Origin: Halococcoides cellulosivorans
GTDB taxonomy: Archaea; Halobacteriota; Halobacteria; Halobacteriales; Haloarculaceae
Direction of reading: 5' to 3'
Assembly: GCF_003058365.1 (NCBI RefSeq)
Contig: NZ_CP028858.1
Location: 434,001-498,000, forward strand
DNA length: 64,000 nt
A program made the position numbers and the translations under genes. Positions 1-64,000 of the stretch are shown one piece after another (within the stretch, counting starts at the first letter, position 1; each line of letters starts with the position of its first letter). The notes under the pieces were generated by a model, which worked only from the letters and a program-made list of their open reading frames with translations, ran no database searches and was not told where the DNA came from.

Positions 1-364
1 CCGACGCGCGTCACGTGTGCACCCCTGCAATCGGTGATACTCGGCTTCCCTCGTCTCGATTCGAGTGACGACCGAGCGAACCACTTCGACCCCGTCCGCG
101 TGCACGGCAAATCATCTGATGACTGTCAATCCACTCTCTCGTTCTTAGTGTTTGCTATGTCAGACTTGATTTAACGTGCCCTCGGTGCTGTTCGAGTGCA
201 GGCCCGGTCGATGGACGTGCTCTTTTTGTCGCCCGTCACGCCACTCTGTCCGGTCACTTGGAGCGACAGCGAGAGCCGAGCGAGTGTCGCGGGTAATCGA
301 CTGCCGCCGATCACACCCCCACCCGCCGCAACACCTTTCATTAACGAAGGACCAATCAATAAAT
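1..364. other. Gene-free left edge
   Basis: No convincing coding region is seen in this stretch. Short open frames on both strands are broken or have unlikely composition; one minus-strand frame starting at 115 meets a stop near position 12. The last 35 bases are AT-richer and probably hold the promoter of the RNase H gene that begins at 365. Confidence 0.5.
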
Positions 365-985
365 ATGGCCGCCTACGGCCGGCCGTCGTTGCGGGACCTG
401 TTCGACGAGGCACCGACTCCCTTCATCGCGCACCCACCATCGACCCACCACCGGGATTACTACATCGCCACCGACGGCTCCTTCCGGGAGTCCGGCGGCG
501 GTCTCGGCGTGGTGATCGAGACCCGAGACGGCGAGCGCGTGACGCGGGTGTCGCTGCCGGACGACTGCCCCGACAACAACGTCGCGGAGTATCGCGCCCT
601 CCATCTCGGCCTCGACGTGCTCGCCGAGCGCGCGCCACCCTCGGCGTCGGTGGGCCTGCTCGTCGATCACGACGACCTCGCGGGCAACGTCAACCTCGCC
701 ATCCTGGCCGCACGCGGGCCGACCGGCGAGCCACCCCGCCCAGTCAGTCGCCCCCGTGCGACCGATCACCACTGGCGAGGCATTCGCGCTCGCCTCCACG
801 GGTTCGGGCGCGTCCGCGCGGCCCGCCTCGATAGCGATCGAAACCCCGCCCACCCACTGGCGAACAGTCCCGACGAGTACGCCCACGTCGACGGCCGGCC
901 GCGTCAGTGTGTGATGCCGGCCGCCCCGACGTCGCGCGACCCGATCCCGCCGCCGTCGCGGGCCGACCGACCGAGCAGCGACTGA
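365..985 (+). CDS. rnhA: Ribonuclease HI (RNase H fold)
   Basis: A 206-residue RNase H-like protein expected to cleave the RNA strand of RNA-DNA hybrids in the cytoplasm. After a 35-residue lead-in the fold begins with YYIATDGSF (first catalytic Asp). NNVAEYRALHLGL follows with the catalytic Glu on helix A, then VGLLVDHDDLAGNVN with the second Asp. The C-terminal PDEYAHVDG supplies the likely last acidic ligand. The Met at 365 is chosen because it begins a haloarchaeal-style N-terminus (MAAYGRPSLRDLF) and follows an AT-rich stretch; an open frame continues upstream but has non-coding composition. The gene stands alone and converges on the PP-loop gene. A second, unrelated RNase H (type HII) lies at 27.9 kb. 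Confidence 0.85.
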   Translation: MAAYGRPSLRDLFDEAPTPFIAHPPSTHHRDYYIATDGSFRESGGGLGVVIETRDGERVTRVSLPDDCPDNNVAEYRALHLGLDVLAERAPPSASVGLLVDHDDLAGNVNLAILAARGPTGEPPRPVSRPRATDHHWRGIRARLHGFGRVRAARLDSDRNPAHPLANSPDEYAHVDGRPRQCVMPAAPTSRDPIPPPSRADRPSSD

Positions 986-1018
986 TCGGTCGGCTGTGCG
1001 ACGGCCGTTCTCCCCCGA

Positions 1019-1741
1019 TCAGTCCGCGAGCCAGGCGTCGTCGATTCGCAGGTGACCCCGATCGCCCTCCCAGACCGGTTCGGCGTCGATCCGGATCGCC
1101 CGCTCCATGTGCGGGCCGTCGGTGACGAGCGTCTCGTAGCCACCGCCTTCGCCCATCGGGTGGATACCGTGGCTGTCAGCGATCGCGGTGAGGTCGTCGA
1201 TCGCGTCGCTGTCGATCTCTCTGCCGAGCCAGTCGGGACCGAGTCCGTCGGCGGCGACCTGGACGATCCGGACGGCGAAGCCCGCCGCGACCATCGCTTC
1301 GAGCGCCGCGCGTGGGTCGACTCCCCACAGCGGGGCATAGAGATCACAGCCGAGTCGGTCACACAGCGCCTCGATCCGATCGCCCTGGTAGGTCGAGGCG
1401 ACCGCGCCGACGGTGACGCCACCGAGGCCATCGGGCGCGTCGGCGTCGATCGCCCGGAGTTCGCGTTCGAGCGCGGCGAGTTCGGCGTCACCGCGCGCGC
1501 TCGGATCCGTCGTGTCGAGGCCCGCGGCGTCGCTGGCGTCGACCGAGCGCGCGTCGAGTCCGGCACTCTCGGCGGCGAGCGCGACGAGATCGGTCGCGGG
1601 GACGTGATACAGAAACGAGTCCTCGGGCGGGTGGACCGTCACGAGCGTCTCGACGGGCAGGCCCCGGTCGAGCGCGCGGTGACAGGCCCACGCCGAGTCC
1701 TTCCCGCCGGAGTACAGCGACACCCAGGGCCGATCGAGCAT
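1019..1741 (-). CDS. dph6: Dph6-like PP-loop ATPase (diphthine--ammonia ligase family)
   Basis: A 240-residue protein of the MJ0570/Dph6 type, predicted to adenylate diphthine on elongation factor 2 and amidate it to diphthamide. The N-terminus has the PP-loop signature SLYSGGKDSAW. Further family landmarks are GAVASTYQGDRIEALCDRLG, YAPLWG and the C-terminal MGEGGGYETLV. The length matches the single-domain archaeal form, without the extra RidA-like domains of eukaryotic Dph6. The start at 1741 gives the family N-terminus MLDRPWVSLYSGG; a longer frame upstream is unsupported. It is divergent from the GH2-like gene, with 212 bp between the starts. Family assignment is firm; the reaction is inferred from homologues. 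Confidence 0.82.
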   Translation of the reverse strand: MLDRPWVSLYSGGKDSAWACHRALDRGLPVETLVTVHPPEDSFLYHVPATDLVALAAESAGLDARSVDASDAAGLDTTDPSARGDAELAALERELRAIDADAPDGLGGVTVGAVASTYQGDRIEALCDRLGCDLYAPLWGVDPRAALEAMVAAGFAVRIVQVAADGLGPDWLGREIDSDAIDDLTAIADSHGIHPMGEGGGYETLVTDGPHMERAIRIDAEPVWEGDRGHLRIDDAWLAD

Positions 1742-1953
1742 ACCTGGGGTCGCGGGCGCGCGCCAAAACGGGTTTCGGACGCCGATACGTGGGCTGTCGA
1801 ACGCCGCTGGCCCGGGGCGCACGGGCCCGGAATCGGTGCCTGCCCATCGGAACGCTCGTGAGCCGACCCGGAATCGGTCGCCCGTTCGAATCCGTCGAGC
1901 GCATTGCGAACGATCCACAATATCTAATGCCCTGGAACACCCCGAGTAGGGAT

Positions 1954-3804
1954 ATGGATCTCGAGTGGAGCGCGGGGGTCGTCGACAGGGGCGGCGATCC
2001 CTCGCCCGACGAGTGGACGCCGGTGACGGTGCCCGGTCGCCCCGCGCAGTTTGCCGACGCCGATGCGGTGGCCTATCGGTGTTCCTTTGGGGACCCCCGA
2101 GACGATCCCGCCGAACACGTGCTCGTGGAACTCGACGGTGCGTTCGCTGAGACGAGCGTCTGGCTCAACGGCGAGCACATCGTCGATCACGACGTCTACT
2201 TCGAACCACTCCGGATCGCACTCCACGACGAACTCGACCCCGAGAACGAACTCGTCGTTCGGTGTGCGCGCCCCTCTGATGCCTTCGGGGGTAATTATTC
2301 GTCGTCGCGGACGCCACCCTCCGCGGCCGTGCCAGCGATCCGGTGGGGGGCAACCGTCGAGCGGCGGCCGGCGACGTTCGTCGATCGGGTGGGGGTCGTG
2401 CCACACGTCGTGGGCGACCACGCGGAACTGACGGTCACGGCGGCGATCGTCTCCAGTGCGGACCGCTCCGATCGCGTCACGGTCTCGGTCCGCCCGGAGA
2501 CCGCCAGCGGGCGGGCGACCATGGAGCGGGCTGCGGTGGACCTCTCCGAGACCCGCCGATCGGTCGTCAGCCACGAGGTCCGCATCGACGACCCCATTCG
2601 GTGGTGGCCGTGGGAACTCGGTGATCCACACCGGTATCGCGTCGGTGTTTCGATCGCCGACTCCGAGGCGTCGGTTCACACCGGGATCGCGACGGTCGGT
2701 CGCGACGACGGCCGACTCGTGGTCAACGACCGGACCGTCCGGGGGCGCGGCCTCGTGCTCGACGACGCCACGCCCGAGGCCGTCAGCACCGCTCGTGACC
2801 TGGGCGCGACGGTCGTCCGCCCGCGTGCTCACGTCCCGCCGCGATCGGTCCAGACGGCCTGCGACGAACGCGGGATGCTCTGCTGGCAGGACCTCCCGCT
2901 GACGGGCCCAGTCGACCCAGACGTCGACCGCGGGCGGACGATCGCGCGGCGCCTGTTCAAGGCCCGCCGGCGACACCCCTCGCTCGCGATCGCGACCGTC
3001 CACGACGAGCCCACCGATCTGACGCCCGATGGGCCGCTCTCCGGTGGACTTCTCGGGCGGCTTCGGACGCGCTGGCGGGTCTGGCGCGCAGATTTCGACG
3101 CCGAGACGGCGACGGCGATCGAACGGGCGTTTCCCGACGCGATCGCGTCCGCGCCGGTCGTGGGCGCGCTGGGCACCGATCCCGACGCGACGGCGGCGTT
3201 CCCGGGCTGGTCGATCGGGGACGCCGACGCGATCGATTGGCTGCTCGACCGGTATCCGGAGGCGTTCGAGACCGTCGGGGCCGTCGGCGTCGGATCGATC
3301 TCCGATCCTGGGGCCAGCTTTCCCGACCCGGTCGACGACGCCCACCACGCGGCCCACGCGGGCGACGACGTCGCGGCCTCACAGGCCTACCAGCGCCGGA
3401 CGCTCAAACACGTCGTCGAACGACTCCGCCGGGAGGGCTGTCCGCTGTTTGCGGTCGCGAGCCTCACGGACGTCGACGGCGCGGGCATGGGCGTCTACGA
3501 CGGTGAGGGTGAGCCCAAACCGGCACGTGACGCGCTCGCGAACGCGTTCCAGCCGGTCGTGCCGGTGCTGGCCGATCCCTCGCCGGGGGAGAGCGACGTG
3601 ATCGTGCTCAACGACGCCGACCAGCCCTGGTCCGGCGATCTGCGGTGGACTGCCGGGTCGGCGTCCGGGTCGGCGGACGTCACGGTCGGGACCCACGGCC
3701 GGTCGGTCCCGGCCACGATCGAGGTCCCCGAGGACTGCTCGCGGGTCGAACTCGTCCTCGCGCTCCCCGACGGCACGATCACGAACGACTATCGGGTCGC
3801 CTGA
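1954..3804 (+). CDS. Glycoside hydrolase family 2-like protein, probably degenerate
   Basis: A 616-residue protein with GH2 (beta-galactosidase/beta-mannosidase) layout. It has an N-terminal jelly-roll (VTVPGRPAQF, SVWLNGEHIV), an Ig-like middle domain ending near WWPWELGDPHRYRV, and a TIM-barrel-like part from about residue 250. The acid/base Glu may survive in ATVHDEP (E352). The strand that normally carries the nucleophile Glu (T/S-E-F-G) reads GSISDPGASFP at residues 447-457, with no Glu. There is no signal peptide or secretion motif, so it should be cytoplasmic. Met at 1954 is preferred over Met at 1927 because the TATA-like tatct element near 1921-1925 lies about 30 nt before it. It may be a non-catalytic sugar-binding protein or use another residue. 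Confidence 0.6.
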   Translation: MDLEWSAGVVDRGGDPSPDEWTPVTVPGRPAQFADADAVAYRCSFGDPRDDPAEHVLVELDGAFAETSVWLNGEHIVDHDVYFEPLRIALHDELDPENELVVRCARPSDAFGGNYSSSRTPPSAAVPAIRWGATVERRPATFVDRVGVVPHVVGDHAELTVTAAIVSSADRSDRVTVSVRPETASGRATMERAAVDLSETRRSVVSHEVRIDDPIRWWPWELGDPHRYRVGVSIADSEASVHTGIATVGRDDGRLVVNDRTVRGRGLVLDDATPEAVSTARDLGATVVRPRAHVPPRSVQTACDERGMLCWQDLPLTGPVDPDVDRGRTIARRLFKARRRHPSLAIATVHDEPTDLTPDGPLSGGLLGRLRTRWRVWRADFDAETATAIERAFPDAIASAPVVGALGTDPDATAAFPGWSIGDADAIDWLLDRYPEAFETVGAVGVGSISDPGASFPDPVDDAHHAAHAGDDVAASQAYQRRTLKHVVERLRREGCPLFAVASLTDVDGAGMGVYDGEGEPKPARDALANAFQPVVPVLADPSPGESDVIVLNDADQPWSGDLRWTAGSASGSADVTVGTHGRSVPATIEVPEDCSRVELVLALPDGTITNDYRVA

Positions 3805-4061
3805 GGCGGAGTGCTGACGTCTCCAGGCGGTGCCGATCGGGCCGGTGTGTGGGAGTCTCTGTGTCACGACGAGCGTAACATTCTTAAGCCGCCGTCCGAT
3901 ACCTTCATTCACCTGAACGCTCCTGGCGTTCGGCAGCATCGCACGACGACCAGCATGAACGGGCAATCTTATCGCGTAGCGTCAGTCCGTCGCCAGTGGC
4001 TGGACCGATCACGTTGGCCGTCGCACACCCGTCAGGGCGGAAAGGCATCGAGGAATCAATC
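3805..4061. promoter_or_regulatory. Long leader/promoter region of the coiled-coil gene
   Basis: There is no gene in these 257 bases. Two TATA-like elements are visible: ttcttaagcc at 3881-3890 and cttatcg at 3968-3974. The second lies 25 nt before an in-frame GTG at 3996. A purine-rich gagga at about 4050-4054 precedes the ATG at 4062 and could act as a ribosome binding site. Confidence 0.4.
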
Positions 4062-4952
4062 ATGGCAGAATCGATAGACGAATCCAAGAACGTAACGCTG
4101 ACAGACGACGACCTGGAGAACAACTCGAAGGGCGAACTCATCAAACTCGCCGGCAAGCTTCGTGACCGGCGAAACGAACTCAATCAACTCGCCAGCGAGC
4201 GCGCCAGCGATCGCGACGACCTCAACGCGAAGACCCGCGAGAAGGTCGACGAAGCCCAGGAGCACCGCGAGAAACGCGACGAACTCAACGAGCAAGTCCA
4301 GGAGCACAAAGAGAAACGGAACACGCTCAACGCCGAGGCCAACGAGCTGTTCGACGAGGTCGATCAGAAAAAAGAGGATCTCGAACTTCAGGAGGGCAAG
4401 TCCGTCGACGAGCTCGAAGACGAGATCGAGGACCTCGAATTCAAACAGCAGACCGAAGTCCTGAGCACCGAGGACGAGCGCGAACTCATCGAGAAGATCG
4501 AAGGCAAGCGTGAGCAACTCGCCGAGCGCAAGGACAAACTCGACAACACCGAGGACGTCGAGTCGATCAAAGAGGAGGCCGAAGAGATTCGCTCGGAAGC
4601 GTCCCACCACCACCAGAAGGTGACCGAACTCGCGGACGAGGCCCAGAAACACCACAACGACATGATCGAGGCCTACCGCGAGGCCGACGACATCCGCGAC
4701 GAGGCCGACGAGATGCACGAGAAGTTCGTGGAGGCCCAGGAAGCGGCCGACCAGCACCACGAGGACTTCGTGCGCGTTCAGAAGCGCCTCCGCGAACTCG
4801 ACAAGAAAGAGGAAAAACAGGAGCAGTCCCAGCGCGAGGCCAAACAGGAGGCCGCTCGCGAGGAGGCCGAAGAGATCTACCAGCAGTTCAAAGACGGCGA
4901 AACCCTCGACACCGAGGACCTGATGAAACTGCAGAAGACCGGCCTGCTGTAA
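4062..4952 (+). CDS. Conserved archaeal coiled-coil protein (COG1340 type)
   Basis: A 296-residue, very acidic protein that is almost entirely predicted long coiled coil, with heptad-like Glu/Lys/Leu patterning from about residue 25 to 280. Landmarks include GELIKLAGKLRDRRNEL, TREKVDEAQEHREKRDELN and HEDFVRVQKRLRELDKK. The tail EDLMKLQKTGLL is short and hydrophobic. Members are broadly conserved in archaea and sometimes misannotated as phosphoserine phosphatase; I see no phosphatase motif. The molecular role is unknown. ATG 4062 fits the usual family N-terminus and has a purine-rich gagga upstream. GTG 3996 is an in-frame alternative adding 22 residues and sits 25 nt after a TATA-like element. 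Confidence 0.75.
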   Translation: MAESIDESKNVTLTDDDLENNSKGELIKLAGKLRDRRNELNQLASERASDRDDLNAKTREKVDEAQEHREKRDELNEQVQEHKEKRNTLNAEANELFDEVDQKKEDLELQEGKSVDELEDEIEDLEFKQQTEVLSTEDERELIEKIEGKREQLAERKDKLDNTEDVESIKEEAEEIRSEASHHHQKVTELADEAQKHHNDMIEAYREADDIRDEADEMHEKFVEAQEAADQHHEDFVRVQKRLRELDKKEEKQEQSQREAKQEAAREEAEEIYQQFKDGETLDTEDLMKLQKTGLL

Positions 4953-5023
4953 GGCCGACTGCGACACCGTTCGGGACTCCCCGGGAGTGCGACCGCACTC
5001 CGACGGACACGAGTGGAAGAGGA

Positions 5024-5030
5024 TTTTTAT
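5024..5030 (+). promoter_or_regulatory. TATA box of the DUF373 gene
   Basis: The run tttttat is centred 26 nt before the GTG at 5053, the normal distance from a haloarchaeal TATA box to a leaderless start. It supports GTG 5053 over the longer upstream frame. Confidence 0.6.
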
Positions 5031-5052
5031 CGTCGCCGCACTGACTGAACCT

Positions 5053-6189
5053 GTGAGCACGCTGGTCGTCTGTATCGATCGAACGGGGGCGCTGACGACC
5101 AGTCGCGACTCGCCGGTCATCGGTCGGTCGGCGGTCGAGTCACTGCTGCTCGAAGCGGGCCTTCTCGACCCCGAGGACAGCCGTGTCAACTGCCTGCTGG
5201 AAGCGTTGCGCGTGGCCGACGAGACCGCCGCCGACGGGGGCAACCCGCTGGTCGCCGTCCTCTCTGGCGCGGACGATCAGGTCGGCACCGACCGCGCGGT
5301 CGCCCGGCAGATGGACGCGCTCGTCGAGGCGTACGACCCCGAGTCGGCGATCGTCGTGGTCGACAGCGCCCAGGACGAACGACTGGTGCCCATCGTCGAG
5401 AGCCGCCTCCCGATCGACGCCGTCGACCGGGTGGTCGTTCGCCAGGCCCGAGACATCGAGTCGACCTATTACCTGCTCAAACAGTTTCTCGCAGACGAAG
5501 AGCTTCGACGGACCGTTCTCGTGCCGATCGGGGCTGCGATGGTCGTGTTCCCGGTGTTGATGGTGTTGTTCGAGGACATGACCACCGCGCTCGGGGCGAT
5601 CGCAGGCGTGGTTGGGGCCTTCCTGCTGTACAAGGGCCTGAACCTCGAAGATCAGGTGACACGCGCGTCGACGGCGTTCCGCGAGGCGCTGTACGCCGGT
5701 CAGGTCGCGCTGGTCACGTACGTCGTCGCCGGCGGGTTGGCACTGATCGCGGTGTTCGTCGGCCTCCTGGAGGTCTCGGTCACGCCGACCGATCGCGCGG
5801 TCATCCTCGCGATGCAGTTCGTCTACCGGGCCGTCCCCTGGGCCGGGGCCGCCGTGCTCGTCGCGGCGGTGGGTCGACTCTCCGACGAGGCGATCCAGGG
5901 CGACGGCGTCGGCGCTGCGCTGGTCAATCTCCCTTTCGTCGCGGTCGCGGTGGGCGTCGTCCTCCGTGGGGTCGCGGCGTACTTCCTCGAACGCGCGGGA
6001 ATTTTGGGCTCACTCGACGTGCCCTGGATCGTCGTCGGCGGCGTCGGTGCGGAGACGCTCACGCTGGTCCCGCGGATCCGGCTGGCACTGTTTCTCATCG
6101 CAGGAATCGTCGTGAGTCTGATCGGCGTGCGCGTCGGCAGTTACGTCACCGGAGAAATAGAGCCCGCCAGTTCGGATCAGACGAGCTGA
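5053..6189 (+). CDS. DUF373 family membrane protein
   Basis: A 378-residue protein with a soluble N-terminal half and an integral-membrane C-terminal half. The first 150 residues (LVVCIDRTG, LVAVLSGADDQVGTDRAVARQ) form a likely alpha/beta domain. From about residue 155 there are roughly six hydrophobic segments (VLVPIGAAMVVFPVLMVLF, TTALGAIAGVVGAFLLYKG and others). This is the DUF373 arrangement found across Euryarchaeota; its function is not known. The gene has its own promoter and converges on tfb with a 13-bp overlap of 3' ends. Confidence 0.8.
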   Translation: MSTLVVCIDRTGALTTSRDSPVIGRSAVESLLLEAGLLDPEDSRVNCLLEALRVADETAADGGNPLVAVLSGADDQVGTDRAVARQMDALVEAYDPESAIVVVDSAQDERLVPIVESRLPIDAVDRVVVRQARDIESTYYLLKQFLADEELRRTVLVPIGAAMVVFPVLMVLFEDMTTALGAIAGVVGAFLLYKGLNLEDQVTRASTAFREALYAGQVALVTYVVAGGLALIAVFVGLLEVSVTPTDRAVILAMQFVYRAVPWAGAAVLVAAVGRLSDEAIQGDGVGAALVNLPFVAVAVGVVLRGVAAYFLERAGILGSLDVPWIVVGGVGAETLTLVPRIRLALFLIAGIVVSLIGVRVGSYVTGEIEPASSDQTS

Positions 6190-7163
6190 TTCAGATCGTC
6201 AGCTTCGAGCAGTTCCTTGTACCGATTCCGAATCGTGACCTCCGAGACGTTCGCGACCTCGGAGACCTCGGTCTGGGTGACCCGCTCGTTGGTGAGCAGG
6301 GCGGCGGCGTAGATCGCAGCGGCGGCCAACCCGACCGGGGACTTCCCGGAGTGGAGGCCGTCCTCGCGGGCGGCGTTCAGCAACTCACGGGCCTTCCGCT
6401 CGGAGGCCTCGGTGAGGTTCAACTCCGAGGTGAATCGAGGCACGTAGCTCTCGGGGTCGGCGGGCTGGACTTCGAGTTCGAGTTCCCGGACGATATACCG
6501 GTAGGTTCGGGTAAGCTCCATCTTCTCGACCCGGGAGACGTTCGAGATCTCGTCGAGACTGCGGGGGACGCCGGCCTGGCGCGCGGCGGCATAGAGCGCC
6601 GAGGTCGCGACGCCCTCGATCGAGCGTCCCGGGAGGAGGTCCTCTTCGAGACTCCGCCGGTAGATCACGCTCGCGGTCTCGCGGACGTTGTCGGGGAGGC
6701 CGAGTGCCGACGCCATCCGGTCGATCTCACCGAGGGCCTGTTTGAGATTGCGCTCCTTACTGTCGCGGGTGCGAAAGCGCTCGTTCCAGGTCCGCAACCG
6801 CTGCATCTTCTCGCGCTGATTCGAACTCAACTGCCGGCCGTAGGCGTCTTTGTCCTGCCAGCCGATATTCGTCGAGAGCCCCTTGTCGTGCATCATCTTC
6901 GTCGTGGGCGCGCCCACGCGGGACTTCTCGTCTTTCTCTTTGGCGTCGAACGCACGCCACTCCGGGCCGTGGTCGATCTCGTCGCTTTCGACGACCAGGC
7001 CACAGTCCTCACAGACGGTCTCGCCGCGCTCGGAGACGGAAGCGAGACGGCCGTCACACTCGGGGCACTGCTGTTCGGTCGTCTCCGAGTGTTCGGCCGT
7101 TTCTCGACGTTCGCTCGTCGTTTCGGTCTCGTTGTCGTTGACGCGTGTTCGTGTATCGGACAT
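6177..7163 (-). CDS. tfb: Transcription initiation factor IIB (TFB)
   Basis: A 328-residue archaeal TFB that bridges TBP-bound DNA and RNA polymerase. An acidic N-terminal tail of about 30 residues precedes the zinc ribbon (CPECDGRL and CEDCGLVV). The B-reader/linker region follows (GPEWRAF, SRVGAPTT, KGLSTNIGWQDKDAYGR). Then come two cyclin repeats; the second includes KSPVGLAAAAIYAAALLTN and an HTH-like segment TQTEVSEVANVSEVTIRNRY. Haloarchaea usually carry several TFB paralogues, so this is one specificity factor among others. The start ATG follows a C-rich leader, with a TATA-like tctttaac about 50 nt upstream on the same strand. Confidence 0.95.
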   Translation of the reverse strand: MSDTRTRVNDNETETTSERRETAEHSETTEQQCPECDGRLASVSERGETVCEDCGLVVESDEIDHGPEWRAFDAKEKDEKSRVGAPTTKMMHDKGLSTNIGWQDKDAYGRQLSSNQREKMQRLRTWNERFRTRDSKERNLKQALGEIDRMASALGLPDNVRETASVIYRRSLEEDLLPGRSIEGVATSALYAAARQAGVPRSLDEISNVSRVEKMELTRTYRYIVRELELEVQPADPESYVPRFTSELNLTEASERKARELLNAAREDGLHSGKSPVGLAAAAIYAAALLTNERVTQTEVSEVANVSEVTIRNRYKELLEADDLNQLV

Positions 7164-7439
7164 GGTGGAGGGAGGGGGTGGAGGCGGGGGGTCGGATCGC
7201 CGGGAAGACCACTGTTAAAGACGTTACGTGCGAAAGGTACTTGAGTGCTGGCACCTCATTTCGGAAATTGATTTTGAGAACACCGTGGCGAAAGTCGCGG
7301 TTACCAGTTGACTTCTTCGTGACGTTTCCGTTACGATCTCTCTAACGGGAGTTTAACCGCCGATTACGGCGTCCTCTCGCCAACCCGCCCGTGGTCGTCG
7401 GACACTCTGGAACTATGGCTATCGAAAACTAGAATTCGA
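7164..7439. promoter_or_regulatory. Upstream region of tfb
   Basis: This 276-bp gap separates the tfb start from the end of the flavoprotein gene. On the tfb-sense strand the leader is almost pure pyrimidine for 30 nt; the plus strand is correspondingly G-rich at 7164-7194. A TATA-like tctttaac lies at about 7209-7217 on the minus strand. No open frame with haloarchaeal codon use was found. Confidence 0.4.
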
Positions 7440-8822
7440 TCAGTCGATGCGGTCGACGGCGTCGCTGATCAGGCCGTCGAGCAGTTCCGGCGTCGTGGGA
7501 TGGTACGCCCGATCGGGAATCTCACGGACGTCGAGGCCGGTCTCGACGACGATCTGCATGGTCTTGGCCATCACGTCGGCGTGGTAGTGTAGGCCCTGCC
7601 AGCCAAGGACGGTGCCGTCGGTCGCGGCGACGAGGCGGGCCCGACCGTCCGGGACGGCTTTGGCCTTGAACACACCGTCGTCGGAGGCCTCGCGGTCGAC
7701 GACGACGAACTCGTGGCCCGCTTCGTTCGCGGAGGCCGCCGTGTGGCCGACCCGGGCGTACGGCATGACGCCGAGTCCGGAGAACATGACCTCGTGAGTG
7801 ATCGAGTCGTGCTCGCGCAGCGGCCGCCCCGCAGTGTGGCGGCGAACGTTCTCGGCAACGACCGCGGCCTCTTCTTTGGCGACGTGGAGCAAGGGCCGCC
7901 GGCCGTCGGCGTCGCCAGCGACGAAGACGCGCTCGTCGGCGGCGGTCTGCATCGTCGATGCGACCCAGCCCTCGCCGGGATCGATCGCCGTCGCGTCGAG
8001 ATTCAGTCGGTCGACCGCGGGGCGACGCCCGGTGAACAGGTAGAGGTCGTCGGCGTCCAGTGTCGATCCGTCCGCGAGATTGGCGATGACACCGTCGCCG
8101 TCGGGGGCGACCGACTCGACGGTCGCGTCCATGTGGATGTCGATGTCGTACGCCGACCGGTAGTAGTCGTGGAGGTCCGTCCCGAACGGGTCGTCGGCCC
8201 GCGGGAGGAGGTCGGGGAGCATCTCGACGGCCGTGACGTCGACGCCCGCCTCGTGGAGGTAGGGGACGAGTTCCAGGCCGATGTACCCCAGACCAAGTGC
8301 GAGCACCGAATCCGGGAGGTCGGTCGCGTCGAGGACGTCGGCGCTGGTCTTCGGGTCGATACGATCGATGCCGTCGATCGGTGGGACGTTGACCACCGAT
8401 CCCGTCGCGATCACGACGTAGTCGGGGTCGATTTGCCGGTCGCCCACTTCGAGGATGCGATCGTCGACGAACCGGGCGGACTCGCGCAGGAGGGTCACGT
8501 TCTCCCGGTCGGCCAGCGCGTCGACCGCGTCGCGACGGTGGCCCGCCCACGAGAGGGTGTGCTCGTCTTTGCGCTCGACGACACGCTCCAGGTCGATCTC
8601 GGGGACTGGCCCGCCGAGACGGTCGTCGTGACGCGCCGCGAATCGGTGTTCGGCCGCCGAGATCACTTCTTTCGAGGGCATACACCCGCGGAGAATGCAC
8701 AAGCCACCGCCGGGGTCGCCGTCGTCGATCAGTGTCAACTCGACGTCTTCGTCGGCCAGTTCGCTCGCGACATCGGAGCCAGCGCTGCCGTACGCGCCGA
8801 TCACGGCGACGTGGTCGGTCAT
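7440..8822 (-). CDS. NAD(P)/FAD-dependent disulfide oxidoreductase (dihydrolipoyl dehydrogenase-like)
   Basis: A 460-residue flavoprotein of the pyridine nucleotide-disulfide oxidoreductase family. The FAD-binding loop is VIGAYGSAG, a variant of the usual GxGxxG. The redox-active pair is CILRGC in GGGLCILRGCMPSKE. The NAD(P) motif is LGLGYIGLEL, the second FAD motif VFVAGDADG, and the dimerisation domain ends with the catalytic-type His in DRAYHPTTPELL. It resembles dihydrolipoyl dehydrogenase or mercuric reductase but is not linked to 2-oxoacid dehydrogenase or mer genes here, so the substrate disulfide is unknown. It is transcribed away from the oapABC operon. Confidence 0.82.
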   Translation of the reverse strand: MTDHVAVIGAYGSAGSDVASELADEDVELTLIDDGDPGGGLCILRGCMPSKEVISAAEHRFAARHDDRLGGPVPEIDLERVVERKDEHTLSWAGHRRDAVDALADRENVTLLRESARFVDDRILEVGDRQIDPDYVVIATGSVVNVPPIDGIDRIDPKTSADVLDATDLPDSVLALGLGYIGLELVPYLHEAGVDVTAVEMLPDLLPRADDPFGTDLHDYYRSAYDIDIHMDATVESVAPDGDGVIANLADGSTLDADDLYLFTGRRPAVDRLNLDATAIDPGEGWVASTMQTAADERVFVAGDADGRRPLLHVAKEEAAVVAENVRRHTAGRPLREHDSITHEVMFSGLGVMPYARVGHTAASANEAGHEFVVVDREASDDGVFKAKAVPDGRARLVAATDGTVLGWQGLHYHADVMAKTMQIVVETGLDVREIPDRAYHPTTPELLDGLISDAVDRID

Positions 8823-8963
8823 ATTCGCTCACCGATGGCCACGGGCATAACGGTTGTGCGGATCCGGATCGTGACGTCACACGCGCGACGCGTGTCTGAC
8901 GGGGAGTTAAGTGCCTTCGTGGTCGTTTTCCGAGGAGAGACCCGTACGCGCGGGCAGATACCC

Positions 8964-9605
8964 ATGGGACTGCTCACAGAACTGCGCGACAGCATATCGA
9001 GGGCGGCCTCGACGCTGTTCGCGGCCGACGACCCCAAACGTATCGGCATCTATGGCCCGCCAAACGCCGGGAAGACGACGCTGGCCAACCGGATCGCCCG
9101 GGACTGGACGGGCGAAGCGGTCGGGCCGGAGAGTCACATTCCTCACGAGACCCGCCGGGCCCACCGCAAGGAGAACGTCGAGATCGAACGCGACGGCGGG
9201 ACCGTCGAGATCGACATCGTCGACACGCCAGGCGTGACGACAAAGGTGGATTACACCGACTTCCTCGAACACGATATGGAAGAAGACGCCGCGGTCGAGC
9301 GCTCCCGGGAGGCCACCGAGGGCGTCGCCGAGGCGATGCACTGGCTGCGCGAGGACGTCGACGGCGTGATCTACGTGCTCGACGCCACGGAGGACCCCTT
9401 TACGCAGGTGAACACGATGCTCGTCGGCATCATCGAGAGCCAGGACCTGCCCGTGTTGATCTTCGCGAACAAGATCGACCTCGAACACGCCAACGTCGGG
9501 CGGATTCGCAACGCCTTCCCCCAGCACGAGACCGTCCCGTTGTCGGCGCTGGAGGGCGACAACATGGACGAAGTGTACGATCAGATCGCGGAGTACTTCG
9601 GATGA
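8964..9605 (+). CDS. oapA: Era-like GTPase OapA
   Basis: A 213-residue small GTPase. The motifs are G1 GPPNAGKTT, G3 DTPG and G4 NKID, and the SxLEG near the C-terminus fits G5. Bacterial Era's C-terminal KH domain is absent. The gene order GTPase-DUF2073-zinc ribbon matches the origin-associated genes oapA-oapB-oapC, described next to the main replication origin of Haloferax volcanii. A TATA-like gttaagt at 8906-8912 suggests a leader of about 30 nt. Its stop overlaps the oapB start by 4 nt (ATGA), so the three genes form one operon. Function is not settled in the literature I know. Confidence 0.85.
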   Translation: MGLLTELRDSISRAASTLFAADDPKRIGIYGPPNAGKTTLANRIARDWTGEAVGPESHIPHETRRAHRKENVEIERDGGTVEIDIVDTPGVTTKVDYTDFLEHDMEEDAAVERSREATEGVAEAMHWLREDVDGVIYVLDATEDPFTQVNTMLVGIIESQDLPVLIFANKIDLEHANVGRIRNAFPQHETVPLSALEGDNMDEVYDQIAEYFG

Positions 9606-9988
9606 CCCCGGAAGCCACCGAACGATCCGACGGCGTCCGTATCGACCTGGTGAGTGCCGACCGCATGGCCGGGCTGACCACGATGGAGAAGATCCGGACG
9701 ATCCTCGACGGGGTCCGTGACGGCAAGATCGTCATCCTCGAATCGGGACTGAGCCCCGAGGAGGAGTCCCGTCTGATCGAGGTGACGATGACCGAGATCA
9801 CCCCCGACGAGTTCACAGGTCTCGAAATCGAGACGTACCCGCGCTCGGAGACCCGCGATCGGAGCTTCCTCGATCGCCTGATGGGCCGGGAATCGACCTC
9901 GAAGCTCACCGTGATCGGGCCCGCCAACCAGATCGAGACGCTCCACAAAGACGAGACGCTCATCAGCGCCCTGGTCTCCCGGAAATAA
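9602..9988 (+). CDS. oapB: DUF2073 protein OapB
   Basis: A 128-residue protein of the DUF2073 family, recognised by ERSDGVRIDLVSADRMAGL, IRTILDGVRDGKIVILESGL and the C-terminal KLTVIGPANQIETLHKDE. It is a compact alpha/beta protein with no enzymatic motif. It is tightly coupled to its neighbours: the start overlaps the oapA stop as ATGA, and the stop TAA shares its last A with the oapC ATG. This gene order is conserved in haloarchaea, suggesting that the three products act together, possibly in replication or ribosome-related GTPase function. Confidence 0.85.
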   Translation: MTPEATERSDGVRIDLVSADRMAGLTTMEKIRTILDGVRDGKIVILESGLSPEEESRLIEVTMTEITPDEFTGLEIETYPRSETRDRSFLDRLMGRESTSKLTVIGPANQIETLHKDETLISALVSRK

Positions 9989-10560
9989 TGCCACACCTCT
10001 GTACCGCCTGTGGGCGCTCGTTTGCCGACGGGTCCAGCGAGATGCTCACCGGCTGTCCCGACTGTGGGGGCTCGACGTTTCAGTACGACCCCGAGGGCAC
10101 GGACGGCCCGGTCGCGACCGCGGGCATCGAGTCGTCCGACGAGGCCCCAACGGGCGACGCGGGCGGGGACGGGACTGACGAGCAAGCGACTGCGTCGACA
10201 GGCGCGACTGCGTCACCCTCACAGCCAGCCTCGACATCTTCCGCGGGCGCGGGAGCCCGCGAGCCCGAGCCCACGCCCGAACACGAGGAGTCCGCGACCG
10301 AACGCGAGAACGCTGCCCAGGCCCAGGCGCGCGCCGAACTCGCAGATCCGCCCGCTTACGAGTCGAGCGACGAACCGACCGCGAGTCCGGACCGCGAGAC
10401 CGTCCGCGAGGCGCTGACCGACCAGTTCGAGTCCATTCGCGTGATCGATCGCGGGCAGTACGAACTCAACCTCGTGGAGCTGTTCAACCGTGACGAGTAC
10501 ATCGTCAGACTCGGTGAGGAAGGCCGGTATCACATCCAGATGCCGGAATCCCGCCGGTGA
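9988..10560 (+). CDS. oapC: Zinc-ribbon protein OapC
   Basis: A 190-residue protein with an N-terminal zinc ribbon (CTACGRSF and GCPDCGGSTF). A low-complexity Ala/Thr/Glu/Ser linker follows at about residues 35-130. The folded C-terminal part (ESIRVIDRGQYELNLVELF, EYIVRLGEEGRYHIQMP) is conserved in the family. The ribbon could bind nucleic acid or protein. It is the last gene of the oap operon; its start codon shares one base with the oapB stop. No termination signal stronger than the ctttttg at 10594-10600 is seen downstream. Confidence 0.8.
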   Translation: MPHLCTACGRSFADGSSEMLTGCPDCGGSTFQYDPEGTDGPVATAGIESSDEAPTGDAGGDGTDEQATASTGATASPSQPASTSSAGAGAREPEPTPEHEESATERENAAQAQARAELADPPAYESSDEPTASPDRETVREALTDQFESIRVIDRGQYELNLVELFNRDEYIVRLGEEGRYHIQMPESRR

Positions 10561-10861
10561 GCCTGCGACGCGGACGTGCAGTCGGCACACGGGCTTTTTG
10601 TACTGAACGACACCCGCTCGATTCGGCCGTGGGTATATGTTTTCTGGTACCTGCAGCCTTCCAATAGCGTCAGACGTTTCCTCCGCTCTTGGAGAGCCCG
10701 AACACAGTGATTGAGTCATCGAGGAAAGCTCTCTGAAACTTGTGACAACCTGCGCCCAAACCCACAAAACATATACCACAGGGGGAAGGACATCAGGGTG
10801 TACCGCCGGTACCCCTCGGCCCGCAGTGGGCCGGGGCCAACGCCGGCGCGAATCACAAACC
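10561..10861. promoter_or_regulatory. Intergenic promoter and leader of the S-layer gene
   Basis: These 301 bases lie between oapC and the S-layer gene and hold no gene. A TATA-like acatatacc at 10770-10778 predicts transcription from about 10800, giving a 5' leader of roughly 60 nt. No origin recognition box repeats were recognised, although oapABC lies next door. A short T-run (ctttttg, 10594-10600) may end the oap transcript. Confidence 0.5.
10770..10778 (+). promoter_or_regulatory. TATA box of the S-layer gene
   Basis: The element acatatacc lies in an A-rich setting after cccacaaa. It is about 90 nt before the ATG, so this strongly expressed gene should have a leader, unlike most genes in the window. 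Confidence 0.5.
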
Positions 10862-13330
10862 ATGACATCAAAACGCGAAAAATTCAACGGTGTGTTCATG
10901 GCGGCACTGATGGTGCTTTCAGTGTTCGCGATGGGCATGGCTCTCACGGGCTCGGCCGCAGGGGCCTCTGTGGGAACGGCAACGCAAGACAAGATCGACG
11001 ACGCTGACAAGAACGTCACGTCGAACGCACGGCACTGGGTCGGACAACAGCTCTATATCGACGCTAATGACACCACGTACGCGGATGCGTCGTGGGGTCT
11101 GTACGTATCTGAGGGAACAGACGGTCTCGGTACGTTCGTGACTGAGGTTCCGCTTGACGCGAACGGGACGGGACTGATTGACTCGACGACACTCGCCGAC
11201 TACGACGGTGACAAGTTCGTCATCACGACGTCGACTGATGACGCTGTCACGTTCGGCAACGGTGCCGTCACGAACGTCGCTAGTGGGTCGGCTGACGTCA
11301 CGGCCGAAGAGTTCCGCGTCGTCACCCAGACTTTCTCGGCGTCCGCGGACGACACGACCGTCGAGAAAGGCGACAGCACCACGATCAGCTACACGACCAA
11401 CCGCGACGGCTTCGATGTCGAGATCTCCTCGGACAACGCAACGTCGGGGGAACTCGCTGACATCTTCGCGGGCAACGGTAACAACGTCGTCGAGAACGAC
11501 GACACCGTGACCGTCGAAGGTCTGGGCCAGAGCGACGACATCAACGCTGACTTCACCGATATCGATGTCGGTGACTACACGTTCACGGTCGAAGTGACTG
11601 ACACGTCCGCGTCCGGTGAGGCCTCGATCACCGTCGAGGAATCCTCTGACGTGAGTGTCGACCTGCCGGAAACGTCCGACGTCGACCGCGGTGACGTCGC
11701 GTCGATCCCGGTCGAACTCGAATCGACCGACACCGCGTACGTCGCGATCGGTACGATGGACGGCGCTGGCTTCCGCACGATCGTGGAAGTCAACGACGGG
11801 AGTGACGACGGTGAGGTCACCCTCGAAGCCAACACGTACAACATGCTCGACCACGACGCGAGCATGGACGACAAGTTCTGGACGGCTGACGACGACGACT
11901 CCGTCGAGAACGTCTGGTACAACAGCACGGACATCGACACCCCCGTTCGAGTCGGTGGCGGCGCGAAGAGCCACGACGTTCGTGCGGGCAGCAGCTTCGA
12001 CACGAACAACTACGAGATCGGCGGTGACACGGCCCGAACCGTCATGCGTGTCTACGAGCGCAGCACGGGCAACATGTCCATGTGGACCGCTCCCGCTGAC
12101 GCCGAAATCACTGAGCTCGAGGACGTCACGGACGCCGTCTCCGACGACAGCCTCACCCAGAGCCAGTACATCGCTGAGGGCGACTACGCGGTCGCCGAAC
12201 TCGAAGCCACCGGTATCTTCGGTGCGCTCGAAGCTCAGCCCGGCAGCAACAACGTCGAGAAACTCGTTTCGCTCGACGAGAACGTTAGCAGCCTGAACTT
12301 CACCGTCGAAGTGCCTGGCGGTAACGCGTACGAGGAAGACTCCAGTGTCGACCTGTCGGCCAACGCTGGGGCGATGACTGTCATCACGAACCAGGAGGAC
12401 GGACAGCTGTTCGTTCTGATGGACACCGACAACTTCGACGGTGTCGCAGACGGTGACCAGCGCCTCCCGACGTTCACCGTCAACGCTGGTGACACCGGCA
12501 CGACCCTCGCGACGTCCGACGAGGACGACGCGACCGTCGACAAAGTCTTCGAAATGGAGTCCGTGGACGTCGAGTTCGACCAGAACGACGTCTCGCCGGA
12601 AACCAACCAGACCATCTCCGGTGAAACCAACCTCGCGCCCGGGACGGAACTGACGCTCTCGATCGAGTCCGACCTCGAATCCGACTCTGCGTCGGCGTTC
12701 CTGACCGAGTTCACCGCGACCGTCGCGGCCGACGGAACCTGGTCCGGTCAGGCCGACTTCTCCGAAGGTAACGACGGGCAGGGCTACACGGTCTCGGTCT
12801 CCGAGCCTGCTGGCATCGACGCCGACTACGACGCCACGATCGGCAAGCCGACCGCGTCGCTCTCGATCGGTGACGCGACCACGAGTACCGTCACCGTCGA
12901 CAGCGTCTCGCTGTCGGAGGGTGGCTTCGTGGTCGTCCACTCTGGTAGCGCCACCGGCTCGTTCGCTGGCGTCTCCGAGTACCTCGAACCCGGTGAGAGC
13001 ACCGACGTCGAGATCGGCGTCTCCGGTGTCAGTGACGGCGACGAAGTCTACGCCGTCGCGCACCTGGACGCTAACGGTAACGAACAGTACGACGGCGACG
13101 CCTCCTACAAGAACGCTGACGGCTCCGCCGTGAGCGCATCCGCTTCGGTCAGCGCCGCAGAGGAAGAGCCGACCGAGACGCAGACTGAAGAAGAGACGAC
13201 CGAGATGGACGAGGAGACGACCGAGATGGCCGAGGAGACCACCACCGAGGAAGGACCTGGCTTCACCGCCGTCCTCGCACTCGTCGCGCTGGTCGCCTCC
13301 GCGCTCGTCGCTGTTCGTCGCTGGGACTAA
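10862..13330 (+). CDS. csg: S-layer glycoprotein, PGF-CTERM anchored
   Basis: An 822-residue secreted cell-wall protein. The N-terminus MTSKREKFNGVFMAALMVL begins a Sec signal peptide of about 34 residues, with likely cleavage after SAAGA. The mature part is acidic beta-sandwich material with several N-glycosylation sequons (NVT, NDT, NAT, NST, NMS, NVS, NFT, NQT). Near the end is a Thr/Glu-rich stalk of the type used for O-glycosylation. It is followed by the PGF motif (EEGPGFTAVL), a hydrophobic segment and a basic tail (AVRRWD), the signal for archaeosortase processing and lipid attachment. By length and architecture it is the main S-layer protein. A T-rich tract after the stop (13349-13366) probably terminates transcription. 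Confidence 0.92.
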   Translation: MTSKREKFNGVFMAALMVLSVFAMGMALTGSAAGASVGTATQDKIDDADKNVTSNARHWVGQQLYIDANDTTYADASWGLYVSEGTDGLGTFVTEVPLDANGTGLIDSTTLADYDGDKFVITTSTDDAVTFGNGAVTNVASGSADVTAEEFRVVTQTFSASADDTTVEKGDSTTISYTTNRDGFDVEISSDNATSGELADIFAGNGNNVVENDDTVTVEGLGQSDDINADFTDIDVGDYTFTVEVTDTSASGEASITVEESSDVSVDLPETSDVDRGDVASIPVELESTDTAYVAIGTMDGAGFRTIVEVNDGSDDGEVTLEANTYNMLDHDASMDDKFWTADDDDSVENVWYNSTDIDTPVRVGGGAKSHDVRAGSSFDTNNYEIGGDTARTVMRVYERSTGNMSMWTAPADAEITELEDVTDAVSDDSLTQSQYIAEGDYAVAELEATGIFGALEAQPGSNNVEKLVSLDENVSSLNFTVEVPGGNAYEEDSSVDLSANAGAMTVITNQEDGQLFVLMDTDNFDGVADGDQRLPTFTVNAGDTGTTLATSDEDDATVDKVFEMESVDVEFDQNDVSPETNQTISGETNLAPGTELTLSIESDLESDSASAFLTEFTATVAADGTWSGQADFSEGNDGQGYTVSVSEPAGIDADYDATIGKPTASLSIGDATTSTVTVDSVSLSEGGFVVVHSGSATGSFAGVSEYLEPGESTDVEIGVSGVSDGDEVYAVAHLDANGNEQYDGDASYKNADGSAVSASASVSAAEEEPTETQTEEETTEMDEETTEMAEETTTEEGPGFTAVLALVALVASALVAVRRWD

Positions 13331-13348
13331 TCGCACCGCTCGCTAACT

Positions 13349-13366
13349 ACTTTCTTTCCGTTTTTC
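13349..13366 (+). terminator. T-rich terminator after the S-layer gene
   Basis: The pyrimidine-rich tract with T-runs directly follows the S-layer gene stop at 13330. It fits archaeal intrinsic termination at oligo-T and precedes the polC promoter. Confidence 0.45.
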
Positions 13367-13396
13367 ACCCGGCCAGCCGTGGCTGGGTGGCAATCC

Positions 13397-13403
13397 TTAT
13401 ACT
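13397..13403 (+). promoter_or_regulatory. TATA box upstream of polC
   Basis: The element ttatact is centred 26 nt before the ATG at 13426, not before the polC ATG at 13471. It therefore predicts a transcript starting at the leader ORF. Confidence 0.55.
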
Positions 13404-13425
13404 CGGTGTGGCCCTGGGATGGCCA

Positions 13426-13470
13426 ATGAGTAATCGCCAGTCGAATCGCGCCGCCGTCCGACGCGCATAG
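13426..13470 (+). CDS. Leader ORF of polC (14 codons)
   Basis: A possible leaderless small ORF reading MSNRQSNRAAVRRA, whose TAG stop directly abuts the polC ATG. Its ATG sits 26 nt downstream of a good TATA element, where transcription should begin. The peptide is basic (four Arg), unlike normal acidic haloarchaeal proteins, so any role is more likely in translational coupling than as a product. It could equally be chance sequence in a 45-nt leader. No homologue is claimed. Confidence 0.4.
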   Translation: MSNRQSNRAAVRRA

Positions 13471-16400
13471 ATGGACGAGGCGTACTTCGAACGGCTCGAA
13501 TCCGAACTCGACGACGCTAGAGCCGTCGCGGAACGCGCCCGCGAGCGCGGCGCGGACCCGAAACCCGAGGTGGAGATTCCGACCGCGCGCGACATGGCCG
13601 ACCGCGTCGAGAGTATTCTCGGTATCGAGGGCGTCGCGGAACGCGTCCGCGACCTCGAAGACGACTACTCCCGCGAAGAGGCCGCACTGGAACTGGTGGG
13701 CGATTTCGTCGACGGCACGGTCGGATCGTTCGACTCGCGGACGGCGAAAATCGAGGGTGCGGTCCGCACCGCGGTCGCGCTGTTGACCGAGGGCGTCGTC
13801 GCCGCGCCGATCGAGGGGATCGATCGCGTCGAGATCCAGACGAACGACGACGGGACGGAGTTCGTCAGCGTCGCGTACGCCGGCCCGATCCGCTCGGCGG
13901 GCGGCACTGCCCAGGCTCTCTCCGTGCTGGTCGCGGACTACGCCCGGACGCTGCTCGATATCGACCGGTACAAGCCCCGTGACGACGAGGTGCAGCGCTA
14001 CGTCGAGGAGGTGGGCCTGTACGACGACGAGACGGGCCTGCAGTACAGTCCGAAAGACGCCGAGAGCGAGTTCATTGCCGAGCACCTCCCGATCATGCTC
14101 ACCGGCGAGGCCACCGGCGACGAGGAAGTCTCGGGGTATCGCGACCTCGAACGCGTGGACACCAACGCCTCTCGCGGGGGGATGTGTCTGGTCTTCGCGG
14201 AGGGGATCGCGCTGAAAGCGCCGAAGATCCAGCGGTACACCCGTGAGCTCGACGAGGTCGACTGGCCGTGGCTCCAGGATCTGATCGACGGGAGCTTTCA
14301 CGACGGGAGCGACGACGGCGAGGAAAGCGACGGCGAATCGAACGCGGACGATGGCGACGTCGACACGGGGCCACCGCGGCCCGAGCCCTCGAAGAAGTAC
14401 CTTCGCGATCTGATCGCCGGGCGACCGGTGTTCGGCCACCCCTCCAGTCCTGGCGGCTTTCGCCTGCGCTACGGGCGCGCCCGGAATCACGGCTTCGCGA
14501 CGGCGGCGGTCCACCCCGCGACGATGGTGCTCGTCGAGGACTTCCTCGCGGCGGGCACGCAGATCAAGACCGAACGCCCGGGCAAGGCCGCCGGCGTCGT
14601 TCCGGTCGATACGATCGAGGGCCCGACCGTCCGCCTGGCGAACGGGTCGGTCCGGCGGATCGACGACGCCGACCGGGCCCGCGAGGTGCGCAACGGCGTC
14701 GAGGCCATCCTGGATCTGGGCGAGTATCTGGTCAACTACGGCGAGTTCGTCGAGAACAACCACCCGCTCGCGCCCGCGGGCTACACCGTCGAGTGGTGGC
14801 GCGAGGAGTTCGCCGCCGGCGGTGGCGACCCCGATGCCGTGGCGGACGATCCGTCGGTCGACCTCGCTGATCCCGCGCCCGAGACGGCCATCGAGTGGGC
14901 CGAGTCGACCGGCACGCCGTTGCATCCTCAGTACACCTACTGCTATCACGACCTCGGGGTCGACAGACTCGAACGACTGGCCAGGGCGATCGAGGCGGGC
15001 GATATCGACGAGGAGGGCCGTCTCGTCCTCGATCGCGACGCTGCCGAGATTTTGGAGGTCTTGCTGATCGAGCACGACCAGCACGACGATCGGGTGACCG
15101 TCGACACGTGGCGACCCTTCGTCCGCACGCTCGGATTCGACGATGCGCTGACTCGCGACTGGACGGTCGCGGAGCTTCCGGACGCGGCCCGGACCTACGA
15201 CGACGGCGAGAACGCGATCCGCGCGGTCGAGGCCGTCGCGCCGTTCCCCGTCCGCGAGCGCGCGCCGACACGCATCGGCGCACGGATGGGCCGCCCCGAG
15301 AAATCCGAAGAGCGCGAACTCTCGCCGGCGGTCCACACGCTGTTTCCGATCGGTGAGGCCGGCGGGAACCAGCGGAACGTGACCGACGCCGCCGGTGCGG
15401 ACCGGCCGGAGGGCCAGGGTCGAGTCTCGCTGGAACTCGCCCGGCGCGTCTGTGGATCGTGTGGCACCGAGACGACCAGGGCGCGTTGCCCCGACTGTGG
15501 TGATCGAACGACGGTCGACTATCGCTGTCCGGACTGCGAGCGGTCGATCGAGCCAGACGAGGCCGGGCGGGCGACGTGCGATCGCTGCGAGATGGAGGCC
15601 GAACCGACCCAACTGACGACGCTGTCGGTCCACGACCGGTATCACGAGGCGCTCGACCGTGTCGGAGAGCGCGAGACGGCGTTCGACATTCTGAAGGGCG
15701 TCAAGGGGCTGTCCTCTGCGACGAAGACGCCCGAACCCTTAGAGAAGGGCATTCTCCGGGCCAAACACGACGTCAGCGCGTTCAAAGACGGGACGATCCG
15801 CTACGACATGACCGACCTGCCGGTGACGGCCGTCCGGCCCTCGGAACTCGACGTCGACGTCCAGCAGGTTCGCGCGCTGGGCTACGAGACCGACATTCAC
15901 GGCGACCCGCTGCGTCACGACGACCAGTTGATCGAACTGCGCACCCAGGACATCGTCCTCTCGGACGGGGCGGCCGACCACCTCCTCCAGACCGCGGCGT
16001 TCGTCGACGACCTCTTAGAGCAGTACTACGAGATGGACCCGTACTACGAGTTTTCCGAGCGGGCGGATCTCGTCGGGGAGTTGGTCTTCGGGATGGCCCC
16101 GCACACCTCCGCGGCGGTCGTCGGGCGGGTGATCGGCTTCACCTCGGCGGCGGTCGGGTACGCGCATCCGTACTTTCACGCCGCGAAACGGCGGAACTGC
16201 TTCCACCCGGAGACGACGGTCACGATCTGTGAGGGCGGCGAGACGGTGCACCGATCGATCAGTCGCGTCGTCGAATCGCGACTCGATGATCCCAGGACGG
16301 ACGACTTCGGTGCGAAAGTAACAGATCTCGACGGCGACCTGTCTGTTCCGAGTCTCGCGGACGACGGAACGCCGACGACGCGACCGGTGACGGCCGTGGC

Positions 16401-17496
16401 GAAACATCCCGCACCGGACCATCTCGTGACCGTCGAGACGGCCGCGGGCCGATCGCTGACGGTCACGCCCGACCACGCGATGGTTCGCGTGGCGGACGGC
16501 GATTTCGACCGCGTCGCTGCCCACGAACTCCGGGCCGGCGATCGCGTGCCGCTCGCGGTCGGTCCCGACGTCGCGGTGGCCGACTCCGTGTCAGCGGCCG
16601 AGGACAGGCCGGTCCCCGACGGTGGTTCGGTTCCGACCACCCGTGTGACCGAAACGTCCATCGTCGCGAGCGACGTCGAGGCGACCTACTCACTGACCGT
16701 CGCGGACACCCACCGAATGGTTGCCAATGGCCTTCACGTCGGACAGTGCGACGGCGACGAGGACTGTGTCATGCTGCTGATGGACGGCCTCTTGAACTTC
16801 AGTCGACAGTTCTTGCCGGACCAGCGGGGCGGCAGGATGGACGCGCCCCTGGTGATGTCCTCGCGGATCGATCCGACCGAGATCGACGACGAGGCCCACA
16901 ACGTCGACGTGATGGATCGCTACCCCCTGGAGTTCTACGAGGCCACCCGCGAGATGGCCGATCCCGCCGACGTCGAGGACATCATGACGATCGCGGAGGA
17001 CCGCCTGGGCACCGATCGCGCGGCGGACTTCGAATTCACGCACGACACCCGCGACATCGCTGCCGGGCCCGATCTCTCCGCGTACAAGACGCTCGGGTCG
17101 ATGGAAGACAAGATGGACGCCCAACTGGAACTGGGGCGGCGGTTGCGCGCGGTCGAGGAGTCCGACGTCGCAGAGCGGATCATCGAGTCACACTTCCTGC
17201 CGGACCTCCACGGCAATCTCCGGGCGTTCTCGCGCCAGGACGTCCGGTGTCTCGACTGCGGCCGGAAGTATCGGCGCGTGCCGCTGACGGGCGTCTGTCG
17301 GGAGTGTGGTGGTGACGTCAACCTCACCGTCCACGAGGGGTCGGTCTCGAAGTACATCGACACCTCGATCCGCGTCGCCGAGGAGTACGGCGCTCGCGAG
17401 TACACCAAACAGCGACTGCGCGTGCTGGAGTGGTCGATCGAGAGTGTCTTCGAGAACGATCACAACAAACAGTCGGGCATCGCGGATTTCATGTAG
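13471..17496 (+). CDS. polC: DNA polymerase D large subunit (DP2) with intein
   Basis: A 1341-residue precursor of the replicative PolD catalytic subunit; without the intein it is 1158 residues, normal for haloarchaea. The N-terminal region (EVEIPTARDMADRVESILG, AYAGPIRSAGGTAQALSV) is typical of DP2. A zinc-finger cluster (CGSCGTETTRARCPDCG, CPDCERSI, CDRCEME) follows mid-protein. The catalytic loop NCDGDEDC is split by the intein after Asn909. A second zinc finger near the end (CLDCGRKYRRVPLTGVCRECG) probably contacts the small subunit or PCNA. Activity requires intein removal. ATG 13471 matches the family start (MDEAYFERLESELDDA) and directly follows a leader ORF. DP1 is not in this window. 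Confidence 0.95.
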   Translation: MDEAYFERLESELDDARAVAERARERGADPKPEVEIPTARDMADRVESILGIEGVAERVRDLEDDYSREEAALELVGDFVDGTVGSFDSRTAKIEGAVRTAVALLTEGVVAAPIEGIDRVEIQTNDDGTEFVSVAYAGPIRSAGGTAQALSVLVADYARTLLDIDRYKPRDDEVQRYVEEVGLYDDETGLQYSPKDAESEFIAEHLPIMLTGEATGDEEVSGYRDLERVDTNASRGGMCLVFAEGIALKAPKIQRYTRELDEVDWPWLQDLIDGSFHDGSDDGEESDGESNADDGDVDTGPPRPEPSKKYLRDLIAGRPVFGHPSSPGGFRLRYGRARNHGFATAAVHPATMVLVEDFLAAGTQIKTERPGKAAGVVPVDTIEGPTVRLANGSVRRIDDADRAREVRNGVEAILDLGEYLVNYGEFVENNHPLAPAGYTVEWWREEFAAGGGDPDAVADDPSVDLADPAPETAIEWAESTGTPLHPQYTYCYHDLGVDRLERLARAIEAGDIDEEGRLVLDRDAAEILEVLLIEHDQHDDRVTVDTWRPFVRTLGFDDALTRDWTVAELPDAARTYDDGENAIRAVEAVAPFPVRERAPTRIGARMGRPEKSEERELSPAVHTLFPIGEAGGNQRNVTDAAGADRPEGQGRVSLELARRVCGSCGTETTRARCPDCGDRTTVDYRCPDCERSIEPDEAGRATCDRCEMEAEPTQLTTLSVHDRYHEALDRVGERETAFDILKGVKGLSSATKTPEPLEKGILRAKHDVSAFKDGTIRYDMTDLPVTAVRPSELDVDVQQVRALGYETDIHGDPLRHDDQLIELRTQDIVLSDGAADHLLQTAAFVDDLLEQYYEMDPYYEFSERADLVGELVFGMAPHTSAAVVGRVIGFTSAAVGYAHPYFHAAKRRNCFHPETTVTICEGGETVHRSISRVVESRLDDPRTDDFGAKVTDLDGDLSVPSLADDGTPTTRPVTAVAKHPAPDHLVTVETAAGRSLTVTPDHAMVRVADGDFDRVAAHELRAGDRVPLAVGPDVAVADSVSAAEDRPVPDGGSVPTTRVTETSIVASDVEATYSLTVADTHRMVANGLHVGQCDGDEDCVMLLMDGLLNFSRQFLPDQRGGRMDAPLVMSSRIDPTEIDDEAHNVDVMDRYPLEFYEATREMADPADVEDIMTIAEDRLGTDRAADFEFTHDTRDIAAGPDLSAYKTLGSMEDKMDAQLELGRRLRAVEESDVAERIIESHFLPDLHGNLRAFSRQDVRCLDCGRKYRRVPLTGVCRECGGDVNLTVHEGSVSKYIDTSIRVAEEYGAREYTKQRLRVLEWSIESVFENDHNKQSGIADFM
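16198..16746 (+). other. Mini-intein in the PolD catalytic loop, C-terminal Gln
   Basis: A 183-residue in-frame insertion (residues 910-1092) with splicing blocks and no room for a homing endonuclease. Block A starts at CFHPETTVTIC, supplying Cys1. Block B contains LTVTPDHAMVR with the TxxH motif. Block F/G is ATYSLTVADTHRMVANGLHVGQ, followed by Cys as the first residue of the C-extein. The last intein residue is Gln, not the usual Asn, and the residue before it is Gly, not His. Splicing rejoins Asn909 to CDGDEDC. The insertion site is the known Pol-II site; the Pyrococcus abyssi intein there is also known to end in Gln. Confidence 0.9.
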
Positions 17497-17537
17497 CGCG
17501 GTGTTGCGTGTCGATCCCGAGGGTTCGACCCGCAGCC

Positions 17538-17933
17538 TCAGCCCAACAGCTGGTCGAGTTGTCGGTGGCGCGCGCCCAGATCGACCGCCGGTTCCAACTC
17601 GCGATCGTCCGCGAGGCGTTCGAGTGCGAGCATCGGATCGGACCCTGCCTCCGCGACGGCCTCGAACAGTCGTTCGATCGAGCGGCGGTGGTGGGCCAGC
17701 GAGTCGAGCAACCCGACCGCGAGCGCCATCGGGATCGCCGCCTCGGGGTCGGCGGGGAAGGCCTCGCTGACGCTCTGGAGGTCGCCGTCGGTGGCGGGCC
17801 GCTCCGGTTGGGGCGTCACCGTCAGACAGCGCCGACAGACCGCGACGCCCGATTCGCCCTCCGGGAGGTGGTCGGCGTACGCGTCGGGAATCCCGACGAC
17901 GACCGTCTCGGCGTCACACTGCGGGCACGTCAT
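17538..17933 (-). CDS. DUF6276 family zinc-ribbon protein
   Basis: A 131-residue haloarchaeal protein. The N-terminus holds two Cys pairs (CPQCDAETV and CRRCLTVTP) that should bind one zinc. The rest is helical ([31 protein letters not shown]). Its start lies inside atpD with a 20-nt overlap, so it is co-transcribed with the ATP synthase subunit gene, an association I recall from other haloarchaea. No function is known. Confidence 0.75.
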
Positions 17934-18585
17934 CGCTGGCCTCCCGTTCGGCTTTCTCCTCGCGGTCTTTCTTGTCTTTGATCTTCTTCATGCGGAAGAT
18001 CTCCTCGCGTTCCTGCTCTTCGAGTTTCTGCTCGATGTACGCTTTGTTGTCTTCGAGTTCGGGCAGGAGTTTGAACTCCAGGGCGTTCACCCGGCGCTTG
18101 GTGGTCTCGATCTCTTCGAGGAGTTTCTTCATCGCGGTCTCGACCTCCGCGGCGAGGATGATCTGCTCTAACAGTTCCTCGTAGGCCTCGGCGGTCTCGT
18201 CGATGCGCGCGCTCGTCCCGAGCAGGCCGTACCCTCGGTCTTCGAGGGTCTTGCGGACCTTCGTGGACTCGATCTGGGGGACGACGACGCCCATGATGTT
18301 TTTCGACTGCGTGGAGATCTCGGGGTGCTCTTTGAGTGCGGCGGCCGCGCCGCGCACGGCGATGTCGCCGTCCATCGCGCGCGCCTCGTTGATGCGGTGC
18401 TGGGCGCGGTCGTAGGTGTCCTCCAGATCGGCCCGGACGTCCTGGGCCTGATCGAGGATGTCCATGAACTCCATGATGAGGCCGTCGCGTTTCTTCTCCA
18501 GCGTGTCGTGGCCACGCTCGGAGAGTTCGATGCGATCCTCGATCGCCATGAGATTTTTGCGCGTGGGCTTGACGTCCTCGGCCAT
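17914..18585 (-). CDS. atpD: A-type ATP synthase subunit D
   Basis: A 223-residue central-stalk (rotor) subunit of the A1Ao ATP synthase. It forms a long two-helix coiled coil inserted in the A3B3 head: N-terminal [20 protein letters not shown]-terminal [16 protein letters not shown], with an Ala/Gly/Val-rich middle. The charged C-terminal tail ([17 protein letters not shown]) is typical of halophilic homologues. A TATA-like gttaatta at 18609-18616 (minus strand) is centred 27 nt before the ATG, so the gene has its own leaderless promoter. The other ATP synthase subunits are not in the window; upstream lie the hairpin cluster and the AT-rich island. Confidence 0.93.
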
Positions 18586-18608
18586 TGCGGGCGGCTACGG
18601 ACGGTGGG

Positions 18609-18616
18609 TAATTAAC
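18609..18616 (-). promoter_or_regulatory. TATA box of atpD
   Basis: On the minus strand the sequence reads gttaatta, centred 27 nt before the atpD ATG. It indicates that atpD is transcribed independently of anything upstream. Confidence 0.55.
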
Positions 18617-18714
18617 CTCCGTGGGTTTGGGACGGATTGGGCTCCGTCAGAGTATACCAGATCCCATCGTCATTGAGTGGGTAGGTTTCCGAACGCCCCC
18701 GTCGCGCTCGGCGG

Positions 18715-18930
18715 CTGCGAACTGCTCACGGGTCGCTCCGCTCGCGGTTTCACCGCTCGCAATCGAGACACTCACTCTGTTCACGGGTCGCTTTGCTCCC
18801 CGTTCACACCGAGACGCTCACTACGTTCGCGTCTCGCACCGTTCACGTCTCGCCCCGCTCCCCGTTCGCTTCCGTGGCCTCGCTCCGCTCGGCCACGCTC
18901 CCCCTGCGCGCGCCTTCGGCGTGCTGAGGG
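18715..18930. repeat. Cluster of GC-rich imperfect palindromes
   Basis: Several related short units carry the pattern gctc(c/a)nnn(c/g)gctcg. Two near-perfect inverted repeats are 18811-18835 (GAGACG arms pairing with CGTCTC) and 18874-18896 (GTGGCC arms pairing with GGCCAC). Similar units are common in haloarchaeal intergenic DNA. They could form RNA hairpins on either strand and may act as terminators or as a landing zone for insertions. The cluster abuts the AT-rich island. Confidence 0.55.
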
Positions 18931-19047
18931 TTCTCGCTCGCCGACCGCTCGGGTCCGTTCGAAGTCCGGCCTAACACAAGTTGGAGGATTATAAATATTT
19001 GATATATTTATTGGGGTCTCGGCGAGCGTGTATTCTCCTCTAATATA

Positions 19048-20703
19048 TTATGGGGCGGCCATGTCAAGGTCAAAAGACTGGTCTCCGCGAACTGAGTACA
19101 CGAATAATAGGCAATCACCGTCGGCCATCTGCAACGATGATAGTTGAATAGAATCGTGATGGCCATTCAAGCCGCGCACGTTATCTCGTATCCGCATATT
19201 CCTCTCTGAATCCCACTTACTCCGGCTCAATGGTCGAATCCTTTGCTCATCTTCTTCAACTCCCACCAATACCAGCTTTGAGTCCGACTGGATTTCCTCA
19301 GATATTTTTTCGGCAGCCTCTTGATCATCTTCTATATTTGCCAGCCAATCGCGGGATTTCAATTCCATTAGGCCATCCTCATCACGCAATACCATTCCAT
19401 CAGATGAGAGTTCGTCCTCAAATAAATATGTTATTTGTTCGAAAAAATGTGAAATGGGGCTCTCACACCATTCGGAAAGAGTGTGGAAAATTACACAGTA
19501 AATGATGTTGGAGAGGTGCTCGCCGGTACAAGCCTCTTGAGTGATTTCGTAGAGTTGATTGATTTTTTCATCGTCAATGTCAAGTGGATTGTGGATTTTA
19601 AGTGGTCCAACTTGCACAGGTTCCTCAACGAAATCGTTCCCCAGGTGATGGAGGCGCACAGTCTCGCCCGAGCGTAGATTCTTTGAGAGTTGAAGTCGCC
19701 ACTTTACCGATAGGTCTATATTCTTATCTGCAAACACTACCTTAAAATCCGAATCACTACCCTTAACTAGTTTTGTTGGGCCATTTGGCCCACCAGTTGT
19801 CACTTTATCCTCATGGTCCACTACGGTGGTCGTAAGTGGGGTCATAGACCCAGCTAGTGTTGAATATTGATTCTTGAGCGTATTGAGGTCATAATAGAGG
19901 GCATAGAATTGTTGAAGGAACTCGTCAACTGTTTCGTAGCGTCTACGCCCCATTTTAATATGGTTCACTGGATATTGGTCATTCGGTGTTTTGAGAATCC
20001 CCGTGGAGAGTTCATAATCATCTCCTGCCATGAATTTTTGTTCGAACTCGCTTTGCTCAAATTCGAACCGTGCTGTTGATCCGTCAATCTGTGTGAATAT
20101 TTTTATGTCGCCAGCCTCCTCGTAAGCGATTTCTTTCGGATCTAGCCCAAGGAATTCGGAGAAAGATTTGGACAAACTTCGCTCAAACTGCAGTACTTCA
20201 ATACCATTCCCGGTTATGTGGAACCGTGAGTATTTGTCAACATTGTCGGTGTCTAGCAGTCGCTCAAGCACCTCGGCGTCTTTTGTTATCGTCATTTCTT
20301 CTGAGTCTGTGTGGCAGAGAATTAGGGAATCGTCGTAGAGGATGAGGACTGCATACTTTCCTGGTTCACGAGCACGGGTTTTCATACTGTCTCCGAAGTC
20401 ATTTATCAGTGACGTACAGAAGGCTTCATCGTGATCAGGATAGGAGCTTAAAAGTTTGTCAACAAACATTTGTGGGTTGTCATCAATATCCAATTCGTCA
20501 AGAGGATGAGCAGAGGTCTGTCGGTCGAGACCTTCGATAACTTCATATATATTACGAATTCGGTCAGGACTTTCGAGTATCCAGCTTTTTAGATTATCCG
20601 ATTGAATCTCTTTGTAGTAGAAATGAACTGGATTGAATTCTTCTTCAGAGATGTGTTCTTGCTTCATGCTCGCAGTCTTCTTACCAATTAAACAATCCAC
20701 CAT
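19048..20703 (-). CDS. Uncharacterised protein of an AT-rich accessory island
   Basis: A protein of about 551 residues that I cannot assign to a named family. It stands out by low GC, AT-ending codons and ordinary rather than strongly acidic composition, all signs of transfer. The N-terminal 90 residues are helical (NLKSWILESPDRIRNIYEV). A probable beta-rich domain follows (GKYAVLILYDDSLILCH, VLERLLDTDNVDKYSRFHI). The central part includes HIKMGRRRYETVDEFLQQF. The C-terminal 110 residues contain an E-x-K motif (GLMELKSRDWL) and then KLVLVGVEEDEQRI, which resembles the AlbA_2/Schlafen DNA-binding fold or, less likely, a PD-(D/E)XK nuclease. No signal peptide or membrane segment is seen. Start codons at 20703 (ATG) and 20667 (ATG) are both possible. 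There is no partner gene. Confidence 0.7.
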   Translation of the reverse strand: MVDCLIGKKTASMKQEHISEEEFNPVHFYYKEIQSDNLKSWILESPDRIRNIYEVIEGLDRQTSAHPLDELDIDDNPQMFVDKLLSSYPDHDEAFCTSLINDFGDSMKTRAREPGKYAVLILYDDSLILCHTDSEEMTITKDAEVLERLLDTDNVDKYSRFHITGNGIEVLQFERSLSKSFSEFLGLDPKEIAYEEAGDIKIFTQIDGSTARFEFEQSEFEQKFMAGDDYELSTGILKTPNDQYPVNHIKMGRRRYETVDEFLQQFYALYYDLNTLKNQYSTLAGSMTPLTTTVVDHEDKVTTGGPNGPTKLVKGSDSDFKVVFADKNIDLSVKWRLQLSKNLRSGETVRLHHLGNDFVEEPVQVGPLKIHNPLDIDDEKINQLYEITQEACTGEHLSNIIYCVIFHTLSEWCESPISHFFEQITYLFEDELSSDGMVLRDEDGLMELKSRDWLANIEDDQEAAEKISEEIQSDSKLVLVGVEEDEQRIRPLSRSKWDSERNMRIRDNVRGLNGHHDSIQLSSLQMADGDCLLFVYSVRGDQSFDLDMAAP

Positions 20704-20867
20704 CAAAAATGTCTGGGGCCGTCCTCAGTTGTGTGTAGAAATGTATCAAGCGGAGACCTAGTTCCCGCACGTCACTCCGTCGATTCCCGGTGGATCGAAA
20801 AAGCGGGAGGCTTTCATCGTGGACCTACGGTGAGAAATCCCCCTGAATACTTGCAGACACAACCCGC

Positions 20868-22667
20868 CTATTTCCCCCAGAACGGATCGCGCGACCGGTG
20901 CTCGTCGAGATACATCGAGAGGGTCTCGCGCTCGTCGGCGGGCAACTCCTCGCGTAACTCGCCGTCCAGCACTTTCGCGTGCTTTTCGGGAATCTCGACC
21001 CACAGCGTGTCGCCCTCCTCGATCTGTCGCCCGACGGTCGGGCCGTCGATCGACACCGCCGCCCGCTCGCCCGTGCGCAACTCGTCGACGTCCTCGCCCT
21101 CGTCCTGGATCGACTTCAGGTGCCCCACCCGCGTGGGCTCGGAGCCGTCCCAGCGGACGATCGACTCGCCGCGGCGGAGCGTTCCACCGCGCACCTCGAC
21201 GCCGACGACGGCGGGGTCGGACTGGCGGAACGTGTGATCGTCGAGGATCTGGAACCGCGCCGGACGCGTGATGTTCTCCATGATCTGTTCTTGCTGGGCC
21301 TCCTGAATGCTCTCGACGTACTCCTCGTACTCTTCGATCAGCCGGTAGATCACGTCGTGTTCGAACAGATCGATGTTGCGATCGGCGGCCATCTGGCGCG
21401 AATCGTCGAGGACGTCGACCCCGAAGGCCAGGATCGAGCGATGCTCGGCCTCGTCGGCGGTGTCGGCGACGTGGACGTCACGCGGCGCGACGTCGCCGAC
21501 TTCGGCGTGGACGATCGGAATCTCCGCTTCTTCGAGACTGCCCGCGAGCGCTTCGAGCGAGCCCAGCGTGTCGGCTTTGATGACGACGCCGTGATCGGCC
21601 GTCTCGACGGCGACGCTCTGGAGTTCTTCGCGCACCTCGGCGGTCACCGCCTCGACGGAGCGATCGCCGACGACGCGGATCGGCGCGCCCGCCATCGCGT
21701 CGTCCAGCTCCGGCGCGGCGATCTTCACGCCGTCGGCGGCGACGACGCGATCGACCGTCTCGAAGGCGTCGTCGCTTCTGATCTCCGCGAGCGGGCGGGG
21801 CTTCAACAGCGCGCGCACCTCGGTGACGATCGGGGCGTTCGCGGCCCCGACGACGATCCGATCGCCCGCGTCGATCCGGCCGTCGTAGATCACGGCGTCG
21901 AGTGTCGTGCCAAAGCCCTGCTGGTCGGTCACTTCCAGCACGGTCCCCGCGGCGGGGCCCGTCGTATCGACGGCCATCGCCTCCCGAAGATATCGCTGTG
22001 AGAGGCCCATGAGCACGGCCAACAGGTCGGGCATGCCCTCGCCGGTCTCCGCGCTGCAGGGCACGACCCCGACGTTGGCTTTGAAATCCGAGACGCGCCA
22101 GTAGAAGTCGGCGGTGAACCCAGCGTCGGAGAGGTCACCGATGATCTCGTACAGCCCTTCCTCGACGTCCGAGCGCACGCGATCGGTCTGGGCGTCCAGA
22201 CGACCCTGGATCGGCGCGTTGGGCTCGGAGCGCCACCCACCGACGGCGTCGACTTTGTTCGCGGCGACGACGAAGGGGGTCTCCGTGCGCGCGAGGATGT
22301 CGATCGCCTCCTCGGTCTGTGGCTGGAACCCGTCGGTGACGTCGACGACGAGAATGGCGATGTCGGCTAGCGCGCCCCCGCGCGAGCGCAGCGTCGAAAA
22401 GGAGTGATGGCCCGGCGTGTCGATGAAGAGGAGGCCCGGCAGATCGAAGTCCGTCGGATCGACGAGCCCACCCGCCATCTCTGAGATGACGTCGAGGGGC
22501 ACGTGGGTCGCCCCGATGTGCTGGGTGATCGCGCCGGCCTCGTCGGCGGTCACCGCCGACCCGCGGACGTGATCGAGCAGTGTGGTCTTGCCGTGATCGA
22601 CGTGCCCGAGGACGGCCACGATCGGCGTTCGAAGGTCCGTCCCGTCGGCTGGAGTAGAGTCGGCCAT
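20868..22667 (-). CDS. infB: Translation initiation factor IF-2 (aIF5B)
   Basis: A 599-residue GTPase that promotes ribosomal subunit joining. G1 is [11 protein letters not shown]3 DTPGH and G4 NKVD; SAETGEG fits G5. Domain II follows ([19 protein letters not shown]), then domain III and the C-terminal domain IV ([33 protein letters not shown]), ending in the [16 protein letters not shown] typical of archaeal IF5B. It contains no intein. Met at 22667 gives [20 protein letters not shown], the family start; the longer frame upstream crosses the divergent PRC-barrel promoter and is rejected. Confidence 0.96.
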
Positions 22668-22778
22668 TGAATCACCCGAGTGGTAGCCGATCGGTTCCGC
22701 CCCAGCCCCGTAAGTCCGTCGTCTGGGCGTGGGTGGTGTCCGGGGCCCCGTCGCTGGACCCCCCGTCTGCCCGTGGCG

Positions 22779-22784
22779 TTTATA
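22779..22784 (+). promoter_or_regulatory. TATA box of the PRC-barrel/nob1 operon
   Basis: TTTATA is centred about 27 nt before the ATG at 22809. It supports a leaderless start for the PRC-barrel gene, with nob1 read from the same transcript. Confidence 0.65.
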
Positions 22785-22808
22785 CCCCAGGCCCACGACC
22801 CCGCAAGC

Positions 22809-23048
22809 ATGCCCGACATCCTCGCGGAGAACCTGTCCGGCAAGACGGTCATGGGTAGCGACGGCGTCGAACTCGGGACGCTGTACAACATCACGATGGA
22901 TCTGGAGAGCGGCGAACTCCACGATCTCCTCATCGATCCCGCCCCCGAGACCGGCGATCTGGGGATGGCTCGCGACGAGGAGGGCCACTTCCGGGTGCCG
23001 ATCGGCCTCGTCCAGTCGGTCAGCGACCACATGATCATCGAGCGATAG
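22809..23048 (+). CDS. PRC-barrel domain protein
   Basis: A 79-residue single PRC-barrel (LAENLSGKTVMGSDGVELG, LYNITMDLESGELHDLLI, HFRVPIGLVQSVSDHMII). PRC-barrel proteins of this size are related to the RimM ribosome-maturation barrel and to archaeal CdpB division proteins. It lies directly before nob1, its stop codon touching the nob1 ATG. An rRNA-processing or RNA-binding role is an inference from that context. Confidence 0.8.
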   Translation: MPDILAENLSGKTVMGSDGVELGTLYNITMDLESGELHDLLIDPAPETGDLGMARDEEGHFRVPIGLVQSVSDHMIIER

Positions 23049-23507
23049 ATGTACCTCCTCGACGCCTCGGCGTTCATCGAGGGCGTCGATCCGGGCGACC
23101 CGAAGGCGTCGATTCCCGCGGTCCGTGACGAGTGCACCGATTCGAGTCGGTACCGGTACGAAGCACTCGAAGGCGCGGGCATGCGCGTCCACGTGCCCGA
23201 CAGCGACACGCTCGATCGGATCCACCGCGTCGCCCGCGAGACCGGCGATCGCGACGCGCTCTCCGAAACTGACCGGCGCGTGCTCGCCGCCGCCCTCGAA
23301 CTCGACGCGGTCGTCGTCACCGACGACTACGCGATCCAGAACGTCGCCACCGCGCTGGGACTCGGGATCGAGAGCGTCGCCCGCGACGACATCGACGAGG
23401 CGCGCGAGTGGATCTACCAGTGCCAGGGCTGTGGCCGCGAGTTCGACGACCACCACGAGCGCTGCCCGATCTGTGGCACCGATCTCGAACGCAAAAATCC
23501 GGGGTGA
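23049..23507 (+). CDS. nob1: Endoribonuclease Nob1 (PIN domain + zinc ribbon)
   Basis: A 152-residue protein expected to make the final cut at the 3' end of 16S rRNA. The PIN domain starts MYLLDASAFIEG (first catalytic Asp). ALSETDRRVLAAALEL and AVVVTDDYAIQN carry the further acidic residues. The C-terminal zinc ribbon is CQGCGREFDDHHERCPICG. Size and order match archaeal Nob1. It begins immediately after the PRC-barrel stop codon, so the two are co-translated. Confidence 0.92.
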   Translation: MYLLDASAFIEGVDPGDPKASIPAVRDECTDSSRYRYEALEGAGMRVHVPDSDTLDRIHRVARETGDRDALSETDRRVLAAALELDAVVVTDDYAIQNVATALGLGIESVARDDIDEAREWIYQCQGCGREFDDHHERCPICGTDLERKNPG

Positions 23508-23543
23508 CGCGATTCTGGGCGACTCGCTCGTCGCGAGGACTGC

Positions 23544-23711
23544 CTACCGCTCGATCGCTGACTGACTCTCGGCGGCGTTCTCGACGGCCTCCAGGCCGAG
23601 ATCGAGCAACTGTCTGAGGACGCCCTCTTCGGTCAGGTCGTGCCGGCGGGCCAGCGTCGCGATCGTCTCCGCGCGCTCGTCCTCACAGACGATAGTGAAC
23701 CGCGTCGGCAT
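23544..23711 (-). CDS. Small ribbon-helix-helix-like protein
   Basis: A 55-residue protein with the size and pattern of a ribbon-helix-helix DNA-binding protein. There is a short beta strand (MPTRFTIVC), a first helix (DERAETIATLARRH) and a second helix (TEEGVLRQLLDLGLEAVENA). Met at 23711 is chosen because a TATA-like tttatg lies 27 nt upstream on the same strand. The target is unknown; it sits between nob1 and a CPBP protease gene. Confidence 0.6.
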   Translation of the reverse strand: MPTRFTIVCEDERAETIATLARRHDLTEEGVLRQLLDLGLEAVENAAESQSAIER

Positions 23712-23765
23712 AGCATAACGTCGGGCCCACGACGGCATAAACACCCGTCAGACGATCGTCGGACG

Positions 23766-24491
23766 TTACGCGAGCAGCACCCAGGCGCCCAGGATCTGGA
23801 TCGCGTTGAACAGGCCGTGGACCGCCGCGGGGACGATCAACGCCTCCGAGGACTCGTAGATGGCCCCGAGGATCACGGCCAGCGCGAACACGGTCGCCAG
23901 CGAGACGGCCGTCGCGAGCGCACTCCCGGCGCCGTACTGGCCGACGTGGAGGCCCGCGAAAAACAGGCTCGCGAGGCCGATCGCTCGCGGCGCGCTGAAC
24001 GCCTCACGGAGTCGCTTCTGGACGATATTTCGAAAGAGGAGCTCCTCGACCGGCCCGACGACCAGCACCGAGAGCGCGGCGAGGCCGACGACCGCGACCG
24101 GGTCGGGGGTCGCTTCGAGGGCCATCTGCACGCGACTCACCGAGGCCTCCAGGCCGAGGACGGACCGGACGGCGGTCACGACTCCATAGAGGCCGAAGAT
24201 CGCGACCAGGCCGACGCCGATCGTCGCGAGATCACGCCGCGTCGGCCAGCCCAGATCGACGAACGCCAGGCCACGATCGCTGGCCCACAGAGAGAGCCCG
24301 ACGGTCGCGGTTGCGCCGACGCCGAACCCGGTGACGAACACCCACTGTTCGTACAGCGCCCCCACGGGCCCGACCGTCGCGGTCACGAGTTCGCTCACGA
24401 GGCTGACCCCGACGGCCCCACCGAGAAACCCGAGCAGGCCGACTCCGACGGCGGCGAGGGTTGCCCGTGGACGGCTCGGATCGTCGCTCAT
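23766..24491 (-). CDS. CPBP family intramembrane metalloprotease
   Basis: A 241-residue integral membrane protein with about six to eight hydrophobic segments. The CPBP/Abi motifs are all present: GPVEELLFRN (EExxxR), FAGLHVGQY (FxxxH) and the C-terminal AAVHGLFNAIQI (HxxxN/B). It is a relative of the eukaryotic CAAX protease Rce1. In archaea without farnesylated CAAX proteins the substrate is unknown. Met at 24491 starts a short soluble lead (MSDDPSRPRATL) before the first membrane span. Confidence 0.82.
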   Translation of the reverse strand: MSDDPSRPRATLAAVGVGLLGFLGGAVGVSLVSELVTATVGPVGALYEQWVFVTGFGVGATATVGLSLWASDRGLAFVDLGWPTRRDLATIGVGLVAIFGLYGVVTAVRSVLGLEASVSRVQMALEATPDPVAVVGLAALSVLVVGPVEELLFRNIVQKRLREAFSAPRAIGLASLFFAGLHVGQYGAGSALATAVSLATVFALAVILGAIYESSEALIVPAAVHGLFNAIQILGAWVLLA

Positions 24492-24623
24492 GCCTGCGGT
24501 AAGACTCGATCCGGAAAACGGCTGTCGATCCCGGGTCTCGATCGACGGCCGAACTGCGGGGTCGCCCACGACCGCTCGATCCGACCCGAAACGCCCAGGC
24601 CCGTGGCCGGTCTCTCACCGGGT

Positions 24624-25085
24624 ATGACCGCAGGGCGATTCGTCGTGACACACGTCGACGACGCGACGGCACAGCTTCGAGACGTCCAGTCGGGGCAGGT
24701 CCATCCGGTCGTCGACCCGCCGGATCTGGCCGCGGGCGACGCGCTCGCGGCGACGCTCTCGCCGGCGGACGGCATCGAGGCGACCTGGTCGATCGACCGG
24801 ATCGAGCGCCGCTGGACGGTCGCCGTCGCGGCCAGCGATCGGCCGCCGAGCGAACGGGCCCAGGCGGCGGCCGATGCCCTGTCGGTCGGTGAGATTGCCC
24901 GCCTCGACGTCGACGACGGCGAACTGCACGTCATCTGCGTGCCCGAAAGCGACACCGACGCGGCGGTCGGGGACGTGACCGGCGACGACGCGACCCGCGA
25001 CCGCGCGATCCGACTGGGCGTCGAGCGGGTCGCCGTCCGTCACGCGCCGGGCGTGATCGCCGTGCGATACGGCGGGCCTGCCTGA
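24624..25085 (+). CDS. DUF5812 family protein
   Basis: A 153-residue soluble haloarchaeal protein (MTAGRFVVTHVDDATAQLRD, WSIDRIERRWTVAV, AIRLGVERVAVRHAPGVIAV). It looks like an acidic alpha/beta protein with an N-terminal OB-like or SH3-like part, but there are no enzymatic motifs and no known function. It is a single gene upstream of the secFD operon. Confidence 0.7.
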   Translation: MTAGRFVVTHVDDATAQLRDVQSGQVHPVVDPPDLAAGDALAATLSPADGIEATWSIDRIERRWTVAVAASDRPPSERAQAAADALSVGEIARLDVDDGELHVICVPESDTDAAVGDVTGDDATRDRAIRLGVERVAVRHAPGVIAVRYGGPA

Positions 25086-25179
25086 ACCGGATCGGGTGTC
25101 GTGAGTCGACGGTCATCGGCGCTCGACGGCGCGCCGAGAGACGGCATTAGGAAGGCTTATTCGGCGCGCTTCCACACGA

Positions 25180-26055
25180 ATGGCCATGTTCCAGTTCGAA
25201 ATACCGGAGATCGATTATACCCGGTATTCGAACCGGCAACTCGCTGCGGTGCCGCTCGCCGTGCTCGCGGCGGCACTGCTGGTGATCGCCGGTTGGTGGG
25301 TACTGACGGGGGCGCCAGCGAACCTCGGGATCGTCTTCACGGGCGGGACCGAGGCGCACCTCGCGACGTCGGGTGACGTGACTGCCGGCGCGGTCGCTGA
25401 AACGGTCGGCGGCGACGCGACCGTCCGTGGCGTCCAGTCGACGGGCGACGGTCGGGAGTACATCGTCACGAGCAAACTCGAAGAGACCGGCGATTTACGG
25501 GATCGCCTGGACGACGCGGGCTACGAGATCCTCTCCTTGCAGAGTCGATCGGCCAGTTTCGGCGGGTCGAGTCAGTTCACGGCGCTGTTGGGTGTGATCG
25601 CTGCGTTCGTGGGCATGAGCGTGCTCGTGTTCGCCCTGTTCCGGACGTTCGTCCCGTCGCTGGCGGTCGTGATCTCCGCGTTCTCCGATATGGTCATCCC
25701 CATCGCGGTGATGAACCTCCTCGGTGTCGACCTCTCCCTGGGGACGGTCGCCGCGCTCTTGATGTTGATCGGGTACAGCGTCGACTCCGACATCCTCCTC
25801 AACAACCACATCCTCCGGCGGCGCGGTGGCTTCTACGAGAGCACGTATCGTGCGATGCAGACCGGTGTGACGATGACGCTCACCTCGCTGGCGGCGATGG
25901 CGGTGATGGCCGTGACGGCCTGGCTGTTCGCGATCCCGCTGCTCCCCCAGATCGGCCTCGTCCTCGTGGTCGGCCTGTCGGTCGACCTGATGAACACCTA
26001 CATGCTGAATCTGAGCCTGCTGCGCTGGTACACGCACAAAGGGGTGGCCCGATGA
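25180..26055 (+). CDS. secF: Protein-export membrane protein SecF
   Basis: A 291-residue RND-like subunit that assists Sec-dependent export with SecD. It has an N-terminal span (AVPLAVLAAALLVIAGWWVL), an extracellular domain to about residue 125, then five membrane segments. Typical motifs are SDMVIPIAVMNLLGVDLSLG, GYSVDSDILLNNHILRRRG and GVTMTLTSLAAMAVM. The TATA-like gcttattc is 26 nt before ATG 25180; ATG 25186 is a close alternative. The stop overlaps the secD start (ATGA). Archaeal order secF-secD is the reverse of bacterial secDF. Confidence 0.95.
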   Translation: MAMFQFEIPEIDYTRYSNRQLAAVPLAVLAAALLVIAGWWVLTGAPANLGIVFTGGTEAHLATSGDVTAGAVAETVGGDATVRGVQSTGDGREYIVTSKLEETGDLRDRLDDAGYEILSLQSRSASFGGSSQFTALLGVIAAFVGMSVLVFALFRTFVPSLAVVISAFSDMVIPIAVMNLLGVDLSLGTVAALLMLIGYSVDSDILLNNHILRRRGGFYESTYRAMQTGVTMTLTSLAAMAVMAVTAWLFAIPLLPQIGLVLVVGLSVDLMNTYMLNLSLLRWYTHKGVAR

Positions 26056-27671
26056 ACCGGACCATTCCCGAACTCGTCCGCGAGGAGTGGCGGATCATCC
26101 TGCTGGTCGCTGCCTTGCTCGTCGGCACGCTCGTCCTGTTCGGTCCGGGCGCGGGATCGGCCGGTGGATCGGGCAACGTCACGGCGGCGTCGGGCGATCC
26201 GACCAACCTCAAATACGGCCTCGATCTGGACGGCGGGACGCGCATCCGTGCGCCACTGGTCGGGTACACCGTCTCGGGGATCAACGTCACCGACCGCAAC
26301 GAGACCGAAGCGATCGCGACGTCGATCGCTGATCGGACGGGGCTGGACCCACTCGACGTGAACGTCCGCCTCCGCCCCGGCCACCCCGAGGGTGACGCGG
26401 TCGAACTCTACGTCGAAGAGGTCGATCGCGAGGCCGTCCGGGCGGCCCTGTCCGAAGAGGGCTACGACGTTCCGGACGACGCCATCAGCGAGGGTGTCAC
26501 CGAACAGACGTACGATCAGGCCGTCCAGGTCCTCGAAACGAAGATCTCTCAGGGTGGGGTCTCCGGTGGGCGCGTGACGACGGTGACCAACCCCGCGACC
26601 GGTGATCGATTCGTCATGGTCGAGGTGCCCGGCGCGGGCCTCTCGGAGACGCTCGACCTCATCGAGTCGCGGGGTCGGGTCACCCTGGTCGCGCATTACC
26701 CGACCTTCGACGGTGGCGAGTACGCCGGCCACGAGAACCGCACGGTGTTGCGCCGCGGGACGAGCGTCAACGACATCCGCCGTGTCGGACCACCCAGCCA
26801 GCAAGAGAACGGGGCGTGGGGCGTGCCGATCACGGTCGCAGACGGGGCCGCCGACGCATTTGCCGACGCGATGCGCGAGACCGGATTCACCGAGCAGCGA
26901 TCGTGTTCGTTCGACGAGGGGTCCGAATCGCCGGGCAGCCGGTGTCTGCTGACCGTCTCGGACGGCGAGGTGGTGTACGCCGCGGGGATGAACGGCGACC
27001 TGGCCGTCCAGTTCGCCGATCGGACCTGGACGGACGACCCCCGATTCATCATCATGACCGGGGACAACCGGACGACCGCCCAGCAGTTGAGCGTCAACCT
27101 CCGGGCCGGCGCGCTCCCGACCGACCTCGACGTCCAGGGCGGCCAGACGTTCACGATCGAACCGAGTCTCGGGGCGCGGTTCAAGGCGTTCGGCCTGCTG
27201 ACCGGACTGGTCGCGTTGCTCGCGGTCGCGGGCGTCGTCTTCCTGCGATACAACCGCACGCGGGTGGCCGGCCCGATGGTCGCGACCGCCGCCGCAGAGG
27301 TGTATCTCCTCCTGGCGTTCGCGGCGGGGATCGGACTCTCATTAGACCTCTCACACATCGCGGGGCTGATCGCCGTCGTCGGGACGGGGGCGGACGACCT
27401 GATCATCATCGCTGACGAGATCCTCCAGCGCGAGGGGGAGATCGCGACGGGGCGGGTGTTCAAGAATCGCCTCTGGAAGGCGTTCTGGGTGATCGGGGCC
27501 GCCGCCGCGACGACGATCGTCGCGATGAGTCCGCTCGCCATCCTCGAACTCGGAGACCTCCGTGGCTTTGCGATCGTCACCATCGCGGGTGTCCTCATCG
27601 GCGTGATCGTCACGCGCCCGGCGTACGGTGACATCCTCCGCCATCTCGTCCTCGATCGCGAGACGGAGTGA
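26052..27671 (+). CDS. secD: Protein-export membrane protein SecD
   Basis: A 539-residue partner of SecF. The first span (IILLVAALLVGTLVLFGPGA) is followed by the signature KYGLDLDGGTRIRAPL. A large extracellular domain runs to about residue 370, including LSVNLRAGALPTDLDVQGGQ. Five membrane segments follow; GTGADDLIIIADEILQREGE is the TM4 region implicated in proton coupling. The extracellular domain carries the Asp/Glu-rich surface expected of a halophile. It overlaps secF by 4 nt and ends the operon. Confidence 0.95.
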   Translation: MNRTIPELVREEWRIILLVAALLVGTLVLFGPGAGSAGGSGNVTAASGDPTNLKYGLDLDGGTRIRAPLVGYTVSGINVTDRNETEAIATSIADRTGLDPLDVNVRLRPGHPEGDAVELYVEEVDREAVRAALSEEGYDVPDDAISEGVTEQTYDQAVQVLETKISQGGVSGGRVTTVTNPATGDRFVMVEVPGAGLSETLDLIESRGRVTLVAHYPTFDGGEYAGHENRTVLRRGTSVNDIRRVGPPSQQENGAWGVPITVADGAADAFADAMRETGFTEQRSCSFDEGSESPGSRCLLTVSDGEVVYAAGMNGDLAVQFADRTWTDDPRFIIMTGDNRTTAQQLSVNLRAGALPTDLDVQGGQTFTIEPSLGARFKAFGLLTGLVALLAVAGVVFLRYNRTRVAGPMVATAAAEVYLLLAFAAGIGLSLDLSHIAGLIAVVGTGADDLIIIADEILQREGEIATGRVFKNRLWKAFWVIGAAAATTIVAMSPLAILELGDLRGFAIVTIAGVLIGVIVTRPAYGDILRHLVLDRETE

Positions 27672-27713
27672 CCGACCCGGCGGCTTCTTTTCGCTGCGTG
27701 CCGAACGCTACGT

Positions 27714-27866
27714 GTGCTCGACTGCGAGAACTGCGGGACGACCGTCGATCGCGCGGACGCGATTCGGACCGAGACGATGGGTGATCTGGATCGTGACCGC
27801 TGGCAAACGCTGTGCTGTCCCGACTGTGGCGCGCGACTCGAAACGGTGTTCGTGGGCGACGAGTAG
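27714..27866 (+). CDS. Small CxxC zinc-finger protein (50 aa)
   Basis: A 50-residue ORF starting at GTG with two Cys pairs, LDCENCGTTV and LCCPDCGARL, separated by 30 residues. This is the layout of the many one-domain zinc-finger micro-proteins of haloarchaea. Codon use and acidic composition match the neighbours. It follows secD by 42 bp and could be read from the same transcript. The role is unknown. Confidence 0.6.
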   Translation: MLDCENCGTTVDRADAIRTETMGDLDRDRWQTLCCPDCGARLETVFVGDE

Positions 27867-27931
27867 CGCGATCGGGCCGTTCGGATCGACCACCAGCCCG
27901 TTCCGATCGCTCCGCTGTCCTCCCGGCCGTT

Positions 27932-28570
27932 CTAAAACTGCCCGAGGTCGACCTGTTCGATCGCCGCGAGGACGTCTCGGCTGGTCTGCCAGGACGCTCG
28001 CGCACACGCGGGCAGTTCCTCGTTGGTCTCGACGTACGATTCGAGAAAGGCGCGCGTCGTCGGGTCCGAGGGGTAGCCACTCCCGCAGTCGCCGTACTCC
28101 TCGTGCAATCGCTCGACGTGGGCCTCGCGGCGGACCTTCGCGAGGATACTCGCCGCGGCGACCAGCGGATCGTCGGCGTCGGCCCCGTGGTGGGCGCGCA
28201 CCTCACAGTCGGTCGCCAGGCGATCGGCCACGCGGCGTTCGAACCGGACGGCGTTCGTGTCGGCGGCGTCGTGGACGACCCGATCGTCCGCCGACGCGAC
28301 GCTCGCGACGGCGTCGGCGTGGGCGTCGACAGTGAGTGTGTTCATGTCGGTGTCCCCGTCGATTTTCGCGACGGGCACCTCGACGACGGCGACCCGACTC
28401 GCCCGCTCGCGGATCGCCGGCGCGAGTTCGAGGCGGCGCTGGTGATCGAGCGCTTTCGAGTCGTCGACGCCCGCGGGCATTCCGTCGGGCGTGCCACGCA
28501 CGGCGGCGGCGAACATCGACCCCAGCACTGGCCCCTTGCCCGCCTCGTCCACCCCGACCCGTGCGCTCAT
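27932..28570 (-). CDS. rnhB: Ribonuclease HII
   Basis: A 212-residue RNase HII that removes ribonucleotides and RNA primers from DNA. The N-terminus has the DE motif in VGVDEAGKGPVLG. GVDDSKAL follows, then a third Asp in NTLTVDAHADAV and a fourth in AHHGADADDPLVAAASILAK. Archaeal features include the conserved EYGDCGSGYPSDP. Met at 28570 (MSARVGVDEAG) is the family start; eight upstream codons are rejected. It is convergent with the small zinc-finger gene. Confidence 0.93.
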   Translation of the reverse strand: MSARVGVDEAGKGPVLGSMFAAAVRGTPDGMPAGVDDSKALDHQRRLELAPAIRERASRVAVVEVPVAKIDGDTDMNTLTVDAHADAVASVASADDRVVHDAADTNAVRFERRVADRLATDCEVRAHHGADADDPLVAAASILAKVRREAHVERLHEEYGDCGSGYPSDPTTRAFLESYVETNEELPACARASWQTSRDVLAAIEQVDLGQF

Positions 28571-28636
28571 CGGCCACGGAATCGGCACGCCGTGGCTTAA
28601 AAGGCCCGGTCGAACGGCGCGACCGGCCGTGTCGGC

Positions 28637-29581
28637 TCAGGCGTCGCCGTCGCTCGGTGGGTCGCCGTCGCCACCCTTGATCAACCGTTCGACCTCGGGG
28701 TCGGGCTTCCACTCGTCGAGATTCTGTGGGTCGACGTGGACGAACGCCTCGTCGACCTCGGGGAGCGCTTCGATCGCGCGGACGACCCTCGTCTCGATGT
28801 GGTGGGCCTCCGCGAGCGTGTGCTCGCCTTCGATCTCGACGTGGAGGCTCACGTCGACCTCGGGGCCGACGTAGTGGGCGACGACGTCGTGTGCGCCGTG
28901 GACGTCGGGGTGGGCGATCGCGCGGTCGACGATCGCCTGGCGCAACTCCTCGGGCGGGGCCGCGCCGACGACGTAATCGACGTTGTCCGAGACGATGTCG
29001 ACGCCGGTGTAGGCGATGCCGACCGCGACCAATAGCGCGGCGAGCGGGTCGAGGACGGGCGCGCCGAGACTCGTGCCGATCACGCCCGCGAGCGCTGCCG
29101 TCGCGGTGAGCACGTCGATGCGCGCGTCTTTGGCGGTCGCGACCAGCGCGGGCGAGTTGGTGTCGTCGGCGACCTGGCGACACCACCGCCCGAACCCGAA
29201 CTTCGCGCCGATCGAGATCAGGAGGACGACCATCGCGACGGGGCCGTGCTGGATGCCCGCGGTGCCCGCCTGGACGGTCCGGATCGCCCCGAACGCGGTC
29301 ACGCCGGCGGCGACGAACGCCCCGGCGGCGATCAACAGCGAGACGAACGGCTCGATGCGCTCGTGACCGTGTGGATGCTCGAAATCGGGCGGCTGGGTCG
29401 TCAAATAGAGGCCGGCGACGGTGACGACGCTGTAGGCGGCGTCGGCGAGGCTGTTGGCGGCCTCGGAGCCGACCGCGAGGCTGTCGGTCCAGGCGAACGC
29501 GCCCGCCTTGAGTGCGAGGAGCGCCAGATTCACCACGAGCAAGACCAGGCCCGCCCGGCGGACCGCACTCCGGCGACTCAT
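28637..29581 (-). CDS. Cation diffusion facilitator (CDF) transporter
   Basis: A 314-residue CDF efflux transporter with six membrane segments (residues about 8-215) and the C-terminal cytoplasmic metal-sensing domain (RAIAHPDVHGAHDVVAHYVG, VSLHVEIEGEHTLAEAHHIE). The transport-site residues are N43-x3-D47 in TM2 and D152-x3-D156 in TM5. Zinc CDFs usually have H-x3-D in both places; the N/D pattern is more like Mn or Fe transporters (inference). A His-rich loop (FEHPHGHER) lies between TM2 and TM3. The start overlaps the upstream HIT gene stop by 4 nt. Confidence 0.87.
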   Translation of the reverse strand: MSRRSAVRRAGLVLLVVNLALLALKAGAFAWTDSLAVGSEAANSLADAAYSVVTVAGLYLTTQPPDFEHPHGHERIEPFVSLLIAAGAFVAAGVTAFGAIRTVQAGTAGIQHGPVAMVVLLISIGAKFGFGRWCRQVADDTNSPALVATAKDARIDVLTATAALAGVIGTSLGAPVLDPLAALLVAVGIAYTGVDIVSDNVDYVVGAAPPEELRQAIVDRAIAHPDVHGAHDVVAHYVGPEVDVSLHVEIEGEHTLAEAHHIETRVVRAIEALPEVDEAFVHVDPQNLDEWKPDPEVERLIKGGDGDPPSDGDA

Positions 29582-30129
29582 CGATCAGAGAGATCGATCT
29601 CGACGGCGGCGTCCGGGCCCGGGACCGTCGCGCCGGGCCGCTGGGCGAACGCGTCGTGGAGGCGCTCGTAGGTCTCCGAGAGCGCCTCGACGATGACACT
29701 CGTGTCTCCGATCACCGCCATGAAGTTCGAATCGCCCTGCCAGCGCGGGACGATGTGGGTGTGAACGTGGTCGTCGATCGACCCGCCGGCGGCGTCGCCC
29801 CCGAGATTCATCCCGACGTTACAGCCGTCGGGGTCCATCCCCTCGTCCAGCGCGGCGATCGTCTCCTGTTTCAGCTGGGCGTGATCGACGAGCACCGACC
29901 GGTCGAGGCCCTCGAATCGGCCGGTGTGCTGGCGCGGGATCACCATCACGTGCCCCGGGTTGTACGGGTAGTTGTTCAACATGACGACCGCGTGGTCGCT
30001 GCGTGCCACCACGAGATGCTCGCGGGCGTCGTCCCGATCCGGATACTCACAGAACACACAGTCGACGTCCGGATTCCGATCGTCGCGCTCGACCCACTCG
30101 ATGCGCCACGGGGCGAACAACTGGTCCAT
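29578..30129 (-). CDS. HIT family nucleotide hydrolase/transferase
   Basis: A 183-residue HIT protein. It has an N-terminal zinc-site half (CVFCEY), YPYNPGHVMVIPRQHTG, and the catalytic triad DDHVHTHIVPRW (HxHxH). The FCxx element and the length match the Ap4A-phosphorylase-like or Fhit-like branch; the actual substrate is unknown. A TATA-like tctttgc lies about 28 nt before the ATG on the minus strand. It forms an operon with the CDF transporter gene. Confidence 0.87.
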   Translation of the reverse strand: MDQLFAPWRIEWVERDDRNPDVDCVFCEYPDRDDAREHLVVARSDHAVVMLNNYPYNPGHVMVIPRQHTGRFEGLDRSVLVDHAQLKQETIAALDEGMDPDGCNVGMNLGGDAAGGSIDDHVHTHIVPRWQGDSNFMAVIGDTSVIVEALSETYERLHDAFAQRPGATVPGPDAAVEIDLSDR

Positions 30130-30275
30130 ACCGGGCGTCCGGCGCGACTCGCAAAGACGTTTGCCCTCCGCGACTTCTCGAAATTATCAAAATTGATTTC
30201 CATTTTCGACTGTTTCAGCCTCTCTCGGCGTCGAATTCGGCAAAATTGCCGGAACGAAAGCGGGTCGGGGGTGCA

Positions 30276-30283
30276 TTTTATTA
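30276..30283 (+). promoter_or_regulatory. TATA box of the 66-residue zinc-ribbon gene
   Basis: The sequence ttttatta lies 29 nt before the ATG at 30309 and is in the only AT-rich stretch of the divergent region with the HIT gene. Confidence 0.55.
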
Positions 30284-30308
30284 CCCATGACCCGGAATTA
30301 AGACTCGT

Positions 30309-30509
30309 ATGGCCACCTCCGATCGTCGTGGCACGTCCCTCACGGAGCATTGCCCCTCGTGTGCCGACCGCACCTCTCACGTCGTTAGCGTGGAAATCGT
30401 TACTGAAAATGACGAATCGTCGAACGCCGCGTTCTCTCGGGAGCCCTACCGAGTGACCCAGTGTGAGCGCTGTGGCACGCAAACGAAGACCAGAATGAAC
30501 GATGCCTGA
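30309..30509 (+). CDS. Small zinc beta-ribbon protein (DUF7835-like)
   Basis: A 66-residue protein with Cys pairs CPSCAD and CERCGT separated by about 35 residues, a classic zinc beta-ribbon. The segment AAFSREPYRVTQCERCG is well conserved in haloarchaeal homologues I recall, where the family is named only by a domain number. A TATA box 29 nt upstream indicates a leaderless transcript. A nucleic-acid or protein-binding role is plausible but unproved. Confidence 0.7.
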   Translation: MATSDRRGTSLTEHCPSCADRTSHVVSVEIVTENDESSNAAFSREPYRVTQCERCGTQTKTRMNDA

Positions 30510-30692
30510 ACGGCACTCGAACGACGCCTGAGATGGACTGACCGGTGGGTGGGGGCCCACGAACGACGGAGGGTGGCACGGCGACGTCGACCGCCGATCG
30601 ATCGCCGGGGTCGATTCGATCGCGCCGGGGCGATCTGGCGCGCGGACCGTTTCGACGGACTCCTCGGGTGCGAAGCGGCCAGAAAGCGCCGC

Positions 30693-31580
30693 TTACGCGC
30701 GCGTCGTAACTTCACAACCGTCCTCGGTGACGATGACGGTGTGTTCTTTCTGACTCACGAGGTAGCCTTCGTCTTCGGAGAGCACGGGGTAGCCGTGGAT
30801 CACGTCCTGGCGTTCGAGGCGCTTGAGCGACATCTCGGGGCGCGAGGACTCCAGCCAGCGCGTCGCGAAGGGGAGCGTGCGGAACCGCTCGGTGATCTCT
30901 TCGAGCGCCTGTCGAGCGCGGCGATCCCGGACCGATTGCTCGCGGTCGAGCGCGTAGATCTCGGTGCGCGACCCTTCCGAGACTTTCCCCGACCCGTCGG
31001 TCGCGAACGGCTCGATCGCGACGACGTCGCCCGCTTCCAGCGTCGCACTCTGGCCGACCGCACGATTTGGAATCGTCGGGTCGGTGTGTTGTTCGTACTC
31101 ACCCAGGCCGTGACCGGTGAGGTTCACGACTGGGTTGAGGTCGTACCCCTCGATGGTCTCCTCGACGGCGGCGCCGATCTCGCCGGCCTCGACGCCGGGT
31201 TCGACCAGTTCGAGCGCGCGATCGAGGGCGTCGTCGACCGCCTCGACGTGGTCGGGGTTGCCCGAGAGGTCGACCGTGATTGCCGAGTCAGCGATCCAGC
31301 CGTCGACGTGGACGCCGACGTCGAGGTTGATCAACTCCTCTCCGAACGTCGCCGCGTCGTCGATGCCGGGCGTGCCGTGGGCGGCCTCCTCGTCGACGCT
31401 GATGTTGACGGGGAAGGCGGGCTCACCGCCGAGTTCGCGGATGCGGTCCTCGACGGTCTCGACGAGTTCGAGGTGGCTCGCGCCCACATCGACCATCTCG
31501 ACGGCCTCGGCACGCACGTCTGCGAGAATCGACCCGGCCTCGCGGTGCTTGTCGTAGCGTTCGTCGGTCAGATCGGGCAT
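30693..31580 (-). CDS. map: Methionine aminopeptidase, type II
   Basis: A 295-residue enzyme that removes initiator Met. Metal ligands of the pita-bread fold are visible: the Asp pair in VGVHVDGWIADSAITVDLSG, His in NLTGHGLGEYEQH, Glu in VAIEPFATDGSG and the final Glu in VSQKEHTVIV. The substrate-binding His is in EEAAHGTPGID. An insertion before the third ligand marks the archaeal/eukaryotic type II form. Its upstream minus-strand cttgaa element at about -29 fits a leaderless start. Confidence 0.95.
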   Translation of the reverse strand: MPDLTDERYDKHREAGSILADVRAEAVEMVDVGASHLELVETVEDRIRELGGEPAFPVNISVDEEAAHGTPGIDDAATFGEELINLDVGVHVDGWIADSAITVDLSGNPDHVEAVDDALDRALELVEPGVEAGEIGAAVEETIEGYDLNPVVNLTGHGLGEYEQHTDPTIPNRAVGQSATLEAGDVVAIEPFATDGSGKVSEGSRTEIYALDREQSVRDRRARQALEEITERFRTLPFATRWLESSRPEMSLKRLERQDVIHGYPVLSEDEGYLVSQKEHTVIVTEDGCEVTTRA

Positions 31581-31652
31581 GACGCCGCTGTTCGCCCAGC
31601 GCGTTCAAGTCGGTTGCGGGTCGTCTGCGCCGTCGATCCCGCCGCGCCTCGA

Positions 31653-32423
31653 TCAGGAGGTGGGGGCCTGGTCGGCCGAAGGCGTCCACGCCGGGATCGC
31701 CGTCTCGGGGTGAAGCCGTTTTGCGAGGGCCGTGACGCCGGCCATCAGGCTGGGGCCCGGCCGATTCAAGAGCGTGTCGTCGACGGCGTGGACGGTCGCG
31801 TCGAGGTCCCAGCCCCGCCGGTCGTAGCGCTCCCGGCCGCCGTCGGCACTCCCGCAGTGGTGGACGACGACGTGATCGGGGTCGACCTCCCGCACCCGAT
31901 CGACCGCGACTGCCCGGGAGCGTTCGCCCGCCTCGACGAACGGGGACTGCCCGCCCGCCGCCCGGACGACGTCGGGCACCCAGTTGCCCGCCGCCATCGG
32001 CGGGTCGGGCCACTCCTCGCAGTAGACCACCGGGCGGTCGGCGTCGGCGGGGATCGCCGCGCGCACGCGGTCGACGTGTTCGCGTGCGGACGCCGCCAGC
32101 GCCCGGCCCGCGCGGGGCCGACCGATCGCGGCACCGATCGCCGCGAGGCTGTCGATCGCCGCCCCGAGCGTGCGCGGGCAGACGTGTTCGACGCGGTGGC
32201 CCCGCTCGCGCAGCGTCGCGACGACGTCGTCCTGGAGCGGATCGCTCGCCACAATCACGTCGGGGTCGAGCACGGCGACGACCTCCAGATCGGGGTCGAG
32301 CCACCCGCCGACGGTCCGAGCGGAGTGGTCACCGTGGGCGGTCACCCCGACCAACTGGTCGCCCCCTCCCAGTGCACACACCGTGTCGGTCGCTGACGGC
32401 GCGAGCGAGACGATCCGTTTCAC
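31653..32423 (-). CDS. Cobalamin-binding-like protein (BtuF fold)
   Basis: A 256-residue protein of the BtuF/periplasmic-binding family. It has the typical opening RIVSLAPSATDTVCALGGGD, then LDPDVIVASDPLQDD and the C-terminal GRERYDRRGWDLDATVHAVDD. It begins at GTG 32423 and has no signal peptide, lipobox or membrane anchor. It should therefore stay in the cytoplasm, unlike true ABC-transporter binding proteins. No btuCD genes are nearby. Ligand identity is inferred from the family only. Confidence 0.75.
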   Translation of the reverse strand: MKRIVSLAPSATDTVCALGGGDQLVGVTAHGDHSARTVGGWLDPDLEVVAVLDPDVIVASDPLQDDVVATLRERGHRVEHVCPRTLGAAIDSLAAIGAAIGRPRAGRALAASAREHVDRVRAAIPADADRPVVYCEEWPDPPMAAGNWVPDVVRAAGGQSPFVEAGERSRAVAVDRVREVDPDHVVVHHCGSADGGRERYDRRGWDLDATVHAVDDTLLNRPGPSLMAGVTALAKRLHPETAIPAWTPSADQAPTS

Positions 32424-32470
32424 AGGTCGGGGTCTCGGCCCACCTATCTGAATGGTGGGGTTGCGGCAGC

Positions 32471-33181
32471 CTACGCGCCCACCTGGTCGGTGCCGGCCTG
32501 CTCGGCGCTGGCGACCTGGGTGAGCACGCGCTGGCCTTCGATCGCGATCGCGCCGAACCCGACTTTCGCGACGACGTCGATGTACGTGATCACGAGCGAC
32601 GCCGTCTCGGTGTCCATCGCCCCGATGCCCGTCGGCGCGAGGATCCAGATCACCGGATAGACCGCCCAGAGGACGATCACGAAGTTCAACAGCTTGCGGT
32701 ACAGCCCCGCGGTCTCGACACCGCGCTTCTCGGCACTCGCCCGCCCGGTCGTCCGGAGCCGATAGATCAACACGACGTAGACGATCGAGCCAGCGCCGAA
32801 GAAGGCGATCTTCGGGAGGCCAGCGAGCACGCCACCCAGAAAGCCCAGCACGATCACTGCGCCCTGGAGGCCGGCCAGGCCCCACCGCTCGCGGCGATCG
32901 AGGCCCGCGATCAGGCCGATGTACGCGACGTGCAGTGGCGTCGTCAACAGCCAGTCGAAATACCGGGGCACGTAGATCAGGTCGCTCGACAGCGTCTGAA
33001 TCCCGCCGACGTCGAGGGCCATCAGCGCGTACGCGACGGCGGCGATCGCCGGCACGCCCGCGATGTGGAGCATCTGGGTCCGCCGGTCGCGCTCCAGGGT
33101 CGAGACACCGATCGCGAGGGCGGCGGTGCCGACCACCATGCCGATCGTCCCGAGCACGAACCACCACGTGATCGCCGCCAT
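32471..33181 (-). CDS. sop2: Sensory rhodopsin II (phoborhodopsin)
   Basis: A 236-residue seven-helix retinal protein for blue-light avoidance. Retinal-binding Lys206 is in VVAKVGFG. The counter-ions are D76 (RYFDWLLTTPL) and D202 (YIDVV), with R73 between them. The position of bacteriorhodopsin D96 is Tyr (PLHVAY), so it is not a proton pump. Y175 (LWAVYP) and Y200, which matter for HtrII signalling in Natronomonas SRII, are present. The residue before Lys is Ala205, where SRII of N. pharaonis has signalling Thr204. It directly follows htr2 with a one-base stop/start overlap, so receptor and transducer are co-translated. Confidence 0.9.
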   Translation of the reverse strand: MAAITWWFVLGTIGMVVGTAALAIGVSTLERDRRTQMLHIAGVPAIAAVAYALMALDVGGIQTLSSDLIYVPRYFDWLLTTPLHVAYIGLIAGLDRRERWGLAGLQGAVIVLGFLGGVLAGLPKIAFFGAGSIVYVVLIYRLRTTGRASAEKRGVETAGLYRKLLNFVIVLWAVYPVIWILAPTGIGAMDTETASLVITYIDVVAKVGFGAIAIEGQRVLTQVASAEQAGTDQVGA

Positions 33182-35424
33182 CAGGCATCACCCGTCTCGA
33201 AGCGGTCGAGCATGCGCGCCAGGTCCTCGGCGCGATCACCCAGCTCGCGGGCCGACGCGGACACCTCACTGATCGCGTCGGTCTGCTGGTCGGCGGCACT
33301 CGCGACGGAATCGGCCTCTTCGGCGGTCTGTTGGCTGATCGCCGAGAGATCGTCGATGGTCGCGAGCACCTCCTGGGCGGTCGTCGCCTGCTCGGCGGTC
33401 GCGTCGTCGATCTCCTGGATGCCTCGATCGGCCTCTTCGGTCTGTTCGACGATGCGTTCGAGCGACTCGACGGTCTCGGTGACCGTCCCGACGCCTTCCG
33501 TGATGCGCTCGCTGGTGGATTCCATGGTCGATACGGTCTCGTCGGCCTGTGACTGGACCGAATCGATGCGGTCCTCGATGTCGGTCGCCGCCGCTTTGGT
33601 CTCCTCGGCAAGCGATTTGACCTCGCTGGCGACGACGGCGAACCCGTCGCCGGCCTCGCCCGCGCGAGCGGCCTCGATCGAGGCGTTCAGCGCGAGCATA
33701 TTGGTCTGCTCGACGATGTCGGTGATCAGGTTCACGATGTCGGTGATCTCACCGAGTTCGTCGTCCAGCCGGCGGATCTCCTGACGCGTCCCCTCGGTCT
33801 CCGATTCGATCTCGTTCATCTCATCGATCGCGGTCTCGGCGGCGGCCTGGCCGCGCTCGCCCGCCTCGGCCGCCGATTGCGAGACCTCAGCGACTTCCTG
33901 GGCCGAGGCGGCGACCTCTTCGGAGGTGGCCGAGAGGTTCTCCATCTCGCCGGCGGCGTCCTGCAGGCGCTCGCTCTGTTCGCGCGCGCCGTCGAAGATC
34001 TCCCCGACCGACGTCGAGACCCGTTCGCTTGCGGATTCGACGTCGCCGGCGTTCTCCTGGACGATATCGCTGGAGCGTTCGACCTCGCGCGCGAACGATT
34101 CGAGGTCCGCGATCGTCGCCGCGAGTTCGTCGAGCGCGTCGTTGAGCGCCACGCCGACCGTGTACATTGCATCGCTCTCCTCGTCGGGATCCACGCGCCG
34201 GGTGAGATCGCCGTCGGCAATCGCTTCCAGGGTCTCGCCGTAGGCGGTGGCGGTCGCTTCGAGCCGTTCGGTCCGGCTTTCAGACTCCTCGCGCTCCCGT
34301 TCGGCGTCCTTCCGGGCGGTCTCGGCCTCTTCGCGCGCGCTTTCGGCGTCTTCGCGGGCCTGTTCGGCCTCCGCGATCGTCGATTTGAGCGAGTCACGCA
34401 TCGTCGCGAGGGACTGCGCGAGCCCACCGATCTCGTCGGATCGCGTCGTGGGCACCGACACGTCGAGATCGCCCCCCGCCATCGCCTCGGCGCGATCGCG
34501 CAGGCGACCGACAGCGATCGCGGTGTTCGACCCGATCGTCACGCCGATGAGTGCGAGATTGATCACGGCGAGCAAGATCAGTCCAAGCAGGTCGGCGTTG
34601 ATCTGGTCGGCCAGCGCGTACGCCGAGTCGCGATCTTCGCTCACCTGGACGGTCCAGTCGACCGTCGAGAGCCGTGTCGTCGCGACGATGTCGTCGCCCT
34701 GGCGGTCGACCCGCACGTCGTCGGTCGCTGTCGGGACGCTCTCGGCGGCCGTTCCGATCGTCGCTGCGTCGGGGTGGACGGCGTATCGGCCCTGATCGTC
34801 GACGATCGTCGTGCGCCCCGCTTCGCCGCCGGCGATCCGCTCGGCTTGCCGGCGAAGGTCGGTCATGTAGACGACGGCGCGATCCTCGCGGTCGGGGACG
34901 GGGCTCACGACCGCGACGATCGGGTGGTCGACGATCGGCACCTCGAACGGCCGGGAGACGAAGACCGCGTCGTCGTCCAGCGACTGCGCTGGCTCGACGA
35001 ACGGAGCGCCCTGGGCGGTGGGGTCGACGCCGACCATCGAATCGGCCGTCGAGGTCACGAACTCCGACTCGGCGGTGTCGAGGACGTGGACGGCGACGAC
35101 GTCACGGGGGTAGGCGTCGCTATCGAGTGATTCCTGGAGGGTGGCCTGCATCGCGTCGGGATCCGATCCGGCGACCACGGGGTGGCGACTCGTCGCTCGC
35201 GTCGATCGGCTGACGGCGTCGAGCCAGGCGTCGAACTGGTCGGCCTCGGTCGTGGCTTGCGCGCCGAGGCGATCCTCGACGTCGGCCGAGAGTTGTCCGG
35301 ACGCCTGGACGCTGATGACCGCACCAAAGGCGACAACGACGACGACGGCGAAAGCGAGTGCCACGCCCAGTCGCGCCACGTAGCGCTCCCTGACGAAGTC
35401 GGGGACGGGCGAGGGAAGGTCCAT
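33181..35424 (-). CDS. htr2: Sensory rhodopsin II transducer HtrII (methyl-accepting protein)
   Basis: A 747-residue transducer paired with sop2. TM1 is at about residues 18-40. A large extracellular Cache-like domain spans about 45-270 and TM2 about 279-300. HAMP follows to about 355 and the MCP signalling domain runs to the end, with tip motif [19 protein letters not shown]. The extracellular domain makes it like Halobacterium salinarum HtrII, which also senses serine, and unlike the short N. pharaonis HtrII. ATG 35424 is preferred over GTG 35448 because a TATA box at 35452-35458 lies about 31 nt upstream of it. It signals through CheA/CheW, which are not in this window. Confidence 0.92.
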
Positions 35425-35451
35425 CGTCTGTAATTCAAGACTATCCACCCA

Positions 35452-35458
35452 GTTATAC
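35452..35458 (-). promoter_or_regulatory. TATA box of the htr2-sop2 operon
   Basis: On the minus strand the sequence is gtataac, centred about 31 nt before the htr2 ATG at 35424. It predicts a start site a few bases ahead of that codon and rules against GTG 35448. Confidence 0.6.
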
Positions 35459-35529
35459 GATCGCCCTGGATTTTCAGGGCTGATACTCGATTGCGCACTC
35501 GAACGCCTCGTTGGCCGGCGAAGCGCCGT

Positions 35530-36591
35530 TCAGGCCTCGCGGGTCGCCCGAATCTCGCTTGCGAGTCGGTCGAGGACGGGGGCGGTCCGATCGATATCGG
35601 GCAGGGTGAGAAAGCCGTGGATCTGATCGGGTTCGTGCAGTCGCGAGAGGTCCACGCCGTCGGCGCGCAGGCGATCGCCGTACGCCAGGCCGCCGTCACG
35701 CAACGGATCGAACCCCGCGGTGAGGACGGTTGCGGGTGCGACCCCAGAGAGATCGCACGCGGCCATCGGGTCGGCGTAGGGGTTCTGGAGGACGATGTCG
35801 CTGCCGTAGTAGGCCTCACCGAACCACTCCAGGGCCGCCTCGGTCAACATCAAGCCGGTGTGATCGCGACGCGAGGGGTGGTCGGTGGCGTGATCGACGC
35901 CCGGGTAGAGCAGGACCTGACGGTCGATGTCGGGCCCGTTGGCGGTGGCCGCCCAGTACGCCACGACGGCGGCGAGATTGCCGCCGGCGCTGTCGCCCGC
36001 GACCACCAGCGGCCCCTCGGCCCGATCGGCGGCCCACTGGGTCGCGTCGATGGCGTCCTCGACGGCCGCGGGGAACGGGTTCTCGGGTGCACGCCGGTAG
36101 CCCACCGAGTGGACCGTCCACCCCGTCGCGCGGCACACCTGGCGGCAGAGCCGATCGTAGGTCGTGATCGATCCGAGGACGAACCCGCCGCCGTGAAAGA
36201 ACACGACGGTGCCGGGCGGGTCGTCCGCCGCGGACGCGTTCGTCCGGTCGCCGTCCGCGGGGTCGTCGGCCTCGCCACCATCGTCCGCGCCGCGCTCGCT
36301 GGACCCGGCCAGCGCTATCGGAGCCCCAGCGGGCGGCCGATAGCTCCGGACCGCAATCGCGCCGTCCCGCCCCGCAATCGTCCGGTCGGTGACGCCACCG
36401 ACCGCCGGCCCGTCCCGCGATCGCGCTCCGAGCCACTCGGCCGCGCGGATGAGTCGCGGGCGCTGCCAGGCGAGCAGTCGGCCCCGGACCGCGGCGGTCT
36501 CTCTGAGGGTTTCCATCGTCTGGTCGTCGACCGACGCGGCTTCGAGCGGATCGGGCCAGTCGTCGGGCGGGGCGTCGCGGGCCCCACTCAT
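35530..36591 (-). CDS. Alpha/beta hydrolase, hormone-sensitive-lipase type esterase
   Basis: A 353-residue HSL-family esterase. The oxyanion-hole motif is FFHGGGFVLGS and the nucleophile elbow VAGDSAGGN. The catalytic Asp is in TAGFDPLRDGG and the His in DQIHGFLTLP. The first 100 residues form a cap-like region; an acidic Ala/Gly/Asp-rich stretch follows just before the core, a likely halophilic insertion. The start overlaps the epimerase gene stop by 4 nt, so the two are co-transcribed. The substrate is unknown; short-chain esters are usual for the family. Confidence 0.87.
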   Translation of the reverse strand: MSGARDAPPDDWPDPLEAASVDDQTMETLRETAAVRGRLLAWQRPRLIRAAEWLGARSRDGPAVGGVTDRTIAGRDGAIAVRSYRPPAGAPIALAGSSERGADDGGEADDPADGDRTNASAADDPPGTVVFFHGGGFVLGSITTYDRLCRQVCRATGWTVHSVGYRRAPENPFPAAVEDAIDATQWAADRAEGPLVVAGDSAGGNLAAVVAYWAATANGPDIDRQVLLYPGVDHATDHPSRRDHTGLMLTEAALEWFGEAYYGSDIVLQNPYADPMAACDLSGVAPATVLTAGFDPLRDGGLAYGDRLRADGVDLSRLHEPDQIHGFLTLPDIDRTAPVLDRLASEIRATREA

Positions 36592-37598
36592 TCGTTCATC
36601 GCGGCGACGACGTCGTCGGTCGCCGACCGCCAGGCGGTGAGGAGTCGGTCCTCGAAGCCGTCCTCCTCGGTCGGCGCGTCGGGCACCGCCCCGTCGTCGT
36701 CCAGCGCCGCGACCGTCCGGCGGACGCCCTCTTCGAAGCCGATGGTGTACCGAAAGCCCAGGTCGCGTCGCGCCTTCGAATCGTCGAAAACGGTGCTGTA
36801 CTGGAAGTGATCGCGGAGCATCTCGGTCCGATCGGGCGCGACCTCTCGAAGCACGTCCGTCGGTACGTGGACCAGGTCTGGATCGGGCGCGTCGAGTGCC
36901 GTCGCGACGCGCTGGTGGTACTGGTTCCAGGTGATCGTCTCCGCGCTCGTGACGTGATACGTCTCGCCGTAGGCGATCCGATTGCCGACCGCGCCGACGT
37001 ACGCCCGCGCGACGTCGTCGCGATGGCAGGGGCCCCAGAGGCTGGTGCCGTCGCCGTGGACGACGATCGGATCGCCCCGCCGGATCCGCCCGACGTAGTA
37101 CGGGTCGGTGCCGAACGTGTGGAGGACGGGCCCGCCCTCGCCGTAGGTCGACCAGGGGCGGATCACCGTCGCCGCGAACGCGTCGCCGTGGGCGTCCATG
37201 ATCGCGTCCTCGGCGGCGATCTTGCCCGCCGCGTAGTCGGTGACAGGCGCCCGCGTCGCGGACTCGTCGATCGGGTTCCGCTCGGGCGGGCGCTCGTAGA
37301 CGTCGACCGTGCTCGTGAGGATGTACTGCTCGATGCCCTCGAAGGCGTCGATCGCCGTCTCGGCGTGCTCGCGATCGAAACACAGCATGTCGATCGCCAC
37401 GTCGACAGAGATGTCGTCGACCGCCTCGGTGAACGCGTCCGGATCGTACCGGTCGGCGGTGACCCGATTCACCGTCGAGGGGAGCGCGACGCTTGTCTCG
37501 CCGCGATTCAGGATCGTGACGTTGTGTCCGGCGGCGACGAGTTGGCGTGTGATGCCCGTCGAGATGACGCCGGTCCCGCCGATGACGAGGACGTCCAT
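36588..37598 (-). CDS. NAD-dependent epimerase/dehydratase family protein
   Basis: A 336-residue extended SDR. The Rossmann motif is VLVIGGTGVISTGI (GxxGxxx). The active-site region TDYAAGKIAAED has the YxxxK motif, preceded by LTSTVDVYE. Further parts are VIRPWSTYGEGGP and the substrate-side WGPCHRDDVARAYVGAV. It resembles the isoflavone-reductase-like or CSP41-like epimerases often found in haloarchaea, not UDP-glucose epimerase itself. It shares an operon with the esterase. The sugar or other substrate cannot be told from sequence. Confidence 0.8.
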   Translation of the reverse strand: MDVLVIGGTGVISTGITRQLVAAGHNVTILNRGETSVALPSTVNRVTADRYDPDAFTEAVDDISVDVAIDMLCFDREHAETAIDAFEGIEQYILTSTVDVYERPPERNPIDESATRAPVTDYAAGKIAAEDAIMDAHGDAFAATVIRPWSTYGEGGPVLHTFGTDPYYVGRIRRGDPIVVHGDGTSLWGPCHRDDVARAYVGAVGNRIAYGETYHVTSAETITWNQYHQRVATALDAPDPDLVHVPTDVLREVAPDRTEMLRDHFQYSTVFDDSKARRDLGFRYTIGFEEGVRRTVAALDDDGAVPDAPTEEDGFEDRLLTAWRSATDDVVAAMNE

Positions 37599-37653
37599 GG
37601 GAAGTCGGCGTGGCGGATCGGCAAAACGGTTGTCCCTGCCGAGTTTCGACGCC

Positions 37654-37660
37654 CCTAAGC
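37654..37660 (+). promoter_or_regulatory. TATA-like element of carS
   Basis: The sequence cctaagc is centred 26 nt before the carS ATG. The same heptamer at the same distance occurs before the glmS leader ORF at 53559-53565, which supports it as a genuine promoter variant in this genome. Confidence 0.5.
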
Positions 37661-37682
37661 CGCGAGCCCCCTGGGATCCGGT

Positions 37683-38231
37683 ATGCTCGTGGAGACGCTC
37701 GTCGTGGCGTTCTGGGCGCTCCTGCCGGCGTACGTGCCCAACAACGCCGCATCGCTGTTCGGCGGCGGGCCACCGATCGACGGCGAGCGCACGCTCGGCG
37801 GCCGGCGCGTGCTGGGCGACGGCAAGACCTGGCGTGGCCTCGCGGCCGGTCTCCTCGCCGGCGTCGCGCTCGCGATCGTGCTCTCGGAACTCGCGCCGAT
37901 GCTCGCGCCCGCCGTCCCCGTCGTCGATGCGCTGCCGCGATTCTCGCGTGGTGCGGCGTTCGGGTTGGCGGGCGGTGCGATGGCCGGCGACATGGCGGCG
38001 TCGTTCGTGAAACGCCGGCTGGATCGGGACCGCGGCCAGGCGACGCCCGGCCTCGATCAACTCGATTTCGTCGTCGGGGCGCTCGTCCTCGCGGCCGTCC
38101 TCGACCCCGCCTGGGTCGGGGAGTGGATCACGCTGCCGGTGCTCGCGGTCGCGCTCGTGGTGACGCCCGTGCTCCACGTCGGGGTGAACGCCGCGGGCTA
38201 CGCCGCCGGCCTGACCAAAGAGCCCTACTGA
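37683..38231 (+). CDS. carS: CDP-archaeol synthase
   Basis: A 182-residue integral membrane enzyme that converts unsaturated archaetidic acid (DGGGP) and CTP to CDP-archaeol. It is a CdsA-related protein with about five membrane segments. Family motifs are PAYVPNNAASLFGGG, RRVLGDGKTWRGLAAG, AMAGDMAASFVKRRLDRDRG and PGLDQLDFVVGAL. The leaderless start is fixed by the TATA-like element 26 nt upstream. Its product feeds polar-lipid head-group synthesis. Confidence 0.93.
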   Translation: MLVETLVVAFWALLPAYVPNNAASLFGGGPPIDGERTLGGRRVLGDGKTWRGLAAGLLAGVALAIVLSELAPMLAPAVPVVDALPRFSRGAAFGLAGGAMAGDMAASFVKRRLDRDRGQATPGLDQLDFVVGALVLAAVLDPAWVGEWITLPVLAVALVVTPVLHVGVNAAGYAAGLTKEPY

Positions 38232-38295
38232 TCGCGGTCGAATCGGCCCCGCCCCGACCGCGCGCTTTTTGAGGGTTCGTCCGCGAGCATCGCCA

Positions 38296-39378
38296 ATGCA
38301 AACACGCGGGCAGGAACTCCACCTTCTCACGCGACCCTCGGCGCTGGCCCGGACGCAGGCCGCGAGCGTCCGATCGGCGCTGGAGGCCGCCGGGCATTCG
38401 GTCACCGTCGAGACGGTCGAAAGCGACGGCGATCGGGTCGACGAACTGATCGACGAGTTCGGACAGACGGGCGCGTTCGTCCGCGAACTCGACGAGCGCG
38501 TCATCGCGGGCGAGGCCGACGCCGCCGTCCACTCGCTGAAAGACGTGCCCACCGACGTGCCCGAGGAGTTGGTGATCGCGGGCGTCCCCGAGCGCGGGCC
38601 CGCGGGCGACGTGCTCGTCACGACGGCCATCGAGGGGGTGGACGGCGCGGCGGGGCTCGAAGACCTCCCCGAGCACGCGACCGTCGGGACCGGGAGTCGC
38701 CGCCGGCGCGCGCAGGTGCTCGCCGCGCGCGAGGACTGTGCGATCGCGCCGATCCGGGGCAACGTCGACACGCGGGTCGAGAAGCTGATCGCCGGGCCGC
38801 TCCAGGACCGCCGGGCCGAGATCCGCGCGGCTGCCGGCGACGATGGCGACGAGACTTCGGGCGAGGACCTCGACGCGTGGCTGGAATCCCGATCGCCGTT
38901 GGAACGCGACGCGCTCGACCGCGACCTGGACCGGCGCTACGGCGCGCTCGTTCTCGCCCGCGCGGGCCTCGATCGATTGACGCTCGCGGCCCCGATCACC
39001 GTCACCGACCTCCCGACGGAGTCGTTCGTCCCTGCACCCTGTCAGGGTGCGCTCGGGGTGAGTGCGCGCGAGGACGGCCCCGTCGCGGCGATCAACGACG
39101 CCGTCGATCACGCGCCCACCCGCGTCGCGACGACCGTCGAGCGGACGGTGCTCGCGGCACTCGGCGGTGGCTGTATCACGCCGATCGGCGTCCACGCGAC
39201 GCTGCGTGGCGAAGTCGTCCAGGCACGCGTCCGGGTCATCGGCCCCGACGGTGAGGAGGTCGCGGCCGCGCGTGACCTGCCGGTCGCGTCGCACGCCGAC
39301 GCGGCCCGATCGTTCGCGTCGGACCTCGTCGAGCGCGGGGCCAGCGACCTCGTCGAGGCGTCGGAGGGAGCGTCGTGA
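38296..39378 (+). CDS. hemC: Hydroxymethylbilane synthase (porphobilinogen deaminase)
   Basis: A 360-residue enzyme joining four porphobilinogen units. It opens with LLTRPSALARTQAASV. The active-site Asp region is AAVHSLKDVP, followed by GTGSRRRRAQV and PIRGNVDTRVEKL. The dipyrromethane-cofactor Cys is C293 in LGGGCITPIG. An acidic insertion of about 20 residues (AGDDGDETSGEDLDAW) is a halophilic feature. A cttttt element 28 nt upstream supports ATG 38296. It heads the hemC-sumT-hemD operon; its stop overlaps the next gene by 4 nt. Confidence 0.95.
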   Translation: MQTRGQELHLLTRPSALARTQAASVRSALEAAGHSVTVETVESDGDRVDELIDEFGQTGAFVRELDERVIAGEADAAVHSLKDVPTDVPEELVIAGVPERGPAGDVLVTTAIEGVDGAAGLEDLPEHATVGTGSRRRRAQVLAAREDCAIAPIRGNVDTRVEKLIAGPLQDRRAEIRAAAGDDGDETSGEDLDAWLESRSPLERDALDRDLDRRYGALVLARAGLDRLTLAAPITVTDLPTESFVPAPCQGALGVSAREDGPVAAINDAVDHAPTRVATTVERTVLAALGGGCITPIGVHATLRGEVVQARVRVIGPDGEEVAAARDLPVASHADAARSFASDLVERGASDLVEASEGAS

Positions 39379-40118
39379 CCGCCGACCGATCCGGCGTCGG
39401 CACGGTCCACCTCGTGGGCAGCGGGCCGGGCGATCCCGAACTGCTCACGCTGAAGGCTCGTCGACTGATCGATTCGGCGGACGTGGTGATGCACGACGCC
39501 TTGCCCGGCCCGGAGATCATCGCGACGATCCCCGAGGAGGCAGCCGAAGACGTCGGCAAGCGCGCGAACGGCGAGCGGACGCCCCAGTCCGAGATCGACG
39601 ACCGCATCGTCGCCCACGCCGAGGCGGGCCGCGAGGTCGTCCGCCTCAAGGGCGGCGATCCGACGGTGTTCGGGCGCGCCGGTGCCGAGTTGTCGACCTG
39701 CATCGCGGCGAAGATTCCCGTCGAGGTCGTCCCCGGCGTCACCTCCGCGATCGCTGGCCCCGCGCTCGCGGGGATTCCCGTCACGCATCGCGATCACGCC
39801 TCCTCGGTGACGGTCGTCACGGGCCACGAAGCGCCCGACGCGGATGCGCCGCCGATCGACTGGGAAGCGCTCGCCCAGTCGGGCGGCACCATCGTCGTGC
39901 TCATGGGCGTCGGGTCGCTCGACGAGTACACCGCCGCCCTCGCCGACGGTGGCCTTGACCCCTCGACGCCGGTCGCGCTGATCGAGCGGGCGTCCTGGCC
40001 GGACCAGCGCGCCGTCACGGGCACGCTCGAGACGATCGTCGGCGTGCGCGATCGCGAGGGCGTCGAACCGCCGGCCGTGACTGTGATCGGTGACGTCGTC
40101 GAGGCGATCGAGTCATGA
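39375..40118 (+). CDS. cobA: Uroporphyrinogen-III C-methyltransferase
   Basis: A 247-residue SAM-dependent enzyme (SUMT) that makes precorrin-2 from uroporphyrinogen III. Motifs are HLVGSGPGDPELLTLKA, VVRLKGGDPTVFGRAGAE and GIPVTHRDHASSVTVVTGH. It is the stand-alone form without the CysG oxidase/chelatase part. It starts at GTG 39375 overlapping hemC and ends overlapping hemD. This order means that uroporphyrinogen made by HemC/HemD is sent to siroheme, which in haloarchaea is also the precursor of heme and cobalamin. Confidence 0.93.
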   Translation: MTADRSGVGTVHLVGSGPGDPELLTLKARRLIDSADVVMHDALPGPEIIATIPEEAAEDVGKRANGERTPQSEIDDRIVAHAEAGREVVRLKGGDPTVFGRAGAELSTCIAAKIPVEVVPGVTSAIAGPALAGIPVTHRDHASSVTVVTGHEAPDADAPPIDWEALAQSGGTIVVLMGVGSLDEYTAALADGGLDPSTPVALIERASWPDQRAVTGTLETIVGVRDREGVEPPAVTVIGDVVEAIES

Positions 40119-40837
40119 GGCCTCGCGTCGCGATCTTCCGCCCCGACGACGGCCGTCTCGAAGCCACGGCCGATCGGATTCGCGCCCACGACTGCGAGCC
40201 AGTCTGCGATCCGATGCTCGCCGTCGAGCCGACGGGCGCGACTCCGCCCGCCGCCGATCTCGTGGTCGTCACGAGCGTGACTGGCGCGCGATTGCTCGAC
40301 GAGGCGGACTGGCCAGCGGACGCACCGATCGCCGCGATCGGCCCCGCGACCGCCGACGCGCTCCGCGCGCACGGCTATCGGGTCGATGTCGTCCCCGGGA
40401 CGTACTCCTCGGCGGGTCTCGTGACGGCGCTGGCCGACCGCGTCGCGGGCGACCGGGTCGTGCTCGCCCGTAGCGACCGGGGGAGCGGGGTCCTGCCCGA
40501 GGGGCTTCGCGACGCCGGCGCGACGGTCGAGGAGACGGTGCTGTACGAGTTGGTCCGGCCGGCGGAGGCGGGCGAATCGGTCGCGATGGCCGCCGATGGC
40601 GCACTCGATGGCGCACTCTTTACCGCGTCGATGACCGTCCAGAATTTCGTCGCGATCGCGCGCGACCGTGACGTGCTTGATGCGGTCCGCGAGGGCCTCG
40701 CGGACGCGGTCGTCGGGGCGATCGGAGAGCCGACCGCGCGGGCGGCCCGCGAGGCCGGCCTGAGCGTCGACGTCGTTCCGAGCGAGGCGGATGCTGACGC
40801 GCTCGCGGATGCGGTGTGTGACCGACTCCGCGAGTGA
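40115..40837 (+). CDS. hemD: Uroporphyrinogen-III synthase
   Basis: A 240-residue two-domain protein with the low sequence conservation typical of HemD. Identification rests on context and on RVAIFRPDDGRLEATADRI, LVVVTSVTGARLLDE, AAIGPATADALRAHGYRVD, PGTYSSAGLVTAL and the C-terminal GAIGEPTARAAREAGLSVDV. It closes the ring of hydroxymethylbilane with inversion of ring D. It overlaps sumT by 4 nt and ends the operon. Confidence 0.9.
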   Translation: MRPRVAIFRPDDGRLEATADRIRAHDCEPVCDPMLAVEPTGATPPAADLVVVTSVTGARLLDEADWPADAPIAAIGPATADALRAHGYRVDVVPGTYSSAGLVTALADRVAGDRVVLARSDRGSGVLPEGLRDAGATVEETVLYELVRPAEAGESVAMAADGALDGALFTASMTVQNFVAIARDRDVLDAVREGLADAVVGAIGEPTARAAREAGLSVDVVPSEADADALADAVCDRLRE

Positions 40838-40894
40838 GTCGGTAACGCCGGCCGCGACCCAAACACCCGTCCGATCGGCCTGCGATCCGAGCGT

Positions 40895-41278
40895 ATGGGA
40901 GACGACCGCCTCGCGGTCTGGTGTGCGGGCGAGGAGTGGTGTCCAGTCACCGCGACCGCGACCGTCATCGGCAAGAAGTGGCATCCGGCGATCGTCCACC
41001 GCCTGCTCGCGGCCGAACCGCTCGGGTTCAACGCGCTCCAGGCGGAAGTCGGCGGCATCTCCGGGAAGGTGCTCTCGGAGGCCCTCGAAGATCTCGAAGA
41101 GAAACGCATCGTCGAGCGCCGCGTCGTCGAGCAGAAACCCGTCCGCGTCGAGTACTCGCTGACCGATCTGGGTCGGTCGCTCGAACCGGTCGTCGCCGCG
41201 ATGGGCGAGTGGGGGACCCGTCACCTCGAAGACGCCGCCGACCCGGAGAACGCCGTCGAAGCGGTGACCGACCGGTAA
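40895..41278 (+). CDS. HxlR-type winged-helix regulator
   Basis: A 127-residue HxlR/MarR-like DNA-binding protein. The family opening WCPVTATATVIGKKWHPAIV is clear. The recognition region SGKVLSEALEDLEEKRIV and the wing VRVEYSLTDLGRSLEPVV follow. Cys19 and the nearby Cys10 could sense redox state or small thiol reagents, as in some HxlR members, but this is speculation. The target may be the membrane protein gene 68 bp downstream. Confidence 0.85.
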   Translation: MGDDRLAVWCAGEEWCPVTATATVIGKKWHPAIVHRLLAAEPLGFNALQAEVGGISGKVLSEALEDLEEKRIVERRVVEQKPVRVEYSLTDLGRSLEPVVAAMGEWGTRHLEDAADPENAVEAVTDR

Positions 41279-41345
41279 CCGAGTTACCAGTCAGTTAGCG
41301 TATACTTTTGTGGCCGCCGGTCGACGCTCCCACGAGGTCATCACG

Positions 41346-41840
41346 ATGGCGACCGAACAGGCGACCGGACGAGAGGTACAGAACGCGAACCTTCGCGCGT
41401 GGCTCGCGGGCGCTGCCGGCGGCGTCGTTGGCAGTCTCGGCTTCGGCGCGATCATGTACGCGATCATGGCACCACCGTTGCTCACGATGGCGATCCCGGC
41501 GATGTACGGCATCGCGGGCCCGGCCCCCGCGATCGGGTGGGTCATCCACGTCTTTCATGGCGTGACGCTCGCGATCGCGTACGTCGCGATCGTCAGTTTC
41601 AGCCCGCTCGACGCGCTCGCCCGGCGACTCGACGGCGCGATCGGCCTCGGAATCGCCTACGGCGTACTGACGACGATCGGTCTCGCCGTCGTCGTGATGC
41701 CGCTGTGGCTCTCGGCGGTCGGCTTCGCCGGGGCCCCGGCGTTCCCGAACGTCTCGGTTCCGGGAACACTCTATTCGACGCTCGGCCACGTCGTCTACGC
41801 GATCCCGGTCGCGGTCGCGTACGCGCTGGTCACCGAGTAG
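41346..41840 (+). CDS. Four-span membrane protein of unknown function
   Basis: A 164-residue protein with four hydrophobic segments (GAAGGVVGSLGFGAIMYAIM, GWVIHVFHGVTLAIAYVAIV, GIAYGVLTTIGLAVVVMPLW, LGHVVYAIPVAVAYALV). Similar small proteins are often called histidine kinases in error; no kinase motif is present. Met at 41346 is chosen because a TATA-like tatact lies at about 41301-41306, roughly 43 nt upstream. Function is unknown. Confidence 0.65.
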   Translation: MATEQATGREVQNANLRAWLAGAAGGVVGSLGFGAIMYAIMAPPLLTMAIPAMYGIAGPAPAIGWVIHVFHGVTLAIAYVAIVSFSPLDALARRLDGAIGLGIAYGVLTTIGLAVVVMPLWLSAVGFAGAPAFPNVSVPGTLYSTLGHVVYAIPVAVAYALVTE

Positions 41841-41975
41841 GGTCGGTCTGGCCGGCCGTCGGCCGACGGAAGTCGTCGACTGTCTCCAGGCGTGTATCTG
41901 GCTGACTGGTGCGATCCTCGGACGGTAACGCGTCGATCCGACGACTTTAGTGGCACCGCCGCGCAAGCCGCGCGT

Positions 41976-42719
41976 ATGCAGGTACTCGTCGTGGGAGCGG
42001 GGGCGATGGGCCGGTGGTTCGGCCACTGTCTCCGCGCCCACGACTCCTCGTTCGACATCCGGGTCTTCGACGCCGATCCAGCGGCGGCCCAGGCCGCCGC
42101 CGAGGCCCTCTCGGCCGGCGTCGACGACGGCGGGCCGGTCGATCTGGTCTGTGTCGCCGTGCCGATCCCCGTCACGGCGGAGGCGATCGCCGCGCACGCC
42201 GACCGCGCTCGCGACGCGGTGATCGACCTCGCGGGCGTGATGGCCGACCCGCTCGATGCGATGGCCGACGCCGCGCCGGACCTGGAGCGCGCGAGCTTTC
42301 ACCCACTCTTTGCGCCGGCGAACGCCCCGGGGACGGTCGCCGCGTGCGTGGCTCACCCGGGCCCGACGATCGATCGCGTTCGCGCGGCGATGGCCGATCG
42401 TGGGAACACGGTCTTCGAGACCGACGCCGCGACCCACGACGACGCGATGGCGACGGTGCAGGCCAGTGCCCACGCCGCCGTCCTCGCCTTCGGCCTCGCC
42501 GCCGAGTCGGTCGATTCGCGGTTCCACACGCCTGTCTCGCGGAGCCTCTTCGACGCGCTGGAGGCCGTCACCGGCGGGGAAGCCCGCGTGTACGCCGACA
42601 TCCAGGCGACCTTTCCGGGGGCGGATCGCGTTGCCGACGCCGCCGCGCGGATCGCTGACGCCGATCGCGACGCTTTCGACGAGTGCTATCGCGAGGCGAG
42701 CGAGGCGCTCGACCGATGA
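41976..42719 (+). CDS. tyrA: Prephenate/arogenate dehydrogenase
   Basis: A 247-residue NAD(P)-binding protein of the TyrA family, acting in tyrosine synthesis. The Rossmann motif is VLVVGAGAMGRWFG. Further family features are VCVAVPIPVTAEAI, the active-site-type SFHPLFAPANAPGT and the helical C-terminal dimerisation half (AVTGGEARVYADIQATFP). It is not fused to chorismate mutase. A ctttag element 28 nt upstream supports ATG 41976. Its stop overlaps the Rsm22 start (ATGA). Confidence 0.85.
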   Translation: MQVLVVGAGAMGRWFGHCLRAHDSSFDIRVFDADPAAAQAAAEALSAGVDDGGPVDLVCVAVPIPVTAEAIAAHADRARDAVIDLAGVMADPLDAMADAAPDLERASFHPLFAPANAPGTVAACVAHPGPTIDRVRAAMADRGNTVFETDAATHDDAMATVQASAHAAVLAFGLAAESVDSRFHTPVSRSLFDALEAVTGGEARVYADIQATFPGADRVADAAARIADADRDAFDECYREASEALDR

Positions 42720-44149
42720 ACGCCGACCGGCGCGCACAGGTGCGCGACGCCGCGAAGTATCTTCGTGCGGTCCGCCCGCTCGATCCCGCAGAACTCGCGA
42801 CCTACGTCGAGGGCCAGCCCCATCCCGCGGCGGTCCGACAGGTGCTTCGCGAGTCCGCGGTCGCACTGGGGGTTCGCGAGCGCGAGGACGGCACGTTCGT
42901 CCCCGTCGACGACGAACCGATCGCCCCGCCCGATCGGCCAATTACGGTCCCCGAGGACCGCCTGCGCGCGATCGAAGACTGCCTCGTCGAGACCTTCGGC
43001 CCGGACTGGCACCGCGGGGAATCGGGCGTTCGGCTTCGGGAGCGCATTCACGACCTCAAGGCGGCCTATCTCGCCGGCGATTCGGTCACGTACGACCGGA
43101 CGACGGCGCTCGCGTACGCGATCTACCACTTCCCGGCGAGTTACGCGAGTACCGCTCATTTGATCGATCAGGTGCTGACCGAGCAGTTGCTCGACGCCCC
43201 ACTCAGGATCTGTGAGATCGGTGCGGGCGTCGGTGGGCCGCTCTGTGCTGTGCTCGACCGACTCGGCCCCGCCGTGCCCGTCCGGTACGACGCCGTCGAG
43301 CCCTCTGCGGCGGCCGAGGTCTGTGCGGATCTGGTCGGTGACGGCCCACGCAACGCCCAGATCGAGATCCACCGAGAGCGTGCCGAGACGTTCGATCCCG
43401 GCGAGTACGACCTGGTGCTCGCCGCGCGCGTCGCGAACGAACTCGCGGACCCCGCGACGACGCTCGAACGGTACGCCGACGCGCTCGCCGCCGACGGGAC
43501 GTTCGCACTCGTCGCGCCCGCCGACCGCGAGACGGCGATCGGACTCCGTCGTGTCGAGCGCGCCCTTGCCGACCGACTGACGGTGTACGCCCCGACGGTC
43601 CGCCTCTGGCCAGACCACCACCCGTCGAGTCGGTGCTGGTCGTTCGACCGTAAGCCACCGATCGATCTGCCGGCGATCCAGCGCAAACTCGCCGCCGCGG
43701 CCGACGATCCCGAGACGATCCACAACACCCGTGTGCAGTACGCCCCGTCGATCCTCCGGGCCGACGACCGCCGACGATACGACGTTTCGCTCGACCCCGA
43801 CCGGACGCCGCCGCTCGCGACGACCGCCGAGCGGGTCACCGATCGGATCGACGCGGTGGCAATCAAGCTGAGCTGTGACCTGGGAGCGGACGACGCTGAG
43901 GCCAACCCGCAGTTCCTGATCGGTGACGGCAGCGAACGCCGCGATCACGTCGCCGTGCTCGTCCGGGAGACGACGCTCAACGACGCGCTCGACCGGGCGG
44001 TGTACGGCGATTGTCTCCACTTCGAGAACGCGCTCGTCCTCGAGAACAGGGATCAGGACGCGTACAATCTCGTGATCGACGACGCGGCCATCGTCGACCG
44101 AATCGCTCGGGTGCCGACCCCGCCGGCTGTCGACTCAGCGGTCGAGTGA
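42716..44149 (+). CDS. Rsm22-like (small ribosomal subunit) methyltransferase family protein
   Basis: A 477-residue protein with an Rsm22/METTL17-like SAM-binding core. Motif I is LRICEIGAGVGGPLCAVLD and a later core strand is EYDLVLAARVANEL. The N-terminal 150 residues include the conserved YAIYHFPASYAST. The C-terminal half (AIKLSCDLGADDAEANPQFLIGDG) is of unknown fold. Mitochondrial Rsm22 binds assembling small subunits. The four-Cys iron-sulfur site of some homologues is not evident here. It is translationally coupled to tyrA and converges on the PAP2 gene with a 15-bp overlap. Confidence 0.75.
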   Translation: MNADRRAQVRDAAKYLRAVRPLDPAELATYVEGQPHPAAVRQVLRESAVALGVREREDGTFVPVDDEPIAPPDRPITVPEDRLRAIEDCLVETFGPDWHRGESGVRLRERIHDLKAAYLAGDSVTYDRTTALAYAIYHFPASYASTAHLIDQVLTEQLLDAPLRICEIGAGVGGPLCAVLDRLGPAVPVRYDAVEPSAAAEVCADLVGDGPRNAQIEIHRERAETFDPGEYDLVLAARVANELADPATTLERYADALAADGTFALVAPADRETAIGLRRVERALADRLTVYAPTVRLWPDHHPSSRCWSFDRKPPIDLPAIQRKLAAAADDPETIHNTRVQYAPSILRADDRRRYDVSLDPDRTPPLATTAERVTDRIDAVAIKLSCDLGADDAEANPQFLIGDGSERRDHVAVLVRETTLNDALDRAVYGDCLHFENALVLENRDQDAYNLVIDDAAIVDRIARVPTPPAVDSAVE

Positions 44150-44836
44150 CCGATCGAGGCGGGCGGCGAGCGCCCACCCGCCGACCGGGAGCATCGCCGC
44201 GGCGGCCAGGCGGGGATCGAGGGTGAGGACGGCGGCGAGTCCCGCGAGCGCCGTGGCCGCCCCGACGATCACGCGCGGGCCGGGCCGAAATCGCTCGATG
44301 ACCGCCAGGAGGGCCACAGCGATGGCGATCCCCGCGAGCACGTCCACCAGGTAGTGGACGCCGAGCACGAGTCGCGTCGTCGCGATCAGGCCCACGAGGC
44401 CCGCCGCGACGACCGCGCGCTGGCGGGCCGTCCCCAGCGTCACGCGCCGCGCGAGCGCGCCGTAGACGAGTGTCGCGCCGATGGCGTGTCCGCTCGGGAA
44501 CCCGAAGCCGTCGGCGTGAGCCATCGTGTCGATGGCTCCCCGACCGACCGGGCCGAGCCACTCTGGGCCGGTGGGCGATCCGATCGGCGGTCGAGGGAGG
44601 CCGAACGCGGCCTTCAACAGCGTCGTCAGCGCGTAGCCCCCGATCACGAGCGCGAGAACGGCGATGGGGTCCGATCGCTCGCGAACGATCGGCCGGCGGC
44701 GATCGACGATCCAGACGGCGACCGTCAGCGCGATCAGCCACCAGACGTCACCCAACTGGGTGAGCAGTGCTGCGCCGACGCGGATTGGGTCGGGAAGCCC
44801 CGCGAGCAGGTCGACGAGACCGACGCGTCGGGTCAC
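44135..44836 (-). CDS. PAP2-family membrane phosphatase
   Basis: A 233-residue membrane protein with about six spans. The three phosphatase signature motifs are KAAFGLPRP (KxxxxxxRP), FPSGHAIGA (PSGH) and TRLVLGVHYLVDV (RxxxxxHxxxD). It should hydrolyse lipid phosphates or diphosphates at the membrane. The cis-prenyltransferase gene next to it suggests polyprenyl diphosphate as one candidate substrate (inference). The start is GTG 44836, with a ttttttg element about 27 nt upstream on the same strand. Confidence 0.88.
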   Translation of the reverse strand: MTRRVGLVDLLAGLPDPIRVGAALLTQLGDVWWLIALTVAVWIVDRRRPIVRERSDPIAVLALVIGGYALTTLLKAAFGLPRPPIGSPTGPEWLGPVGRGAIDTMAHADGFGFPSGHAIGATLVYGALARRVTLGTARQRAVVAAGLVGLIATTRLVLGVHYLVDVLAGIAIAVALLAVIERFRPGPRVIVGAATALAGLAAVLTLDPRLAAAAMLPVGGWALAARLDRSLDR

Positions 44837-44909
44837 GTCGGTCGTTCGATGACGATCCTCAAAAAACCGTCCGCCAGCGACCGATCACGCGCAGTCGGTC
44901 GTGGCGCGG

Positions 44910-45614
44910 TCACCGGCCCTCGTTGCGCCGGAGCGAGGTGACGTGGTCCAAAGCGGCCTGCATGTCCGCGACGGTGAGTGCGGGGAAGTTCTTCTCGTAG
45001 TGATAGTATTCGGCGTACGAGGCGTTCCAGATCGGGAACCCGGAGAGGCACTCGCGGCGCGGATTGTCGCCGGTCCGGACGACGTAGTCGATGTCGGTCG
45101 AGAGGTCGAGCGCCGCGGCGAACTCGTCGGCCGAGACGGGCGGGTCGACCGGCGCCGAGCCGTCAGCGATGGCGTTCGCGGCGTTCACGATGTCGGCTGT
45201 GCCCGTATACGAGAGCAAGACGTTGATCGTGACCTCCTCGCCGGTGAAGTGGTCGGCCACCCGGTCCATCGCCGCGCGGGTCGAGGCGGGCATCGTCTCC
45301 GGGGCCGTCGAGAGCCATCGAACGTCGAAGCGCGTCCCGGGGAACTCGTCGATGACCTCGTCGGCGTACGCTTCGAGCATGTCGTAGAGAATGACGAGTT
45401 CCTCCTCGTCGCGACGGAGGTTCTCCTCGGAGAGTGCGTACACCGTCAGTTCGTCGATCATCTCGACCTCGTCGCTGCACCGATCGGTCAGACTGTCCAG
45501 ATCGCGGATAATCTCGTCGAGCAGGTTCTTCGCCTGGAGATAGGCTCGACGATCCGAAATCCCCCGTTCGTCGGCGTAGCGCCGGTGGCCGTCCGGAATC
45601 AGCCCGAGATGCAT
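44910..45614 (-). CDS. uppS: Cis-prenyltransferase (UppS-like), divergent haloarchaeal type
   Basis: A 234-residue protein of the undecaprenyl diphosphate synthase family. It opens LGLIPDGHRRYADERG, corresponding to the catalytic (M)DGNxRWA motif with Asp kept and Asn/Trp replaced by His/Tyr. LTVYALSEENLRRDEEEL matches the substrate-binding helix. The C-terminal RTGDNPRRECLSGFPIWN is a changed form of the R-x-S-G-E/R-L-S-N-F motif. It should make the dolichol-type lipid carrier for S-layer N-glycosylation, but the motif changes leave some doubt. It sits next to a PAP2 phosphatase gene. Confidence 0.78.
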   Translation of the reverse strand: MHLGLIPDGHRRYADERGISDRRAYLQAKNLLDEIIRDLDSLTDRCSDEVEMIDELTVYALSEENLRRDEEELVILYDMLEAYADEVIDEFPGTRFDVRWLSTAPETMPASTRAAMDRVADHFTGEEVTINVLLSYTGTADIVNAANAIADGSAPVDPPVSADEFAAALDLSTDIDYVVRTGDNPRRECLSGFPIWNASYAEYYHYEKNFPALTVADMQAALDHVTSLRRNEGR

Positions 45615-45729
45615 ACCTGTCTTACGCGCTGGATCGGGTGAAAAGCGTTCTGAATCGTCGAACTGGGCCTGTGAGCCACATCGAATCGCCCACTCGAATG
45701 GGCCATCGGTCGCCCGACCGGACCCACTG

Positions 45730-45736
45730 GATATAT
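45730..45736 (+). promoter_or_regulatory. TATA box of the DUF4013 gene
   Basis: The sequence gatatat is centred 29 nt before the in-frame ATG at 45762 and itself includes part of the earlier ATG at 45735. The earlier Met therefore lies within the promoter, and 45762 is the better start. Confidence 0.55.
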
Positions 45737-45761
45737 GATGGTCGACACAGGACTGTTCGAT

Positions 45762-46439
45762 ATGTTCAGCGAAGCACTGGAATACCCTCTCGAAGGTGAC
45801 GACTACACGCCACTGTTGATCGGATCGGTCCTGGCTTTCTTTTCGTGGCTGGTGATCCCCGCGATCATTCTCAACGGATACTACCTGTCGGTCATCAGAA
45901 CCTCCTACGACGGGCAGCGGTCGCCACCGCAGTTCGAGGAGTGGGGTGACCTGTTCCTGACGGGGCTCGTCGGGGCGATCATCTCGATCGTGTACGTGTT
46001 CGTTCCGACCGTCGTCTTCGTCGCCATATTCGTCCTCACCGGTGGGACGGGCGTCCTGCTCGGTGGTGACGCCGGCCTGGCGTCGTTCCTCGGCGGTGTC
46101 CTGATCGCCCTGCTCGTTTCGGGTGTCCTCTATCTCGTGGTGTGGTACGTCCTGCCGGCGGCACTGGCGAACTACGCCCGCACGGACTCCATCGTCGCGG
46201 CGTTCAGCCCCGGTCAACTGAAGACGATCCTGCTGAACGGCGACTACGCGAAAGCGTGGGTGATCGCACTCGTGATCGGCCTCCTGGGCGGCTTCGTGAT
46301 GGGATTCGTCAACGGCCTGTTCGGAATCGTCCCCATCCTCGGCAACATCGTCGCGCTCGTCATCACGATTCCGATAAGCGTCTTCATCGGCATGGCGATC
46401 AATCACCTCTACGGCATCGCCGTGGCGAAGGCGATCTGA
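45762..46439 (+). CDS. DUF4013 family membrane protein
   Basis: A 225-residue multi-span protein. It begins MFSEALEYPLEGDD, has a first hydrophobic block (LIGSVLAFFSWLVIPAIILN), then GYYLSVIRTSYDGQRSPPQF, and about four more spans rich in Gly/Val/Ile. The motif GYYLSVIR followed by a Pro-rich loop is typical of the DUF4013 family in haloarchaea. Function is unknown. The start is set by the promoter rather than by the first Met. Confidence 0.72.
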   Translation: MFSEALEYPLEGDDYTPLLIGSVLAFFSWLVIPAIILNGYYLSVIRTSYDGQRSPPQFEEWGDLFLTGLVGAIISIVYVFVPTVVFVAIFVLTGGTGVLLGGDAGLASFLGGVLIALLVSGVLYLVVWYVLPAALANYARTDSIVAAFSPGQLKTILLNGDYAKAWVIALVIGLLGGFVMGFVNGLFGIVPILGNIVALVITIPISVFIGMAINHLYGIAVAKAI

Positions 46440-46547
46440 TCGGGACGCGGTGGAGTCCGGTCGGTCGGCCCGCTGTGAGCGTGTCACGGCTGTGACCCGC
46501 TCGTCGAGTGGCGCTGGACCTTTGTACGATTCACCCGTTGAGACGGC

Positions 46548-47342
46548 ATGACTGACGGCCCACAGATCTTGCTCACGAACGACGACGGCATCGACGCGAC
46601 GGGGCTCCAGGTGCTTCGCGATGCGCTCACCGACGTCGGATCGGTCACCGTCGTCGCTCCGGCCGACGATCGCAGTGCCGTCGGGCGGTCGATGTCCGAC
46701 ACCGTCCGGATTCACGAGCGCGAGCACGGCTACGCCGTCGACGGCACGCCCGCGGACTGCGTGGTCGCGGGCCTGGCCTCACTCGCGCCGGAGACCGACC
46801 TCGTCGTCTCGGGGGTCAACGGCGGCGCGAACCTCGGGGCGTACACGCTCGGGCGGTCGGGAACCGTCGGTGCGGCGGTCGAGGCGGCCTTCTGGAACCG
46901 GCCGGCGATCGCCGCCTCGATGTACATCCCCGTCGGTGAGGACCTCTCGGCGGCCGCAGTCACGACCGATCCCGCGGCGTATCGCGAGGCCGTCCGGGCG
47001 ACACGATTTCTCGTCGAGAACGCCGTCGAGGCGGGCGTGTTCGACCGGGCGGGCTACCTCAACGTCAACGCCCCGATGGCCGACGGCGACCCCGCGGGAA
47101 TGCGGGTGACGCGCCCCTCGACGGTCTACGACATGGACGCGGTGCGGGACGGGTCAGACCTCTCTTTGAAAGATCGCATCTGGGAGCGCATGGCCGACGA
47201 CGACGTGCCCGACCCCGAAGACACCGATCGGCGGGCGATCATGGACGGGGCGGTGAGCGTCTCGCCGCTGACCGCGCCGCACACGACCGAACACCACGAC
47301 GCACTCGACGCGCTGGCCACCGATTACGACTCTTCGGCCTGA
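46548..47342 (+). CDS. surE: 5'/3'-nucleotidase SurE
   Basis: A 264-residue SurE phosphatase. The metal-binding Asp pair is in ILLTNDDGIDATGL. SAVGRSMSDTVRIHE and the signature LVVSGVNGGANLG follow. The C-terminal swap region includes VSVSPLTAPHTTEHHDAL. It dephosphorylates nucleoside monophosphates and is linked to stationary survival in bacteria. An upstream ctttgtac about 28 nt from the ATG supports a leaderless start. The 3' end overlaps trm56 by 19 bp. Confidence 0.94.
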   Translation: MTDGPQILLTNDDGIDATGLQVLRDALTDVGSVTVVAPADDRSAVGRSMSDTVRIHEREHGYAVDGTPADCVVAGLASLAPETDLVVSGVNGGANLGAYTLGRSGTVGAAVEAAFWNRPAIAASMYIPVGEDLSAAAVTTDPAAYREAVRATRFLVENAVEAGVFDRAGYLNVNAPMADGDPAGMRVTRPSTVYDMDAVRDGSDLSLKDRIWERMADDDVPDPEDTDRRAIMDGAVSVSPLTAPHTTEHHDALDALATDYDSSA

Positions 47343-47941
47343 TTGCCGTTGCCGTCGGCGTCGGTCTCGGCCGATCGTGGCGACCCGCCGTCAGTGGCGT
47401 CGACGACGCGCTTGCCCGCCTCCTGGGGGATCACCCGGCGATCGGCGTCTGCGAAGCGCCGGTCGAGTTCGCGGCCCTCGAACAACCGATCGAGAAAGAC
47501 CGCGAGCGCGGCGATTTCGGAGTGGGGCTGGCTGGTCACCGCGACGTTGTGGTCGGCGTGGTCGTACACCTGGCGCGGCACTTTCCCGCCGCCGACGACG
47601 ACCAGGAGGGGTCGCTCGCGCTGGCCCGACCGGATATCGGGGACCACGTCTGCGACGGGTTCGCCGTACATCGTGAGGTGGACGACCCGACCGTCGAACC
47701 GCCCGATTCGCCGGATCGGGTCGTCGGGGACCGAGACCTCGAACGGGCCACCGAACCGGTCGGTGATGTCCTCGACGGTCGCTCGTCGGCCCGCGGCGGC
47801 GGGTTCGAGCCACAGCGCGTCCGCGCCGAGCGCCCGCGCGGTCAGGCCGACGTGGGTGGTGGTGCGCTCGTCACGCCCGGGCCGGTGACCGATCCGGCAG
47901 ACGACGACCCGCTCGCCCGGTAGCGACCCCCCATCGGACAT
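47324..47941 (-). CDS. trm56: tRNA (cytidine(56)-2'-O)-methyltransferase
   Basis: A 205-residue SPOUT-class enzyme that methylates C56 in the T-loop of tRNA, an archaea-specific modification. Motifs are VVVCRIGHRPGRDERTTTHV, HLTMYGEP, LLVVVGGGKVPRQVYDHA (the SPOUT knot) and NVAVTSQPHSEIAALAVFLD. The acidic C-terminal tail (TDADGNGNQAEES) is a halophilic extension. Its start lies one base after the stop of the DsbA-like gene, so they are co-transcribed. Confidence 0.93.
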   Translation of the reverse strand: MSDGGSLPGERVVVCRIGHRPGRDERTTTHVGLTARALGADALWLEPAAAGRRATVEDITDRFGGPFEVSVPDDPIRRIGRFDGRVVHLTMYGEPVADVVPDIRSGQRERPLLVVVGGGKVPRQVYDHADHNVAVTSQPHSEIAALAVFLDRLFEGRELDRRFADADRRVIPQEAGKRVVDATDGGSPRSAETDADGNGNQAEES

Positions 47942-47942
47942 G

Positions 47943-48551
47943 CTACAGGGCGTCCTCGATCGCTGCAGTCACTCGTTTCGCCCCGTAGCCGGACAACGCC
48001 TCACCGTCGACGAAGATGGTCGGCGTCTGGGTGACGCCGCGGTCCTGGCCGCTCGATTTGTCGGCGTCGATCGTCGCCGCGTAGCGGCCCTCGCTGGCGG
48101 CCGCTTTGATCGTCTCGGGATCGGCTCCGACCTCTTCTGCGAGGCTGCCGTACAGCGACGGCCCGAGATCGCTATACCCTTCGAACAGCCCCTCTGCGAC
48201 CGTCCAGAACGCCGCGTCTCCGAGTTCGTACTGGACGGCCCGGGCGGCGTTGGCCGCCGGCCGAGACTGATCGGAGACGGGGATGGGGAAGTCGTGGTGT
48301 TCGTATCGGATCCGTTCGTTCTCGACGAACTGGCTGACGCCGTTCGGATACGACTGCATGGCGTAGCGCGCACAGTGTGGACACCGAAAGTCGGAGTAGA
48401 CCGCGACCGTGACGTCGGCCTCGGGGTCACCGCGGACCGGGGTCGACAGTTCCGCCTCGCTGGTGCTGTCGCCACACCCGGCGAGGGCCGCAGCGCCCGC
48501 GGCGGCGACGCCCCCGACGAACCGGCGTCGTGTCGGATTCGTATTTCGCAT
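47943..48551 (-). CDS. Tat-exported DsbA-like lipoprotein (thioredoxin fold)
   Basis: A 202-residue protein with a Tat motif (TRRRFVGG), a short hydrophobic stretch and a lipobox (ALAGC). It should be exported folded and lipid-anchored. The mature part is a DsbA/thioredoxin-like domain with active site FRCPHCARY (CPHC) and the cis-Pro loop TQTPTIFVDG. It probably oxidises or isomerises disulfides outside the cell. A gtttatg element about 27 nt upstream supports ATG 48551. It is divergent from the DUF2797 gene. Confidence 0.88.
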   Translation of the reverse strand: MRNTNPTRRRFVGGVAAAGAAALAGCGDSTSEAELSTPVRGDPEADVTVAVYSDFRCPHCARYAMQSYPNGVSQFVENERIRYEHHDFPIPVSDQSRPAANAARAVQYELGDAAFWTVAEGLFEGYSDLGPSLYGSLAEEVGADPETIKAAASEGRYAATIDADKSSGQDRGVTQTPTIFVDGEALSGYGAKRVTAAIEDAL

Positions 48552-48629
48552 ACAGACTGGTGGTACCCGGCCGACATAAACGACGCCATCGAAGGCCAGG
48601 GTTTTGGGCTGGCCGCCGGTAGTCGACGC

Positions 48630-49385
48630 GTGCAGATCGTCGGGTATCGCGCGCGGACGGACGAACCGGCGGCGCTCGCTCTCGCGAGTGAGGGGGCGGT
48701 CGATCGCGTTCCACTCGCTCCGGGGGCCGACCTGGCGTACACGCTCGGCCCCCGCCGGTGTGCCGGTCGAGTCGAGGGCGACCGCCACGAGTCCTGTGAC
48801 CGCTCGGCGGCCCCGTACTGCGATCGCCACACCGACCGCTGGCCCTGCGCCCGGTGTACGGGTGACTGTGCGCTCCCGCTCGAATCCTGTCGGGAACCAC
48901 ATGCGATCTACCTGGCGGCGTTCGCGCCCGACGAATTCAAGGTGGGCGTCACCCGCGACTGGCGACTGGAGACACGCCTGCGCGAGCAGGGGGCCGATCG
49001 GGCCGCTCACCTTCGGACGGTCGCGGACGGCCGACGGGCCCGACAGATCGAGGCCCAGATCGCAGAGCGGATCGGAGACAGCGTCCGCGTCGCGACGAAA
49101 ATCGATGGCCTCCACCGATCGGTCGACCCCGACGCCTGGGAGACCCTCCTCGCGGCGTTCGACCACGAGGCGACGTACGCGTTCGAGTACGGTGTCGATC
49201 TGGACCACCGCCCGATCCGCGAGACCGTCGCGACCGGGACCGTCCGGGCGACCAAAGGCCGGGTCGCGCTTCTCGCAGCGGGCCCGACGACCGTCGCGGT
49301 CGACCTGCGTGATCTGGTCGGCCACGAGGTGACCGCGGAACGATCGGATCGTCGCCGCCAGGCCGCCCTCGGCGCCTTCGAGTGA
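48630..49385 (+). CDS. DUF2797 protein with Cys-rich zinc region
   Basis: A 251-residue protein starting at GTG. The middle carries many Cys/His in zinc-binding spacing (RRCAGRV, ESCDRSAAPYCDRH, PCARCTGDC). Next comes IYLAAFAPDEFKVGVTRDWR, which resembles a GIY-YIG nuclease opening with a Tyr, Lys-Val-Gly-x-Thr and a conserved Arg. The C-terminal half is beta-rich. A nucleic-acid cleavage function is only an inference from this resemblance; the family is officially of unknown function. It is divergent from the DsbA-like gene. Confidence 0.75.
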   Translation: MQIVGYRARTDEPAALALASEGAVDRVPLAPGADLAYTLGPRRCAGRVEGDRHESCDRSAAPYCDRHTDRWPCARCTGDCALPLESCREPHAIYLAAFAPDEFKVGVTRDWRLETRLREQGADRAAHLRTVADGRRARQIEAQIAERIGDSVRVATKIDGLHRSVDPDAWETLLAAFDHEATYAFEYGVDLDHRPIRETVATGTVRATKGRVALLAAGPTTVAVDLRDLVGHEVTAERSDRRRQAALGAFE

Positions 49386-49454
49386 CGCCGTCGGCGGTCC
49401 GACCGCGAACATCGAGGGAGAAAACACTTACCGGATCACCGAGCATCATCACTC

Positions 49455-50444
49455 GTGAAACGTGAACGATATCTCGCGGCCGGCGTGGCTGGCCTCTGCG
49501 TGCTGGCGCTGGTGGCGCTGTTGGTCGTCCCGGGGGCGATCGCTGAGGAGACCGAACCGTCGAGTTACCTCTCGATCACGGAGGTGGGCGTCGATCCGGT
49601 CGAGGCGTCGGGCAACGCCGCGACGTTCTCGTTTCCCGTCGCGGTGAGCCACGGCGGTGGCCCCGCCGAGAACGTGACCGCGCGGGTGCGGGCGATCGAC
49701 GACGCGAGCGGCCTGATCGCGGCCGAGACGACCATCGCGATCGACAACGTGACCGGTGATCGCGAACGCACGGCACGGCCGACGCTGACCGTCGAGCGAT
49801 CGGGTGATTACACCGTGACGGTCGTGCTCTACGAGAACGGCCAGCGGGTCGGCCGCGAGTCCACACAGTTGCGCAACGTCGAGGGGCTCTCACCCTCTCC
49901 GATCGCGTTCAAACGATTCGACTCCGGCGTCCAGACCATCGAGACGTCGATCGGATCGACCGGTGGCGACCGGACGTCGTTCGACGTGGGCGTGCGCCTC
50001 TGGAACACGGGCACTGAATCGGCGGGCGACGTCTCGGTCGAACTCGTCGCTCGACAGTCGGATTCGAACGTCGTCGCTGACCGGACGACCGTGACGGTCG
50101 ATACGATCGACTCCGGTGTGGCCGTTCGCCCGACCGGACGGCTGGAGGTCCCGTCCGGCTACGCCTATCGGATCGACGCGATCATCTCCCACGAGGGCGT
50201 CGTCGTGAGTTCAGCGACCTCCGTGGTGGATCTCGATCCCGAACGCGAACTGTCGAACGACACGACCTTCGAGGACGTCGAGTTCGAGGCCGAGGAGTTC
50301 GTCCGGGACGGCGGGACCGACGGCTCCGACGAGATGATCGAGGAGACGAGCACCGAGGAGGGCCCCGGATTCGGGGTCCTGGCGGCCCTGGCGGCACTCC
50401 TCGCGACAGCGGTTGCGATGCGACTTCGAGGTGATAATAGATGA
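49455..50444 (+). CDS. Secreted PGF-CTERM protein (DUF7490-like)
   Basis: A 329-residue cell-surface protein starting at GTG. A signal peptide (LAAGVAGLCVLALVALLVV, likely cut after GAIAE) is followed by two immunoglobulin-like beta domains of about 110 residues each (NAATFSFPVAVSHGGGPAEN and RTSFDVGVRLWNTGTESAG). A short acidic stalk ends in the PGF motif (EEGPGFGVL), a hydrophobic span and MRLRGDNR, the archaeosortase signal. The stop overlaps the next membrane gene by 4 nt. Its surface role is unknown. Confidence 0.78.
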   Translation: MKRERYLAAGVAGLCVLALVALLVVPGAIAEETEPSSYLSITEVGVDPVEASGNAATFSFPVAVSHGGGPAENVTARVRAIDDASGLIAAETTIAIDNVTGDRERTARPTLTVERSGDYTVTVVLYENGQRVGRESTQLRNVEGLSPSPIAFKRFDSGVQTIETSIGSTGGDRTSFDVGVRLWNTGTESAGDVSVELVARQSDSNVVADRTTVTVDTIDSGVAVRPTGRLEVPSGYAYRIDAIISHEGVVVSSATSVVDLDPERELSNDTTFEDVEFEAEEFVRDGGTDGSDEMIEETSTEEGPGFGVLAALAALLATAVAMRLRGDNR

Positions 50445-50821
50445 CAGATCACGACGCCGAGACCACGACCGACGCACCGTCCGCGAGCACTGCTGGGGCC
50501 GATTCGAGCGCCGCGAGCGCTGAGGCCGACACGACCGCCGCGAGCGCCACGACCGAACCGACCCCCGCGACCGCCGGGACGGATGCTGACGGGCTGTCGG
50601 GCGAGCGAGTCGTTCGTGCCATGGAGTACACCGCGCTCGCCGGCCTCTCCCTGCTCGCGGTGATCGCCGTCATCGGGGCGTACGTCAGTGCCAACGGCGC
50701 GATCAACGTCTGGGTCGGTGGCCGATTCCAACCGATCTTCCACACCGTCTTCAATCTGGTCGTGCTCGGAGTCGCCGGGATCGGCATCTCGCTGATCGTC
50801 CGCCGACGATTCGACGTGTAA
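50441..50821 (+). CDS. Two-span membrane protein with low-complexity N-terminus
   Basis: A 126-residue protein. The first 50 residues are Ala/Thr/Asp/Ser low-complexity sequence. Two membrane spans follow (YTALAGLSLLAVIAVIGAYV and IFHTVFNLVVLGVAGIGISL), joined by a loop with NVWVGGRFQP and ending in RRRFDV. It overlaps the preceding PGF-CTERM gene by 4 nt, so the two products are made together and may interact at the membrane. No family function is known. Confidence 0.65.
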   Translation: MTDHDAETTTDAPSASTAGADSSAASAEADTTAASATTEPTPATAGTDADGLSGERVVRAMEYTALAGLSLLAVIAVIGAYVSANGAINVWVGGRFQPIFHTVFNLVVLGVAGIGISLIVRRRFDV

Positions 50822-50915
50822 GCGCCCGCCGAACGCGTCCGGACCGGGTCCGATCGCGCCGTCGCGTCGTCGGCAGAAAACAACTGTTATGCGGGCCGCA
50901 ACTGACCACTCTCGT

Positions 50916-52493
50916 ATGACGGTCATCGTAACGGACGCACTCGATTCGTCCGGCCAAGACCGCCTGCGTGACGCAGGCCACTCGATCGAGGTCGTGCCGG
51001 CCGGGGATCGCGCGGCGCTGATCGACGCGCTGCCCGGCGCGTCGGGACTCGTCGTCGGTGCCGACCAGACGGTCGACGCCGACGTGATCGACGCGTCCGA
51101 CGCGCTCGCCGTGATCGGCGTGCTCGGCGTCGACGTGACGAACGTGGACGTCGAGGCCGCCACCGATCGGGGCGTGCTCGTCACGACCGCGCCACGAGCG
51201 TCGGTCCGGGCGGTCGCGGAGTTCGCCGTCGGGATGACGTTCGCGACGGCCCGAAAGATCCCCCAGGGCCACCGTCGTCTGCGGGGTGGCGAGTGGGCCA
51301 AAGGCCCGATCATCGGCCACGAACTCGACGGCAAGACGCTCGGCGTCCTCGGTCTCGACGAGGTCGGCCAGGAGATCGCGAGTCGCCTCGCCGGTCTCGA
51401 CATGGACGTGATCGCCTTCGATCCGGGCGCGGACGACGACCAGGCCCGCCGGATCGGCGCGACACTCGTCGACGACCTGGCGACGGTGCTGGAGACGGCG
51501 GACATCCTCTCCGTCCACGAGGGTCGCGGCGAGATTCCGGCACTCGACGCCGACGACTTCGACGCGCTCGCGGGTGGCTATCTCGTCGACGTGACCGGCG
51601 GGGCGGCGATCGACGAACCCGCACTCGCTGATGCCGTCGACGACGGCGTGCTCGAAGGCGCGGCGCTCGACGCCTTCGAGACGACACCGCTGCCCGCGGA
51701 CAGCCCGCTGCGTGAGGTCGAAAACGTCATCACGACGCCCGAACTCGCGACCGAGGCGCGCCCCGCGCCGACGGGCGCGGCCCGGCGTATCGCGGAGACG
51801 GTCGTCGACGCGCTCGCCGGCGAGCGCGTCCCGCAGGCGCTCAACACGCCATCGATCCCCGAAGACCGGTATCCGACCGTCGAACCGTACGCCGATCTGG
51901 CCGAGACGGCCGGCCGGATCGCCGTCCAGTTGCTCGCGGAGTCGGCCGACGGGATCACCATCTCCTTTGCGGGGCCCGTGGCCGACGAAGAGATCGACAT
52001 CGCCGCCGTGGCTGGCCTGACGGGCGCACTCGACGCGCTGGGGTACGACGCGACCGACGCCAACGCCCACGCGGTGGCCGCCGACGCGGGCGTCGACGTC
52101 TCTGTCGAGACCGCGAGCGAGGCCCAGGACTTCCGGAATCTCGTGACCGTCACCGCGACGGCGGACGACGAGTCCGCGAGCGTCAGCGGGACGCAGTTTG
52201 CCGACGGCGAGAGCCGGATCGTCAGAATCGCGGACTATCGCGTCGAGATCGTGCCCTACGGCACGATGATGCTCGTCCACAACGACGACGCGCCGGGCGT
52301 GATCGGCACGATCGGGACGATCCTCGGTGAGCACGAGGTCAACATCGCGGGCATGTTCAACAGCCGCGAGACCGTCGGCGGCGACTCGCTGACGGTGTAC
52401 AACCTCGACGAACGCCCCTCCGACGACCTGGTCAGTGAGATCCTCGCGGACGACCGCGTCGAGGACCTCGATCTGGTCTCGCTGGATCTCTGA
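50916..52493 (+). CDS. serA: SerA-like (phosphoglycerate dehydrogenase) protein lacking catalytic residues
   Basis: A 525-residue protein with full SerA architecture: split substrate domain, nucleotide domain (about 100-285), intervening regulatory domain and C-terminal ACT domain (MMLVHNDDAPGVIGTIGTIL). All three catalytic positions differ. The Arg of V-N-x-x-R-G-G is Gly228 (VDVTGGAAID). The Glu before Pro is Thr257 (FETTPLP). The His of TPHLGAST is Glu276 (TTPELATEA). The NAD loop GLGxxG reads GLDEVG (Asp148), and the substrate-binding Arg-Ser of the N-terminus is also gone. The ACT domain is intact. It may be a regulatory pseudoenzyme rather than the serine-pathway enzyme. Confidence 0.75.
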   Translation: MTVIVTDALDSSGQDRLRDAGHSIEVVPAGDRAALIDALPGASGLVVGADQTVDADVIDASDALAVIGVLGVDVTNVDVEAATDRGVLVTTAPRASVRAVAEFAVGMTFATARKIPQGHRRLRGGEWAKGPIIGHELDGKTLGVLGLDEVGQEIASRLAGLDMDVIAFDPGADDDQARRIGATLVDDLATVLETADILSVHEGRGEIPALDADDFDALAGGYLVDVTGGAAIDEPALADAVDDGVLEGAALDAFETTPLPADSPLREVENVITTPELATEARPAPTGAARRIAETVVDALAGERVPQALNTPSIPEDRYPTVEPYADLAETAGRIAVQLLAESADGITISFAGPVADEEIDIAAVAGLTGALDALGYDATDANAHAVAADAGVDVSVETASEAQDFRNLVTVTATADDESASVSGTQFADGESRIVRIADYRVEIVPYGTMMLVHNDDAPGVIGTIGTILGEHEVNIAGMFNSRETVGGDSLTVYNLDERPSDDLVSEILADDRVEDLDLVSLDL

Positions 52494-52624
52494 GGGGGCT
52501 GTTAACTCCCCGGCGGACGCCGATTCGCCACGCTCGCCGCTCGAAAACACTGGATCGCTTTAGCGACGGAATCGGTCGTTCGAGGTCCCCCCCGGACCCC
52601 TGGTGTGGACTCGCTCGTCGCGAT

Positions 52625-52969
52625 TTACTGGGCGGGCGGCGCGGTGACCTCACCCATCGACCGCTTGACCTGCAGGGCCGCACTCGCGGCCAGGCCGCGC
52701 GCGAACTCCTGGCGTTTCTCGGCGTCGATCTCGATACCGTCCTCCGGGTTGTACCCACCGCTGATGGGAGCGCCGACCGGTGGCTGGACGGCGACGGTCG
52801 CGAGCGGACCGTCAGAGCCGTCGGTCAACTCCGAGCCGACCACGAACTCGCCGGGCAAGAGGTCGCGAGTCGCGGCGGCGACGGATTCGATCTCGCGCCG
52901 AAGCCGATCCCGCTCGGCGGGCGAGAGCGTGACGTCGTCATCGTCTTCGAACGACACGTTTCCATACAT
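52625..52969 (-). CDS. DUF5811 family protein
   Basis: A 114-residue haloarchaeal protein (MYGNVSFEDDDDVTLSPAER, RDLLPGEFVVGSELTDG, ATVAVQPPVGAPISGGY, GLAASAALQVKRSMG). It is acidic and soluble with no enzymatic motif. It lies just downstream of the arginine decarboxylase gene on the same strand (28-bp gap), an arrangement that suggests co-transcription. No function is known. Confidence 0.72.
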   Translation of the reverse strand: MYGNVSFEDDDDVTLSPAERDRLRREIESVAAATRDLLPGEFVVGSELTDGSDGPLATVAVQPPVGAPISGGYNPEDGIEIDAEKRQEFARGLAASAALQVKRSMGEVTAPPAQ

Positions 52970-52997
52970 CGGTTCTTCAAACGTACGCGAGAACCGC

Positions 52998-53507
52998 TTA
53001 TAAGTCTCCCGCCCTGGGCGAACGACCGAGCAGGGAGTGGGCCCGCCCGACTGCCGCGAGCACGACCGCCGCGCCGACCGCCGATCCGGGGTCGGCCCGC
53101 GAAGTGACGACCGTCGGGTCGCCGTCCCAGTCGCGATCCGGCCGGATCGCCCGGGCGTGGGCGATGCCCTCGCGGACGCGTCGTTCGACCGCCGCGGGGT
53201 CCGGACCCTCCTCCTCGTAGAACACGCCCGCTCCCGAGGCGGTGCGGTCCCATCCGACCGCCGCGCCTACGGGCCGATCGGCGTCGGGCGCGACCGTGGC
53301 CGACGCGCGGACGACGCACAATCCGCCGCCGATCGGGCCGAGATCCGGGAGGCGCTCACAGCGCTCGATGGTCGCGTCGGGCGGCACGACAGACGAGAGG
53401 TCGATCAGATTGTAGTCGTGGGCGTCGACCGCCGCGAGCGCGTCGTCGAACGCGGCGGTGTGGGTCGGACCGCGCCCCGTCGCGGCGACCACCCTGATCG
53501 ATGCCAT
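52998..53507 (-). CDS. pdaD: Pyruvoyl-dependent arginine decarboxylase
   Basis: A 169-residue proenzyme that self-cleaves at the Ser-Ser in NLIDLSSVVPPDA, creating a beta chain and a pyruvoyl-bearing alpha chain. GPIGGGLCVVRASATVAP and ASGAGVFYEEEG belong to the active-site region. It makes agmatine from arginine, needed in archaea for agmatidine in tRNA-Ile2 and for polyamines. Met at 53507 gives the family start RVVAATGRGPT. It is divergent from glmS, with 80 bp to the glmS leader ORF. Confidence 0.9.
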   Translation of the reverse strand: MASIRVVAATGRGPTHTAAFDDALAAVDAHDYNLIDLSSVVPPDATIERCERLPDLGPIGGGLCVVRASATVAPDADRPVGAAVGWDRTASGAGVFYEEEGPDPAAVERRVREGIAHARAIRPDRDWDGDPTVVTSRADPGSAVGAAVVLAAVGRAHSLLGRSPRAGDL

Positions 53508-53558
53508 ACAGAGGGTGGGCGATCGGGCCCGGAAGCCGTTTCGGTTCGCCCCGGCAGG

Positions 53559-53565
53559 CCTAAGC
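53559..53565 (+). promoter_or_regulatory. TATA-like element of glmS
   Basis: The sequence cctaagc is centred 26 nt before the leader-ORF ATG at 53588 and 82 nt before the glmS ATG. The same heptamer precedes carS at the same spacing from its ATG. Confidence 0.5.
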
Positions 53566-53587
53566 CGCGAGCGGCCCTGGCCGGCCC

Positions 53588-53644
53588 ATGCACGACTCGA
53601 TGGACGCGCGGGGGCCGTCGTCCACGCCGCCGGAGGGCCCGTGA
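53588..53644 (+). CDS. Leader ORF of glmS (18 codons)
   Basis: A possible leaderless ORF reading MHDSMDARGPSSTPPEGP, whose TGA stop overlaps the glmS ATG in the form TGATG. It begins where transcription is expected, 26 nt after the TATA-like element. The overlap would allow terminating ribosomes to start glmS directly, coupling the two. The peptide has no recognised homologue. It may act only in cis or may be a chance frame in the glmS leader. Confidence 0.42.
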   Translation: MHDSMDARGPSSTPPEGP

Positions 53645-55449
53645 TGTGCGGGATCGTCGCTGTCGTCGGCGCGGGCGATCGCACCCGCGAGATCGTCCTC
53701 GACGGCCTCGATCGCCTCGAATACCGGGGCTACGACTCGGCGGGCCTCGCGATCGGCGACGACACACTCCACGTCCGCCGTCGGGCGGGCCCGGTCGCCG
53801 ACCCCCGCGCGGTCGCGGACGCGGTCCCCGCCGCTGGCTCCGTGGGGATCGGCCACACCCGCTGGAGCACGCACGGCCCGCCGACCGAGGCGAACGCCCA
53901 CCCACAGGTGGACTGCACGGATCGGGTCGCGGTCGTCCACAACGGCGTGATCGAGAACGCCCCGACGCTCCGGCAAACGCTCGACGCCGCGGGCCATAGC
54001 ATCGAGGGCGAGACCGACACGGCGGTCGTCCCACACCTGATCGAGGACGCTCTGGCCGAGGGCCACGACCCCACGGCGGCGGTCCGGGCCGCGACGGACC
54101 GCCTCGACGGGCAGTTCGCGTTCGTCGTCGCGATCGCCGGGTTCGAGGGCGTCGTCGGCGTGCGCCGTGGGTCGCCGCTGGTCGTCGGGATCGACGCCCC
54201 GCTCACGCTCGCGAGTGACGTGCCCGCGATCAGGCCCTTTACCGATCGGGTCTGTCATCTCGCGGACGGCGACGTGGTGTGTGTCCGGCCCGACGGCTAC
54301 GCGATCACCGCGATCGACGGCACGCCGCGCGAGCGCCCGGTCGAGACCGTCGACTGGGAGTCGGGCGCGACCGGACTGGGCGCGTACGACTCGTATATGC
54401 GCAAGGAGATCGACGAGCAGCCACGCGTCCTCGGCCAGGCGCTCGCGGGTCGGATCGACGGCGACCGGGTCGACTCCGCGATCGACGGTGATCGCGTCAC
54501 GCTCGACTCCGCGATCGACGACCCGAGCGAGGTGCTGCTCGTCGCGGCGGGGTCGAGCCACCGCGCCGCGAGTGTCGCCGCCCGACGATTCCGCGCGGCG
54601 AGCGTGCCCGCCCAGGCGGCGATCGCCAGCGAGGTCGCGACCGATCCGCCGCCGATCGACGACGCCCTCGTCGTCGCGGTCACCCAGAGCGGCGAGACCG
54701 CCGACACGCTCGCGGCGCTCGCGGCGGTCACGGACCGCGCTGCGACGACCGTCGCGGTGACGAACGCCCCGCATGCGTCGATTTCCCGGGCCGTCGATTT
54801 CACCCTGCCCGTGCGAGCGGGCCCGGAGGTCAGCGTCGCGGCGACCAAAAGCGTCACCGCGTCGCTGGTCACGCTCGAACTGCTCGTCCAGGCGGTGACC
54901 GGTCCCGAGCAGAGCGTCCTCGACGCGCTCCGCGCGCTCCCCGACCAGGTCCAGCACGTCCTCGCGGAGAGTGCGGCCGCGAGCGTCGCGCGCTCGCTCA
55001 CCGACGGCGATTCGTACGTCTTCCTCGGGCGGGGCCTGCAGGTCCCGATCGCCAAAGAGGGCGCGCTCAAGACGACCGAACTCACGTACGCGCCCGCGCA
55101 GGGCTTTCCCGCCGGCGAGTTCAAACACGGCCCGCTCGCGCTCGTCAGCGAGTCGACGCCCGTGATCGCGCTCGTCACCGGCGACGGCGTTCACGCCGAA
55201 AAATGCGTGACGAACGTCCGTGAGATCGCGTCGCGTGGCGCACCGATCGTCGCGATCACCGACGGGCGCACCGACGCGGGCGACCCGAGCGTCGTTGATC
55301 ACACCCTCTCGATCCCGGCGGCCCCACAGCCCGCGGCGGCGATCCTCGCGACCGTCCAGACCCAACTGCTGGCCTATCACCTCGCACGCGAACTGGACCG
55401 CCCGATCGACCGCCCCCGGCATCTCGCGAAAAGCGTCACCGTCGAGTGA
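53644..55449 (+). CDS. glmS: Glutamine--fructose-6-phosphate aminotransferase (isomerizing)
   Basis: A 601-residue enzyme making glucosamine-6-phosphate, the entry to amino sugars for surface glycans. The glutaminase half starts MCGIVAVVG with nucleophile Cys2, and contains RLEYRGYDSAGLA and GHTRWSTHGPPTEANAHPQ. The isomerase half has two SIS domains (VAVTQSGETADTLAAL and FLGRGLQVPIAKEGALK) and the C-terminal HLAKSVTVE. An unusual repeated linker (DGDRVDSAIDGDRVTLDSAI) lies between the halves. The start must be 53644 because Cys2 has to be exposed after Met removal. Its last codons are duplicated downstream. Confidence 0.95.
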   Translation: MCGIVAVVGAGDRTREIVLDGLDRLEYRGYDSAGLAIGDDTLHVRRRAGPVADPRAVADAVPAAGSVGIGHTRWSTHGPPTEANAHPQVDCTDRVAVVHNGVIENAPTLRQTLDAAGHSIEGETDTAVVPHLIEDALAEGHDPTAAVRAATDRLDGQFAFVVAIAGFEGVVGVRRGSPLVVGIDAPLTLASDVPAIRPFTDRVCHLADGDVVCVRPDGYAITAIDGTPRERPVETVDWESGATGLGAYDSYMRKEIDEQPRVLGQALAGRIDGDRVDSAIDGDRVTLDSAIDDPSEVLLVAAGSSHRAASVAARRFRAASVPAQAAIASEVATDPPPIDDALVVAVTQSGETADTLAALAAVTDRAATTVAVTNAPHASISRAVDFTLPVRAGPEVSVAATKSVTASLVTLELLVQAVTGPEQSVLDALRALPDQVQHVLAESAAASVARSLTDGDSYVFLGRGLQVPIAKEGALKTTELTYAPAQGFPAGEFKHGPLALVSESTPVIALVTGDGVHAEKCVTNVREIASRGAPIVAITDGRTDAGDPSVVDHTLSIPAAPQPAAAILATVQTQLLAYHLARELDRPIDRPRHLAKSVTVE

Positions 55450-55489
55450 CTGCCGCCGGCCGGCGTCACCGTCGAGCGACTGCCGCCGG
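55433..55489 (+). repeat. Tandem duplication across the glmS stop codon
   Basis: A 27-nt stretch covering the last four glmS codons, the stop and the following bases (55433-55459) is repeated at 55463-55489 with a single T-to-C change. That change turns the second stop codon into CGA. The period is 30 nt. Confidence 0.75.
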
Positions 55490-55525
55490 GCGAACGTCTT
55501 TGGGCGTGCCCGCCGATCCCTCCCT

Positions 55526-56743
55526 ATGACCACCGTGACGGCCGGCGACCTCCCGATCGGGCCCGGCCACCCGCCCCGGATCGTCGGCGTGTTGAACGTG
55601 AGCGAACGCTCACCCTACGATCCCAGCGTCCACACCGATCCCGCGAGCGCGGCCGATCACGCCGCCGATCTCGCCGCGGCCGGTGCCGACGTGATCGATA
55701 TCGGCCTCGAATCCGCGAATCGGCGGTACGAGACGCTCTCGGCCGCCGAAGAGTGTGAGCGCCTAGAGGTCGCGCTGGGCGTCGTCGACCGTGTCGACGC
55801 CGACGTCGCCTTCTCGATCGAGACCCGCTACGCCGAGGTCGCCGCTGCCGCCCTCGACGGGGGGTTCGACATGGTGAACGATATCTGTGGGTTTGCCGAC
55901 CCGGAGATGGCCCCCGTCTGCAGAGAGCGCGACGCGCCCGTCGTGACGATGGCCGGCCCGGACGACCTCGACCGCCCTGGCGTCGTCGAGGCCATCGACT
56001 GGGCGAGCGAGCGCTCGCCCGCGTGGGCCGAGCAGGCAGATCACGTCGATCGGACCGTCGCCGCGCTCGAACGCGACCCGCTGACCGAGCAGACGATCGT
56101 CGATCCCGCCTTCGGGCGCTGGTCGGACGCCCAGACGCTCGATCAGGACCGCGCGCTGCTCGCCCGCCTCGGCGAACTCCGCGCGCTCGATCGCCCCATT
56201 CTGGTCTCGTTGCACCGCAAATCGTTCCTCCGGGAGTTGTGTGACCGCTCGACCGAGGACGCACTCCCCGTGAGTCTGGCGGCGACCGCACTCGCGGTCG
56301 CCCGCGGTGCGGACATGATCCGAACCCACGACGTGCAGGCGACCGCCGACGCCGCGACCGTCGGCGCGGCGTTTGCGGCCGCGCCGGCCCAGGCCCCCGG
56401 CCGCGACGTTCGCGAGCGTCTCGTCCGGTCAGTCGACGCGGCCGAACGCGAGTGTCGCCGCGTCGGGGCCGACCCCGTGAGTGCACCCGAAATGGTCGCC
56501 CGGACGATCGAACTCGACGTGGACGCGTCGGCACGCGAGCGCCTCGCCGCGGCCGCCCCGTCGGCGGGCGTGACCGTCGCCGCTGGCTCCGACGGGACAC
56601 TCCTCAGCGGGTCGCCCGCGGCGTTCCAGCGTCTGGCCGATCGGGTCGACGCGCCTGCGGGCCTCGCGAGCGACCTCGCGTGGATCGCTGACACGCTCGC
56701 GACACCGACCGACCGCCCGGAGTCGGTCGTCTCGATCGAGTGA
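55526..56743 (+). CDS. folP: Dihydropteroate synthase, divergent, with C-terminal extension
   Basis: A 405-residue TIM-barrel protein; bacterial DHPS is about 270-280. GVLNVSERSPYDPS stands where DHPS loop 1 normally reads NVTPDSFSDGG, and DIGLESANRR replaces the pABA-loop DIGGESTRPG. The Lys in LVSLHRKSFL and the final RxH in IRTHDVQ are kept. About 120 extra residues follow the barrel (from about 290), without a recognised domain. A gtctttg element 28 nt upstream supports ATG 55526. It is translationally coupled to mptE (TGATG), so it belongs to pterin/folate synthesis, but it may use a variant acceptor. Confidence 0.78.
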   Translation: MTTVTAGDLPIGPGHPPRIVGVLNVSERSPYDPSVHTDPASAADHAADLAAAGADVIDIGLESANRRYETLSAAEECERLEVALGVVDRVDADVAFSIETRYAEVAAAALDGGFDMVNDICGFADPEMAPVCRERDAPVVTMAGPDDLDRPGVVEAIDWASERSPAWAEQADHVDRTVAALERDPLTEQTIVDPAFGRWSDAQTLDQDRALLARLGELRALDRPILVSLHRKSFLRELCDRSTEDALPVSLAATALAVARGADMIRTHDVQATADAATVGAAFAAAPAQAPGRDVRERLVRSVDAAERECRRVGADPVSAPEMVARTIELDVDASARERLAAAAPSAGVTVAAGSDGTLLSGSPAAFQRLADRVDAPAGLASDLAWIADTLATPTDRPESVVSIE

Positions 56744-57438
56744 TGGAGTTCGACACCTGGGCCCCCGTCTACGAGGCGATCCGGGCCGACTTCGGGTTCG
56801 ACCGTGACGCCGACCGGGCCGCTCGTGACCGTCTCGGCGCGCTGGCCGACGGGGCCGACCCCCGGGCCGCGCTGCCCACTCTCGACGCGGTGGTCGCTAT
56901 CGTCGGGCCAGCGGGCGATCCGGTCGCGGAGTGTCGCGCTCTGGACCCCGATCACGTCGTCGCCGTCTCCACGGCGACGAGCGCGCTCCGCGAGGCCGAC
57001 GTTCCGATCGATCTGGTCGTGACCGACCTCGACGGGACGCCCCACGCGGTGCTCGCGGCCGCGACCGACGGCGTTCCGGTCGCCGTTCACGCCCACGGCG
57101 ACAACCGCGCGGCGATCGACCGCTGGGTCCCCCAGTTCCCGATCGACCGACTGGTTCCGACCACGCAGGTCCGCCCGCGCCCCCCGGTCGTGAATCTCGG
57201 TGGGTTCACCGACGGCGATCGCGCCGCGTTCGCCGCCGATCACTGCGGGGCCGAACGCCTTCGATTTCCGGGGTGGGACCTCGACCACCCGGTCGACGCC
57301 GCCACGGACTCGGTGAAGGCGCGCAAACTCGACTGGGCGGCCCGCCTGCTCGCCTGGCTCGAACGGCGTCGTGGCGAGCAGTTTTCCGTTCTCGACGGGC
57401 GACGCGAGGCGCTCGATCTGCCCGATTCGATCGCCTGA
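56743..57438 (+). CDS. mptE: 6-hydroxymethylpterin diphosphokinase (MptE-like)
   Basis: A 231-residue archaeal HPPK of the MptE/DUF115 type, unrelated to bacterial FolK. It makes 6-hydroxymethyl-dihydropterin diphosphate, the substrate of the DHPS encoded just before it. Motifs are DHVVAVSTATSAL, IDLVVTDLDGTPHAV, VPVAVHAHGDNRAAID and PPVVNLGGFTDGDRAAF. The C-terminal KARKLDWAARLLAWL is typical. The ATG shares a base with the folP stop codon, fixing the start at 56743. Confidence 0.9.
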   Translation: MEFDTWAPVYEAIRADFGFDRDADRAARDRLGALADGADPRAALPTLDAVVAIVGPAGDPVAECRALDPDHVVAVSTATSALREADVPIDLVVTDLDGTPHAVLAAATDGVPVAVHAHGDNRAAIDRWVPQFPIDRLVPTTQVRPRPPVVNLGGFTDGDRAAFAADHCGAERLRFPGWDLDHPVDAATDSVKARKLDWAARLLAWLERRRGEQFSVLDGRREALDLPDSIA

Positions 57439-57480
57439 CTCCGAGGATCGATCGCTGCTTTGCGCTCGCGGTCTGATCAG

Positions 57481-58107
57481 TTACTCGCTCGACTCGCGAG
57501 GCTCCCCGTCGGTATCGACCCGAACGGTGAGATAGCGCGCGAACTGGAGGATGGCCGCCGCGAGCAGGCCGAACCCCAGCGGGTACGCCAACCCGTACAG
57601 GGCGGCCTGAACGGTGTCGACCGAGACGGCGGTCCCGCCGGTCGTCGTCGAGGTGACGAGCAGACTCCCGAACGTCGAGACGGTGGCGTAGCCAGCGGCG
57701 ACCGAGAGCGCCGCGAACAGCGCGTCTTCGGGCGCGCCGTCGCGCCGCCCCGATCGGAGCGTCGCGACACCGCCCGCGCACAGGCTGACGACCATCGGAA
57801 TCGCGCTGTAGGCGGCGAACTTCGCCGTCGAGATGCTCGCCTGATCGAGCGCCATGATCGAGACGCTCTCACCGACGGCGGGGACGTGGTGGGCGCTGTA
57901 GGTCAGAAAGCCGACGTAGGTCAACAGCGGCCCGGCGCCGAGATCGATCGCGTCGGCGGTGAGCACGACCAGGAGGAGTGTCAGGACGTACGTCGCGATC
58001 ATCGCGCCCGCCCCGATCGCCACCGATTCCCCGACGTCGAACGTTCGGGCCCGCTCGCGGAGGGCCTCGACCGACCCCGATCGCGGGTCCCGTTCGGAGG
58101 TTGCCAT
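57481..58107 (-). CDS. Five-span membrane protein of unknown function
   Basis: A 208-residue protein with a soluble acidic N-terminus (about 30 residues) and roughly five hydrophobic segments (AIGAGAMIATYVLTLLLVVL, AAYSAIPMVVSLCAGGVATL, ALFAALSVAAGYATVSTFGS and others). No transport or enzymatic motif is visible. Similar uncharacterised membrane proteins are common in haloarchaea. It is divergent from taw2, with 85 bp between the starts. Confidence 0.6.
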   Translation of the reverse strand: MATSERDPRSGSVEALRERARTFDVGESVAIGAGAMIATYVLTLLLVVLTADAIDLGAGPLLTYVGFLTYSAHHVPAVGESVSIMALDQASISTAKFAAYSAIPMVVSLCAGGVATLRSGRRDGAPEDALFAALSVAAGYATVSTFGSLLVTSTTTGGTAVSVDTVQAALYGLAYPLGFGLLAAAILQFARYLTVRVDTDGEPRESSE

Positions 58108-58192
58108 GGGGACACCAACCACGAACGCGCGCAAAAGCGTTCTGGCGGGTGCGATCGCAACGGTTTCGGCCTCACCGATCGAACCCGCGGCG

Positions 58193-59188
58193 ATGAGCGA
58201 GCTCGCGGTCGTCGTCGCGAAGCCCCGTGCCGAGTCGGTCATCGAGGCGTGCCGCGAGGCGGGCGTCTACGACGCGGATCGAGCGGTCCGCGAACACGGC
58301 CCCGACGCCGTTGCGATTCCAGTCACCGAGGTTCCGGACGTTCCCCATCGCGAGGTCGTCCAGCAGGCCGGGCCGGCCCGCGAGCGCACGCTCGACGACC
58401 GGTTGCGGGCGCGGGGCTGGACCGACGACGAGATCGAGCGCGCGCCCGGGTCGTGGGCCGTCCTCGGGTCGGTCATCCTCGTCGAGATGGGCGACGCTCC
58501 TCGTCCCGCAGAATGCGGCGCAGCACTCCTGGATCTGCACCACGAGGCCGACACCGTCGTCGATCGCGATTCGATCGACGGGCCACATCGCGAACCGTCG
58601 GTCGAGGTGATCGCGGGCACGGGTGACACCGCTGTCGTCCACCGCGAACACGGGATCGCGTACGCGTTCGACGTTCGCGATGTCATGTTCTCGCCGGGGA
58701 ACAAAGCCGAACGGGCGCGCATGGGCGAAGTGGTCGAACCGGGCGAGGAAGTACTCGACATGTTCGCCGGCATCGGCTACTTTTCGCTGCCGATGGCCGC
58801 CGGCGGCGCGGGCGTCACCGCCGTCGAGCGCAATCCCGACGCCTTCCGCTACCTCCTGGAGAACACCCGGTTGAACGACCTCGACGACCGGATCGCGCCC
58901 TATCGCGCGGACTGTCGCGATGTCGCGCCGCGTGTGGCCGCCGACCGTGTGGTGATGGGCCACTACGACGCCCACGAGTACCTCGACGTGGCGCTCGACG
59001 CGCTCGTGCCCGGTGGCGTCGTCCACTACCACGAGACGACACCCGTCGCAGTCGGCCTCACGCGCCCGATCGAGCGTCTCGAATCGGCCGCCGCACGAGA
59101 CCGGACGATCGAGGTGCTCGATCACCACCGGGTGAAATCGTACAGCGAAGGCGTCGATCACCTCGTCGTCGACGCCCGGATCGACTGA
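58193..59188 (+). CDS. taw2: tRNA(Phe) wyosine pathway enzyme Taw2 (Trm5/Tyw2 family)
   Basis: A 331-residue protein with a Trm5/Tyw2 Rossmann domain. It transfers the aminocarboxypropyl group of SAM to demethylwyosine at position 37 of tRNA-Phe. The N-terminal half holds HHEADTVVDRDSI; motif I is VLDMFAGIGYFSLPMA and motif II TAVERNPDAFRYLLENTRLN. The segment MGHYDAHEYLDVAL followed by GGVVHYHETTP replaces the NxPY motif of Trm5 methyltransferases and is the Taw2-type signature. Trm5 and Taw1 are not in the window. Confidence 0.88.
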   Translation: MSELAVVVAKPRAESVIEACREAGVYDADRAVREHGPDAVAIPVTEVPDVPHREVVQQAGPARERTLDDRLRARGWTDDEIERAPGSWAVLGSVILVEMGDAPRPAECGAALLDLHHEADTVVDRDSIDGPHREPSVEVIAGTGDTAVVHREHGIAYAFDVRDVMFSPGNKAERARMGEVVEPGEEVLDMFAGIGYFSLPMAAGGAGVTAVERNPDAFRYLLENTRLNDLDDRIAPYRADCRDVAPRVAADRVVMGHYDAHEYLDVALDALVPGGVVHYHETTPVAVGLTRPIERLESAAARDRTIEVLDHHRVKSYSEGVDHLVVDARID

Positions 59189-59295
59189 GTTCGGGGCCAC
59201 GCCACGACCGATGCGATCGACTGCGTCGATCTGTCACGGCTCTCCGAGATCTACCTGTTCCGCGACGGTCACGATCCACTCCCGGAAGTACTTAA

Positions 59296-59306
59296 TTTTA
59301 TATATA
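59296..59306 (+). promoter_or_regulatory. TATA box of the FN3-dockerin gene
   Basis: The strong AT element ttttatatata is centred about 29 nt before the ATG at 59331. The surrounding 60 bp are unusually AT-rich for this genome. Confidence 0.65.
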
Positions 59307-59330
59307 GTCATATTGTAGCTGAACAATACT

Positions 59331-61271
59331 ATGGTGGGCCGACCGAGCGGTGATCGGAGACAGTCACGACGTCGATTTCTCGGGACTGCGGCGGGGGTGA
59401 TCGGGGCCACGACGGGCCTCGCGGTCGGAGCGGCCAGCGCGGCACTGCCACCCTTCGAACTCCAGGTTCGCGAACAGGATCCGACGAGCGTCACCATCGC
59501 GTGGGGCGACGAGGATTACGACTCGGGGGCCGAATCACTCGTCGAGGTGACCTGGGGCGAGACCACCTACGAGCAGACGACGACGGGGACGTCGATCACG
59601 CTCGATCGACTGCCGATCGCGCCCGAAACGGAGTACAGCGTCCGGGTCTGCAAGGGCATGGCCGTCTGGTCGCTCCCGAAGACGGTCACGACCGGCGAAG
59701 CCTCGACACTCGCCCCGGCGTCGGTCGACGTCGATACGCGCACTCGGACGAGTCTGACGCTGTCCTGGCCGGCGGTCGAGGCGGCGACGGGCTACGGGGT
59801 CGCGCTCGCGCCGATCCGCGAGGGGGTCGTTCGCCCCGCCGTCGTCCGGCGCGAATGCGCGGACACCACGACCACGCTGTCGGAGCTGACGCCGGGCCGG
59901 TCGTATCTCGCCCACGTCTGGTCGGAGTCTGCGGGTGGACCGGGCGGGACGGCGGCGGCCGTCGTCCAGACCGCGGGCGACGCACGCGCGCCCCGGGCCC
60001 CGACGGTCTGGGTGACCGATCGGACGCCGGACTCGATCACGCTGGCCTGGCCGCCCGCGTTCGACCCCGGCACGGCCGGCGTCGATCGATATCGGGTCGA
60101 GTGGCAGCCACTGTATCCACCACCTGGAACGCTCGTCCAGCCACGACGCGAGACCGTCCCGGCCGACCAGCGATCGGTCACGATCGGTGTCCGACCGCGT
60201 GACGCCGCCGACATGGACCAGGGCCGAGCGTACAGCGTCAGCGTGTCCGCTATCGACGCCAACGGTAACGTCTCCGAATCCACCACCCAGCAGGTGTACG
60301 CCGCGCGGGACCGTCCCGGCGACGTCTCGTGCGCGCTCGGGCGGGCACCACCGCCCGACATCCAGGCGATCGCCATCCGAGAGGGCCCCGACGGTGGGGT
60401 CGTCCACGTCCGCGGTCGCGCGGCGATCCCCGCCGCCCGAGACCTGTTCGTCGACGCGATGTCGATCGAGACCGGTCCGGTCGGCGCCACCCTCGACACG
60501 CGGCCCGCCTCACACGATCTGCCCGCCGCCGAGGGCTACTGGCTGTCCGCGCAGTTCGGGTCGGTCCCGGACGCGATCGAGGTCACCGCGCCCAACGGGG
60601 ACGACGCCACGGCGTCGGTCAGTGTCGAACCGGAGGTGGAGACGGGCGTCCCCGTCCGCGTGGAGCCGTCGGCCGACTTCGTCCTCGCCGGAGAGCCGAT
60701 ACGCGCGACCGTTCGAGCCGTCGGCCTCCCGGCCAGCCCCGTCGAACTGACCGGGACGGTCGATCTGTCGGGTTCGGGGGCCGCCCGGATCGAGGCCGTC
60801 GAGAGCGGCGCGGACGCCGACGAACTGGAGGTCAGCATCGAGGCCGACGGCCAGCGCGCCTCGGTCGAACTCACGGTCGCGGACGCCCCAAACCCCGCCG
60901 ACCTGCTCGCGATCGATCTCACGGGGAGCGATCCCGGGTCCGTCACCGTCGACTGCAGCGTGTCGACGCTCACCCGGACCGACGACGGGACGGCGATCGG
61001 CCCGGACAGCCAACCGGCGGTCACCCGGCCCGCGACGGTTCGCGTCGCCCCGGTGACCACACTGACTGGCGATGCCCGCCCACAGGACCTCGACGGCGAC
61101 GGCCGCTTCGAGGATATCACCGGCAACGGCCGCGTGGACTTCCCGGACGTCAATGCGCTGTTCGGCGGGTCCGATCGACCGCTGGTCTCCGAACAGACCC
61201 ACGCGTTCGATTTCAACGACGACGGGTCGGTCGGGATCCAGGACGTCCTGGCACTGTTCGAGTCAGTCTGA
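59331..61271 (+). CDS. Tat-exported protein with fibronectin III domains and a dockerin
   Basis: A 646-residue extracellular protein. The Tat signal (RRQSRRRFLGTAAG, cut after ASAAL or nearby) is followed by FN3-type repeats at about residues 45-325 (SVTIAWGDED, SLTLSWPAVE, SITLAWPPAFDP). A beta-rich region follows to about 580. The end is a type I dockerin-like module with two Asp-rich calcium loops (DLDGDGRFEDITGNGRV and DFNDDGSVGIQDVLALF). No catalytic glycosidase domain is seen. It may be a carbohydrate-surface or scaffold-binding protein. The second dockerin loop is nearly canonical; no cohesin gene is in the window. Confidence 0.8.
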   Translation: MVGRPSGDRRQSRRRFLGTAAGVIGATTGLAVGAASAALPPFELQVREQDPTSVTIAWGDEDYDSGAESLVEVTWGETTYEQTTTGTSITLDRLPIAPETEYSVRVCKGMAVWSLPKTVTTGEASTLAPASVDVDTRTRTSLTLSWPAVEAATGYGVALAPIREGVVRPAVVRRECADTTTTLSELTPGRSYLAHVWSESAGGPGGTAAAVVQTAGDARAPRAPTVWVTDRTPDSITLAWPPAFDPGTAGVDRYRVEWQPLYPPPGTLVQPRRETVPADQRSVTIGVRPRDAADMDQGRAYSVSVSAIDANGNVSESTTQQVYAARDRPGDVSCALGRAPPPDIQAIAIREGPDGGVVHVRGRAAIPAARDLFVDAMSIETGPVGATLDTRPASHDLPAAEGYWLSAQFGSVPDAIEVTAPNGDDATASVSVEPEVETGVPVRVEPSADFVLAGEPIRATVRAVGLPASPVELTGTVDLSGSGAARIEAVESGADADELEVSIEADGQRASVELTVADAPNPADLLAIDLTGSDPGSVTVDCSVSTLTRTDDGTAIGPDSQPAVTRPATVRVAPVTTLTGDARPQDLDGDGRFEDITGNGRVDFPDVNALFGGSDRPLVSEQTHAFDFNDDGSVGIQDVLALFESV

Positions 61272-61371
61272 GACACCGATCGCGGACCGCGCATCTGGGC
61301 TGGCGGCCCCGAACGTTGCCGGTGACGCCGTGAAACATCGCACTGCCCGACGATCGCCGCTCGGACTCCGC

Positions 61372-62433
61372 TTATCGTTCGATAGTGACGTGTGACTCGG
61401 TGACGGCCGTCACGCGCCCGTCGATCGAGGCGTGATGCGGGAGGCCGATATCGCCACCGGGGTCGGCGATTCGGTCACCGACCTGGACCTCGTCGCCGGG
61501 CCTGACGATCGGGTCGCCCCGATTGACCAGCCCTTCGTAAGCGGTGTTCGAGAGCAGCGGCACTCGCACTTCGTCGGGATCGATCCCCGCTGGATCGCGT
61601 TCGAGTTGGCGGGCGCGCCACTCGCGTGGCCCGAGCACGTTGATCCGACCCTGGCCGATGGTGTGTTCGTCGGCGAGTCCGCGATCCAGCACGAGGAGGG
61701 CGTTGGTGCGTTTGGTGACGCCGAACGCGTCGGGATCGCTGATCTCGAAACTCCAGCCCGGACCGCCGTCTGCGAGCAGTTCGGTCGAGCCGATGCCGCT
61801 GGGCCGACCCGCTGCGCCGAGGAGGTCACGCACGGGGGTCCCGACGGGCACGCGCAGAAAGCGGTGGCGTGGCGTGTCGCCGTCGACGTGGACGTACTTG
61901 TGGGTGACCGGCCGGCCCTCCGCGAGCGCACGCCCGACGTTCACCATCGTCTCGGTGTTCTGGACGATCCAGCCGTGATCCATCGGGAGGTCCCGCCCGA
62001 TGACCGTCCCGCTGATCTCCCGGAGGAGGACACTCTCCATGCCGAACTCGTAGCGGTCGGGCGTCGTCGCGATCACGACGCCTTCGGGGTCGTCCAAGGG
62101 CAGGTCCTCGGGCGCGTGGACGGGTGCGCCCGTGGCCTTGCGGAGTGGATCGATCCACTCGTCGCCGTATTTGGCTTTCGTCCCGATCACGATCGTATCG
62201 AGTGGGTCAAGGAGTGCCTCGAACAGCGCGGCGAGACGGTCGGCGTGTTCGACGCCGAGCCAGCGATCCTTGATGAAGTCGGGTTCGCTCTCCTGGTGGT
62301 TGACCAGCAAGGCCTCGACCTCGTCGAGACGCTCCCACTTCGCGTAGGACGGAAAGCCTGCACCGCCGGCCCCGGCGATGCCGGCGTTTCGGATGCGGTC
62401 GACGACGTTCGCGAGATCGAATCGATCGGGCAT
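61372..62433 (-). CDS. RnfC/NqrA/PduS-like protein
   Basis: A 353-residue protein with the RnfC-type N-terminal region. Landmarks are IAGAGGAGFPSYAKW, LLVNHQESEPDF, IVIGTKAKYGDEWIDPLRKA, IVQNTETMVNVGRAL and the SLBB-like VPVGTPVRDLLGAAGRP. The C-terminal 60 residues are a lipoyl-like or barrel sandwich domain (GDPIVRPGDEVQVGDRIADP). The ferredoxin-type Cys clusters of true RnfC are absent. It resembles the flavin/NADH-binding part of RnfC, NuoF or PduS, but no partner subunits are nearby and the role is unknown. Confidence 0.72.
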   Translation of the reverse strand: MPDRFDLANVVDRIRNAGIAGAGGAGFPSYAKWERLDEVEALLVNHQESEPDFIKDRWLGVEHADRLAALFEALLDPLDTIVIGTKAKYGDEWIDPLRKATGAPVHAPEDLPLDDPEGVVIATTPDRYEFGMESVLLREISGTVIGRDLPMDHGWIVQNTETMVNVGRALAEGRPVTHKYVHVDGDTPRHRFLRVPVGTPVRDLLGAAGRPSGIGSTELLADGGPGWSFEISDPDAFGVTKRTNALLVLDRGLADEHTIGQGRINVLGPREWRARQLERDPAGIDPDEVRVPLLSNTAYEGLVNRGDPIVRPGDEVQVGDRIADPGGDIGLPHHASIDGRVTAVTESHVTIER

Positions 62434-62541
62434 GCGGCCCCGTCGCCCGCTCGGGACAAGAAAGTCGGGGCCGTCGACGCTCTCGCGGGCCGGCGGGTGG
62501 CGACCCGCGCGCTTTTGAGCGGGCGGACCCGAATCCCGCCG

Positions 62542-64000
62542 ATGACCGACGCGGCCTGGGAGGAGTATTTCGGCTTCGACGAGCCGTATCAGAGCCAGGC
62601 CGACGCCGTCGAGACCGCCATCGCGACCGCTCGCGACGGCGGGTATCTTGCGCTCGAAGGCCCCTGCGGGACGGGCAAGACGATGGCCGCGCTGACCGCC
62701 GCGGCGACACTCGTCCGAGAGGACCGTTTCGAGCGCGTCCTCGCGGTCACCCCCGTCAAACAGCAGTTAGCGCAGTTCGTCGACGACCTCCGGACGCTGA
62801 ATCGCGGGCTGGAGGAGCCACTCGCGGGTGTCTCCCTCGTGGGAAAAAGAGATCTCTGCCCGCTCGCGCTGGGTGAGATCTTTCCACCGAAGACCGGTGT
62901 GCAATCGCGGTGTGAGGAGCTTCGCGAGCAGACTGCCGACCTGGTCGAGGGCGACGGGCAACGCGACCCCGCCGGGGAGGTGGCACTCGGCGGCGACGTC
63001 GACGACGCGTGGTGGGATCCCGGGCGAGGCCGTGACCTGGCCGCCCACGCCCGGCCGGATTCGGGCGGCCAGCAGGCTCTCGGTGGGCGGTCGTTCAGGG
63101 TCGCCGGCGTCGACGCTCCCTACCGGCCCGAACAGCCACGCGCGCCCGAGGCGATGGCCGACAGCGATGACCCGCCGCTCTACTGTGCGTTCGAGGCCGA
63201 CTGGTACGCCCGGAATCGTGGCTCGCCCGTCGGCTTCGACGCCGGAGAGGGCCACGTCGTCGCGCCCGAGGACTACTTGCCCGCCGCGACCGAGGCGGGG
63301 ATCTGCCCGCATCGGGCGATGACGGTCGCGATCGATCACGCCGACGTGATCGTCGGCAACTACAACCACCTGTTCGGTGGGGGCGGACGCGCGCTGCTCG
63401 AAGCGATCCTCGACGACCGCACGTTCGTGATCGTCGACGAGGCCCATCGCCTCGAAGAACGCGTCCGGGACCTGCTCTCCGATCGGGTCGGCCGCCAGAC
63501 GCTCGTGCAGGCGCGCAACGACTGCCACCGGATCGTCACGTACGCCAAGAGCGATCCCGAGCAGAAACGCGCCGTACGGCGGCACTGTGACCCCTACGAC
63601 GTACCCCTCGACGCGATCGAACGTGCGCGGGACTTTTACGACGATCTGATCGGGTGGATCGACGACCGCGCCAATGCCCACCTGGATCGCGAAGTCGACG
63701 GGTGGCCCGAGGATCCACCCGAGGAGTCGATCGAGATTCCCCTGCGCGACCCCGAGACGGCCGAGCGCGACGATATTACCGGGCGAGCGGCCGCCGAGGG
63801 CTACGATGGATCGGACTGGCGCACCCTCGACACCGTCGGCGCGGCCGTCGAGGACACCCTGCGCGAACTCTCACTTGCTCGCTCGCCGGTCGTCGCCGCG
63901 GTCGGGACGATCTGTCGGCGGTATTACGAACGCGACCAGATCGACGTGCTCCGCGAGATCGAACTGGAGTACAGCCCCCGCAGCGACGACCGCGTCGAGG
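62542..64000 (+). CDS. XPD/Rad3-type DNA helicase (5' part, cut by the window edge)
   Basis: The first 486 residues of a superfamily 2 helicase; the open frame runs off the right edge. Walker A is EGPCGTGKT (residues 39-47), and Walker B is the DEAH-type VIVDEAHRLEERVRD. Four Cys lie between these motifs (C106 in KRDLCPL, C124 in SRCEEL, then YCAFEADWY and GICPHRAM), consistent with the iron-sulfur cluster of XPD. It is expected to unwind DNA 5' to 3' in repair. The start is set by a gctttt element about 28 nt upstream. It is divergent from the RnfC-like gene. Confidence 0.88.
   Translation, partial: MTDAAWEEYFGFDEPYQSQADAVETAIATARDGGYLALEGPCGTGKTMAALTAAATLVREDRFERVLAVTPVKQQLAQFVDDLRTLNRGLEEPLAGVSLVGKRDLCPLALGEIFPPKTGVQSRCEELREQTADLVEGDGQRDPAGEVALGGDVDDAWWDPGRGRDLAAHARPDSGGQQALGGRSFRVAGVDAPYRPEQPRAPEAMADSDDPPLYCAFEADWYARNRGSPVGFDAGEGHVVAPEDYLPAATEAGICPHRAMTVAIDHADVIVGNYNHLFGGGGRALLEAILDDRTFVIVDEAHRLEERVRDLLSDRVGRQTLVQARNDCHRIVTYAKSDPEQKRAVRRHCDPYDVPLDAIERARDFYDDLIGWIDDRANAHLDREVDGWPEDPPEESIEIPLRDPETAERDDITGRAAAEGYDGSDWRTLDTVGAAVEDTLRELSLARSPVVAAVGTICRRYYERDQIDVLREIELEYSPRSDDRVE

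Follow-up and report, generated by a model that had tools for sequence, protein, structure and literature searches.

A putatively dead SerA paralogue as the probable partner of a second copy in a proposed heteromeric phosphoglycerate dehydrogenase of Halorhabdus and Halococcoides

Results

The window analysed here is a 64,000-nucleotide stretch of the Halococcoides cellulosivorans genome (NZ_CP028858.1, positions 434,001 to 498,000). Its positions 50916-52493, on the forward strand, hold a single open frame of 525 codons plus a stop, designated copy A, which encodes a homologue of type-1 phosphoglycerate dehydrogenase (PGDH; SerA) that is predicted to be catalytically dead. The term ‘dead copy’ is used in this sense below. 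An in-frame ATG is also present at 50889; homologues of copy A start at 50916. An earlier reading made from the letters of this DNA without database searches (the sequence-only reading) had placed an intact, full-length SerA homologue at exactly this position, and both the frame and the coordinates proved right.

The best PDB sequence match of copy A is Mycobacterium tuberculosis SerA (3ddn; E 5e-69, full-length alignment). Three Pfam families score above their cut-offs, namely PF00389 (2-Hacid_dh), PF02826 (2-Hacid_dh_C) and PF19304 (PGDH_inter), while the NCBIfam model for type-1 PGDH (TIGR01327) gives 412 bits, under its 454-bit cut-off, so that the equivalog score is not reached. The substrate, NAD, ASB and ACT domains that define a type-1 PGDH all lie on one chain. 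The ASB or PGDH intervening domain spans residues 322-438 (51879-52229, forward strand; PF19304, 74 bits) and the ACT domain residues 446-525 (52251-52490, forward strand; PF01842, 25.9 bits with a cut-off of 27). A predicted monomer of copy A (pLDDT 81.4, pTM 0.61, with values <50 in the arm at 117-133 and at 276-286) also found M. tuberculosis SerA as its best PDB structure match (VIA Z 28.8, rmsd 13.4, 510 residues aligned); this predicted model confirms the type-1 fold only.

Just upstream of copy A is an open reading frame of 126 amino acids (50441-50821, forward strand) that matches no Pfam family at E 0.01. Just downstream is a homologue of pyruvoyl-dependent arginine decarboxylase (52998-53684, reverse strand), from which a GlmS-like gene with GATase and SIS domains (53638-55449, forward strand) diverges. 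Among the neighbours listed, none is common to the window's copy A and the copies of its relatives, and no conserved operon was found.

The catalytic residues of copy A were mapped by HMMER alignment to the M. tuberculosis, Pyrococcus horikoshii and human PGDH sequences, and by MAFFT alignments. The PGDH alignments place Gly228 (codon 51597-51599) at the catalytic Arg, Thr257 (51684-51686) at the catalytic Glu and Glu276 (51741-51743) at the catalytic His, all on the forward strand like the codons that follow. The Arg that binds the substrate phosphate (human Arg53, E. coli Arg60) is replaced by Gly48 (51057-51059), and the adjacent substrate Ser by Ala49. Asp73 (51132-51134) occupies the position of an invariant Gly in the GIGVDN loop, and Asp148 (51357-51359) that of the second Gly of the NAD loop, which reads Gly-Leu-Asp-Glu-Val-Gly in place of GxGxxG. 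The Asp148 site is presumably the same glycine that is changed in CtBP Gly172Glu (PDB 3ga0, the title of which refers to impaired NAD binding). The sequence-only reading had called these changes by eye, apart from Asp73, giving the substrate Arg and Ser simply as missing, and they are borne out here. The shift in alignment that would have overturned them was looked for, and none restoring Arg, Glu and His was seen with either HMMER or MAFFT. The same reading had left room for an active SerA, which is unsupported because none of the cis catalytic residues remains and several NAD contacts have been lost.

These losses are shared by a small group of orthologues. The Arg/Glu/His set is absent as a whole from all eight copies A, those of the window and of seven Halorhabdus genomes, with the Glu alone persisting in two; residues 228/257/276 read GTE in the window and DSE, DAA, DAE, DAG (twice) and DEG (twice) in the others. 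In a contrast greater than chance would give, the set is present in 136/136 other haloarchaeal SerA rows, comprising 117 main rows, eight copies B (see below) and six copies A and five copies B of Halapricum. These represent 135 distinct sequences, since main row L092 (Halapricum hydrolyticum) is identical to the Halapricum copy A row L051. The main set (117 rows, 116 further distinct) had its duplicates removed and excludes L096 and L134, which are Halorhabdus dead copies that had been included before; L041, which has the Arg/Glu/His set, is in the tree described below and outside the main rows. The substrate Arg at column 48 is found in 117/117 main rows and 8/8 copies B and is lost in 8/8 dead copies. 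Residue 73 is Asp in every dead copy and Gly in 117/117 main rows, and residue 148 is Asp in every dead copy and Gly elsewhere. In the ASB domain R391, E397 and K399 are lost from all eight dead copies. The serine-site residues of the ACT domain (N456, D458 and N476) are kept in all eight.

The sequence-only reading had suggested a search for a second SerA with a full triad, and one was found. The genome of the window (G000, one contig of 2,723,120 bases) contains a second full-length SerA, copy B, outside the window (G000:C1:753074-754627). It is 38% identical to copy A and has the Arg/Glu/His residues intact; the two genes lie 268 kb apart and share no operon. All eight genomes, the window's and those of the seven Halorhabdus, carry a dead copy A together with an Arg/Glu/His copy B, and this pair was found in no other genome among 146 of the family or 392 drawn from the order. 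A profile built from three altered copies separated the eight genomes (810-1032 bits) from the next best of the 146 (683), and an eight-row profile recovered the same eight at at least 856 bits among the 392, with the next best at 716. No third full-length SerA was detected in the eight pair-bearing genomes at E<=1e-80.

Halapricum has the same two paralogues, A and B, and both are intact. Each of the six Halapricum genomes examined has a second full-length SerA, which indicates that copy B predates the loss of catalysis. The copies B of five of these were drawn (69-70% identical to the window's copy B; that of the sixth genome, G040, was left out), and the copy-B loci used were L172-L184. A tree of 74 SerA rows, obtained by a quick search, joins the eight dead copies in one clade (SH-aLRT 99) that is sister to the six intact Halapricum copies A (99), and the 13 copy-B proteins form a separate clade (100). 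Copy B falls within haloarchaeal SerA in this tree, which, with the second copy in Halapricum, speaks against its recent import into the eight genomes. Moreover, the Halorhabdus copies A lie beside a thrC-like gene (recognized by eye from its sequence) that is also near copy A of one Halapricum genome (G022) and near the SerA of another genome (G019), and so copy A sits at the ancestral site. The tree and this position are most simply explained by two SerA genes in the common ancestor of three genera, namely Halapricum, Halorhabdus and the genus of the window, with copy A losing catalysis on the branch that leads to the latter two.

Duplicated and broken SerA genes were also encountered elsewhere. 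Genome G141, of another genus, provides a natural control, in that it has two SerA genes (L212 and L213) and the catalytic and trans residues checked are kept in both; duplication alone is not enough for decay. The sole full-length SerA of genome G010 (L215; G010:C12:252500-255500) is split into two overlapping frames that match reference residues 1-241 and 242-528; either the sequence contains an error or the gene is truly broken. A SerA of genome G059 (L214; G059:C1:2216000-2219500) is likewise in two frames, covering 1-117 and 110-528 of the reference.

According to a review, a PGDH subunit binds the substrate phosphate through an Arg from its own chain (human Arg53, E. coli Arg60) together with an Arg or Lys contributed by the adjacent subunit (human Arg134', E. 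coli Lys141') (PMC6300728). The latter residue and the Trp that accompanies it, whose roles are taken from the same review, are carried on a dimer arm that reaches the active site of the neighbouring subunit and corresponds to copy A residues 108-141 (51237-51338, forward strand). By HMMER alignment to human PGDH, the trans residue was placed at column 129 and the Trp at column 127. Copy A retains both. Trp127 (51294-51296; E. coli Trp139) is common to 8/8 dead copies, 8/8 copies B and 117/117 main rows. Lys129 (51300-51302) is present in 8/8 dead copies, 117/117 main rows, 6/6 Halapricum copies A and 5/5 Halapricum copies B, and in 127/127 distinct SerA outside the dead copies and their partners, whereas all eight copies B that partner a dead copy have Gly. 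Seven of these eight copies B are without any Lys or Arg in the stretch 118-141, and that of the window's genome has one Arg, at the end of the stretch.

A wider comparison was made over the 136 columns that are intact in the main rows and in both Halapricum copies. Eighteen of these are lost only in copy A, nine only in copy B, none in both and 109 in neither. The losses in A are largely from the cis site (R48, G73, N76, N96, G148, R149, D169, Y171, R228, G230 and H276 are among the 18), and those in B include the arm residues L122, A128 and K129. The lack of shared losses is weak evidence on its own, because only about 1.2 would be expected by chance.

Two further positions distinguish copy B. 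Residue 203 is Arg in copy B and in Halapricum copy B, and Pro in 117/117 main rows. In the HTP loop, the copies B of Halorhabdus, of the window's genome and of Halapricum (L172-L184) have Gln201 at the position of a His found in 117/117 main rows. Arg203 could partly replace the lost trans charge in cis, and this is the chief loophole in a heteromeric interpretation of the pair. The human R135W variant, which affects the equivalent site if the numbering is off by one, is described as impaired in activity with near-normal affinity for 3-PGA (PMC10624847).

The dimer arm was then compared with the rest of the protein. Among the eight dead copies, invariant positions make up 22/34 of the arm and 82/278 of the catalytic domains outside it (Fisher 8e-5); among the eight copies B the relation is reversed, with 14/34 vs 204/278 (Fisher 2.6e-4). 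Between the window's genome and a Halorhabdus genome (G001), copy A differs at 7/34 arm positions and 158/274 elsewhere, and copy B at 14/32 and 53/275 (Fisher 1.8e-4; 1.8e-4 to 0.029 over six pairs). The arm is slower than the rest in 6/6 A pairs and faster in the six matching B pairs, the arm/rest difference ratio being 0-0.60 in the former and 1.8-4.0 in the latter. For 6,548 background pairs, which are non-independent, the median ratio is 0.97, the 5% point 0.53 and the 1-99% range 0.36-1.67. The arm is not the sole slow stretch of copy A, as changes are equally few or fewer in windows at 231-266.

The ACT domain shows a related pattern. In three Halorhabdus pairs the ACT/catalytic difference ratio is 0.35-0.57 for copy A and 2.45-2.91 for copy B (background medians 0.98-1.57, from non-independent pairs), and for the window's copy A it is 0.79-0.87, indicating an ACT domain mildly slower than the rest. 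Counted over all eight rows, invariant ACT positions are equally frequent (33/75 in A and 34/75 in B). Of the columns conserved in at least 95% of main rows, the fraction changed in the dead copies is 0.36 in the substrate domain (66 columns), 0.39 in the NAD domain (93), 0.26 in the ASB domain (44) and 0.04 in the ACT domain (34). Full-length dN/dS between Halorhabdus copies A is 0.09-0.24, and copy A is under purifying selection within this genus. For the window's copy A against Halorhabdus it is 0.44-0.55, with dS near saturation. In the catalytic (N-terminal) domains, dN/dS is higher for A than for B in 5/5 matched Halorhabdus pairs. Together, the dN/dS values, column conservation and ACT ratios support the earlier proposal that selection keeps the fold and the serine-sensing domain of copy A. 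The accompanying description of the ACT domain as well kept holds for its ligand residues; it holds less well for the window's domain overall, where 47% of residues differ from the Halorhabdus (G001) copy.

Discussion

The residues kept and lost by the two copies suggest that they probably form an obligate heteromeric PGDH, in which B would be the catalytic subunit and the dead copy would lend Lys129 and serine sensing. Copy A keeps the part that reaches into its neighbour and copy B has lost exactly that part, so that neither is likely to work without the other. In such an enzyme, copy B, which has the NAD site, Arg48, Arg228, Glu257 and His276, would carry out the chemistry, and the dimer arm of copy A would supply Lys129, with Trp127, to the substrate phosphate in copy B, giving one active site per A:B dimer. 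Copy A would probably set serine feedback, because in Halorhabdus its ACT domain is more strongly conserved than that of copy B. We infer from residues and region-wise selection that A and B associate physically as a dimer, that this association is required and that serine controls the enzyme. On balance, we also favour an evolutionary route in which an obligate A:B heteromer arose as the two copies each gave up a different part of a common active site, one keeping only the cis half and the NAD site and the other only the trans lysine, the arm and the main domain for serine sensing, with the intermediates (a single copy, two intact copies and reciprocal loss) represented among living relatives.

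The pathway itself appears to be in place. In 14/14 genomes tested, among them that of the window, a serB gene scores above cut-off, which speaks against loss of the serine pathway. Halorhabdus utahensis AX-2 is described as growing without amino acids (PMC3035240) and this, together with serB, indicates that the pathway is needed there. An A:B enzyme is the economical reading, since the pathway is needed and A and B are the sole full-length SerA found.

The sequence-only reading had proposed a pseudoenzyme that regulates serine metabolism. The pseudoenzyme part is upheld; for a free-standing regulator, the difficulty is that the trans lysine retained by the pseudoenzyme is missing from copy B, a pattern that suggests a partnership in both structure and catalysis. 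The corresponding model, a homomeric serine sensor acting through the ACT domain with no shared site, beside a copy B that is an ordinary homodimeric PGDH with its trans Lys replaced by, for example, Arg203, is unlikely in our estimation. It would account for the ACT ligand residues kept in every dead copy and for Arg203 in both groups of copy B, and a dead homodimer might likewise have reason to retain Trp127 and the arm. Such a homodimer would, however, have no use for Lys129, and a copy B homodimer should retain its arm, yet in all six pairs the B arm drifts faster, and the A arm slower, than the rest. Moreover, Halapricum copy B has Arg203 yet retains Lys129 in 5/5.

Nor does the altered pocket of copy A look like a site under selection for another task. 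A new catalytic or ligand-binding role is suggested by Asp73, Asp148 and Arg266 in 8/8 dead copies and Asp228 in 7/8, but the rest of the pocket (positions 48, 96, 171, 208, 230 and 276) varies freely among the eight, and the higher dN/dS of the catalytic domains in A than in B also argues against such a role, which we regard as improbable. Least plausible of all is that copy A is a decaying relic on its way to a pseudogene, copy B having taken over. The end branch of the window's copy A is indeed long (1.55, vs 0.30 for its copy B) and its dN/dS against Halorhabdus is high. Against this, the frame is open in all eight genomes of two genera, the full-length dN/dS within Halorhabdus is low, and the arm and the conserved ACT columns have been selectively kept, also in the window's copy. 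In addition, a copy B that was the sole enzyme should need its own Lys129 more than before.

If the heteromer is real, the pair would be a clean natural case of a duplicated homodimer turned obligate heteromer, in which comparison with intact relatives shows, residue by residue, what either copy has lost. These losses would be reversible in the laboratory, and one Gly-to-Lys change in copy B might free it from copy A. It would also show that an enzyme of core amino-acid metabolism can be divided between a catalytic and a regulatory subunit, and that two genes annotated as SerA in a genome may together specify a single enzyme. The idea of conserved pseudoenzymes surviving as trans-acting halves would become open to direct test.

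Comparison with known systems shows where the pair would stand. M. tuberculosis SerA (PDB 3ddn/3dc2/1ygy) has the same order of four domains as copy A and is about 34% identical to it along the entire chain; copy A differs in being without the Arg/Glu/His residues, the GxGxxG motif and the substrate Arg, and has kept the trans Lys and the ACT-site residues of haloarchaea. The regulatory subunit of acetolactate synthase (IlvN/IlvH type), as generally outlined, is likewise an ACT-bearing regulatory subunit separate from the catalytic one in an amino-acid biosynthetic enzyme, whereas a PGDH regulatory subunit would be a full-length dead enzyme. To our knowledge, the IlvN/IlvH-type subunit is no degenerate copy of its catalytic subunit. 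No dead or heteromeric PGDH was found in the literature searched, mostly at the level of titles and the beginnings of abstracts. The closest likeness is to the trypanosomatid prozymes of deoxyhypusine synthase and AdoMetDC, reported as dead paralogues that arose by duplication of the partner, a catalytically impaired paralogue, and that activate it when the two assemble into a heteromer (PMC3663545). Those are other enzymes, in eukaryotes, for which the same report gives the complex and a 3000-fold activation, compared with a sequence signature alone here. Dead activating paralogues are already known elsewhere, and a PGDH of this kind appears to be new within the literature searched.
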